From assembly GCA_022571255.1 (NCBI GenBank), contig JACZYD010000008.1:1-44217 (forward strand): DNA of 44,217 nucleotides. The letters run 5' to 3'. Positions 1-44,217 of this stretch are shown here, piece by piece. Every line of letters starts with the position of its first letter. Position 1 is the first letter of the stretch. Under the pieces are notes generated by a model. The model made no database searches. It had not been told where the DNA came from and saw only the letters and a program-made list of their open reading frames with translations. Source of the stretch: Bacteroidota bacterium. Lineage in GTDB: Bacteria; Bacteroidota; Rhodothermia; Rhodothermales; UBA10348. The position numbers and the translations under genes are program-made.

Positions 1-2
1 AG

Positions 3-80
3 CGGCGGAGCATCACAGAGTTGTTCTCGAACAGAATTAATGTGTATGATATAGACAGCAGCGCTTCATGGCGTGGCTGA
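3..80 (+). other. possible 3' end of an upstream gene
   Basis: The third frame is open from the window edge to a TGA at 78-80 and would encode about 25 C-terminal residues ending in SSASWRG. No family can be recognised from so few residues, and chance openness is quite possible. The next 100 bases up to the CHRD gene show nothing clear. Confidence 0.2.
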
Positions 81-183
81 AGCCCGATCCGTAATCACCG
101 CTACCCACCACACAACTTCGTAACGAATACGCGGTCAGGCCTACAGTTTTTCCACCGTGCTCCTAAATATCAGTAGGATTACT

Positions 184-927
184 ATGATGAAGAGATACCA
201 CTTCACCGCTCTCATTCTGGCATGCCTTATCGTGCCCATCCAGGCGGGCGCTCAATCCTTCTTCATGGCAAAATTATCGGCGTCTCAGGAGACGCATGTC
301 GTTATCAGTGACGCCAGGGGAACAGCAGCCCTTGCCTTGACCGACGCCGGGGTACGTTTTCTCGTGAGTGTAGAAGGATTGAGCGGACCGATCGCGGCGG
401 CGCACTTTCATAACGGGGCCGCCGGCGAAGACGGACCGCCTGTACGCACCATCACGGGTGACTTCACCGGCAACACGGCCTCCGGGTTGTGGACGGCTTC
501 CGACGGTCAACCGCTTACCGACCAGCTTATCCAATCGCTGCTCGCCGGCGACCTGTATCTTAACGTGCATACGGCGGCCAACGGAGCCGGAGAAATTCGA
601 GGGCAGATCAACCCAAATGGTGTAGTCATAACCGCCATCGAGCCCATGGATGATCAGGTTCCCATCGCGTTTACGCTATCCGAGAATTATCCAAATCCGT
701 TCAATCCCGTCACAAACATTATCTTTTCGTTGACTCGTTCCGCGCATGCCGTGCTAACAATTTATAATGTGCTGGGACAGAAGATAATCACGCTGGTTGA
801 CGGACCTTTTATCGCAGGACGGTATCAGGTCACGTTTGACGCCAGAGCACTTCCTAGCGGAGTATATCTCTATCAGCTCGAAGCTGACGGTCAGCAGCGA
901 GTCAAACAGATGATATTGCTGAAGTAA
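184..927 (+). CDS. secreted CHRD-domain protein with type IX secretion sorting domain
   Basis: An extracellular protein of unknown substrate. From the ATG at 184 (or 187) it starts MMKRYHF and has a signal peptide ending near QAGAQS. Residues about 28-145 form a CHRD domain, with the typical features LSASQE, AHFHNGA, LYLNVHT and GEIRGQI. The last 80 residues are a type A T9SS C-terminal sorting domain, with YPNPFNP, YNVLGQ, LPSGVYLYQL and a basic KQMILLK end. Such tails direct export across the outer membrane and attachment to the cell surface. The frame is open back to a GTG at 157, but that start would put charged residues before the signal peptide, and a TAGGA-like ribosome site precedes 184. 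If the tRNA junction at 1227 marks the end of an integrated element, this gene may lie inside the element. Confidence 0.88.
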   Translation: MMKRYHFTALILACLIVPIQAGAQSFFMAKLSASQETHVVISDARGTAALALTDAGVRFLVSVEGLSGPIAAAHFHNGAAGEDGPPVRTITGDFTGNTASGLWTASDGQPLTDQLIQSLLAGDLYLNVHTAANGAGEIRGQINPNGVVITAIEPMDDQVPIAFTLSENYPNPFNPVTNIIFSLTRSAHAVLTIYNVLGQKIITLVDGPFIAGRYQVTFDARALPSGVYLYQLEADGQQRVKQMILLK

Positions 928-1043
928 GTGAATCGACGGCATCTGAGAGAGCCCCTCCTTCTTCGCATGGCGTTTAGTCATGGCGAGGGAGGCTGAGGCT
1001 TAGAACCAGTTATTTTCGGAAAATCGAGCGCGATCCAGAAGGA

Positions 1044-1062
1044 GGATAGGTAGACCCTATCC
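1044..1062. repeat. perfect 7-bp stem hairpin in intergenic region
   Basis: GGATAGG at 1044-1050 and CCTATCC at 1056-1062 pair perfectly around a 5-base loop. A C-rich stretch follows, with no T-run, so it is not a standard terminator. It sits in the 216 bases between the CHRD gene and the kinase fragment; the rest of that stretch shows nothing clear. Confidence 0.5.
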
Positions 1063-1143
1063 CTCACTCACTACCCCTCCACCCCCTTAATTGCACTTCC
1101 GCCGTCCGTCCCTTTTCTTTGAGCCAACCTCTCTCGCATCACT

Positions 1144-1227
1144 ATGGTTGGCAAATCACTTTCCCATTACAAGATCACCGCTGAACTTGGGCGTGGCGGC
1201 ATGGGATTCGTCTACAAGGCGGAAGCC
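1144..1227 (+). pseudogene. N-terminal remnant of a Ser/Thr protein kinase
   Basis: The ATG at 1144 opens a frame beginning [20 protein letters not shown] and continuing GFVYKAEA. This is the first beta strand, glycine-rich loop (GRGGMG) and second strand of a bacterial PknB-type kinase. At about 1227 the similarity stops: the ATP-binding lysine, the catalytic loop and everything else are missing. The frame then runs through a tRNA-Leu 3' half and ends at a TAA at 1312-1314. The fragment cannot be a working kinase. The break coincides with the tRNA anticodon loop, which suggests recombination rather than gradual decay. Confidence 0.75.
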
Positions 1228-1277
1228 TCAAAATCGTATGTCCTTTGGACGTGGGGGTTCGAGTCCCCCCTCGGGTA
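1227..1277 (+). pseudogene. 3' half of tRNA-Leu(CAA), from anticodon loop to discriminator
   Basis: The loop CTCAAAA (1227-1233, anticodon CAA at 1229-1231) is followed by the 3' anticodon strand TCGTA. A long class II variable arm comes next (TGTCC, TTT, GGACG at 1239-1251). Then come a perfect 5-bp T-stem GGGGG/CCCCC around TTCGAGT (1253-1269), the 3' acceptor strand CTCGGGT (1270-1276) and A1277. The bases upstream are kinase coding sequence and cannot pair with the anticodon or acceptor strands, so the 5' half of the tRNA is absent. A 3' half starting at the anticodon loop is the usual scar left at the far end of an element integrated into a tRNA gene by a tyrosine recombinase. No integrase is visible in this window. 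Confidence 0.72.
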
Positions 1278-1356
1278 CATGGTAGAAGACGGTGAGCACA
1301 CTAAGATCTGTTAACGCTGATTGATTTCTGATGCCATCGAGAAAATGGTCCGATAG

Positions 1357-1770
1357 TTACATCGGAATGGATCCCAGCCCGGGATCGTTGAACCCGGCGT
1401 AGGTGTCTGCGTCCGGATGCGGATTGGGCAGGCGGCGATCCAGCAGCAGGAAAGAAGCCTGCGTATTGGCTTCGATTGACGAGACGACGCGCATGACCTG
1501 CGCGTATGCGACCACGATGAAACCGGTAAGGATCATCATAAGGGACGAAAAAAACGGTGCCGCACTCGCCGTTACTCCTGCCATATCCGCCTTCATCCCG
1601 CCGCTGAATACGGCAGCAAAGGCCTCGCCTGCCGGCCCCCATGTAAAACCGCATGCGATGATTCCCGCGAGGCTGATCAGCCAGCCAAATCCGGCGAATA
1701 TGCGTGCTACGATGATCAGGGTCTGATGATTTCTGGTAAACCCAGAAACCGCCTCAGCTCGTCGTGACAT
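1357..1770 (-). CDS. small membrane protein of unknown function
   Basis: I do not recognise the family. From the ATG at 1768-1770 (MSRRAEAVSGF), preceded by a GGGA-like ribosome site, it encodes 137 residues. It has one membrane segment near residues 20-40 (IVARIFAGFGWLISLAGIIA) and a second near residues 72-90. The remainder is a short tail rich in Pro and Asp. An in-frame start further up at 1833 is possible but would add a basic, non-conserved-looking leader. It lies just beyond the tRNA-Leu scar, next to the broken DUF481 gene. Confidence 0.5.
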   Translation of the reverse strand: MSRRAEAVSGFTRNHQTLIIVARIFAGFGWLISLAGIIACGFTWGPAGEAFAAVFSGGMKADMAGVTASAAPFFSSLMMILTGFIVVAYAQVMRVVSSIEANTQASFLLLDRRLPNPHPDADTYAGFNDPGLGSIPM

Positions 1771-1876
1771 GATCCCAACTCGTTTTATGATAATGGAAAC
1801 TCGCTTCGCGAACGGTAATATCCGCGCGAGCACACACTCGTGGGATCGGCAAAAACGCCAGTTCTGTTAACAGGCC

Positions 1877-2929
1877 TTAATTGAATGAATACCCGATGGA
1901 CGTAAAAATGCCAAAGTCATTTGTAGGTGAATCGGGGGCCGGGCGGCTGTCCCAATCGAAATATCCATTCAAACTGAGATCCAAGTTTGATATTATCTCG
2001 TAGGCGATCCTCCCTTTTACGTTGGCGCGAACACGATCATCTTCCGTTATGCTGGGGTAAACACTGGCCGAAATACTGAAGTCGATGTCCGGGTTCCGGA
2101 ATTTGAAATATTCAAACGTCATGGAAATTACACCCTCTGCGGACGTCAGGGTCTCTTCTGCCGTGGAGAATTTTTCGCTGTTTGACTGTGCTCCAAGAAT
2201 ACCATAAAACAAGACGCTGTTCGACTGGATGATTGACTTTGTAGCGAGCAGCCCGAGGTTAATGCGACTTTCCAGATTCAGCTCGTCACTGCTTTCAAAT
2301 TTCGTGTTCGCTCCCAGACCCCAACCATACCTGAACAAGCGGGTAACGTCTATCAAAGCTTTGTTCGTAGTGTTGAGCTCGCGAGCCTCCTGCGAACTGA
2401 GGTACGAGCTTAGCTTAACGTTAGAGAGAATTTTCGAGGATCGATACTAGAGCGATCCGTCGAAATTAAATGTTCTCTCATCGTTTGCTTTGACAATATT
2501 TGCACCAAATTGAACCGTAGCCTTAAGACGCGAGAAAAATGTACTTTTCAGCCTCGTCATTTCCGTAATCTGACTCATGGCGTACGTACGCTCGACGCCG
2601 TTTTGAGTTACCCGCACCATACCATCTTCTTTGCTGATGCCCAATTTGACTACGATGAGGTCAAGGGAGATCAACTCTACTTGGAATACTTTGTCGCTGG
2701 AAATACGGGCAATTTCCTGCCATTCAACCTGAATAGTGCCCATTCTGGGCGTACTGAATTCCAGTCTTCCATGATCGAGACTGTTGATCTCTCCGGTGAT
2801 CACGTCTCCGTTCCGGAGCGTTAGAACGTCCGTTTTTTGAGCCATGACCATCGAAGGAAGTACGGATACAATCAATACGAATATCGCAAAGATAATCAGG
2901 TAGATCCTGATTGAAATAAATCGGTGCAT
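1877..2929 (-). pseudogene. DUF481-type outer membrane beta-barrel protein, interrupted by one in-frame TAG
   Basis: Two open stretches in one frame make a single protein. The upstream part (2929 down to 2450) starts MHRFISIRI with a signal peptide ending VMAQ. It then has a domain with LRNGDVITGEI and IARISSDK, typical of the region before a DUF481 (YdiY-like) barrel. After GSL at 2452-2450 comes TAG (2447-2449). The same frame then continues YRSSKILSN, a QEAREL stretch and the rest of the barrel (GWGLGANTKFE, LNGYFDW, TSIGYSFN). No base is gained or lost, so a single point change such as CAG, GAG or AAG to TAG explains it. Either the gene is newly dead, the barrel half is made by re-initiation or readthrough, or the base call is wrong. 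Confidence 0.8.
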
Positions 2930-3223
2930 CGGAAATCTATACTTGTTGGAAATGATCGCGCTGAACTGCCAGAAAAATAACGCGGTGCCAAGACCGAGTC
3001 CAGCGAGCAGTCTTGAGCACATTGTTTTCCTGGGAAATTTCTTCGTTGGGTTGGAAGCAATTTCCTGCCTGACCCGCCCTATCAGCTCCTTGCTTTTTTT
3101 AATTCGGCTCTTTTATGCCCGGATTCTCCTGTTTCTGGTATCCAGGTCAGTGACCCTATCAAACGGCACAATATTGGACCCTGCATGCGCACAGATACAG
3201 CCCCTCGAATATTATTCAAGAAA

Positions 3224-4201
3224 ATGAAAGCATTATTGACTGCGATCCTTCTGGTAGCGACGACTTTTTCTGCCTACGCCCAGTCAGATACAGAACACTC
3301 GTTCGCTACGGCCCAAAAGGGAGAGGGCATTTACAGTCTACTCCGTCGAAACGGGTATACACCGTCGGCCTCACTCACCAGGCAGTTCAAGAGCATCAAC
3401 GGTGACCGGCTGGCGCACGGAACGGAACTGAAACTTAATGTCACATATCAGCTCCCGGGAAGAATAAGGATTGAACGCCATCCGATTTTCGGCGCTGCCT
3501 ATCAGAATGTTGAGATCAAACATACGACACTGAAAAACCATGTGTATTACCTGGTCAGTGGACACGGGGGCCCTGATCCAGGTGCGCAGGGAACGCGGGC
3601 CGGAAGAACACTGAGCGAAGACGAATACGCATACGATACGATGCTCAGAACGGCACGGGCTCTTATAGAGCAGTCAGCCACGGTCTATATCATCGTCCAG
3701 GACAACGATGGAATCCGTGATATTCAGTTTTTGCCGGGTGATAAAGACGAAAAACACCTGGGCAATCGCCCGATCAGTCTGAACCAGTTGACAAGGCTTC
3801 GCGACCGAGTCACCATCATCAATCAGCTTTACGATAAACACCAAAAAACTGCCCTTCTTCAAAGAATGATTGAGATTCACATAGACTCGCGTATCAGTAA
3901 AAGCACGCAAATCGACGTCAATTTCTACTACGCCAGCAATGCCGGATACAAACTGAGCAATGCGCTTCAAAACACTTTCAGAAAACAGTATGCACGCGTT
4001 CAGCCCGGACGTGACTACAATGGAAAAATTGTGGATCGCGCGGGTTTATACATGCTTCGGGAAACACGACCGGTTTCTGTGCTTATTGAGCTTGCAAATA
4101 TTCAGCACCGCGGAGATCAGGTGCGCATTACGAGATTTGAAAACAGACAGACCCTGGCCGAGTGGATCGTACGCGGTTTGATTGCCGACGCAAAGTCATA
4201 A
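3224..4201 (+). CDS. N-acetylmuramoyl-L-alanine amidase (Amidase_3 family)
   Basis: Predicted zinc amidase that cleaves the bond between MurNAc and the stem peptide in the periplasm. From the ATG at 3224 (MKALLTAILL) it has a signal peptide ending AYAQ. An N-terminal part of about 80 residues looks like a divergent LysM module (GEGIYSLLRRNGYT). The catalytic domain carries VSGHGGPDPGAQG with zinc ligand H114, an acidic SEDEYAYD segment, the second histidine in EIHIDS, and VLIELANI near the end, where the family has its catalytic Glu. The upstream in-frame ATG at 3185 would place 13 residues before the signal peptide and is less likely. The 294 bases before it, back to the divergent DUF481 gene, hold no other gene that I can support. 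Confidence 0.88.
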   Translation: MKALLTAILLVATTFSAYAQSDTEHSFATAQKGEGIYSLLRRNGYTPSASLTRQFKSINGDRLAHGTELKLNVTYQLPGRIRIERHPIFGAAYQNVEIKHTTLKNHVYYLVSGHGGPDPGAQGTRAGRTLSEDEYAYDTMLRTARALIEQSATVYIIVQDNDGIRDIQFLPGDKDEKHLGNRPISLNQLTRLRDRVTIINQLYDKHQKTALLQRMIEIHIDSRISKSTQIDVNFYYASNAGYKLSNALQNTFRKQYARVQPGRDYNGKIVDRAGLYMLRETRPVSVLIELANIQHRGDQVRITRFENRQTLAEWIVRGLIADAKS

Positions 4202-4223
4202 CACGCCGCTCTACCATTTTGCA

Positions 4224-4261
4224 GAAGGGCCACCACGCTTATGAAAGCGCAGAGGCCCTTC
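4224..4261. terminator. two-part hairpin between convergent genes
   Basis: GAAGGGCC (4224-4231) pairs perfectly with GGCCCTTC (4254-4261). Inside it, CGCTT (4236-4240) pairs with AAGCG (4245-4249) around an ATGA loop. It lies between the ends of the amidase (+) and HiPIP (-) genes, the place for a bidirectional terminator. There is no long T-run on either side, so termination is inferred from position and stem strength. Confidence 0.6.
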
Positions 4262-4311
4262 ACTTGTCGCCTGAAACGATAATTACGAATCAGAGCGCCA
4301 GTATCCTTTAT

Positions 4312-4695
4312 CTATGCAGTCTGCACCGCCCAGGAGATGCAATATCCCTCGGGATGGATCGGGCCTTTCAACAACGTACAGCCGCCACAATTTTCGCCGT
4401 CGGCTGCCACCGTGTAAAGTGCACAATTCGCACATGTTTTCCCCTCTTCCGTCGATGTATCGACGTAAGAAAGTGCATCTCGCATACTTGCCTCCGATTC
4501 GGTCAAACCACTGACGTCGGTGCACGAAACTTCTTCGGCGACAACCGGAGTCTCAGCCACCGGCTCCAGGTCGGCAGTTTCTGATTCTCCTCCACCCCCA
4601 CATCCTGTTAGAATTCCGGCCATTCCCAGCGATACGCCGGAGGCTGCTGACATTTTCAGAAGAAAATTTCTACGAGAGATATCCTGGTTCTTCAT
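4312..4695 (-). CDS. high-potential iron-sulfur protein (HiPIP), Tat-exported lipoprotein
   Basis: A periplasmic one-electron carrier with a [4Fe-4S] cluster. From the ATG at 4693-4695 (MKNQDISRRNF) it has a twin-arginine motif (SRRNF, R8-R9) and a lipobox LTGC with C32. This predicts folded export by Tat followed by lipid anchoring. A spacer rich in Gly, Glu and Ala follows. The HiPIP domain has the family opening CTDVSGL and ESEASMRDAL. Its cluster cysteines are in CANC, GGCTLLKG and GYCISW; an extra cysteine (ENC) precedes GGC. It is the last gene of a leftward run after the decarboxylase. HiPIPs usually carry electrons from the bc1 or alternative complex III to terminal oxidases; the partner here is not in the window. 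Confidence 0.9.
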   Translation of the reverse strand: MKNQDISRRNFLLKMSAASGVSLGMAGILTGCGGGGESETADLEPVAETPVVAEEVSCTDVSGLTESEASMRDALSYVDTSTEEGKTCANCALYTVAADGENCGGCTLLKGPIHPEGYCISWAVQTA

Positions 4696-4830
4696 CTCGG
4701 GTCTGTATTGGGTTGTTTTACGGAAGGTGATCTGCAAGAGGACCAGATACGCAAGTTTCACGACACCCGGTCGGTCGCATAATATACTACTTCTCGGATC
4801 GAACTTACCTCTTTCGTCAGTAAAATTGTC

Positions 4831-6363
4831 TTACGCATTCTCCGGCCGGGCGGCTTGCAGGCTTCTGGAGGTCTCCTGGAATAATTTCCACGCGCGCTCT
4901 ACATGTCGAAGTTCCGTATATGTCTGCGCAATAGACATGCGAATCGCGAACCTGCCCCGAAGCGTTGTATGAGTCGCGAAGATTTTGCCCGTACGGTTTA
5001 CCGTTTCAAGAAGCCGATTGGTGAATTCATCGCCGGCCTTATGCGCAAAACAGACAAGAGCCAGAGGATACGGTGCGAGAATCTCAAATTGCGGATCTTC
5101 CTCTACCCATTGTCCGAACGTTTGTGCAAGTTTTACATGGCGTCGAAGGTGGTATTGCAAACCCTGAATGCCGTACTGGCGAATTACAAACCAGAGTTTG
5201 AGTGCCCGAAACCGCCTGCCGAGAGGAATCTGCCAGTCGCGATAATCGAAAACAGCTTCCGACGCAGTCGCATCATTTTTCAGGTATTCAGGAAGAATAC
5301 TCAACGCACCAGTCAGATCGGAACGGTTCGCCACATAAAAACAGTCGCAATCAAAATTCGTGAACATCCATTTATGCGGATTGAAACAGTAACTGTCTGC
5401 ACTCTCCAGACCTTTGTGTATCCAGCGAAATTCGGGACAAATGGCCGCGGTACCCGACATGGCGGCATCGACATGCAGCCATGTGTTAAATTCTTGGCAT
5501 ACATCGCCGATTTTGTCGAGTGGATCCATAGCGTTCGATGACGTCGTGCCCACCGTAGCACTTACAAAGAAAGGAACAAGACCCGCTTCACGGTCGGATT
5601 GCATGGCAGCGCGCAATTCGGTAACGTTCATCGCAAAGGAGCCGTCGGTAGCGATTTTTCGCAATCGCTCCGTTGATATTCCGATAATACGCAGCCCTTT
5701 TTCAACCGAAGAGTGTGCTTCCTCGGAGGCGTAGGCAACAAACCGGTAAGCGGCTTCCCCTGATCGGGCCTCAACGTCCGACGAGCCGACCGCCCCCTTT
5801 CTCTGTTCCATCCGGAATCGGGCTGCGAGCATCGCACATAAAGTCGCGCTCGATGCGGTGTCCTGAATAACCCCGCCTCCCGCGGAAGAGGACTTGAAAT
5901 GTGTGGGCAGATCCAGCATATCAACCAGCCAATCCAACACATGCGTTTCGACTTCGGTGCAGGCCGGGCTCGTCGACCACATCATTCCCTGGACATTCAG
6001 GCCCGAAGAAAGCAGGTCTCCAAGGATTGCCGGCCCCGAAGAATTACAGGGGAAATACCCGAAAAAACTTGGTGACTGCCAGTGGGTCAGGCCCGGAAGA
6101 ATGATCTTTTCGACGTCCTGAATCCAGTCTTCAAAAGGCTCGGCCGTTTCCGGAGCGGCATCGGGCAGAGCCGCACGAATCTCGCCCGGAGAGACCACGG
6201 ACTGGACCGGATAGGATTCGATATAGTCGTAATAATCTGCAATCCAGTCGATGAGTTCCTTTCCGTATTTACGAAACTCCTTCGACGACATGTGATAGCC
6301 GGACATATTCTTTTTCTTTGGGATGTCAACCGTCTGGGTCAGGATTGACCGGTCGTACGGCAT
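4831..6363 (-). CDS. PLP-dependent group II (aromatic-L-amino-acid type) decarboxylase
   Basis: Predicted pyridoxal-phosphate enzyme that removes CO2 from an amino acid; the aromatic amino acid group is the best match, but the substrate cannot be fixed by reading. Motifs are HWQSPSFFGYFP near the start, the phosphate-binding region VIQDTASSATLCAMLAAR, WLHVDAAMSGTAA with the Asp that contacts the pyridine nitrogen, and NPHKWMF with the PLP-binding lysine (K331 counted from the ATG at 6363). Later ATGs at 6306 and 6291 (MSSKEFRKYG) also give a complete domain and none has a clear ribosome site. With the first start the gene overlaps the end of the FAD/Fe-S dehydrogenase gene by 38 bases, so the two are probably co-transcribed. 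Confidence 0.88.
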   Translation of the reverse strand: MPYDRSILTQTVDIPKKKNMSGYHMSSKEFRKYGKELIDWIADYYDYIESYPVQSVVSPGEIRAALPDAAPETAEPFEDWIQDVEKIILPGLTHWQSPSFFGYFPCNSSGPAILGDLLSSGLNVQGMMWSTSPACTEVETHVLDWLVDMLDLPTHFKSSSAGGGVIQDTASSATLCAMLAARFRMEQRKGAVGSSDVEARSGEAAYRFVAYASEEAHSSVEKGLRIIGISTERLRKIATDGSFAMNVTELRAAMQSDREAGLVPFFVSATVGTTSSNAMDPLDKIGDVCQEFNTWLHVDAAMSGTAAICPEFRWIHKGLESADSYCFNPHKWMFTNFDCDCFYVANRSDLTGALSILPEYLKNDATASEAVFDYRDWQIPLGRRFRALKLWFVIRQYGIQGLQYHLRRHVKLAQTFGQWVEEDPQFEILAPYPLALVCFAHKAGDEFTNRLLETVNRTGKIFATHTTLRGRFAIRMSIAQTYTELRHVERAWKLFQETSRSLQAARPENA

Positions 6364-9295
6364 CCCACAAGATCTCTGCAGGATGAAACGCCTTTCTTCC
6401 AGTGCCGTGCCATATCTGCTCGCGGCAGCTTACACCCGGCGTGGCGATGATTACGTCGTCCTCCGCTGCTCGAACAGCCGGAAACAATCGTTGCTCTCCA
6501 ATTTTTTGAGAGAGCGCATAATGTTCTTTCTCGTATCCAAATGAACCTGCCATTCCGCAGCAGCCCGAGTCGATTTCCTTCACTTTATAATGCGCGGGAA
6601 GGCCCAACGCAGCGATCGAGGACGCGGTGCCGGTAAGCGCCTTCTGATGGCAATGACCGTGAAACAGGATGTTTTTCGAATCGTCCGAGAAGACGATATC
6701 CAGATTTCCGTTCGCTGACAGGTCGATCACAAACTCCTCGAACAATACAGCTTTTTCGGCAACCACAGCGACGCGTGAATCTCCGGGAAGCAACGAGTGG
6801 TATTCATCCTGCAGCGTCAGGAGGCAACTCGGCTCCAGGCCCACTATTCGATATCCTTTCGCAGCATATGGATACAATCGAGAAACCGTATCCTCAGCGC
6901 AAGACCGCGCTTCCGACACAAGCCCCTTCGATATCATGGGCCGGCCGCAGCAATGATGCCCGGGTAAAATCACATCAAATCCGGCGGTCTCGAGAAATCG
7001 CGTGGCAGCGATAGCGACTTCCGGATAATTATAGGTGTTGAACGTGTCATTGAACAAGACCACTTTCGGGCGATCGCCGGCCGCGTGATTGTCGTCGCTG
7101 CGCTCGGCCTCATTTTTTTCAAACCAGGCTACAAACGATACTTCCGCCACTTCGGGAAAGGTCCTGTGCCGGCTGATGCCCACGAATCGATCCGCTAACC
7201 ATCGAATGCTGCTTAACCCCAGGAAATAATTCAGGATCGGTGCGGCGGATCCTGTTCGAAGCCTGTTCTGATCTGCAATCGAGCCAAAAAGCCTGGATCG
7301 AAAGGGCACGCCGTGTGCGGCGTGGTGCTGAGCGAGTACCTCTACTTTCAGCTTGGCCATATCGACCGAAGACGGACATTCTGAGACGCAGGCTTTGCAC
7401 TCCAGACACAAGTCCATCGTCTGCATCAATCGGTGACCGTGCAGGCCACCGGGCGTCGAACCGTTCAGCGCCGCACGCAAAGCATTTGCTCTTCCTCTTG
7501 TTGAATGTTCTTCGTCGCGGGTGGCCATAAAACTCGGGCACATCGTTCCGCCCGTCAGCTTTCGGCAAACGCCCGCTCCATTACATGTCTCAACAGCACG
7601 ATCAATGCCCATGTCCATCGAAAAATCCAGAAACGTCTCTGGAAGACTCACCGTGTAATCAGCCCCATACCTGAGATTCTCCGTCATCTCTGGAGCATCA
7701 ACGATATTTCCCGGATTGAACAAATTGTCCGGATCGAAAAGACCCTTGACCCGGCGGAAAATGTTATACAGTTCCTCACCAAAAAAAGACCTGTTGAACG
7801 AGCTTCGAGACCTTCCGTCTCCGTGTTCGCTCGATAGAACCCCTCCGTTTCCTTTCAATAATTCAATGGAGAAGGACGCGATTTCGGGCAGAAGTGCAAT
7901 CTCGCGGGCAGATTTTGTATTGATCAGCGGACGAATATGAATACACCCGGCGCTGGCGTGAGCGTAATAGGCAACACGAACTCCGAGCGTTTTGCAAAAC
8001 CGTTCAACCTCCGTAACGTAGTGGGCGAGGTGCTCTTTCGGCACTGCAGCGTCCTCGATAAAAGGGATCGGTTTGTGATCCCCTTTGATACTCATCAGGA
8101 TTCCGAGTCCGGCGCGCCGAACCGACCACACGACGGCCTGAGCATCGCGGCTCGTCCTGCGAACAATCGAACCCGCCCCGGTGCCTGCTGCGAGCAACCG
8201 ATTTTCCATCTTATCAATCTTTGATACGATCTCGGACTGGGATTCTCCGTAAAATTCAGTCAGCAGCACACAATCAGGACGACCGTCAATAAACGTCTCG
8301 AGTTTTCGACGCCAGACGCCGACCTCGCGGCACATCGTCATGGCCAGGTTATCGAGCAGTTCCACCGCCGACGGATCGGTTTCCAGAATGACTTCCACGG
8401 CACTCAGGGCAGCAGCCAGATCGTCGAAATGCACAATTGCGAGACCGGTATGTTTCGGGATGGAAACGAGATTGAGCGTCACGTCTTCGATAATTGCCAG
8501 CGTTCCTTCTGCCCCGCAAATCAAATTCGACAGATTGAATCGGGAATCACGCAGGGCGTGATACGATGCTCCGTCAGGAACGAATCGGTCGATGTTGTAT
8601 CCTCCGCTTCGCCTCCAGTGACGGGGTGTGCCGTCGATGATTGAATGACGGTTTTTTTCACCCCGAACAAGATCTCGGATACCCCGGGCGATCCGATTTT
8701 CGAGAGCGCTTCCTGCGGTAACATCAGCGAGTTGATCCCATTCTACCGGACCCAGATGTGCCCGCGAACCGTTGCTCAGAATCACATTGGATTCCAAGAC
8801 ATGGTCCGCAGTCATTCCGTACAAGATGGAGTGGGCTCCTGTTGAATTGTTCGAGACGATTCCGCCCATCGCCGCCCGATCTGCACTCGCCGGGTCGGGG
8901 CCGAATTTCAGTCCATACTTGCTCAATTCGCCGTTCAACGAACCGAGAATGACGCCCGGCTCCACGCGCGCCGTGCGTTCTTCTGGATTGATGTCAATGA
9001 TCTCGTCGAGATGCCTCGTAAAATCGATCATGAGCGCTTCGCCCACTGCCTGCCCCGCCAGACTGCTTCCGGCCCCTCTCGCCAATACCGGAACACCGAA
9101 CTCGCCGGCTGTTTCAATCGCAGCATGCACATCGTCCCGATTTCGGGGGATCAGAACGGCGTGCGGCTGAACCTGATATATACTGGCGTCCGTGCTGTAA
9201 AGCATCCTGCTGTACGCGTCGGTCCGCAGTTCACCCGTCACTTTTTTCTCCAGTGCGGCGAGGCACGCTCGCACCGCAGTATCATTCTGGATCAT
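6326..9295 (-). CDS. FAD- and Fe-S-containing D-2-hydroxyacid dehydrogenase (YdiJ type)
   Basis: A 989-residue fusion of a GlcD-like flavoprotein with a GlpC/CCG-type iron-sulfur part, as in E. coli YdiJ, which oxidises D-2-hydroxyglutarate. The FAD-binding PCMH domain covers about residues 35-250 (VLARGAGSSLAGQAVGEAL, GGIVSNNSTGAHSI). The FAD-oxidase C domain runs to about 530 (YYAHASAGCIHIRPLI, SSEHGDG). Two ferredoxin-like cysteine clusters follow (CNGAGVCRK with TMCPS, and CLECKACVSECP), then two CCG halves (HHCCGRP, HGHCHQKAL, DSGCCGMAG). The organisation is complete, with no sign of decay. Electrons would go from the hydroxyacid to FAD, then the clusters, then quinone or a carrier. D-lactate is an alternative substrate. 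It heads the leftward run with the decarboxylase and HiPIP genes. Confidence 0.9.
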   Translation of the reverse strand: MIQNDTAVRACLAALEKKVTGELRTDAYSRMLYSTDASIYQVQPHAVLIPRNRDDVHAAIETAGEFGVPVLARGAGSSLAGQAVGEALMIDFTRHLDEIIDINPEERTARVEPGVILGSLNGELSKYGLKFGPDPASADRAAMGGIVSNNSTGAHSILYGMTADHVLESNVILSNGSRAHLGPVEWDQLADVTAGSALENRIARGIRDLVRGEKNRHSIIDGTPRHWRRSGGYNIDRFVPDGASYHALRDSRFNLSNLICGAEGTLAIIEDVTLNLVSIPKHTGLAIVHFDDLAAALSAVEVILETDPSAVELLDNLAMTMCREVGVWRRKLETFIDGRPDCVLLTEFYGESQSEIVSKIDKMENRLLAAGTGAGSIVRRTSRDAQAVVWSVRRAGLGILMSIKGDHKPIPFIEDAAVPKEHLAHYVTEVERFCKTLGVRVAYYAHASAGCIHIRPLINTKSAREIALLPEIASFSIELLKGNGGVLSSEHGDGRSRSSFNRSFFGEELYNIFRRVKGLFDPDNLFNPGNIVDAPEMTENLRYGADYTVSLPETFLDFSMDMGIDRAVETCNGAGVCRKLTGGTMCPSFMATRDEEHSTRGRANALRAALNGSTPGGLHGHRLMQTMDLCLECKACVSECPSSVDMAKLKVEVLAQHHAAHGVPFRSRLFGSIADQNRLRTGSAAPILNYFLGLSSIRWLADRFVGISRHRTFPEVAEVSFVAWFEKNEAERSDDNHAAGDRPKVVLFNDTFNTYNYPEVAIAATRFLETAGFDVILPGHHCCGRPMISKGLVSEARSCAEDTVSRLYPYAAKGYRIVGLEPSCLLTLQDEYHSLLPGDSRVAVVAEKAVLFEEFVIDLSANGNLDIVFSDDSKNILFHGHCHQKALTGTASSIAALGLPAHYKVKEIDSGCCGMAGSFGYEKEHYALSQKIGEQRLFPAVRAAEDDVIIATPGVSCREQIWHGTGRKAFHPAEILWDAVRPVNPDPDG

Positions 9296-9482
9296 TTCTA
9301 TCTCAGGCCGTTAATCAGAATCGCTGAAGATTAGGACCGGGAGCAATCATATCCCATAAAAACTGGCAGGTATTCAGTTCCAAATGTTTTTTTCTCTCCT
9401 ATCTTGTCTGTGCCCGGCGACGTGTCCAACCTGGCCCGCGCTGCATCACCCATAGAATTTCTTCCTGAGCCCATCTGACGTC

Positions 9483-10337
9483 ATGCCCCGGATTTCCAGG
9501 TATCAACTGCACACCATTGAAACGGGCCGATTCTCCCTTGACGGTGGAGCCATGTTCGGTATCGTGCCGAGGGCGCTGTGGCAAAAAAGTATCGCCCCGG
9601 ATGCCAACAACCGAATTCCCATGCACATGCGCTGCCTCCTGCTTGAAGGCGATGGGCGGTTAATTCTTGTAGACAATGGAATTGGGACCAAATACCCTGA
9701 AAAATTCGGAAAAATGTTTGCCGTCGACGACACATCAATGAACCTGAACAAGAGTCTCGCGGCGCTCGGGTTCAATGAATCTGACGTTACGGACGTAATT
9801 CTGACGCATCTGCATTTTGATCACTGTGGCGGAAGCACACGCCGAAACGGTGACCGGCTGGAAGTGGCATTTCCGAACGCCACCTTTCACGTACAACGAT
9901 CTCACTGGGACTGGGCCGAAAAATCAAACGTCCGGGAGAAAGCCTCATTTCTCGCAGAAAACCTGGAACCGCTTGCGGCATCTGGACAATTGAATCTTCT
10001 CGATGGAAGCAGTACTCTTTATCCCGGCATAGACCTGATCTCAGTCGACGGACATACACGTGCCATGCAGCTCGTAAAAATCCACGACGAAAAAGCCACC
10101 TTGCTTTTTGTAGCAGATCTTCTTCCGACATCGTCGCACCTGATGCCTGCGTGGAATATGGCCTATGATCTGTGGCCCATGACCACGATAGAAGAGAAAG
10201 CGAAAATACTTGAGCAGGCAATTACAGGTGACTGGAAACTGTTTTTCGAACACGATGCAGCCGTAGAACTTACCGATGTCGAAATGGGAGATCGGGGCCC
10301 GATAATAATAAATGCTCGAAGTCTGAGCGAGTTTTAG
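9483..10337 (+). CDS. MBL-fold metallo-hydrolase (YtnP/AHL-lactonase-like)
   Basis: A 284-residue metallo-beta-lactamase-fold hydrolase. The dinuclear metal motif is HLHFDHCGG at about residues 103-111, with a later His in DGHTRAMQ and an Asp in FVADLLPTSSH. The N-terminus FSLDGGAMFGIVPRALW is characteristic of the YtnP-like branch, which includes lactonases that open homoserine lactones. No signal-synthase gene is visible, so a quorum-related role is only possible. It is divergent from the dehydrogenase gene across 187 bases. Its TAG stop (10335-10337) lies inside a possible 4-base target duplication of the inverted-repeat element that follows. Confidence 0.88.
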   Translation: MPRISRYQLHTIETGRFSLDGGAMFGIVPRALWQKSIAPDANNRIPMHMRCLLLEGDGRLILVDNGIGTKYPEKFGKMFAVDDTSMNLNKSLAALGFNESDVTDVILTHLHFDHCGGSTRRNGDRLEVAFPNATFHVQRSHWDWAEKSNVREKASFLAENLEPLAASGQLNLLDGSSTLYPGIDLISVDGHTRAMQLVKIHDEKATLLFVADLLPTSSHLMPAWNMAYDLWPMTTIEEKAKILEQAITGDWKLFFEHDAAVELTDVEMGDRGPIIINARSLSEF

Positions 10338-10450
10338 CAGTCTGTCGGACTTTCGGTGTAAGTAATTGTTTTTATCGAATCAATGCTTCGTCCAAATTTA
10401 GCGTAGACCTAATAAAAACAATTGGAGATTCTTCCTAGTCCGACAGACTC
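10338..10450. mobile_element. MITE-like 113-bp inverted-repeat element with TTAG flanks
   Basis: AGTCTGTCGGACT (10339-10351) is perfectly inverted at 10437-10449. A second inner pair, AATTGTTTTTAT (10364-10375) and ATAAAAACAATT (10412-10423), is also perfect. The intervening 12-13 bases differ, and the centre is 36 bases with no gene. TTAG occurs directly outside both ends (10334-10337 and 10451-10454), as expected for a target duplication. The element has no transposase, so it would need one from elsewhere. It sits between two convergent genes and could also act as a terminator when transcribed. Confidence 0.65.
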
Positions 10451-10487
10451 TTAGAGCGAGAAAACAACATCGAGAAACGGCTGATCT

Positions 10488-11090
10488 CTATTTTTGATCA
10501 CGCGGCGCGGAATCGCTTGGTTCAGTGTCGCTCAGCTCAGTCGCACGCGGCGCGGTGTCGCGCGGCACTGTGTCACCCAGCGCGGTGTCACGCGGCTCAG
10601 TGTCGCGCAGCTCAGTGTCGCCCGGCACTGTGTCACCCGGCGCGGTGTCGCCCGGCGCGGTATCACCTTGTTCAAGAATAATCAGCCCGCCACGCTTGAT
10701 AGAAACGCGAGAACCGTTCGTGATTCTCTCGAAATCGTCGCTGCTCACCGATACCAGAGGAAACGATGCCTCATACATTTCGTCTGCCACAATGGAAGCC
10801 AGCGCCAGAAACGAATCCACCCGGATAGTAATCAAACCGACCGGCGCGACGCCGGCGCGAACAGCTTCAATCAGAATAGAGCTCGTTGTGCTGGAGCCGC
10901 GGGTAAACGGAATGGCCATGATTTTCCCTGCCCCGAATTGACCGGAGAGGGGGTGCCTGCGGTCGATAATCTCGCCCGTGGCCTGGTCATATCCTCCCCA
11001 GAAGCTGAGTGGTTCGCTGCTTTTAATGACGGTCGCCGAGGCTTCTCCGTCGACAACCATGCGTCCTTGTATCTGACCTGGTTTTACCAT
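10488..11090 (-). CDS. aconitase X small (swivel) subunit with pentapeptide-repeat tail
   Basis: The small DUF126-type subunit that closes over the active site of two-subunit aconitase X enzymes. The N-terminal 135 residues form the swivel domain, with LSFWGGYDQATGEIIDRRHP, GKIMAIPF and the Ser-rich RGSSTTSSI substrate loop. The domain ends near SRVSIKRGGLIILEQ. From there the protein carries an unusual tail of 11 five-residue units of the form (G/R/S)DT(A/E/V)(P/L), encoded by 15-bp repeats at 10503-10667, and ends RDQK. I chose the ATG at 11090; MVVDGEA at 11060 is an alternative start. The start lies inside a 20-bp tandem repeat. The large subunit is immediately upstream. Confidence 0.85.
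   Translation of the reverse strand: MVKPGQIQGRMVVDGEASATVIKSSEPLSFWGGYDQATGEIIDRRHPLSGQFGAGKIMAIPFTRGSSTTSSILIEAVRAGVAPVGLITIRVDSFLALASIVADEMYEASFPLVSVSSDDFERITNGSRVSIKRGGLIILEQGDTAPGDTAPGDTVPGDTELRDTEPRDTALGDTVPRDTAPRATELSDTEPSDSAPRDQK
10503..10667. repeat. eleven imperfect 15-bp tandem repeats
   Basis: Eleven consecutive 15-base units encode the DT-containing pentapeptides at the C-terminus of the aconitase X small subunit on the minus strand. A partial twelfth unit follows at the end. Since 15 is a multiple of three, gain or loss of a unit keeps the reading frame. The repeat also leaves both plus-strand frames open, which creates spurious long frames over this region. Confidence 0.85.
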
Positions 11091-11140
11091 TCGGAATCGG
11101 GTTTTACCATTCGGAATCGGGTTTTATCATTTGGAATCGG
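11081..11140. repeat. three 20-bp tandem repeats covering a start codon
   Basis: Units begin at 11081, 11101 and 11121; the first two are identical and the third differs at two bases. On the minus strand each holds an ATG (at 11090, 11110 and 11130). Because 20 is not a multiple of three, the three ATGs fall in three different frames. Only the one at 11090 reads into the aconitase X small subunit. Confidence 0.85.
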
Positions 11141-11162
11141 GTTGTTCAGTGAGATCCGGCCA

Positions 11163-12452
11163 TCAAGAAAACCAGATCGCCTCGTCGCGTTCAATTCTCC
11201 CGTCAACCGCCGAGCGAATACAGTCCTCCAAGGTTCCGAAAGCAATGTCAGCGTTAAGAAGACCGGGTGTGTAATATGCATATTTCGCTGAATTCGTCAT
11301 AATCGATTGAATATGATCAGGCAGCATGGGAGAGGCGAGAGGGCAGGTATCCACCGTGATTCGTCCCCCGAAAGATTCAAGAGGAGCGAGGTAGCCCAGT
11401 TCTGTGGCAATCATTCGAACCGCTCGACTGCAGGTCACAAGGAAGGTGACATCCGAATGACAATGCTTTCCATCGAGCAAAGGGGCAAGAATTTTAAATT
11501 CGTTGACTGAATAATGAGGACTTCCGAGCACAACCATGTCAAGTTGATCACCTCTTGCGGTAGACAATTCTAAATACGCTTTTAGAATGGCATCCATCGT
11601 GACTGCGATCGTACGCTGCGGCGCCTCGTTGTGAAAAGCCTCCCCGAGCGTACCGGCTTCAGGTGTATGACCCACAATGTGATATAGGGCAACAGCCCCC
11701 GAAGATGCTGCGCCGGCACAAATGGCTTTATGTCGATCATCCGAAATCGGAGCCTCGAATCCCGAGACCACGGGAACGCCGTCCGGCTCAAGTTTCCCGA
11801 TCAGGTACCCGAGAACCGGGTAAAAGGCGTCGTTGTCCAGCAGTTCATCAGAGATTCCGTCCAGCACAAGATGAACCGTCCCTTTTCGATTCTCCGACAG
11901 ATGTAATCCTCGCGCCGGCACCCGCGCGGTTATCGCAGCGCAGATATCCAGGAGGTCAGGGTAGCGTTCGGTCCTGGCTCCGATGACGGAGTTGAAAAAG
12001 CAGATTGCACTCGACTCACCTGATGCGATTTGCTGTCCGAATTCGGGTCGGGTTTCGGTCTGGTAGGGTGCGCAAGTCCAGGTCGGTTTGCACCCCATAC
12101 TGACGTAAGCCGCCATCTGACGGCGAGCATTTTCCGCCACTTCGGCCGGCACCGACCACTCTTCCCAACCGTGTTCATCCACGCCGCTGACATTCAAGGT
12201 AGACGGAACCCGAACGCGAGCGCCCAGCGACGCGAGTCGCTCGGCGTATTCCATGGTGGCGACTCCCATATAGATGGGAGAATCCACGTGAGCCATAGAA
12301 ATGTCCATGAGCCTGTCGACATCAAAAACATTCGCCATTCGAACCAGAATGGACATGGCCATTTTGCCGGCCGGTCCCTCTTCCCCTTCCAGAAAAGCCC
12401 TGTCGCCGGGTGTCAATTTCAGCCCCATGAAATCCTTGTAGCGATCATTCAC
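11163..12452 (-). CDS. aconitase X catalytic (large) subunit
   Basis: A DUF521/aconitase X catalytic subunit of 429 residues, the usual size for the two-subunit type. Visible family features are MKLTPGDR-like GLKLTPGDRAFLEGEEG at the start, AHVDSPIYMG, GCKPTWTCAPYQ, a FFNSVIGARTERYPD segment, VTCSRAV and VDTCPLASP; the cysteines in these segments are candidate Fe-S ligands. Characterised members dehydrate cis-3-hydroxy-L-proline in bacteria or phosphomevalonate in archaea. No proline-catabolic or mevalonate neighbour is visible, so the substrate is open. It lies 36 bases after the M1 peptidase gene and 72 before the small subunit, all on the minus strand, so a shared transcript is likely. Confidence 0.88.
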   Translation of the reverse strand: MNDRYKDFMGLKLTPGDRAFLEGEEGPAGKMAMSILVRMANVFDVDRLMDISMAHVDSPIYMGVATMEYAERLASLGARVRVPSTLNVSGVDEHGWEEWSVPAEVAENARRQMAAYVSMGCKPTWTCAPYQTETRPEFGQQIASGESSAICFFNSVIGARTERYPDLLDICAAITARVPARGLHLSENRKGTVHLVLDGISDELLDNDAFYPVLGYLIGKLEPDGVPVVSGFEAPISDDRHKAICAGAASSGAVALYHIVGHTPEAGTLGEAFHNEAPQRTIAVTMDAILKAYLELSTARGDQLDMVVLGSPHYSVNEFKILAPLLDGKHCHSDVTFLVTCSRAVRMIATELGYLAPLESFGGRITVDTCPLASPMLPDHIQSIMTNSAKYAYYTPGLLNADIAFGTLEDCIRSAVDGRIERDEAIWFS

Positions 12453-12488
12453 TTTTACTTCTCTTTCGCTTTCAACGCTGATTCGCTT

Positions 12489-14195
12489 TTATCTTTCCCG
12501 AAACTCCCATTCGGCCAGCAATACCGTTCGCGGATCCAGCGTCACACGAAAAGGCCTTTGGTCAAACGGGAAACGGATGTTTTTGGCGACCGCATCCATA
12601 CGCATCGATCTTATCGTCGGCACGTCTGCACCCTCTTCCCAGAATCCGAATTCGACGTCGAACTCAAACGGGTAGCCGTCTGTCTGTACCTGGGCCAGAT
12701 CTACAACGACCTCCTTGAGAGCAGCATCATATTGCCAGCCGCCCGCGAGAATCACGTGCCCTCCCTGGTAGAGCCACTGATGGAAATAATCCTTCAAATC
12801 CATCCCCGACGCTTTCTCCATACTTTTCCGAAAATCGTCCGTCGTGGCGTTGGCGTTGAAATGTGAACGGTAATAATCCTGAATTCCGAACCACCACGCC
12901 TCATCTCCGATTTTATTTCTGAGCATATGCAAAACCCACGCTCCCTTCTGATAGGTATTACCGGTCGTTACTTTACTCATATCATCCAGATTGTCGTGCA
13001 CGATCCGGTAATTCGGATTGTTTTCGTAGAAATTGAAGACACGCGTGCGGGCCCGCTTCAGCCCGTCGACAAATTCATCCCGTCCGTATGCGTGTTCCTG
13101 GAATAACAATGTGAAATACGTAGCGAATCCTTCGCTGAGCCAGACATCATCCCAGTCATATTCGGTCACCGCGTTCCCGAACCACTGGTGGGCGATTTCA
13201 TGTATGACGACGTTGCGCCAGCGTACACTCCGGTCGCCGGTAACCGAAGCATCCCCGTAAAAGATGGCCGAAGCCGCCTCCATTCCACCGCCCACACTGT
13301 TGGATTGGATATTGGCCAGTTTCTCATACGCGTACGGTCCTACAAAATCCGTGTAAAATTGAAGTACGTGTTCTGTCGGAACGGCAAAATCATAAAAACC
13401 GGCTTCACGATCTTGCCTGTAAACCCATGTTTGTATGGATTTACCATCGAATTTTCCAACCTCCTGCACGGCAAACGGGGCAACTCCCAGGACAAATAAC
13501 CAGGTTGCAACAGGTACAGACTGTTTCCAGTGACTCAGACGCCTTCCGTCTTCCAGGTCGGTCGATTCCACGAGCAGACCATTCGAAACAACCTGATAGT
13601 GAGCCGGCGCCGTCACGATCATCTCGGAGGTTGCCTTATCGTAGGGATGATCGACGGTCGGCAGCCAGTGTCGCGCTCGATTCGGCCAGTTGTCTGAAAA
13701 AAAAGTACGATCTCCGTACTTGTTCGGTCCGATTTTGAGCCCGGCAGCGGGTTCTCCGGTGTAGGCGATCCGCACGAAGCGTGTACTTCCAGCGGCAGGG
13801 GCAGAACGCAGCGAAATCCAAAGTTCGTCGTTTTCGTGGCGATAACGAAGAGGACGTCCGCCGGACCATACTCCGGAAACAGACATTCCCAGTCCGCTGC
13901 TGTCGGTATTGATGAGATCAAATCGTATCTCCCGCGAGTCATGAGTCAGAAATAACATTTCGATGGTTGCCGCGCCGTCAATAATATCAGAGTCATCCCG
14001 CAGAACAATCTCGAAAGCATAATTAAGAACGTCGATATCTGGATTTTTGGGATACCTGTCCACCACGGCCCTCTCCGGAGACTGTCCGGCTTCGAACGAC
14101 TCGTGCGTTGAAATCGGCACCACGGCCATGACCGTAACGGCGAGACCAATCGAGAAAAAGATGGGCAGGGTTCTGTTGAAAAGCGTGATGGTCAT
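12489..14195 (-). CDS. M1-family zinc aminopeptidase, exported
   Basis: Predicted aminopeptidase acting outside the cytoplasm. From the ATG at 14193-14195 (MTITLFNRTLPIFF), with a good AGAAGG ribosome site, it has a signal peptide or anchor and 568 residues. The N-terminal beta domain is followed by the exopeptidase motif as GGGMEAAS, which replaces the usual GAMEN. The zinc site is HEIAH (H332, E333, H336) with third ligand E355 in WLSEGFATYF, the correct 18-residue spacing. The large C-terminal domain of longer M1 enzymes is absent, which is normal for this subgroup. The start is 4 bases after the amidohydrolase stop, so the two genes are translationally coupled. Confidence 0.9.
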   Translation of the reverse strand: MTITLFNRTLPIFFSIGLAVTVMAVVPISTHESFEAGQSPERAVVDRYPKNPDIDVLNYAFEIVLRDDSDIIDGAATIEMLFLTHDSREIRFDLINTDSSGLGMSVSGVWSGGRPLRYRHENDELWISLRSAPAAGSTRFVRIAYTGEPAAGLKIGPNKYGDRTFFSDNWPNRARHWLPTVDHPYDKATSEMIVTAPAHYQVVSNGLLVESTDLEDGRRLSHWKQSVPVATWLFVLGVAPFAVQEVGKFDGKSIQTWVYRQDREAGFYDFAVPTEHVLQFYTDFVGPYAYEKLANIQSNSVGGGMEAASAIFYGDASVTGDRSVRWRNVVIHEIAHQWFGNAVTEYDWDDVWLSEGFATYFTLLFQEHAYGRDEFVDGLKRARTRVFNFYENNPNYRIVHDNLDDMSKVTTGNTYQKGAWVLHMLRNKIGDEAWWFGIQDYYRSHFNANATTDDFRKSMEKASGMDLKDYFHQWLYQGGHVILAGGWQYDAALKEVVVDLAQVQTDGYPFEFDVEFGFWEEGADVPTIRSMRMDAVAKNIRFPFDQRPFRVTLDPRTVLLAEWEFRER

Positions 14196-14199
14196 TATT

Positions 14200-15824
14200 C
14201 TACCTTCTGGTGGTTTCATCCACCGGTTCGTGTACGGTCTCAATGAACATGGGCATCGGGCCTGCGGCCATTCCGAGTTGCGCTTTGGACGCTTCTACCA
14301 TATCCCTGACGTCACGAAGCAGCTGTTTCGCATCGAATATCACTCCATCTTTTATGGTCCACGTGACGCCTCCCACCTTCTCCACGTCTCCCGTTTCGTC
14401 ATTGAGACGAAGCGCTCCCGTGCCGTAAAGCACCTTCAGGTTTTCCAGAGGATTTTCCGAGACGATCACGAAGTCAGCCTTCTTTCCTACCTGGATCGAG
14501 CCGATTTCAGAACCGAGTCCGACACCCTCAGCACCGAGAATGGTCGCTGAACGAATGACTTCAAGCGGATGGAAGCCGGCCTCCCGCATCAGCTCCATCT
14601 CCTGGATGTATCCGTATCCATACAGATTATAGAGGTAGCCGGAATCGCTTCCGAGAGTAACGCGCCCCCCTCGATTCTTGTATTCGTTGACAAACGTCAT
14701 CCAGAGGCGAAAATTCTCTTTCCAGTCCATCTCGTTCTCGGTCGTCCAGTAAAACCAGTACGAACCGTGGGCAGCGCGGCTGGGTCTGTAATAATCCCAC
14801 AGCGCCGGCATGGTGTGAACAGCGTGCCACTTGTTTCGACTCTGCCGCATCAGATCGCGGCTGGCCAGATACGCAACAAAAGTGGGGTCGATATTGAAAT
14901 CCATGGCCAGAAGAGAGTCCATGACCATGTTCCAGTGATCGCTGAAAGGAGGCGCGGCCTGTTTCCAGAGTCGCCCCGCCTCAGCAAAACGGTGGGCCTC
15001 ATTCTGATAATTGTAATCGAGGGGATAATCTTGAATAATGCGGTCGTTAAACAGAGCTTCGGGAAGACCATACCAATGTTCCATGGACATCAGTCCTTTG
15101 CTGGCCGTATCGAGCACATTCATTCTCGTCACGTTGAGCTGCGCGTGATGCTCGGTTGAACGTAATCCCTGCTTTGTCGCTTCATCGAGTGCCGCCGTCA
15201 TGATTTCAGGGGGTGCACCGAAGAATTTAATTCCATCGGCACCCCGGGATCTGACCCACTGAACCCACTCGCGTGCATCTTCGGGCGTACTGATGGGGCG
15301 TCCAAAATCTTGCCCGAATGAGGGATAGGCAACGATTCGCGGTGAGGTCACTTTATTGTCATCGGACAACCGTTTCAGGTCCATGATCCAGTCAACCCCG
15401 CGCGCGCCTACAACACGGCTCGTGGTTATCCCATGAGCCAACCATAACTTCAGCACATATTCAAGAGGGACTCCCTGACCAGAATCGATGGTGTGGGGAT
15501 GAGCGTGCATATCCACAAATCCAGGAAGAATGTACATTCGTGCGCATCGATTTCCTTTGTGCCCGGGGCAGGACGCCGATCCGGATCGATGGGCAGTCCT
15601 GGATTTCCGACGACCTGTATTTTCGTAATCCGGTCGTTTTCAACAACAATATCTACGGGCCCGATCGGCGGCGCTCCCGATCCTTCTATCATTGTCGCTC
15701 CGCGAATGACCAGGCGGTCGAATGGTCCGTCTCCATCGGTCGGTCCAAGCGATCCGGGGTCCTGGGCATGTAAATTCCCGACGCCCAGAAAAAGCGTGAA
15801 AAAAATCAACAGGATTCGTCTCAT
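14200..15824 (-). pseudogene. exported amidohydrolase, one-base frameshift near residue 95
   Basis: A metal-dependent amidohydrolase of the imidazolonepropionase-like group in two overlapping frames. The first frame starts at 15824 (MRRILLIFF, signal peptide ending LHAQ) and carries the beta-sandwich part up to KEIDAHE. The second frame resumes as MYILPGFVDMHAHPH, which has the HxH metal motif. It continues with GADGIKFFG (candidate carbamylated Lys), STEHHAQ, and LGSDSGY with the last Asp ligand, and ends DETTRR. Reading GCGCACGAATG as GCGCACGGAATG, with one G restored near 15538-15541, gives DAHGMYILPGF and one intact protein of about 541 residues. Possible causes are a real inactivating deletion, a sequencing error, or restart at the ATG at 15537. 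It is the first gene of the M1 peptidase and aconitase X cluster. Confidence 0.85.
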
Positions 15825-15977
15825 TCCAGTCAGTTATATAATTTCAGCATGACGCAGATTTAAGCTATGGCCTGCCGGCGCTTCCGGCAACACAAATTCG
15901 TATTTTCAGTCTGATTCGCCAGACATCCGGATTTTATTTGATCATGACATCCATTTTTTAACGGCCACAAATTCAAG

Positions 15978-17987
15978 ATGACTGAAATCACGACAACTTC
16001 CGCGAACAAGACAGGAAATACAGCTTCTGAGTCAACGGAAGAACTGGCAAAACGTGTTGAACGATATCAGCGAGAACTTGAAACCGTTCGAAACGAGCGA
16101 GATAACGCACTGAGAGCATTCGGTGACAGTCAGAAGCAGCTTGCCGCGACTCAGGTTCGAGCAAAAATCGGAACGTGGGAGCGCTGGATTGATTCCAATC
16201 GCGTATATCTCTCTGAAAGGAGTTATCGCATTATCGGTTATGAGCCCGGTGACGCGGAACCCTCATTCGATCAGCTGAGACATTTGATCCATCCGGATGA
16301 TCGAGATCGTGTACTTCAGACTTTCAAGGATAGCGAGAAATTCAATCGCGGCGCCGTTATCGTTTTTCGGGTGTGTCGGCAGGACGGCGAAACCCGGTCG
16401 GTGAGATGTGAATACGTAATGAGCGAAGACCCGTCCGGAAGACTTTGGCGAATGATGGGTGTGATTCAGGATGTTACGGATTTGTCCGATCACGTCAAGA
16501 ATCCGGGCAACGAATTAAATCCGGGCAACGAATCAGACATTTTCGCAGCCGCCGAATTTTGTCCTTTCATTCTTGTGTATGTCGACGTGGAGGGTACGAT
16601 TAAATTCGCAAATCGGGCAATGCTGGAAGAAATCCCCTCGATGGAACTGGGACAGTCCATTTTCTACTACACAACGTATCAGACGGAGGAAGTCCGGGCT
16701 GTGATGAAGCGTGTCTCAGAGACACAGCGCCCTATTCAATTTGACTTCGACAATGTCTCTCAGGCGGGAGAACAGCGTATTTTCGATGCCTGGATTGGAC
16801 CGGTGATACACGATAACGAGGTCACCGGCTTCATTTTTAGTATTCTGGGGCCATTCACTCCTGATCATCGGAAATCAAAAAAAACCGGCGCTCCCGACTC
16901 TGCTCCCGTGCTCGACGCCGGCCTGCTGACACACGCGCGACGAATCGCCAAAATAGGATACTGGGCATACAACTACGACGCAAAAGTCTCCATCTGGTCA
17001 CCCGAAAAATTCAGGATTCTTGGGCTCCCTGAAGATTCCAGTATTTCCGGTACGGATACGATACTCGAACTGGTAGTGCCGGAGGATCACACAATTCTGC
17101 TGAATGCCGAGACCGCGGCGGAAGACAATGATTCCGGATTCGAAGTAGAATATCGGATCGTCCGACCGGACGGAGAAACGCGAAATATTCTCAGTTGCGG
17201 AGAAATCGTGTACAATCATCTGGGCGAAAAAACCATGGTTGGTACGATACAGGATATTACGAATCAAAAAACGTATCCTGTCAGCCTGCGAAACGCCGAA
17301 TTGAAATACCGCGCTCTCTTCGACGAGATGCGTCAGTCGCACGAGGACATGTCGCGCATGACGAGAAAACTTTCTACGATTCAGGAAGAAGAACGCAGAC
17401 GAATTTCTCTTGAGCTCCACGACAGCGTGGGTGGCCTTCTTTCGGGCCTTCAAATCATGATGCATCTGGAGACGGGGTCATCTGCAAATCTTGAAGAACT
17501 TTGTGTCAGGGTGTCGGAAACGGTTGACGACATCATCGATCGGGTAGACCGATTGACCCGACAACTTCGTCCCAGCTCGCTCGATCAGTTCGGCCTCAAA
17601 TCCACACTCTACTCTCATTTCAAAGAATTCGAAAGGATTTACAATATTTCGCTGGATGTGAAAATTAAAATCCACAACGAATTGGTGATCAATGAAGACG
17701 TCCAGATCGCCGCGTTTCGAATTATTCAGGAAGCCCTCAACAATATTGCCCGGCACGCGGGGGTCGAATCTGGAATCGTTCGCGTGTCCCAGAAAAAACG
17801 AGGCCTGAGAATCCTTATTTCGGATGAGGGTACAGGAATATCTGAAAAAATTCTGACTATGGAGGATTGCGGAATAGGCCTCGACGGAATGAAGGAAAGA
17901 GCCATGTTACTTGGTGGGACACTTAATGTTGAGAGTTCTCCGGGTAACGGGACCACGATCCGGATTCGATTACCGATCCAAGAATGA
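15978..17987 (+). CDS. PAS-domain sensor histidine kinase (NarL-type, HisKA_3)
   Basis: Cytoplasmic sensor kinase of 669 residues with no membrane segment. A coiled coil spans about residues 18-58. Three PAS-like modules follow: about 68-175 (PAS_3 style, IHPDDRDRVL and VIQDVTD), about 190-300, and about 322-428 (ILELVVPEDH, VGTIQDIT). The dimerisation domain has EEERRRISLELHDSVGG with phospho-acceptor H481. The ATPase domain has FRIIQEALNNIARHA, ISDEGTGI and GIGLDGMKERA. A linker at residues about 175-186 is an 18-bp duplication giving NPGNE twice. The response regulator follows after 107 bases. The signal is unknown; soluble PAS sensors often respond to redox, light or small ligands. Confidence 0.92.
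   Translation: MTEITTTSANKTGNTASESTEELAKRVERYQRELETVRNERDNALRAFGDSQKQLAATQVRAKIGTWERWIDSNRVYLSERSYRIIGYEPGDAEPSFDQLRHLIHPDDRDRVLQTFKDSEKFNRGAVIVFRVCRQDGETRSVRCEYVMSEDPSGRLWRMMGVIQDVTDLSDHVKNPGNELNPGNESDIFAAAEFCPFILVYVDVEGTIKFANRAMLEEIPSMELGQSIFYYTTYQTEEVRAVMKRVSETQRPIQFDFDNVSQAGEQRIFDAWIGPVIHDNEVTGFIFSILGPFTPDHRKSKKTGAPDSAPVLDAGLLTHARRIAKIGYWAYNYDAKVSIWSPEKFRILGLPEDSSISGTDTILELVVPEDHTILLNAETAAEDNDSGFEVEYRIVRPDGETRNILSCGEIVYNHLGEKTMVGTIQDITNQKTYPVSLRNAELKYRALFDEMRQSHEDMSRMTRKLSTIQEEERRRISLELHDSVGGLLSGLQIMMHLETGSSANLEELCVRVSETVDDIIDRVDRLTRQLRPSSLDQFGLKSTLYSHFKEFERIYNISLDVKIKIHNELVINEDVQIAAFRIIQEALNNIARHAGVESGIVRVSQKKRGLRILISDEGTGISEKILTMEDCGIGLDGMKERAMLLGGTLNVESSPGNGTTIRIRLPIQE
16500..16535 (+). 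repeat. two 18-bp tandem repeats in a kinase linker
   Basis: Two adjacent units (16500-16517 and 16518-16535) differ at one base and encode NPGNEL and NPGNES between the first two PAS modules of the sensor kinase. The copy is in frame and falls in a linker, so it should be tolerated. Confidence 0.8.
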
Positions 17988-18094
17988 ACTCGTTCGTACA
18001 ATCGGAGTCCGATCGATCTAAATATCCACCGGCGGAACGCTTGCAGGAACTCGTATCAGATTCTGATTAAAATTTTGCACCATTTCTGAACAAT

Positions 18095-18730
18095 ATGGCA
18101 TCCATTTTACTAGTCGAAGATCACCCTCTTGTACGTGAAGGCGTCCGAGCATTTCTTGACAAAACAACGCAACACGAAGTCATTGCGGAATGCGAAGACG
18201 GAGTTACTGCGCTTCAACTTGTAGCAAAACACCGCCCTGACGTTGTCATCGTAGATCTGAGAATTCCACGTCTGGACGGTCTTGAGGTCACGCGCCGGGT
18301 GGTACAAAAATATCCTTCGATCAAAGTCGTCGTATTATCCATGTATTCGACGGACTCGTATGTGGCAAGCGCCCTGCGGCACGGTGCAATGGCATATGTG
18401 CTTAAAAATTCAGACATCAAAGAACTGAATGCCGCCATCGATTCGGCCCTCGCCGGTAAGCCTTATCTGAGTAGTGCTCTCACCGGCAAAGCTGGACGTG
18501 ACTTCGATTCCGAGGATCGATACGAACTGCTTACTTCGCGCGAAAGGGAAATCCTGCAGCATGTCGCCGAAGGCATGACGGCCGCCGCAATTGCTGCATT
18601 GCTGAATATCAGTGTTCGAACGGTCGAGAAACACCGCTCCAATCTGATGCACAAACTTGGCGCAAAAAATCATGCGGATGTCATCCGATATGCACTTCGG
18701 CGGGGCCTGATACCGCTCACGGTTGATTAA
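18095..18730 (+). CDS. NarL/FixJ-family response regulator
   Basis: DNA-binding partner of the preceding sensor kinase. The receiver domain (about 1-120) has the acidic pocket (VEDH) and phospho-acceptor D54 in VIVDLRIPRLDG, and ends with the switch lysine in YVLKNSD. The LuxR-type helix-turn-helix (about 145-205) reads LTSREREILQHVAEGM, then RTVEKHRSNLMHKLGA. Length 211 residues is standard. Its last 14 bases overlap the end of the S9 peptidase gene on the opposite strand. No target sites could be proposed from the sequence. Confidence 0.93.
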   Translation: MASILLVEDHPLVREGVRAFLDKTTQHEVIAECEDGVTALQLVAKHRPDVVIVDLRIPRLDGLEVTRRVVQKYPSIKVVVLSMYSTDSYVASALRHGAMAYVLKNSDIKELNAAIDSALAGKPYLSSALTGKAGRDFDSEDRYELLTSREREILQHVAEGMTAAAIAALLNISVRTVEKHRSNLMHKLGAKNHADVIRYALRRGLIPLTVD

Positions 18731-21005
18731 GCGGTTGCCCAGTCGCAGTGGGTCCAAGGCCCGATATTCCACCCGGTGCCAGATGCTCCAAGAGATATCT
18801 CGTGAGTGTTGAGTACAGATGAAGCGTTGTACCACGCCCCTCGAAAATGCCGTGTGACCGATTGGGATACGACATCATCTCAAATTGTTTGTTGAAAGTG
18901 ATCAGTTTATTTACAAGTGCCTCCGTGCCCTGATAATGAACGTTGTCGTCTCCCGTGCCGTGTACGATCAACAGGTTGCCTTTCAAGTTTTGCGCGTACG
19001 TGATGGGAGATCCGTCACGATATCCTTTTTTATTGTCCTGGGGTAATCCCATGTATCGCTCCTGGTAAATCGTATCATAAAAACGCTGATCCGGAACTGG
19101 CGCAACAGACATACCCACATGATACAGCTCCGGATATCTAAACATCATATTGAGCGTCATGGAACCTCCTCCGCTCCAGCCCCATATTCCGACACGATTC
19201 GGGTCGATGAAGGACCATTCGCTTATTTTTGCAAGCGAAGCGGCCTGATCTTGGGATGCGATCGTTCCGATTTCTCCGTAGATCATCTTTCGCCACTCCC
19301 GGCCGTGTGGTCCGGGCGTTCCGCGATTGTCGACGCTGATCACAATGTATCCATTCTCGGCCAGTGTGTGATGCCAGAGTTTCCTGGATCCACCCCATCG
19401 ATTCATGACCGTTTGACCCCAGGGTTCACCATACACATAGAAGAAGACCGGATACCGTTTTTCAGGATCAAAGTCGGAAGGTTTAATCATCCATCCGTCC
19501 AGACCTACGCCTTGACCAATATCGAGCTGAAAGAAAGAGGTCTCTCCCAGTGTGAGCTGTGCCACCGTTTCGCGCAGGCGATCATTCCTTACCAGTTCGG
19601 AAACGACGAGGTGATCCGGCAAAGAAATAAGATTGATTACGGGCGGGGATCCGAATGACGAATACGTGTGGATCGCCCAACGACCATCATACGAGATCTG
19701 ATAGTCATTCCACCCCTGGAGATCTGCAGGTGTAAGGCGCACAGGACCGCCCCCCCGGAGCGGAGACCGATAAAGATATCTTTCCGTCGCGGTCTCGAAC
19801 GAACCCACGAAATAGAGCTTCTCGTTCTGCAGATCAATTCTGGCAATCGAAACGACGTCGTGACCAAAATCGGTGACGAGTTTCATGTTTCCGGACTCTC
19901 GGTCGATCAGGTACACGTGACGATATCCGTCGCGCTCGCTGACCCACGTGAACGTCTGACCGCCGTCCAACCAGTATAGATCGTCAACAACGTCGAGCCA
20001 CGCATCATCGTGATCTGTAAAAACAGTACGTGTTTTACCGGTCTCGGCGTTTGCCAGACGCACTTCGTTCGTGTTTTGAAGGCGATTGAGATGCTGAATG
20101 ATGATCTCGTTCGAGTCGTTCGCCCAGTCCATTCGGGCCAGGTAGTGGTTGCGAATGTCATCATCGTCTTCCACCCAGAGTGTTTCTCCACCCGCGGCCG
20201 ACACGATTCCGATCCGGGAAGCCGAATTGGTCGTACCGGCCTTCGGATACTGAAGGGTAATGGTGTATGAATACAGGGAATCCGTGTTGTTGATCATCAA
20301 GAATTGCCCGACACCCTCTGCGTCCAGTTGCCAGTAGGCTATTTTTCGACTGTCGGGGCTCCAGCGAAACCCGTCTCGCAGAAAAAATTCCTCCTCGTGT
20401 ACCCAGTCGAACGTCCCGTTGATGATCGTTTGTGAACCGTCCTCCGTCAACGCAGTGATCCGCCCTGTACTGAGGTCTTCCACATAAATGTTATTTTCTT
20501 GTACAAAGCCGACTTTTTTTCCGTCAGGTGAGATTTTGGCAAACATCAGCGTGGACTCGTCCGCATCGCCTCCGAGCTGTTTCAGGGTCCCACTCTCAAG
20601 ATCCAGTATCCAGTAGTCGCCCCTTGTATTCTGCCTCCAGACACGCCTGGTGTTGGTAAACAGTACAGCCTTGCTGCCGTCCGGAGACCACGAATAATTG
20701 TCGATGGAGATGGGCTTCGATTCTCCATTCGGAACCAGCGTTGTGGCAGAGACGATAATGCGCGACTCACCGCTGGCAGGATTGTGAAATAAAATATCAA
20801 ACGCACCTGAGATCGATTCCGAAGGACTCAAAGTGGTATATCCCGATCCATCTTTGAGCCACCGTGCCGGTCCGAATGGTTCCTGGGCAAAATCGGACGT
20901 CGAATAGATGCGTTCAACTGAGAGTTCGTTCGCGTTCTGTGCCCGGAGGGGAATTGCGAACAGGATGATGATGGAAGAGAAAAAAAACAGACGAAGTGAT
21001 TGCAT
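18717..21005 (-). CDS. S9-family dipeptidyl-peptidase (DPP IV-like), exported
   Basis: Serine peptidase that would release dipeptides from the N-terminus of oligopeptides in the periplasm. From the ATG at 21003-21005 (MQSLRLFFFSS) it has a signal peptide ending LRAQ. It then has a DPP IV-type beta-propeller (YSWSPDGSKAVL, FRWSPDSRKIAYW, IFDWVHEEEF-like FDWVHEEEFF with the Glu pair that binds the free amino end). The C-terminal hydrolase domain has S611 in GWSGGGS, where the common form is GWSYGG, D687 in GTGDDNVHYQ and H718 in NRSHGIFEG. The catalytic set is complete. An upstream in-frame ATG at 21080 would add a basic leader and run into the divergent receptor gene. Confidence 0.92.
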   Translation of the reverse strand: MQSLRLFFFSSIIILFAIPLRAQNANELSVERIYSTSDFAQEPFGPARWLKDGSGYTTLSPSESISGAFDILFHNPASGESRIIVSATTLVPNGESKPISIDNYSWSPDGSKAVLFTNTRRVWRQNTRGDYWILDLESGTLKQLGGDADESTLMFAKISPDGKKVGFVQENNIYVEDLSTGRITALTEDGSQTIINGTFDWVHEEEFFLRDGFRWSPDSRKIAYWQLDAEGVGQFLMINNTDSLYSYTITLQYPKAGTTNSASRIGIVSAAGGETLWVEDDDDIRNHYLARMDWANDSNEIIIQHLNRLQNTNEVRLANAETGKTRTVFTDHDDAWLDVVDDLYWLDGGQTFTWVSERDGYRHVYLIDRESGNMKLVTDFGHDVVSIARIDLQNEKLYFVGSFETATERYLYRSPLRGGGPVRLTPADLQGWNDYQISYDGRWAIHTYSSFGSPPVINLISLPDHLVVSELVRNDRLRETVAQLTLGETSFFQLDIGQGVGLDGWMIKPSDFDPEKRYPVFFYVYGEPWGQTVMNRWGGSRKLWHHTLAENGYIVISVDNRGTPGPHGREWRKMIYGEIGTIASQDQAASLAKISEWSFIDPNRVGIWGWSGGGSMTLNMMFRYPELYHVGMSVAPVPDQRFYDTIYQERYMGLPQDNKKGYRDGSPITYAQNLKGNLLIVHGTGDDNVHYQGTEALVNKLITFNKQFEMMSYPNRSHGIFEGRGTTLHLYSTLTRYLLEHLAPGGISGLGPTATGQPLNQP

Positions 21006-21073
21006 TGCCGTATGGGTGTCAACATGAATGTACCCATGGAACCGCGTTCTTTCTTTCCTGTTTCGTGCGAACT

Positions 21074-23437
21074 GTGCCACGCACCCCGAACATCTTTTCT
21101 CTTCGATTCACACACGAAATCCTGGTGTTCGTTGTGTCGGGTCTTTTTTTCGGGCTGCCTTGTTTTGCGCCTTTTTCTGTCGCTCAGAATGTTGCGACCA
21201 TAGGTGGACGTGTGTTTGACGCAGAGACCCGTCTGCCGCTTCAGGGAGTACATGTGTATCTGCTGGAGGACGACGGACACTCGCCAGTCGGCGACGTAAC
21301 CGACCTGAACGGAGAATATGTATTCTCTACCGTGGGACTCGGAAATCGTACACTTCTGGCCCGCTACGTGGGATACAATACGCACCGTCAGTCGCTTCGA
21401 CTGCGCGCAAACAGCATCAATTCCGTTGACATCGCGATGACGCCGACGCGTGTTCAACTGGGAAGTGTTGTTGTGTCTGCGACCCGGGAGCGGCAAGACA
21501 GGAACCGGGTGGCTGCGTCCATCGGCGTGATTGACGAGCAGATCATAGCCGATATCGTTCCCGTTCATCCCTCAAAAGTGATGAATCGAATTCCTGGTGT
21601 ATGGGTGAATATGACCACGGGTGAAGGACATTTGACCTCGATCCGGCAACCCCTCACGCTCGCGCCGGTGTATCTGTATCTCGAGAACGGTATTCCGACT
21701 CGCTCAACGGGCTTTTTCAATCATAATGCTCTTTACGAAATCAACATCCCGCACGCCGGGGCCATTGAAGTCATCAAGGGCCCCGGAACAGCGCTCTACG
21801 GCAGCGATGCCATTGGAGGTGTCATCAACGTGGAAACCCGCGCTCCGCGGCATGAATCCGGGGGCAAGATTTCTGTTGACGGAGGCTCATTCGGGACGTT
21901 TCGTTTTCTGGGCAGCGGTGGAGGCCCTGTCGGAAAAAGCGAGTTCGGACTGGATTTGAATATTTCCCGGTCGGATGGATGGCGCAATGATACACCCTAT
22001 GAACGCCAGAGTGGTTCACTGAAATTCCATTCGATCTGGGGTTCAAACTACCGGTTGAAAACCCTGGCTTCGTTTTCTCTCGTGGATATGAAGCCGGCGG
22101 GATCGTCCGGAATTTCAGGCGTCGACTTCGAAACCGACCCGTCGCAGAACTATGCCGCAATTTCGTACAGAAATGTGAAGGCGCTGCGTGTTTCGGCCGC
22201 GTTCCAACGCTTCTCGGACGCTTCTCTGTTGTCGATCACACCGTATTTCCGTTTCAATTCGATGAATTTACTCCCGAACTGGTCTCTTACCTTTGACCCG
22301 TCGATCTGGGAGGTGGAGAACTATTCTCTTGGTGTACAGATCAGGGAAAGGATCGACCTTGAAAAATACTCGACGAGAATTGTAGCAGGTATGGACCTGG
22401 AGCGCAGCCCGGGACAGCGTTTCGAGCAACGTATCGAACCGGAGCGCGAAGGCACAGTTTTTACGTCGTTCGAGCCGGCGGAGCCTGTGTACGATTATAA
22501 TGTAATGTTTCAACAGGCTTCCCCTTATCTGCACGCCGAACTCTCCCCGGTTGAGGCCATGCGGCTGAGCGGTGGGCTCCGGTTGGACCTGCTTCGGTAT
22601 GACTACGAAAACAAACTCAGCGTCGTGCAGGAGGGTCGGTGGCGACGGCCTGCGGATACCTCGACAGCGTTTTCGCACCTGAGTCCCAAGCTGGGTATCA
22701 CGTATCAATTCAACAGAGGCGTTAACGGATTTGCCTCGTATCGCCATGCGTTTCGCGTACCCTCGGAGAGTCAACTTTTCAGACAGGGAGCCGCCACGAG
22801 TACGATCGATCTGAAACCCGTCAAAGCCGATCAGTTTGAAATCGGGTTTCGGTCTTCCTTGCCTTCCATCGCCTCTCTTGAGATTTCGGTCTACACCATG
22901 CAGAAACGGGACGATATTATCGCATTCATCCAGGAAGACGGTGCCCGTACAACGATCAACTCGGGCCGGACGAGTCACCGGGGAATAGAAGTCGGTTTCT
23001 CCGTCATGGCCATCCCGCAGTTTACTCTCGAGGGAAATGCGACATGGGCACGGCACCGTTATGAAGAGTGGCAGAGTTTAACGATGGAAGACTTTTCGGG
23101 CAACGAAATGGAGGTTGCTCCGCGCTTCATCTCGAACCTGACGGCGACATACACAGTGCGCGCTTTGCACGGAGCATCGTTGTCTCTGGAATGGGCCCGA
23201 ATTGGAGAATATTGGATGGATGCCGCCAACAGCGAAAAATATTCAGGACATGATCTGATCCATCTCAGAGCGGATGCCCCTCTGGGAGATCGCGCAACCG
23301 TATCCCTCCGCATTCACAATCTCACCGATAAGGTCTACGCGGAACGGGCCACCTATCATCCGTTCCGGAAGGACGAATTTGCTCCGGGACTACCCCGCTC
23401 TTTTACAGCCCGTCTGTCTTACCGTTTCGGTAAATAA
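21074..23437 (+). CDS. TonB-dependent outer membrane receptor
   Basis: Outer-membrane beta-barrel transporter powered by TonB. After a signal peptide ending FSVAQ there is a carboxypeptidase-regulatory-like domain (ATIGGRVFDAETRLPLQGV, LNGEYVFSTV, YVGY). The plug follows, with VVVSATRERQ, MNRIPGVWVN, IEVIKGPGTALYGSDAIGGV and INVETRAP. The remaining 550 residues form the barrel and end SFTARLSYRFGK. The substrate is not evident; siderophores, vitamin B12 and oligomers are possible. The frame is open from an ATG at 20996, but that start would overlap the divergent S9 peptidase gene and precede the signal peptide by 45 residues, so I prefer GTG at 21074 (or 21065). Confidence 0.88.
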   Translation: MPRTPNIFSLRFTHEILVFVVSGLFFGLPCFAPFSVAQNVATIGGRVFDAETRLPLQGVHVYLLEDDGHSPVGDVTDLNGEYVFSTVGLGNRTLLARYVGYNTHRQSLRLRANSINSVDIAMTPTRVQLGSVVVSATRERQDRNRVAASIGVIDEQIIADIVPVHPSKVMNRIPGVWVNMTTGEGHLTSIRQPLTLAPVYLYLENGIPTRSTGFFNHNALYEINIPHAGAIEVIKGPGTALYGSDAIGGVINVETRAPRHESGGKISVDGGSFGTFRFLGSGGGPVGKSEFGLDLNISRSDGWRNDTPYERQSGSLKFHSIWGSNYRLKTLASFSLVDMKPAGSSGISGVDFETDPSQNYAAISYRNVKALRVSAAFQRFSDASLLSITPYFRFNSMNLLPNWSLTFDPSIWEVENYSLGVQIRERIDLEKYSTRIVAGMDLERSPGQRFEQRIEPEREGTVFTSFEPAEPVYDYNVMFQQASPYLHAELSPVEAMRLSGGLRLDLLRYDYENKLSVVQEGRWRRPADTSTAFSHLSPKLGITYQFNRGVNGFASYRHAFRVPSESQLFRQGAATSTIDLKPVKADQFEIGFRSSLPSIASLEISVYTMQKRDDIIAFIQEDGARTTINSGRTSHRGIEVGFSVMAIPQFTLEGNATWARHRYEEWQSLTMEDFSGNEMEVAPRFISNLTATYTVRALHGASLSLEWARIGEYWMDAANSEKYSGHDLIHLRADAPLGDRATVSLRIHNLTDKVYAERATYHPFRKDEFAPGLPRSFTARLSYRFGK

Positions 23438-23627
23438 CATCCGCAGTGCCTCCCGTGCTCGTCCTGCCGCCGGGCAGCGCACGCGCGCATTTCGGCGGCG
23501 CTGACGCCGTGATTCCCCATTCTTCGCGAATCGGCGCAAAAAGTACGTAGATACTCTTACCAGGAGCAGAGTGCTTACCCTCGCGCGTCTGACTGTTGCA
23601 GCAGCCGGACGATATCACTTTGAAGTA

Positions 23628-25574
23628 ATGGACCCCCTTTTTCTCCTTACATCTTCCCTTCTATTGCTGGTTTGTGCAGTAATTCCCGCCATCACACTGC
23701 GGAAAGGCAAAGGCAGATCGATTGACACGGAGCCGGTTGACGATTCAGAACTGTTGTCCGGTTTTCAGAGTGACGGTCATCCGTCAGAAGACGCGATCAC
23801 GCTCACCGTCAACGACGATTCGTCCGTGACATGGGTCGAACTCGGGCATGGAGTTGAGATTAATCAGTGTGCACTGTCCGAAGTCGCGACAACTCTTTTT
23901 GAACCGGAAGTCTGCGCAATCATCGCGAGACTGCACCGGGAATTACAACCGTTTCGATCCCGCCTGCTCGAAGCTCGTGTACTTCGACAGAAAACGTATG
24001 ACCGCGGCCTCCTTCCTGATTTTTTGGATGTAGACGAACATCCTGACTCGCACGGCGAGTGGAAGGTTGCCGAACTGCCGGATGACCTTCTGGACCGTCG
24101 GGTAGAAATCACGGGACCTGCCAGCGATGCAAAAATGGTCATCAATATGCTCAGCCGGGGCAAAGATGGACAGCGAGCTGACGCCGCGATGCTCGACCTG
24201 GAGGATTCAATGAAGCCCAGTTGGAGCAACGTGGCCAGCGCCATCGCCAACGTGCGCGACGCTGCGCGAGGCACCCTGACTTACACGAAACCAGCCGCCG
24301 GCAAAACTGCGGAAAAAATATATTCGCTCGACCCCGATGACATGCCGCTTCTTATGGTCCGAATGCGAGGGTTGCACCTGGAAGAGGTCAATATCCGCGT
24401 GGACGGTGAGAACGTCTCGGCTGGGCTACTGGACTTTGCACTGTGCGCGTATCACAGTGCCCATACGCTGATGGAGCAGGGTCGAACACCAAAATATTAT
24501 GTCCCCAAGGTCGAACATTATCTGGAAGCCAGGTGGTGGAACATATTATTCTCACTCACCGAGAATGAGATCGGGCTGTCTGAAGGGTCGATCCGGATGA
24601 CGCTCTTGATCGAAACTCTTCCGGCTGCTTTCCAGATGGAGGAGATTCTGTTTGAAACGCGAAAACATGCCGCCGGGCTCAATGGAGGTCGCTGGGATAA
24701 GATTTTCAGCGATATCAAGGTATTGAAAGAGCACCCGGATCGCATCATGGCCGATCGTGGCAGCATCGGAATGGATCGCCCATGGATGAAAAAATACGCA
24801 CTCCAACTGATACGGGTATGTCATCGCCATGGCGCATTTGCCATGGGTGGAATGGCAGCTTTTACCCCCGGAAGCACCGCAAAACTCAGGAAAGAGCAGA
24901 AAGCTCGCGTTGTTGCGGATAAGAAATTTGAGTCCTCCATAGGGCACGATGGATGCTGGGTATCCCATCCCTTTTTCATCGGACCTGCCCGAAAACCTTT
25001 TTCAAAAATGAACCAACTTGGCGTATCCCCTGATCTGGAGGATAATCCAGATCTGTTGCCAGATGCCACGGGCCCTGTTACGATGGAAGGGCTCCGAAAA
25101 AATGTCCGTGTCGGAATAGCATACCTGCATGCATGGAACCAGGATATCGGTTGTGTCGCATGGGACAACTTGATGGAGGACCTTGCAACACTTGAAATAT
25201 CCCGTGCGCAGACGTGGCAGTGGCTGCGGCACACCGTAACGCTCGAATCCGGTGAATATGTGACCCAAGAGCTGGTCGAGATTATTTTCGCAGAGGAACT
25301 GGCACGCATTGAATCAGAATTATTGAACGGTCGTTCAAAAATGTCTGAAGAAGAAATTTTCGCTCTCATTGATCCTTTTCGTGACGCAAGTTCCGACGCA
25401 TGTGCCCTGTATACCGACCCGGATTTCCGACCGTTCCTGACACTTCGCTCTGACGGTGCCCATTTAAACGCTACTGCAAGACGATTGAGTCTCACGGCAC
25501 GACCCGAGCACGTGCGACGCGGCCCCAAGACCAGATTTACGGTTCAGAATCACTCCGCCGCAAACCGTATTTGA
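23628..25574 (+). CDS. aceB: malate synthase A with N-terminal membrane anchor
   Basis: Condenses glyoxylate with acetyl-CoA to malate, the second step of the glyoxylate shunt. The catalytic part from about residue 75 is a normal malate synthase [85 protein letters not shown] and [10 protein letters not shown]. Ahead of it lies an extra stretch with a strong hydrophobic helix at residues 4-23 ([20 protein letters not shown]), followed by RKGKGR. The basic residues after the helix predict an N-out anchor with the enzyme in the cytoplasm. A GTG at 23571 with an AGGAG site five bases upstream is an alternative start that keeps the helix. At 648-667 residues it is clearly longer than the usual 530. 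aceA follows. Confidence 0.92.
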
Positions 25575-25623
25575 GCTCTCTGTATTTTTACTTTCATCCC
25601 ACAACCTGACGGCGAACAGTATT

Positions 25624-26931
25624 ATGGAATTATCGTTGAATGGCAAGAGCACTTCCAATGGACACGAAGCTGACTTACTGACACAGCTCTGGCAATCTTC
25701 GCCGCGCTGGAATAATGTCACGCGTAATTATGACGCAGCGTCGGTTCTGAAACTCCGAAATTCGTTTCCGATCTCTTATTCGATCGCCGATCGCGGCGCA
25801 CGAATACTCTGGGATCTTCTTCACGAAGAGGACTACGTGAACGCTTTGGGGGCACTCACGGGAAATCAGGCCATGCAGCAGGTCAAGGCCGGCCTGAAAG
25901 CGATTTATCTCAGCGGATGGCAGGTGGCTGCGGATGCCAATCTTTCCGGGACAATGTACCCCGATCAGAGCCTGTATCCGGCCAACAGCGTACCGGAGGT
26001 CGTGCGAAAAATCAACCAGACGCTTCTGCGTTCGGACCAGATTGAACACTCAGAAGGCCTGGTGACGAGAAACTGGATGGCACCCATCATAGCCGACGCG
26101 GAGGCCGGGTTCGGCGGATGTCTGAATGCCTATGAATTGATGCGCGCCATGATTGAAGCTGGCGCTGCAGGTGTTCACTTTGAAGACCAACTTGCATCGG
26201 AGAAAAAGTGCGGTCACCTCGGCGGCAAAGTGCTCGTTCCAACGAGTCAGTTCATTGACACCTTATCCGCGGCGCGCCTGGCGGCCGACGTAATGGGAGT
26301 CCCGACACTGCTTATCGCTCGAACCGATTCAGACAGCGCGACACTGATTACGAGCGATGTCGACGAACGGGATCACCCGTTTATTGATCGCAGCCGTCGT
26401 ACCCCGGAAGGATTTTATAGCGTATCGAATGGTCTTGATGCCGCCATCGCCCGAGGACTTGCATACGCTCCGTATGCAGATCTTATCTGGTGCGAGACGT
26501 CACATCCAGATCTCGACGAAGCGAAACAGTTCGCCGAAGCCATCCGGAATGAATATCCAGATCAGATGCTGGCATACAACTGTTCACCGTCGTTCAACTG
26601 GAAAGAAAAACTGGATGACAGGACCATAGCCAAATTCCAGCGCGAACTGGGTGCGATGGGATATACATTCCAGTTCGTAACACTGGCCGGTTTCCATGCC
26701 CTGAATCACAGCATGTTCGACCTGGCCAGAGACTATCGCCATCATGGAATGGCTGCCTATTCGCGTCTTCAGCAGGCTGAATTCGCCAGCGAGGAATTTG
26801 GTTATACAGCAACCCGGCACCAACGCGAAGTCGGAACAGGCTATTTCGACGTGATTCGCTCGGTCCTGACAGCGGGCCGCACGAGCACGAGCGCAATGGC
26901 CGGTTCGACCGAGACCGCACAGTTTCAATAA
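25624..26931 (+). CDS. aceA: isocitrate lyase
   Basis: Cleaves isocitrate to glyoxylate and succinate, the entry step of the glyoxylate shunt. The 435-residue length matches the bacterial type. The signature [14 protein letters not shown] is intact, with catalytic C196, and [29 protein letters not shown] and NCSPSFNWK follow in the expected order. It lies 49 bases downstream of malate synthase on the same strand, so the two are likely co-transcribed. The stop codon is inside a run of 23-24-bp direct repeats, so the last few residues (ETAQFQ) may be recently changed. Confidence 0.95.
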
Positions 26932-26977
26932 AATCGAACTGCGCAGTTTCATTGGATCGAATCGCACAGTTTCATTG
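26917..26977. repeat. imperfect 23-24-bp tandem repeats across the aceA stop codon
   Basis: GCACAGTTTCA at 26917 recurs as GCGCAGTTTCAT at 26941 and GCACAGTTTCATT at 26964, each followed by an ATCGAA-type segment (the third copy is partial). The first copy encodes the end of isocitrate lyase and contains its TAA stop. Confidence 0.75.
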
Positions 26978-27061
26978 ACCCTCTTACGAAGCGCGGTTGG
27001 AATCAGGTGTGGTTGAATGAGGCGATTGGCATTTCCCGGTTACCCCATGGTATCTTGAGGA

Positions 27062-27772
27062 ATGAATACAAAAAACATGCTGCCCCGGCCCGACCGCAAG
27101 AACTGGACTCGCAAGGCCCATCGCGACATTTCACTGTTCGAAGGAGCCGAGGGACGGTTTGCGGATTTAAAGTCGGCCATTAAAATCGGCCTGGAAGCTT
27201 TAAAGGGATTCTGGGCATTCCGTAAAGAACGGAATGTCGTGACCGTTTTCGGATCCGCCCGCTTCGAGGAAGACCATCCCTATTATAAGCTTGCCCGCAA
27301 AATGGGCGCTGAACTTGCCCGCGCCGGATACACCGTGATGACCGGTGGTGGCCCGGGTATCATGGAAGCTGCGAATCGCGGCGCCCGGGAAGCCGGAGGC
27401 AGGTCCATAGGATGCAACATCGTACTGCCGAAAGAGCAAGCCGAAAATCGCTTCGTGGATCACTCCATCGAGCTGTGCTACTTCTTCATCCGCAAAGTGA
27501 TGCTCGTTAAGTACTCTTGCGCGTTTGTGTTAATGCCGGGTGGATTCGGAACGATGGATGAGATCTTCGAAACTGCAACCCTCATTCAAACCGAAAAGAT
27601 CGCCGACTTCCCCATCATCTGCATGGGCCTCGAATACTGGCGACACCTTTTCCCGTTCGTTCAGGACACCATGATTGCTGCGGGTACCATCTCGGCCGAT
27701 GACCTCGATGTTGTATTTCTGACCGACTCACCGGCTGATGGGGTGGCGCACATCATGGCAAATACGCCGTAG
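27062..27772 (+). CDS. LOG-family protein (nucleoside monophosphate phosphoribohydrolase)
   Basis: Rossmann-like hydrolase of the LOG family (TIGR00730), which removes ribose 5-phosphate from nucleoside monophosphates; plant and some bacterial members make free cytokinins. The signatures are VTVFGSARF, MTGGGPGIMEAANRGA and LMPGGFGTMDEIFE, the last holding the catalytic Glu of the PGGxGTxxE motif. At 236 residues it matches the longer bacterial form. A TTGAGGA sequence lies immediately before the start. It follows the glyoxylate genes by 130 bases, and its role here is unknown. Confidence 0.9.
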   Translation: MNTKNMLPRPDRKNWTRKAHRDISLFEGAEGRFADLKSAIKIGLEALKGFWAFRKERNVVTVFGSARFEEDHPYYKLARKMGAELARAGYTVMTGGGPGIMEAANRGAREAGGRSIGCNIVLPKEQAENRFVDHSIELCYFFIRKVMLVKYSCAFVLMPGGFGTMDEIFETATLIQTEKIADFPIICMGLEYWRHLFPFVQDTMIAAGTISADDLDVVFLTDSPADGVAHIMANTP

Positions 27773-27837
27773 CAGAGCAAACTCCGGTAGCAAGTGGTGT
27801 ATAATCCCCACATTGTGCGTACCTCTCTGTTTCATTG

Positions 27838-27910
27838 TGGAGCTAAGGGGAGTCGAACCCCTGACCTCCTGGGTGCGATCCAGGCACTCTACCAACTGAG
27901 CTATAGCCCC
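27838..27910 (-). tRNA. tRNA-Ala (anticodon CGC)
   Basis: Read on the minus strand this is a complete 73-base cloverleaf. The acceptor stem GGGGCTA/TAGCTCC includes the G3-U70 pair that identifies alanine tRNAs. The D-arm GCTCAGTTGGTAGAGT is standard. The anticodon arm is CCTGG/CCAGG around loop ATCGCAC with anticodon CGC. The T-arm is AGGGG/CCCCT around TTCGACT, and the discriminator is A. The CCA end is not encoded. CGC-anticodon alanine tRNAs supplement the more usual TGC and GGC species for GCG codons. Confidence 0.95.
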
Positions 27911-27932
27911 AAATACTTCCACGATCCGATGA

Positions 27933-27994
27933 GCGCATCAGACACGCGCGTTAAACAGGCGGGTCAAATACGCGCATCAGACACGCGCGTTAAA
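27933..27994. repeat. 23-bp direct repeat, two copies 39 bp apart
   Basis: The identical segment beginning GCGCATCAGACACGCGCG and ending TTAAA occurs at 27933-27955 and 27972-27994. It contains the palindrome ACGCGCGT. The surrounding 265 bases between tRNA-Ala and the aconitase gene hold no gene that I can support. Two copies are too few for a CRISPR. Confidence 0.8.
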
Positions 27995-28175
27995 AACAGC
28001 AGATCAAACGCCCGTTGGGCCACTAATGATCGGCGCGAGCTGAATATACATTTTTTTTCATTCCGGGGGCCCCTCAGGAACGATCTCCAGTCAATCTTCC
28101 CGAACAAAAAGAGCGGCTCAAGGGTACATTGGGTTTCAAATTGTAACTATTCCAGCACGAAATCCCGCCCGGTAT

Positions 28176-30917
28176 ATGGCCTCCTCTCCTGCCCCTCGAA
28201 AAGACCCCTTTGATGCCCGCGAAACCTTTGACACCGGGAGCGGCCCGGGGTATCTCTATCGTCTGGACAAGTTGAAGGAGCACGGGTTTGGCAACATTGA
28301 CCGGTTGCCGTATTCGATCAAAGTGCTTCTGGAATGTGCCCTTCGCAACTGCGACGATTTTCTGGTCACGCAGGATGACGTGAAAAAATTGGCATCGTAC
28401 GATCCGTCGGCCCCTGCCCGTGTTGAAATACCCTTTCTGCCGGCGCGGGTATTGCTTCAGGATTTTACAGGTGTCCCGGCCGTCGTGGACCTGGCGGCCA
28501 TGCGTTCTGCCATGGGACGACTCGGAGGAGATCCGGAAGAGATCAATCCACGCGTTCCCGTACACCTCGTGATTGATCACTCCGTTCAGGTAGACTCTTT
28601 TGGAACGCCGGACGCGATTATCATCAATGCGGACAAGGAGTTTCACCGAAATCGCGAACGGTACGAGTTTTTGCGCTGGGGAAAACAGGCCTTTGACAAT
28701 TTCTCTGTCGTTCCGCCGGCCAGCGGCATTTGCCATCAGGTCAATCTCGAATACATTGCGCGCTGTGTCTGGAGTAAAGAGGAAGATGACGGAATAAAAA
28801 CCTTTTATCCCGATACGCTGGTTGGAACGGACAGCCACACTACCATGATCGACGGTTTGGGCGTTGTAGGCTGGGGCGTAGGAGGTATCGAAGCTGAGGC
28901 TGTAATGCTCGGGCAGCCCGTCTATATGTTGATGCCGGAAGTGATCGGTTTCAAGCTGAAGGGTGCTTTGCCGGAAGGCGCTACGGCTACGGATCTTGTG
29001 CTTACCGTCACGCAAACGCTTCGCGAATTTGGCGTGGTCAGCAAGTTTGTCGAATTTTTCGGTCCGGGTCTCCGAGCAATGAGTATTCCTGACCGGGCAA
29101 CGATCGCCAATATGTCTCCTGAATATGGAGCCACGATGGGCTTCTTTCCTGTCGATGAGGAAACACTCGATTTTCTTTCCCGCACAGGGCGCTCCCCGGA
29201 ACTCGTCGAAATGGTCAAGCGGTATACGCAGATTCAGGGACTCTTCCGAACCGATGACTCGCCGGATCCTGAGTTTTTACATGTGGTGGAACTTGACATG
29301 TCTACGATCGCACCGAGCCTGGCCGGGCCCAAACGTCCCCAGGACCGGATCGCGCTGCCGGATATGCAGGAATCGTTCCAGACCGCACTCCGGACGGCGG
29401 CCGGACCTCAGGGATTTGGACTGTCGGCGGATGAACTGAAAAACGAGGTGGCCTACGCCGATCCTGACGGGCACACAGATTCGCTCACACACGGCGCCGT
29501 CGCGATCGCCGCAATCACGAGTTGCACCAACACAAGTAATCCGTCCGTAATGATTGGCGCCGGACTCGTCGCAAAAAGAGCGGTCGAATTCGGCCTGACC
29601 GTTCCCTCTTTTGTCAAGACCAGTCTTGCTCCGGGTTCAAAAGTTGTCAGAGACTATCTGGAAGAAGCTGGGCTGCAATATTATCTGAATAAAATTGGTT
29701 TCAATATCGTCGGGTTCGGCTGTACCACCTGTATCGGAAACTCGGGACCGCTGCCGGATGCCATGTCCGCCGCCGTGACGGATGGTGATCTGATCGTGGC
29801 CGGGGTATTGTCCGGCAATCGCAATTTTGAGGGGCGAATTCACCAGCAGGTCCAGGCCAATTACCTGGCATCCCCACCCCTGGTGGTCGCGTATGCCCTC
29901 GCCGGAACCGTGGATATCAACCTGGCAACCGACCCGCTGGGAACCGGCGCTGATGGAGAGCCCGTCTACCTGCGCGATCTCTGGCCATCAAGCGCCGAAG
30001 TAAGCGATCTGGTCACTCGCAGCGTGACGCCGGAGATGTTTGCCCGGGAGTATGACGGGATTGAAGACAGCAACGAAACGTGGAATGCAATCAAAATTCC
30101 GGAAGGATCGATTTATGAATGGAACAGCGCATCGACGTACATCCAGGAGCCCCCATTTTTCTTTGATCTGACACCGGAAACCCCGTCAATTTCGGCGATC
30201 CGGGGCGCCCGGGTCCTCGTCAAAGTCGGCGACTCCATCACCACCGATCATATTTCCCCCGCCGGTGCCATCGCGCCCGATTCTCCTGCGGCCGCTTATC
30301 TGAAAAGCAACGACATTGAGTATCCCGACTTCAATTCGTATGGTTCACGCCGTGGAAACCACGAAGTCATGATGCGCGGAACGTTTGCCAACATCCGCCT
30401 CAAAAATCGTTTGGTTCCGGGGACGGAAGGGGGGATCACGAAGTTTTTTCCAACCGGCGAGGTCATGAGCATATACGATGCAGGAATGGCGTATCAGGAA
30501 GCGGGCACGCCGCTGGTTGTGCTCGCCGGAGGCGATTATGGCATGGGATCGAGCCGAGACTGGGCCGCGAAAGGCACACTTCTGCTGGGCGTAAGGGCTG
30601 TCATTGCAAACAGTTTCGAAAGAATCCACCGGTCGAACCTGATCGGTATGGGTGTCTTGCCTCTCGAATATCTGGATGGCCAGACGGCAGACTCACTCGG
30701 GCTTGACGGCACGGAAACGTTCGATATCGATGTATTGAACAATGTTACGGCCGGCTCCATCATCGCCGTCCGTGCAAAACGTGAAGACGGTTTCCGTGTC
30801 GATTTCAATACTCAATCCCGGCTGGACACTCCGGTTGAAGTGGAATATTACCGGCACGGAGGAATTTTACACTTCGTCCTGCGAGACTTCCTGAATACCT
30901 CTCGGGTAGAGGCATAA
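28176..30917 (+). CDS. acnA: aconitate hydratase (AcnA type)
   Basis: Interconverts citrate and isocitrate in the TCA cycle and supplies isocitrate lyase. The 913-residue length fits the AcnA/IRP1 group. The [4Fe-4S] ligands are C450 in [11 protein letters not shown], and C516 and C519 in [13 protein letters not shown]. Other features are [15 protein letters not shown] and the swivel-domain motifs [47 protein letters not shown] and [19 protein letters not shown]. Start [13 protein letters not shown] fits the usual family N-terminus. It is separated from aceBA by the LOG and tRNA genes and probably has its own promoter. Confidence 0.96.
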
Positions 30918-30941
30918 TCCGAGCAATGCCATGCGCCCTGT

Positions 30942-32261
30942 TTACCGGACTTCTTCGAGCAGAATAACACCGTTTACATGGGCCTTCAGGCTGACCTTTC
31001 CATAAGAGACGAGCACAATTTTACCCGTATACGCGTCTCGCAGTACCGTGTCATCGTCAAAAACCAGGGAAACATGTAATCGAACCCGGCCCTCTGCCCC
31101 CACGACGACGACGACTTCGTCAATCTCTGAGCCCACACGCAGGCCCCGATAGAACATGTAAGGACTATCCGAAAGGTCTTCGTGTGCCCCGCCACCGATG
31201 GCCGGATGACGGTCCCGAAACGAACCCAGCTTCTGCCAGTGTTCGATAACCGCCGCATCCGATCCCTCAGCACCGGACAAAAGATTGATGGCACCGGGTT
31301 GCAATAAAAGACGTGTTGCCGCGTCCAGAAACTGAGCGCTGTCTCCACCAACGTGCAGACTCGACACATTCTGCGTTTGTATCGAGGTCATCGGATGATT
31401 CACACTGAATGCAACGGCCCGGCGGTAAAGCGCCGAAAGACTGTCTTTTTCAGATACATCGAGATGCCATGCGGCGATGGTTACGGCATCAAGCGACCCG
31501 TCGAGCGCAAGAATGGTACTGCTGGCTTCGTCGGGAAATACACCCGCAATCCAGAAATCGGTGTCCGGCAATTCTCCAGATAGTGCCGAAGCGGCTTGTG
31601 CCGCTGCAACCTGTGCCGAAGCGGCTTGTGCCGCGGCTGCTTTACGCGCCAGGGCTGCTGCTTCAACTGGATCTGTTCTTGGAAAACGCGACCGAATCTG
31701 CGCCGCGTCGTCCTTCGAAAGTTGATCCGCCGATTCAAATCGAATTCCGTCAAGATCATAATCATCGACCCATTCGGCAAGTGTTTTCGCGTCTGCATCT
31801 CCACACCACAGAATCGCGTCGATGGATAAAACGATGCGAATTCTTTTTTTGTGCGCGGCCGAGATCAAACCAGAGAACGTTTCCTTCCCCCCGATACCTG
31901 ACGCGATTTGACTTCCAAAAAGTGCACAATCCTCTCCGGGAGCCTCAATCTCGATGGAATCCGGAGGACTTGTTTCCCGTGTGTTTCTTTCGAAATCAAG
32001 GGATACAATCAATGCTTCGACTCCCAGGTCAGAGAAATATCCGTTCTCAACCTGCTCCGTGATATAACTCAGATCTCCAGCAGTGCCTTCGACTGCTCCC
32101 GATTCGCCAGGGCGACTGAATGAGCCTGCATCAAGGCTGTACGTAGATACGCCCACCCATGAAAACGGATAGACATCGGCCTGATTATTCTGCGCTTCGG
32201 CCGCCCATGAAACGATACTCCATAGAACGGCCGCGATCAGAAGAGATGGGAAACGATTCAT
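30942..32261 (-). CDS. exported GH13-like (alpha-amylase fold) protein, probably not a glycosidase
   Basis: From the ATG at 32259-32261 (MNRFPSLLIAA) it has a signal peptide ending WAAEAQ. The rest follows the order of a GH13 barrel: GVEALIVSL, an IRIVLSIDAILWC segment at conserved region I, DGIRFESAD at region II, FWIAGVF at region III, VNHPMTS at region IV, an LLLQPGAINLLSG segment, and a C-terminal beta domain with VVVVGAEGRVRL. The three catalytic acids appear lost: the nucleophile Asp position is E176, the acid/base Glu position is G240, and the third Asp in NHD is Pro. An Ala/Gln-rich insert (about residues 195-220) separates regions II and III. It may bind sugars or act as a surface protein. 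It is convergent with acnA. Confidence 0.65.
   Translation of the reverse strand: MNRFPSLLIAAVLWSIVSWAAEAQNNQADVYPFSWVGVSTYSLDAGSFSRPGESGAVEGTAGDLSYITEQVENGYFSDLGVEALIVSLDFERNTRETSPPDSIEIEAPGEDCALFGSQIASGIGGKETFSGLISAAHKKRIRIVLSIDAILWCGDADAKTLAEWVDDYDLDGIRFESADQLSKDDAAQIRSRFPRTDPVEAAALARKAAAAQAASAQVAAAQAASALSGELPDTDFWIAGVFPDEASSTILALDGSLDAVTIAAWHLDVSEKDSLSALYRRAVAFSVNHPMTSIQTQNVSSLHVGGDSAQFLDAATRLLLQPGAINLLSGAEGSDAAVIEHWQKLGSFRDRHPAIGGGAHEDLSDSPYMFYRGLRVGSEIDEVVVVVGAEGRVRLHVSLVFDDDTVLRDAYTGKIVLVSYGKVSLKAHVNGVILLEEVR
31583..31634. repeat. 22-bp direct repeat, period 30, in the Ala-rich insert
   Basis: The identical 22-base segment beginning GTGCCGAAGCGGCTTGTG occurs at 31583-31604 and 31613-31634. 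It encodes the Ala/Gln-rich insert of the GH13-like protein on the minus strand. The 30-bp period keeps the frame, so the insert has probably grown by duplication. Confidence 0.8.
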
Positions 32262-32295
32262 GTTGAAGAATACGACAAATACAGCCAATCTGGAG

Positions 32296-32925
32296 TCAGA
32301 CCGGGGCCTGTCCACCAGCAACGAAAAAATCGTCCTGTCGCCACGCGCAATCTACATCCTGAAAACCGGCCCGTTCCATGGCCTTCAGTTGGCGATACAG
32401 GGAGAGGGCTCCCACATGATCACCGATAATAATATGCCCCCCGGGGACGAGAGACTCGTGTATGCTCTGAAACAACAATTCATATCTGTTTTCTGCTTCA
32501 GCCACGGACAAATTTTCACCGACCAGTTCGTGCAGAGACAGCGTCGCCACCACGACATCGTACGGGCCGCTCGGAAGCGGATCCCCGTCGGTCGAAATCG
32601 TTGCCTCGATCAATACCGGATCGACCTGCAACTCGTTCAGCTTGGCCTGCGCAATCTGCAACATCTCCGCATCCCGATCAATGAGCACCACGTTTGCCGA
32701 CGGATATGCTGATAACACCGTGAAACTCCCGTTTCCGGTTCCGCACGCCAGGTCACACACAACGGTGTCTTCGACCAGTGGTGGAAGAGCGATCAGTAAT
32801 TCTTCCAGCATCGGAATCGCGAGTGGCATGCGTCTCTCCAGGTGCAGGTCATACCAGTAGCCGTTCTGCCAGAAACCTCCTTTCCGGCCCAGATTCAGCC
32901 GCCAGTTTGGCTTTTTCATTCCCAT
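32296..32925 (-). CDS. class I SAM-dependent methyltransferase
   Basis: A 209-residue methyltransferase. Motif I is VVCDLACGTGNGSF, the ribose-binding acidic residue is in VVLIDRDAEML, and the post-motif region reads YDVVVATLSLHEL and LVPGGHIIIGDH. The N-terminus (WRLNLGRKGGFWQNGYWYDLHL) is unusually aromatic and basic. The substrate cannot be inferred. It lies between LexA and the GH13-like gene on the same strand but with 240 bases separating it from lexA, so it is probably transcribed alone. Confidence 0.8.
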   Translation of the reverse strand: MGMKKPNWRLNLGRKGGFWQNGYWYDLHLERRMPLAIPMLEELLIALPPLVEDTVVCDLACGTGNGSFTVLSAYPSANVVLIDRDAEMLQIAQAKLNELQVDPVLIEATISTDGDPLPSGPYDVVVATLSLHELVGENLSVAEAENRYELLFQSIHESLVPGGHIIIGDHVGALSLYRQLKAMERAGFQDVDCAWRQDDFFVAGGQAPV

Positions 32926-32979
32926 ATCGTTGTCATTCCAATACAGTTGTCAGTTCAATATCGCGTTACAGCGCGTCGG

Positions 32980-33022
32980 GCACATTGTGCTTTTCCGGCA
33001 CGTTTTGATTGTGCTTTTCCCG
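32980..33022. repeat. palindrome and 24-bp direct repeat upstream of the methyltransferase
   Basis: GCACATTGTGC at 32980-32990 is a perfect odd palindrome. ATTGTGCTTTTCC then occurs at 32984 and again at 33008, a 24-bp period. This is part of the 241-base gap between lexA and the methyltransferase gene, in which I see no gene. It could be an operator or simply repeat growth. Confidence 0.5.
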
Positions 33023-33166
33023 CGTATTGCCGTGCCTTTTCACAGTTCGCAAGCACAATTCCGGGTTCCACACCTGGGCCACACAGAAGATCCACCCGGA
33101 TCGCGTGAAAATACGGGGATGATTACCGCCTGAAGCCGTAATCTCGCGACGATTGTTTCGGCGATC

Positions 33167-33808
33167 TCAGCTCCCGTAACCTGCGGACTTGTAAATGCCA
33201 TTCTGGTTCACATGACCCACGTAGCGCCCGAGCATCCGGACTTCTTCGAATACGTCAGGGCGCACCAGAATATCGTCGTAGTCTTCGTTTGCAGGCTCAA
33301 GACGCAGACCAAGTTCGTCGTAAAAGACCCGCTTCAAAGACGTCTCTCCATTGTATAATATAGCGCCTATTCCACCATTGGGAATGTCGTCGTCTATAAG
33401 CAGGACATAGTCACCGTCCATGATTTCGGCACCCGTCATAGAATTTCCAGAGACACGAATAGCAAATATTTTTTCAATCTGAGGGAAAAGGGTCCCAAGC
33501 GTAATCGTTCCCAGGTTCTCATCGATGGCTTCCTGCAGGTGACCGGCAGCGATTACACCCTGAATGGGAATGCCAACCGCCTTGCCCGGTGTCCCGTCTT
33601 CTTCTTCAAAATGAAATCCAGCATCGTCACGCTGCAGATAACCTTTTCTGTGCAGCGCCTGTAAATTCTGGGTGACGCTGTTGGGAGAGCGAAAATCAAA
33701 ATGATCGCTGATATCCCGGTAGGTTGGCCAGACACCATTATCCCGCGAATAATCGCGGATATAGCTTAAAAATTTCTGCTGTTTCTGGGTCAGATCTCGT
33801 CTGCGCAT
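33167..33808 (-). CDS. lexA: LexA-type SOS repressor
   Basis: Represses DNA-damage genes and cleaves itself when RecA is activated. From the ATG at 33808 (MRRRDLTQKQQKF) it is 213 residues. The winged helix (1-70) has FLSYIRDYSRDNGVWPTYRD and a recognition region FRSPNSVTQNLQAL. The cleavage site is A88-G89 in VIAAGHLQ. The catalytic pair is S123 (SGNSMTGAEIMDGDYVLL) and K159 (SLKRVF), at nearly the E. coli spacing. An in-frame extension to 34312 reads through recO coding sequence and is not real. It lies 112 bases downstream of recO on the same strand. A palindrome just upstream may be its own operator. Confidence 0.93.
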   Translation of the reverse strand: MRRRDLTQKQQKFLSYIRDYSRDNGVWPTYRDISDHFDFRSPNSVTQNLQALHRKGYLQRDDAGFHFEEEDGTPGKAVGIPIQGVIAAGHLQEAIDENLGTITLGTLFPQIEKIFAIRVSGNSMTGAEIMDGDYVLLIDDDIPNGGIGAILYNGETSLKRVFYDELGLRLEPANEDYDDILVRPDVFEEVRMLGRYVGHVNQNGIYKSAGYGS

Positions 33809-33835
33809 AGGCTCATTCCCGGACAGAATAATATC

Positions 33836-33848
33836 ATATGTTACATAT
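33836..33848. promoter_or_regulatory. candidate LexA operator (ATATGT-T-ACATAT)
   Basis: A perfect 13-bp dyad lies 28-40 bases upstream of the lexA start, within an AT-rich stretch (33827-33860) that also contains GTTA/TAAC half sites nine bases apart. LexA genes are usually self-repressed through such a site. The exact binding sequence of this lineage is unknown to me, so this is inferred from position and symmetry. Confidence 0.45.
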
Positions 33849-33920
33849 ATAATAACGTAAACAGAAAAATCCGAAACTGCAAACAAATTGAACATGAGCC
33901 GCGACCCGGCCCAGCCTGGT

Positions 33921-34682
33921 CTACGGGTATCCGGTTCCGAGTTGAGCAAATATTCGCTCACTTCGACTCGGATAAGCCTCCTCAAAATGAAACTGGAGGT
34001 ACATCGAGACGAGTTCATTGAGTTGAAATCGTTCTGTCTTAGACAGCTCCATGTGAAGAACGGTAGATAACGACGCACGGGCCAAAATCGTGAAGGCGCG
34101 CAGGACGCTCCTTTCTGACCTGAATCCAGCACATCCGTCTTCCAGGATCCGGCCCGTTTGCAGCTCCAACACACCGTGCGATGTACCAAGGCCCTCGATC
34201 TCCTTTTTCTTGAATCCCGGAGCAAAACCGAGTAATGATGCAAGGCGCAATTGATAAAACGGAAGAATATTGCGCACTTCATCGCTGGTGGTGCCCAGCG
34301 CCGTAAGTGCACTGACCAGCAGCGTGAACACTTCGGCGTGGTGCTGCAGGTCCAGCATCACCGCGTTTGTCAGTTCCATGATTCGAAGACCGATCTCAAT
34401 ACGCTCAATCGATTCCCTCGTGACCGGAAATGATCGAATAAACGTCGCATCACTGATCGTTTGCAGACCGCGAGTCGGCTTCAGATAAATTACCGCTTGT
34501 ATATAGGAAAGCGGTTCCAGCGTCGACCCGAATTTGCTCTTCGGCATTCTGGATCCACGGGCAAGCACTGAAATTTTTCCGTGTTCAAACGTGAACAACG
34601 TCGCGATGCAGCTGCTCTCTCCATAATCCATCGCGCGAAGCACGACGGCATCAGTAGTTACAATGGACTGTTTTACCGGCAA
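33921..34682 (-). CDS. recO: DNA repair protein RecO
   Basis: Recombination mediator that helps load RecA on single-stranded DNA with RecR and RecF. The N-terminal OB-fold has the family pattern VVLRAMDYGESSCIATLFTF, with GKISVLARGSRMPKSKFG and LEPLSYIQAVIY. The helical middle follows (RIMELTNAVML, FTLLVSALTALG, LPFYQLRLASLLGFAPGF). The length of 253 residues is typical. Its position before lexA groups two DNA-repair genes. It is divergent from the helix-hairpin-helix gene across 148 bases. Confidence 0.9.
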   Translation of the reverse strand: MPVKQSIVTTDAVVLRAMDYGESSCIATLFTFEHGKISVLARGSRMPKSKFGSTLEPLSYIQAVIYLKPTRGLQTISDATFIRSFPVTRESIERIEIGLRIMELTNAVMLDLQHHAEVFTLLVSALTALGTTSDEVRNILPFYQLRLASLLGFAPGFKKKEIEGLGTSHGVLELQTGRILEDGCAGFRSERSVLRAFTILARASLSTVLHMELSKTERFQLNELVSMYLQFHFEEAYPSRSERIFAQLGTGYP

Positions 34683-34802
34683 GAATTTGTTTCTCTGAAG
34701 TCAGGATGAAGATCGGGACCCACAGGTTACGCAGTGCCGCCTGCTTGTGTCAACAATAGAAAAGGTCACTACCGGCGCAGCGTCGGTCCGGTGGATGAGA
34801 AC

Positions 34803-34855
34803 ACAATCGCAGACGAAATGACAATCGCAGATGAAAAAACAATCGGATGAAAAAA
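34803..34855. repeat. three imperfect 16-18-bp tandem repeats covering a start codon
   Basis: ACAATCGCAGACGAAATG (34803), ACAATCGCAGATGAAAAA (34821) and ACAATCGGATGAAAAAA (34839) are successive copies. They place ATGs at 34818, 34831 and 34847, one in each frame. Only 34831 opens the helix-hairpin-helix gene. Confidence 0.75.
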
Positions 34856-35403
34856 AGCGGAGCCGTAAACAAAGTATACGTCGAACATTTTACAGGATTC
34901 AGGGCGTTCTGGGAATGACGGAGAGAGAGTGCCGGATGTTTATGATGCTGGCCTCGCTGTTATTAATCGGATCCGCGGCTCGTTATTTCAGCGATAATCG
35001 ATCTTCGGAAAACCCCGAGGCCTTTGCTCTATTTGATGCCCGTTTCAACCGACTCACGGCGCGCGCCGACAGTCTGGACCGCGTCGAAAAACTCGCCCTG
35101 ACATTGACTTCCGAAGAAAACGTCGTTGAACAGGCCGCTGTCATCAAACGGGCCGCTACGAAATTATCTGCCCATGAAACTGTGGTCGTATCCAGAATCA
35201 ACATCAATCAGGCGACCTCGGAAGAATTGCAGCGGTTGCCGCGAATAGGTCCCGCACTTGCAAAACAGATTATTATCATGCGCACGCGGATCGGAGAGTT
35301 TCTTTCAGCCGACGACCTCCTGCTGGTATCCGGAATCGGGGAAAAGACGCTGGCCCGGCTCCGCCCGCTCATCACCGTAGTCCCTGTCGACTCGACGCAC
35401 TGA
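34831..35403 (+). CDS. ComEA-like helix-hairpin-helix membrane protein
   Basis: A 190-residue protein with a basic N-terminus, one membrane helix (about residues 38-50, FMMLASLLLIGSAARYF) and a C-terminal tandem helix-hairpin-helix DNA-binding domain. The two hairpins are INQATSEELQRLPRIGPALA and VSGIGEKTLARLRPL. ComEA proteins bind incoming DNA during natural transformation. Here the anchor, a spacer of about 75 residues and the domain agree with that role, but no other competence gene is in the window. Its start lies in a short tandem repeat. Confidence 0.8.
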   Translation: MKKQSDEKKRSRKQSIRRTFYRIQGVLGMTERECRMFMMLASLLLIGSAARYFSDNRSSENPEAFALFDARFNRLTARADSLDRVEKLALTLTSEENVVEQAAVIKRAATKLSAHETVVVSRININQATSEELQRLPRIGPALAKQIIIMRTRIGEFLSADDLLLVSGIGEKTLARLRPLITVVPVDSTH

Positions 35404-35439
35404 CCTCTCCGCAACGGCGAAGTAACAATTCAGTCACAA

Positions 35440-35667
35440 TCACGAACGGTCCTTCAACCTTTGATCGATCTGCAAACTATCTCCGATGGCCTCTTCCGAC
35501 TCTTCAAACAGTGCATGCCCATTCCCTTGCGAGAGCCTCTCCCTCGTCCAGCTGTCCGCCAGCTTTTCTTCCTTTTTCAAAAACAGATAAACAGGCACAA
35601 GGAGAGCTGCCGCAAGGGCACAAAAACCAACGATCGTAACAATGATGACAACCAGATAATCGTCCAT
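35440..35667 (-). CDS. small single-pass membrane protein
   Basis: I do not recognise a family. From the ATG at 35665-35667 (MDDYLVVIIVTI) it has 75 residues: one membrane helix at about 4-29 and a charged tail (FLKKEEKLADSWTRERL). An in-frame extension to 35742 would add a non-conserved-looking leader. It is the last gene of a leftward envelope cluster, 133 bases after the M50 protease gene. Confidence 0.5.
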   Translation of the reverse strand: MDDYLVVIIVTIVGFCALAAALLVPVYLFLKKEEKLADSWTRERLSQGNGHALFEESEEAIGDSLQIDQRLKDRS

Positions 35668-35800
35668 GGTGGGATGTCGTCCTTGACAGCGCAGCTGAAC
35701 CGTGCAGCTTGACCGCAGAGTTAGACGGTTGAACTTAACCATGCAGTTCGGGCCTGAACAGCGATCACAAAGTTACCCGATTCAACCTGATCCGTTCCCT

Positions 35801-36490
35801 TTAACCCCGATCCATCACGTTTTGAACTTCCTGCCGTGCTGCCATGAACACAAACATGGATACAAACGGAAGTGTCCACATCCCTGAAAATATGCCGAAT
35901 ATGCCCATTACAACCGCAATGGCCTGCCCAGCAAGCGACGCGATATGGGTGGCATTCCGATAATCGAGTTGTGTGGCAAGCGCCGCACGAAGTATGCGTC
36001 CGCCGTCCATCGGGAAAGCCGGGATCATATTGAAAACAACGAGACTTACGTTGATCCACATCAACATTCCGAGTACGTTGGCTTGCGTATACATGGCCTC
36101 GGCCATGGATATGCCGTACCCGAGAACACTGTTGATCAGGAGTAACACCAGAGCAATAACCACATTCACGGCCGGACCCGCAATCGCAATCATGAATTCT
36201 TCCCTGGGTTTACGCGGCATACGAGCAAGGCGAGCGACGCCGCCAATCGGATACATCGTGATATCCAGAGTCGGGATACCGTAATGGCGGGCCATGAATG
36301 CGTGGCCCAGTTCATGCAGAACCACACATCCGAAAACCGTTGTAATCAGCGCGACGCCCGCAAGCGCAGCGACAACCGTCATGCCCTGATAGATATAAAA
36401 AATAAACAGGCCGACAAGCATCACCAGAAACGTCCAGTGTGTGAATATGCCAATGCCTCGAACAGTCCCTATTCGGAGTGAAGATTTCAA
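35801..36490 (-). CDS. M50 site-2-type zinc metalloprotease
   Basis: Intramembrane protease of about 229 residues with five to six membrane segments. The active site has VVLHELGHAFMARHYGI (HExxH) and the third ligand region FNMIPAFPMDGGR. ITMYPIGGVARL is typical of the group without PDZ or CBS domains. I chose TTG at 36488-36490 (KSSLRIGTVRG), because it has GAGGT seven bases upstream. The longer frame to 36640 begins with about 50 unlike-family residues and overlaps the preceding CPBP gene. Such proteases release membrane-bound regulators; the substrate is unknown. Confidence 0.87.
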   Translation of the reverse strand: MKSSLRIGTVRGIGIFTHWTFLVMLVGLFIFYIYQGMTVVAALAGVALITTVFGCVVLHELGHAFMARHYGIPTLDITMYPIGGVARLARMPRKPREEFMIAIAGPAVNVVIALVLLLINSVLGYGISMAEAMYTQANVLGMLMWINVSLVVFNMIPAFPMDGGRILRAALATQLDYRNATHIASLAGQAIAVVMGIFGIFSGMWTLPFVSMFVFMAARQEVQNVMDRG

Positions 36491-36588
36491 GTCTGATACC
36501 TCATTGCTGTAAACAGTTGGAAAACAACCGATCGTCTTCCCACAATCTGATCCAAGCCATCCAAGCCTGCGTTTTAAAGCCCTGCGTT

Positions 36589-37356
36589 CTAAGCCAGAAT
36601 TTGTGACACTACGAGTACGTCGTACAATGCGTGGGTCCACGCCGCAACACCAAATCCACGAACAAGGAACAGGCCGTTAAGAGCCAGTCCGAATAAAAAT
36701 CGGAAAATAAAAGACGACAGTTCAAACGAGTCCCCCAGAGTGCCGATGTAATGCACTGCGCTGAACGCAAGCGCGCCCACCACGGCGGCAACGATGTAAG
36801 CCGTAATTTTGTCCGAAACAAAATGTTGAATCCCCCAGAACAAGCCGCCGACCAGCAACACCCTGAATACAAGTTCTTCGTAAAGACCGGCACCGATGGA
36901 AAGAACCAGCATTTCGACCTTCCCGATCGGAGAACTCTGCATTGCTCGGGCAGGGAAAATTCCCGTATCGGCGGCAAATACAAGACCCACGATATACGAA
37001 ACCACCAAAGCCACAATGACCGCGTAAAACAGGCTTTCACCTATCATCGCGAGAAAATATCGCCCGTGAATGGGGAGCTGCTTTTTGCGTTCGGCATAAA
37101 ACACGGCCGTTCCGATAAGAAGAACGAGAATACCGACAGAAAAAATTCCAGGTGCACCCAGGACCGACATGGCCTGCTTGATCCAGATGTCCGCACCCAC
37201 ACGAATCTGTGCCCGGGAGCCACCGTTCACAAGAAGTATCAGAATTTCGTAAGCCAGAAAAAGAGGTAACGCTGCCAGATAACTATATGTGGCCGTGCGT
37301 GTAAGCGCAAAGTAATGACTTCCTCCGCTTATTATACCTCGATCATCGTACTCCAT
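36589..37356 (-). CDS. CPBP-family intramembrane glutamic endopeptidase
   Basis: Multi-pass membrane protease of the Rce1/CAAX type. From the ATG at 37354-37356 (MEYDDRGIISG) it has 255 residues and seven or so hydrophobic segments. The catalytic Glu pair is in GLYEELVFRVLL, and a later motif LAFSAVHYIG supplies the active-site His. An AAGGA site lies 10-11 bases upstream. The 3' flank contains a short imperfect repeat (AAGCCTGCGTTTT and AAAGCCCTGCGTTCT, about 36563-36590) that reaches its stop codon. Confidence 0.85.
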   Translation of the reverse strand: MEYDDRGIISGGSHYFALTRTATYSYLAALPLFLAYEILILLVNGGSRAQIRVGADIWIKQAMSVLGAPGIFSVGILVLLIGTAVFYAERKKQLPIHGRYFLAMIGESLFYAVIVALVVSYIVGLVFAADTGIFPARAMQSSPIGKVEMLVLSIGAGLYEELVFRVLLVGGLFWGIQHFVSDKITAYIVAAVVGALAFSAVHYIGTLGDSFELSSFIFRFLFGLALNGLFLVRGFGVAAWTHALYDVLVVSQILA

Positions 37357-37422
37357 AAATTGTCGATCCTTCTTTAATCTGTCACACTTTATACCAGTCA
37401 AGGTTCAGCTGTTTCAACTTCT

Positions 37423-38232
37423 TCAATTCCTGATCAGCTCTACCGCACGTATTTCAATAATTTTATCTGCGGCCTCACTGAGCCTTAAATGCCTTGCTAC
37501 GGCCTCCGACACATCAATAATCTGTGGGTCTCCTCTGAAACCACGGTCAACAATTTCAGCAAATGTCTCCATTCCCGTCTCGGGCAACGAAACAAGCACG
37601 ATGGACCCTGTGCCCAGATCCGGATGACTTATTACAAACTGATCGGGCCGGTACGCGCGACCGCTCGCCGTCATACGGCCGATATACGTCCCGGGATACA
37701 CGACCGCAACGCCAGACTCGATAATTTCCAGATCTGGAGTATTGATGGCCGCCAGGCCGTCCGCCACGACGGTGGCATCCAAGAACATGCCCTGACCCGG
37801 AATCACCAGTGTCTGCCCTGATCTGATGTTTGAACCGCTCATGTTGTTTGCCTTCCTGATCTTGTTTACAGACACATTGTAACGGCGGGAAATCGCAAAA
37901 AGAGTCTCCCCCGGTTGCACAATTATTCGGCGAACCGCCCTGTCGGCAGGCACGCGTACGACATCTCCCGCGCGAAGCCATGCCGGCAGTGCGGGATTAA
38001 GCGTAGCCAGCGAATCCGCCGTCAACTTCAGTCTCGCCGCGAGGCTGTACAGAGTCTCTCCACCGGAAATAACGAATCGGACGGTGTCTGTAGTATCCGG
38101 GGTCTGTGCAAAAAGTGGATTCGTGATTCCGAACAGCAATGCGGCCGACAGCAAGGCAGTCGGCAGAAAGGTGGCTCGCAGAAAGGCAGCCGCCAGCAAT
38201 GCGGCCGACAGAAAGGTCCGTCGTCGTTTCAT
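37423..38232 (-). CDS. secreted LysM and RlpA-like (double-psi beta-barrel) protein
   Basis: Predicted cell-wall binding protein of 269 residues. After the signal peptide (ending LFAQ) come two LysM modules: about 50-93 (ISGGETLYSLAARLKLTADS) and about 104-148 (VQPGETLFAISRRYNVSVNK). The C-terminal 95 residues resemble an RlpA double-psi barrel (GVAVVYPGTYIGRMTASGRA, ISHPDLGTGSIVLVS, IVDRGFRGDPQIIDVSEAVA). RlpA proteins bind or cleave bare glycan strands; whether the catalytic residues are kept is not clear. The hydrophobic core of the signal peptide is encoded by six 15-bp tandem repeats. Confidence 0.85.
   Translation of the reverse strand: MKRRRTFLSAALLAAAFLRATFLPTALLSAALLFGITNPLFAQTPDTTDTVRFVISGGETLYSLAARLKLTADSLATLNPALPAWLRAGDVVRVPADRAVRRIIVQPGETLFAISRRYNVSVNKIRKANNMSGSNIRSGQTLVIPGQGMFLDATVVADGLAAINTPDLEIIESGVAVVYPGTYIGRMTASGRAYRPDQFVISHPDLGTGSIVLVSLPETGMETFAEIVDRGFRGDPQIIDVSEAVARHLRLSEAADKIIEIRAVELIRN
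38134..38223. repeat. six imperfect 15-bp tandem repeats encoding a signal peptide core
   Basis: Units start at 38134, 38149, 38164, 38179, 38194 and 38209; the first and fifth are identical (CAGCAATGCGGCCGA). On the minus strand they encode the hydrophobic part of the LysM-RlpA signal peptide, rich in SAALL, TFLPTALL and similar segments. Unit gain or loss would change the length of the h-region by five residues without a frameshift. Confidence 0.88.
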
Positions 38233-38274
38233 AATCGGAATCTATCAGGGACCATGGATACTTCCAAAAACGCC

Positions 38275-38598
38275 TCAATCAAATCCCAATCCTTCGGCTT
38301 CCAGAAGGGCGGATTGAAGTTCTGAACGCGCGTGAAAGTCGGAGATTTCTCCCGCGATATCCACTCCGGCCTGATAGGTTTCAAGCGCCTGCTGTTTTTC
38401 ACCCAGCCGCTCATACAATTTCCCGAGGTGAAAATACGTGCCTACGTAGTCCGGGACGGCATCGCGAAGAGACTCGAACCAGGTGCGAGCCGTACGGTCG
38501 TCTCCCAGCTTGACGTATTCGCTTGCGAGCGCGAAACGGATGAAACTGTCTTCTGGATCTTCCTCGTGGTAGTGCAAAAGCTGTGTAAGGCGATCCAT
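38275..38598 (-). CDS. small TPR-repeat protein
   Basis: A 107-residue protein with about two and a half tetratricopeptide repeats (SFIRFALASEYVKLGDDRTA, then YVGTYFHLGKLYERLGEKQQ), a fold for protein contacts. It has no signal peptide. Its start lies two bases beyond the TPM gene stop, so they form one transcript, and it precedes the LysM-RlpA gene by 42 bases. The partner is unknown. Confidence 0.8.
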   Translation of the reverse strand: MDRLTQLLHYHEEDPEDSFIRFALASEYVKLGDDRTARTWFESLRDAVPDYVGTYFHLGKLYERLGEKQQALETYQAGVDIAGEISDFHARSELQSALLEAEGLGFD

Positions 38599-38600
38599 GG

Positions 38601-39401
38601 TTACCAGCCCCCGCCCGCGCCGCCTCCGCCGAAGGACCCACCGCCGCCACCGAAGCCGCCACCGAAGCCGCCGCCGCCAAAGCCACCTCCTCCGAAGCCA
38701 CCGCCGCGGTGCCCGGCTCCGAGCGCACTCCAGAGAATGATCGGAAGTAGACTGCCGCTACGATATCGCGTGCCACCTCCGCCACCCTTCTTGTGCCGGA
38801 TCCCGGAGATTACGCGAAATACGAGGATCATAACGAGGATCAATACACCTGGAGGAACACCTCGCCGTCGACGCTCCTGTTGCTGAAATGCTTCGGCATC
38901 GAACTCACCACTTGACGCAGCGATCATGAGATAGACCGCATCTGTTACACCATCGAAGAACTGCCCCTGACGGAATCGGGGGATCATTACATTTCTGACG
39001 ATACGACCCGCCAGCGCATCCGGAACGGCACCTTCAATACCGTAACCCGTTGCGATATAAACCTCCCGTTCATCACGAGAAAGAAGGATAATCAATCCGT
39101 TATCTTTGTCTTTCTGCCCCACCTCCCACTTACGGCCCAGAGCAACGGAATATTCAGAGGCCGCCATGCCGCCAAGATTCTGAACCGTCACAACAATTAT
39201 CTGAGTGGACGTGGTGTCCGCGTAATTGCTCAGCATCGCTTCCAATTGACGCTCCTCGGACGGGGAGAAGAATCCTCCCTGATCGGTTACCCAGCGACCG
39301 CTCGGTGGCAACACTCCCGCGTCCTGGCCGAGGGCCTTCTCAACTCCGGCGACAAGAATCACGCAACAAAACAGGATCCGAATTGTCTTGACTTTTATCA
39401 C
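38601..39401 (-). CDS. TPM-domain (YgcG-like) membrane protein with Gly-rich tail
   Basis: Exported 266-residue protein. A signal peptide ending ALGQ is followed by a TPM domain (about 30-160: GRWVTDQGGFFSPSEERQLE, TQIIVVTVQNLGG, LGRKWEVGQKDKDNGLIILL, REVYIATGYGIEGAVPDALA). A membrane helix follows (about 205-220), then a tail of GGGF-type glycine repeats ending GGGW. TPM proteins are regularly encoded beside LemA, as here, and are thought to act in envelope maintenance. The LemA stop lies two bases upstream of its start. Confidence 0.88.
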   Translation of the reverse strand: MIKVKTIRILFCCVILVAGVEKALGQDAGVLPPSGRWVTDQGGFFSPSEERQLEAMLSNYADTTSTQIIVVTVQNLGGMAASEYSVALGRKWEVGQKDKDNGLIILLSRDEREVYIATGYGIEGAVPDALAGRIVRNVMIPRFRQGQFFDGVTDAVYLMIAASSGEFDAEAFQQQERRRRGVPPGVLILVMILVFRVISGIRHKKGGGGGTRYRSGSLLPIILWSALGAGHRGGGFGGGGFGGGGFGGGFGGGGGSFGGGGAGGGW

Positions 39402-39403
39402 CG

Positions 39404-39997
39404 TTAAAATTCGACAATCGGTGCTTTTTCTGCCCCTGACTGTGCTTCAAATGGGACCTTGGTATTGAATCCGGTCATTCCGGCTATCATTGAGCCCGGG
39501 AATTTCCGAATCCGGGTGTTGTAAAAACTCACCGCCCCGTTGTAATCGCGCCGAGCCTGATTAATTCTGTTCTCCGTTCCTTCCAACTGCACTTGAAGGT
39601 CCCTGAAAGACTCGGTGGCTCTCAGTTCCGGATAATTTTCAGAGATTGCAAGCAGTCGTCCGAGCGAGGCACCAAGGCCCTGCTGGGCTGCCATGAATTC
39701 TTCCATCTTGGCCGAGTTACCCAGATCTGCGGCCGAAATAGAGATAGACGTGGCTCTCGAGCGAGCACGTGTCACAGCTTCAAGAGTTTCTGATTCAAAT
39801 TCTGCAGCGCCTCGAACCGTATTGACAAGATTGGGAATCAGGTCAGAGCGGCGCTGGTATTGTGTTTCCACGTTCGCCCACGCGCGCGTGACGGCCTCGT
39901 CCCGGGTAACAAAATCGTTGTAGGTGCCGACGCTGGAGAACGCAAAAAGCGCTACGCCGAGAACAATGACACCGAGTACTATGGAACCTGTTTTCAT
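39404..39997 (-). CDS. lemA: LemA-family membrane protein
   Basis: From the ATG at 39995-39997 (MKTGSIVLGVI) it has 197 residues: an N-terminal membrane helix, then the helical LemA domain with YNDFVTRDEAVTRAWANVE, QYQRRSDLIPNLVNTVRG, AISENYPELRATESF and NRINQARRDYNGAVSFYN. These features are diagnostic. The cellular role of LemA is not well established; pairing with TPM proteins is common. An extension to 40090 would add an unsupported basic leader. It heads the leftward envelope cluster. Confidence 0.9.
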   Translation of the reverse strand: MKTGSIVLGVIVLGVALFAFSSVGTYNDFVTRDEAVTRAWANVETQYQRRSDLIPNLVNTVRGAAEFESETLEAVTRARSRATSISISAADLGNSAKMEEFMAAQQGLGASLGRLLAISENYPELRATESFRDLQVQLEGTENRINQARRDYNGAVSFYNTRIRKFPGSMIAGMTGFNTKVPFEAQSGAEKAPIVEF

Positions 39998-40129
39998 GGA
40001 GCGGGTGCGGGTTTTCTGGCAATATCCTTTCGCCCCGCATACGGCAACTACTCGCCTGCGGTTTCTTCCATCACACCGAAAGCCGAACATCCATGCGACT
40101 CCCTCGATTTCATCATCAACGATGCGGGT

Positions 40130-40428
40130 TTACATTTTCTGCTGCTCGTCACGCTCGCGGACTTCTAAGAATCCCACGCTGGTCTCTTGCAGGTCATCTC
40201 CGAGGCGGACAAAACGGCCGTATAGATCCGCGAAATTCAGGCGACACAAATCCAAGCGGCGAACAAAAATGCCCCGCGCAGAAGCCAACAGGTTCGCCGG
40301 CTCCGGATCTTCCCGCCTCGCGACAGCAGTAACCAGGCGGAGCGTGGCCCCGTGGACATTTATTTCTTTGTCCGGCTGTGATGAAACAAAATCGACCTAC
40401 GCGTCGAATCAGTAAGATTGGTTCTCAT
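40130..40428 (-). pseudogene. probable small CDS (about 99 residues) with one base missing
   Basis: The minus strand holds 88 clean codons (40396 to 40130) with protein-like composition: QPDKEINVHGATLRLVTAV, then ANLLASARGIFVRRLDL, NFADLYGRFVRLGDDL, ETSVGFLEVRERDEQQKM and TAA. No ATG, GTG or TTG starts this frame. An ATG at 40426-40428 starts another frame (MRTNLTDSTRR) that meets it near 40395-40400. Total length is 299 bases, one short of a multiple of three, so one lost base would restore a single gene. I do not recognise the family. It is divergent from the Ctp protease gene. Chance openness or a non-standard start remain possible. Confidence 0.4.
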
Positions 40429-40475
40429 ACAATCATGATGGACCGTCCCGTTTTTTACTCAATATCCTTCGAGAC

Positions 40476-42176
40476 ATGGCGTTCAAGTCTTCCCGTAAAA
40501 TCCTTTCCACTGTCTTTTTGCTCGCTTTTGGAATTGTTCTCGGTTTTCAGGTTAACGACCTGATCGGAGCCGACGACACTTACGAACAGCTGAAGAAGCT
40601 CGAGAATGCTTTTCTGTTGATTGACCGACAATATGTCGAAGATGTAGACCCGGGGAAACTGGTAGAAAGTGCCATACTGGCGATGCTCGAAGATCTGGAT
40701 CCGCACTCGTCGTACATCGACGCAGAAAGTATTCAGAGGGTACAGGAGCAGTACAAGGGCTCTTTCGGCGGAATTGGCGTCTGGTTTGAAGCGCCCCTTG
40801 GCGATACGGCGCGTGTAACATCAACATTTCCAGATGGACCGAGCGAAACCGTAGGAATCAAGGCAGGGGACCGGATGATCGCAGTGAATGGAGAAAATGT
40901 GATCGATCTGCCCTCGCTCAAACTCCAGGAAAAACTGAAGGGAAAACCTGGAACATCGGTCAACCTGACCGTGACTCGCCGCGGTGTGCGAGAGCCAATC
41001 ACTTTTGAGATAACAAGACAGATCATTCCCCTCTACAGCGTCGATGCCAGTTACATGATGGATGACGAGACCGGTTACATCCGTATCGGACGGTTTGCCA
41101 TGACGACGCACGACGAATTTATTGAACATGTAACCAAGCTCAAGAAGCAGGGGCTCAAGCAACTGATCCTCGACCTCAGACACAACCCCGGAGGCATCAA
41201 GGAAGCGGCCGTTCGCGTGGCGGATGAAATGCTGGACGGCACGGGTACCATTGTATTTACGCGGGGTAGAAATCCCAAGGAAAATGAGGTCGATCACATT
41301 ACACCGGGCGGTATTCTGACGGAGGAACCGGTTATCGTGCTCGTTGACGCCAATTCGGCCTCGGGAAGCGAAATCGTAGCCGGAGCACTGCAGGACCACG
41401 ACCGGGCATTGATCGTCGGACGCAGAACATTTGGCAAGGGGCTTGTTCAGAGACCATTCCAACTGAGCGACAACAGTGTACTTCAAATGACTGTTGCTCG
41501 ATATTATATGCCATCAGGACGCCTGATCCAGACACCGTACAAAGACGGTAATACCGACGACTATTACGAAAAGAAGTTTTCCGACTATGAAAAAGCGGCT
41601 ATGAATCCAGAAAAATATCTGAGCGAAATACCGGATTCTCTTCGCTACGAAACGAGCCATGGTCGTATCGTTTACGGCGGCGGCGGCGTAATGCCTGACG
41701 TCATTGTTCCTCCAGACAGTCTCTCTCCCCTTTCAGGAAGGCTGGTTAAGTCGTTTTTGCTCAAATTCATGACGGCGAGTTTTATCCGAAAGGATTTTGA
41801 TGCACACGAGAAACAGTATCGGGACCTCTGGGCAGAAGACAGAGACGCTTTCTTTGAAGAATATGAGGTCTCTGCCTACCTCTGGCAACAGTTCGTGAAA
41901 TACACGGAGGACGAGGGGATTTCCTATACAAACGCTGATTCAAGTCCGGAAGAATCCATTTTCAGGCGCGACGAACTCTCGGATGCGCGCCCGACCATCG
42001 AGATTCTTTTGAAAGCCCGCATGGCACAGCGCCTGTTTCGCAGCGAAGCCTGGTATCCGGTGTTCAACCAGATCGATCCGACCATTCAGACCGCGTTGAA
42101 ACTCTGGACAGGAGCCGAAGAACTTGCCAATCTGTATCACACTCCACCGACCAGTAAAGCCTTTCGCGGATCCTGA
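40476..42176 (+). CDS. S41-family C-terminal processing protease
   Basis: Periplasmic serine protease of the CtpA/Prc group, 566 residues. A signal anchor (ILSTVFLLAFGIVLGFQV) comes first, then the N-terminal helical part (LDPHSSYIDAES). The PDZ domain covers about 90-175 (SFGGIGVWFEAP, GIKAGDRMIAVNGENV), and the protease core follows with GYIRIGRFAM and LILDLRHNPGG. The catalytic Ser/Lys pair is S296 in NSASGSEIVAGALQD and K321 in TFGKGLVQ, with the standard 25-residue spacing. A C-terminal helical region of about 130 residues follows. The alcohol dehydrogenase gene begins 26 bases downstream. Confidence 0.92.
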   Translation: MAFKSSRKILSTVFLLAFGIVLGFQVNDLIGADDTYEQLKKLENAFLLIDRQYVEDVDPGKLVESAILAMLEDLDPHSSYIDAESIQRVQEQYKGSFGGIGVWFEAPLGDTARVTSTFPDGPSETVGIKAGDRMIAVNGENVIDLPSLKLQEKLKGKPGTSVNLTVTRRGVREPITFEITRQIIPLYSVDASYMMDDETGYIRIGRFAMTTHDEFIEHVTKLKKQGLKQLILDLRHNPGGIKEAAVRVADEMLDGTGTIVFTRGRNPKENEVDHITPGGILTEEPVIVLVDANSASGSEIVAGALQDHDRALIVGRRTFGKGLVQRPFQLSDNSVLQMTVARYYMPSGRLIQTPYKDGNTDDYYEKKFSDYEKAAMNPEKYLSEIPDSLRYETSHGRIVYGGGGVMPDVIVPPDSLSPLSGRLVKSFLLKFMTASFIRKDFDAHEKQYRDLWAEDRDAFFEEYEVSAYLWQQFVKYTEDEGISYTNADSSPEESIFRRDELSDARPTIEILLKARMAQRLFRSEAWYPVFNQIDPTIQTALKLWTGAEELANLYHTPPTSKAFRGS

Positions 42177-42202
42177 TCTCAGGATTCCAGCGGCCCGATA
42201 AC

Positions 42203-43312
42203 ATGTCATTTCGCCTTCCGACGAAAGTGGTGATCGAGCCAGGAGTGTTACATGATCTCGTCCCCTATTTCGATCGTTTTACGGCCGAGAAAGCCCTGCT
42301 CGTCTTTGACCCCGGTCTGGCGCGCACGCCGTGGCCAAAGCTGGTACACAGACATCTCAACGATTCCGGGATCGCTGTCATAGAATTCGACGCCGTGGAG
42401 CCCAATCCTCGCGTGGAAGCTGTAGATCATCTGGCCGATATAGCCCGGGCATCTGATGTGGAACTTATTGTCGGGCTTGGTGGCGGAAGCGTACTCGATA
42501 CCGCAAAAGCTGCTTCGATGCTCATAAACAATAAGGGAAGTTGCGCGAAATACGAAGGAAAAAACCTTTTCCCCGAACCCTCCATACCGTTCATCGCCAT
42601 CCCAACATCCTGCGGGACAGGATCAGAAGTTACCTGGGTATCGGTTCTCTCAGATCCAGGCGCGCGGCGGAAAATCAGTATAAAGGGAGACGGCATGTTT
42701 CCGTCGCTTGCCCTGGTTGACGCCGATGTGCTGGAAACGCTTCCGACACAGATGATCGCGCAGACGGGCCTCGACGCCATGACCCATGCTATCGAAGCCA
42801 TGGTATGTCGGCTCGCCAACCCCATTTCAGACTTGTTTGCACGGGAGGCGGTGCATCTGTTGCTCGAAAACCTGCGAGCGCTGGTGCGCGATCCGACGAA
42901 CGTCGATGCTCGGGCTACCGTGATGCGTGCATCAACGTTTGCCGGTATGGCTTTTGGTAATGCCGATGTGGCTGCCGTTCACTGCCTCTCGGAGAGTATC
43001 GGTGGGTTATTGGATCTGGGACACGGACTGCTGAATGCCATACTGCTCGTCCCGGTTCTCACCTGGCAGAAGCGTAGTATCTTGACTCAATTGGATTCGG
43101 TTTCAGCGGATTTTTCGGCAAGCGAATTACTGGCCGAAATGGAACGACTCACCATCGACCTCGGAATTCCTTCGTTTTCAACACTGAATATTCCTTCTGA
43201 GCTGTTTTATGACCTTGCAGCGATGGCGGAGATGAATGGTTCAAATTCATCGAATCGCCAGGTGATGACGAGTGACGATTACCTGTCAATTTTGCGCAAC
43301 GTGGCCGGATGA
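42203..43312 (+). CDS. iron-type (group III) alcohol dehydrogenase
   Basis: NAD(P)-dependent dehydrogenase of 369 residues. The dinucleotide site is GLGGGSVLDTAKAAS and the loop IPTSCGTGSEVT is typical of the family. The metal ligands are Asp and His in GLDAMTHAIEAM, then His in AVHCLSES and in DLGHGLLNA. All four are present, so it should be active. The substrate could be butanol, 1,3-propanediol, lactaldehyde or another small alcohol. It probably shares a transcript with the Ctp protease by proximity only. Confidence 0.9.
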   Translation: MSFRLPTKVVIEPGVLHDLVPYFDRFTAEKALLVFDPGLARTPWPKLVHRHLNDSGIAVIEFDAVEPNPRVEAVDHLADIARASDVELIVGLGGGSVLDTAKAASMLINNKGSCAKYEGKNLFPEPSIPFIAIPTSCGTGSEVTWVSVLSDPGARRKISIKGDGMFPSLALVDADVLETLPTQMIAQTGLDAMTHAIEAMVCRLANPISDLFAREAVHLLLENLRALVRDPTNVDARATVMRASTFAGMAFGNADVAAVHCLSESIGGLLDLGHGLLNAILLVPVLTWQKRSILTQLDSVSADFSASELLAEMERLTIDLGIPSFSTLNIPSELFYDLAAMAEMNGSNSSNRQVMTSDDYLSILRNVAG

Positions 43313-43337
43313 ACAACGAATGGCACAGGGATGGATC

Positions 43338-44217
43338 TTACAACTCGATTTCTTCTCCCGTCTCCGGTGAGTACACCTCGATCTCCGGGTGAAAGTACGC
43401 AATATTTTGCGCCATCCACTTTCGGGCAGTCGTTTCTCCGTGAACCAGGATAATCTTCCTGGGCTTGAGCTTATCAACCAGATTCAACAGATCGCGACGA
43501 TGGCTGTGCCCGCTGAATCGAAACCGCTCGACCGTGCAGTGCAGTGGCTGCGGGCCCCGTACTCGATCAATGACCACATCCACTCCTGCGCCTGCTCTGG
43601 AGGCCTCAAGAAGCTCATGGCCCGGCGACTCCGGCGGCGTATAACCAACCATTAAAATTGCATTTTTCCTGGATTCCGCAAGTAATTGGGCCATTCTGTT
43701 CGAGATCGTTCTCTCGAAAACCATCCCACTGCCCACAACGTGAATGCTCGGCTCTGACAACGCTGCTCTCAAGGCAGACTGGCCTCTGGGAAGGCGGTAT
43801 TGCGGCACGCCGAATACTTGAAAATCCTCATTGAGGCGCGGCGTCGTGTGACTGGTTTTGTCATAGACATTGGAGATCGCCCGCATCAAACCGGCGGTGT
43901 ATACAGGTATGTTATTACCGATGATTCCTCGTTTTTTGAATCTGCCGATCAGGGCAAGGATTTCCTGTCCTCTCCCGAGTGCAAAAACGGGAATCAGAAC
44001 CGTTCCTTTCCGTTCAATCGTTCGAGCAATGGCCTCACCGAGTCGATTCTCTTCCCCCCGGCGCGTCGTTCGCTCCGTCTCCGGATCGGCACCCAGTGTG
44101 CACTCAAGCAGCAACGTGTCAACCGGATCTTCAGGATAAGATGCCCCGGGCAATATCGTCTGCGACTGCATACCGGTATCACCCGTGAAAAACACCCGAT
44201 TCTGGTCCTTGCCGTTC
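43338..44217 (-). CDS. MBL-fold/beta-CASP nuclease, 5' end outside window
   Basis: The C-terminal 293 residues of a metallo-beta-lactamase RNA-processing nuclease of the CPSF-73/YSH1-like group. The gene runs off the right edge, and the frame is open to the last base with NGKDQNRVFFTGDTG. Visible parts are the MBL Asp (FTGDTG), LLLECTLGADPET, the beta-CASP start VLIPVFALGRGQE, SNRMAQLLAESRKNAILMVG, and the RNA-binding or catalytic motifs GHSHRRDLLNLV and LVHGETTARKWM. The HxHxDH motif would be upstream of the window. It is convergent with the alcohol dehydrogenase across 25 bases. Confidence 0.88.
   Translation of the reverse strand, partial: NGKDQNRVFFTGDTGMQSQTILPGASYPEDPVDTLLLECTLGADPETERTTRRGEENRLGEAIARTIERKGTVLIPVFALGRGQEILALIGRFKKRGIIGNNIPVYTAGLMRAISNVYDKTSHTTPRLNEDFQVFGVPQYRLPRGQSALRAALSEPSIHVVGSGMVFERTISNRMAQLLAESRKNAILMVGYTPPESPGHELLEASRAGAGVDVVIDRVRGPQPLHCTVERFRFSGHSHRRDLLNLVDKLKPRKIILVHGETTARKWMAQNIAYFHPEIEVYSPETGEEIEL

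Follow-up and report, generated by a model that had tools for sequence, protein, structure and literature searches.

A malate synthase A with a lineage-specific N-terminal tail and a predicted membrane helix in a Bacteroidota bacterium

The window, i.e., the whole 44,217-nucleotide stretch of a Bacteroidota genome (GCA_022571255.1) analyzed here, contains a gene whose product is best read as a soluble-type malate synthase A bearing a young, fast-evolving N-terminal tail. With moderate confidence, we consider it to be a normal malate synthase A whose tail was born within the lineage and is led, in this genome, by a membrane-inserting helix. That the protein is truly membrane-anchored, a 30-bp in-frame insertion in the young tail having converted a soluble enzyme into a membrane protein, is a more tentative proposal, which we hold possible rather than probable. 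The features on which the argument turns are the following:

23628–25574, forward strand: malate synthase A (aceB) open reading frame, 648 residues, starting at an ATG conserved with the sister genus
25624–26931, forward strand: isocitrate lyase (aceA), the next gene, after a 49-bp gap (Pfam ICL, E = 5e-103)
23637–23693, forward strand: hydrophobic helix, residues 4–22 (hydropathy 2.58 over 19 residues; AlphaFold helix at residues 3–22, low confidence)
23697–23822, forward strand: RKGKGR and a disordered acidic linker, residues 24–65 (codon usage; codon-position divergence from the sister-genus homologue L017; pLDDT mostly below 50)
about 23640–23669, forward strand: 30-bp in-frame segment missing from the sister-genus homologue (DNA/protein alignment with L017; gap placement approximate)
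23571–23627, forward strand: possible further N-terminal stretch from a GTG (AGGAG four bases upstream; weak coding signal)

Malate synthase A converts glyoxylate and acetyl-CoA to malate. The identity of the enzyme, as proposed in an earlier note on this DNA, was confirmed by its domains, its closest solved relative, and its fold. The frame is open from ATG 23628 to the stop codon at 25572–25574, and the protein matches Pfam MS_N, MS_TIM-barrel, and MS_C, all above their gathering scores. Its best solved relative is E. coli malate synthase A (3cuz, E = 4e-118), and the AlphaFold model (mean pLDDT 87.6) has 3cv2 and 3cuz as its best Foldseek matches (TM 0.91–0.92 on target). Residues R247, E329, D357, and D518, which we take to be the catalytic residues from the alignment to the E. 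coli enzyme (3cuz), occupy invariant columns in 34 homologues. The NCBIfam model TIGR01344 (malate_syn_A) also matches the protein (E = 5e-149), at 496.7 bits against an equivalog cut-off of 594.5; the sister-genus homologue, at 524.5 bits, likewise falls below this value. Isoform A rather than G is nonetheless clear from sequence and fold, the strict equivalog threshold alone failing. The protein shares with AceB of E. coli (3cuz) and B. anthracis (3cux) the three domains, the fold (TM 0.92), and the conserved motifs of the catalytic region; unlike them, it falls under the equivalog cut-off and has an N-terminus longer by about 65 residues, which includes a predicted membrane helix, and a short disordered C-terminal tail. 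This C-terminus (residues 628–648, window 25500–25571) is predicted to be disordered; by tblastn, the sister-genus homologue aligns as far as residue 626. No other malate synthase was found in this genome. The gene is probably in one operon with aceA, and an aconitase is encoded at 28176–30917.

The hydrophobic segment reported in the earlier note ahead of the catalytic domain was recovered. Its mean Kyte–Doolittle hydropathy over residues 4–22 is 2.58, compared with a maximum of 1.26 elsewhere in the protein, and this value is attained by just 0.4% of open 40-codon stretches, in any frame, in the window. The conceptual protein does contain this helix, and one of such strength would not ordinarily arise by chance. 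The AlphaFold model has low confidence at residues 1–62 (pLDDT mostly below 50) and 628–648, the helix predicted at 3–22 standing free of the rest; the folded part begins at about residue 66, with pLDDT above 90 from about residue 70. The helix is followed by RKGKGR and then by a disordered linker of roughly 45 residues, and such a hydrophobic stretch, about 20 residues long and flanked by positive charge, is what is expected of a single-pass anchored enzyme. According to the positive-inside rule, the positive flank of a membrane helix stays inside the cell. Since positive residues follow the helix and only an aspartate precedes it, an N-out/C-in topology with the enzyme in the cytoplasm is predicted, which agrees with the polarity proposed earlier. 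The tail is thus likely, in this genome, to serve as a single-pass anchor for an enzyme on the cytoplasmic side.

The distribution of the tail is narrow. The malate synthase query matched 47 of the 245 genomes of the class, that of the window included, and the match reached into the tail only in the window's genome (G000) and in G002 (Bacteroidetes bacterium isolate B33T1B8), which belongs to a sister genus; the extension is absent from the other 45. In addition, 80 loci were taken from a species-level genome collection and a subset of N-termini was chosen for alignment. In this subset, the proteins of the other relatives begin at about residues 45–78 (window numbering), and no membrane segment was seen in any of them. 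A beginning near residue 75 in close relatives, named earlier as evidence against the anchor, was found for every examined relative outside the sister genus. Upstream read-through of some relatives (L010/L032, L047, and L093) gives hydrophobic runs outside genes, a reminder that T-rich leader DNA can look like a helix when translated. One match, that of L022 from residue 7, was considered as a shared extension and rejected, as that protein likely starts at MGTATPP and the sequence before it is read-through. Genome G001, of the same genus as the window and 74% complete, gave no match, nor did nearly all other genomes of the window's family; a scan of viral contigs with the N-terminal part found nothing.

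The homologue of the sister genus (L017 and L003, which are the same record sequence) is 75% identical to the window protein over 613 residues. It resembles the window in that its extension begins from the same ATG (MDPL...), its N-terminus being MDPLVRAVLPAITPQNRR, and in that isocitrate lyase adjoins; its upstream neighbor differs, being a sigma-70 region 4 protein on the reverse strand. It aligns with the window tail from residue 14 on, in frame and ungapped, and it lacks the 30-bp segment, whose 10 residues supply about half of the helix. The highest N-terminal hydropathy over 19 residues is only 0.64 in the sister-genus protein, and removal of these 10 residues from the window protein lowers its best N-terminal value from 2.58 to 0.78. 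No membrane anchor is therefore predicted in the sister genus. The anchor is thus absent from the sister genus and from all other orthologues examined, and the alignment suggested earlier, made to see whether relatives conserve the helix, gave a negative answer: the sister genus is without the 10 helix residues and the others are without the extension. The nearest relative having the front piece without the anchor, and the other relatives found having no front piece, the anchor is probably a recent, local peculiarity and not the mark of a conserved membrane enzyme. A conserved membrane role is not supported by an anchor that occurs in only one of the genomes searched and is missing from the nearest relative; likewise, nothing supports the suggestion that placement beside membrane dehydrogenases or lipid-derived acetyl-CoA was a selected role. 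Judged from the alignment, the 30-bp difference may be an insertion in the window's lineage or a deletion in the sister genus, the tail being present in no outgroup. A second copy of the segment was sought across the window's genome and none was found.

Whether the helix is part of the protein depends on the translation start, which we infer to be ATG 23628. This is the sole start codon common to both genomes, and ATG-GAC-CCN-CTT is conserved. It has no Shine–Dalgarno sequence, but such a sequence is missing from most genes in the window, so its absence says little. Over 23628–23828, the codon-usage log-odds is +13.7 in this frame, compared with −15.9 and −34.4 in the other forward frames and a shuffle mean of −33; most of this signal comes from the linker (+12.9), with neutral usage in the helix codons (+0.8). 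In the comparison of the tail with L017 (23670–23825), 60 of 104 first and second codon positions are identical, compared with 13 of 52 third positions (Fisher P = 1.6e-4), the pattern of coding DNA. Codon usage and this third-position-biased divergence indicate in-frame translation of the linker region.

The alternative that fares best, although we regard it as unlikely, is that the real start lies past the helix, at GTG 23826 or TTG 23754, in which case the product would be an ordinary soluble malate synthase of about 582 residues and the helix an untranslated leader. Such a start would agree with the relatives, which begin at equivalent residues (about 45–78), and with the readiness with which T-rich leader DNA mimics a helix; in addition, blastn nucleotide similarity to the sister genus begins at 23829, and that genus also has a GTG nearby (L017:3169). 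However, none of the start codons of that area is common to both genomes: the sister genus has no start codon at the position of TTG 23754 or of GTG 23826, its nearest being the GTG two codons on, and neither of these two codons has a ribosome-binding sequence in the window. Moreover, 23667–23825 is coding-like in both codon usage and codon-position divergence. Less likely still is initiation at GTG 23571, which would add 19 residues, two of them arginines, before the helix; the anchor would stay and its topology would become ambiguous. The AGGAG and a weakly coding signal over 23571–23627 (+4.5) speak for it, but the sister genus has CTG at this position and no in-frame ATG, GTG, or TTG upstream of its ATG, and the lack of Shine–Dalgarno sequences before most genes here takes weight from the AGGAG. 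The earlier statement that both possible starts keep the helix therefore holds for ATG 23628 and GTG 23571, but not for TTG 23754 and GTG 23826, which are in frame downstream and would remove it.

Even if the helix is translated from ATG 23628, it might be a cleavable secretion signal and the enzyme exported, which we judge very improbable. IPA at residues 19–21 is a conceivable signal peptidase site, but with the ATG start there is no positive n-region, the positive residues come directly after the helix, and the substrate acetyl-CoA is cytoplasmic. Both the secretion and the lipoprotein readings were rejected, the n-region carrying no charge and there being no lipobox. An artefact of assembly or sequencing is a hardly credible source of the 30-bp difference: although the genome is a draft in 205 contigs, the segment is in frame, unique in the genome, and not a simple repeat.

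Returning to the preferred reading, that of a tail born within the lineage, the DNA upstream of malate synthase offers a possible origin. In most relatives examined (L018, L033, L074, L028, and L059 among them), a divergent gene of about 500 residues with HTH_3 and IrrE/M78-like domains lies upstream of malate synthase. A palindrome, GCGAAnnTTCGC, occurs upstream of the gene in 68 of 97 upstream regions (e.g., L037, L044, L074, L099, and L100), compared with 0 for two scrambled controls; it often runs into TTGACA and is found across Rhodothermia, Flavobacteria, Acidobacteriota, and others. We consider it a probable operator of a RamB/PrpR-like glyoxylate operon. In Paracoccus, the gene for RamB lies immediately ahead of the glyoxylate-cycle operon, in the opposite orientation, and the protein binds in front of malate synthase (PMC10370305); PrpR/RamB regulators are described in mycobacteria (PMC6765138). 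The relatives resemble these systems of the ScfR family (PMC10370305; PMC6765138) in having a divergent regulator upstream of malate synthase and an inverted-repeat box between the two. They differ in that the relatives' genomes that carry the regulator have no match to PF09856 (ScfRs), which was sought in 18 genomes of the class, carriers of regulators included, and matched in control genomes. The window's genome differs in lacking the regulator.

Regulators were found solely by homology to the gene of L018. Among the 18 genomes, a homologue is absent from G000, G002, and G003, and G055 has just a marginal match in the HTH region. In the window, no operator was found near malate synthase and total matches are not above chance; no exact copy of the AGCGAAnnTTCGCT palindrome is present in the window's genome. 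The divergent regulator with an inverted-repeat operator, as in a ScfR/RamB-regulated glyoxylate operon, is thus not seen here. The sister genus is like the window in this respect, both the regulator and the upstream operator being missing, and GCGAAnnTTCGC is absent from the DNA upstream of the G002 gene (L098). That this loss and the new tail occur together, a correlation only, in two genomes, suggests that the extension arose when an old promoter region was remodeled and the freed upstream DNA became coding. Some other members of the class are without the palindrome, yet also without the tail.

The following course of events can be proposed. Loss of a RamB-like regulator and its operator might have left the upstream region free to change, and this DNA might then have become coding, giving rise in the lineage to a tail of about 65 residues. 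A 30-bp insertion might subsequently have created the helix, unless the sister genus deleted these 30 bp. The helix would span the inner membrane, its short N-terminal end facing out and RKGKGR facing in, and the flexible linker of about 45 residues would hold the enzyme in the cytoplasm. In this organism, the enzyme could well be attached to the membrane; any benefit of anchoring may be nil. In the full-text literature searched, the coverage of which is incomplete, no case was found of a malate synthase from bacteria anchored by a transmembrane segment. If the helix is translated and inserted, this would be a clean case in which an in-frame change of 30 bp, within a leader that had newly become coding, gave a membrane anchor to a soluble enzyme of central metabolism, alongside loss of the regulator usual in relatives; this would not by itself show a metabolic benefit. 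The two genomes, one carrying the 30 bp and the other lacking them, would then offer a natural comparison for an anchored malate synthase.

Two further observations were made on the genes themselves. The window's genome and that of the sister genus keep malate synthase and isocitrate lyase without the regulator, and G008 and G010 keep the regulator without malate synthase. In L065 and L071 (Bacteriovoracaceae/Bacteriovorax), the malate synthase open frames are about 980–1000 residues long and may represent fusions to another enzyme, for example isocitrate lyase.
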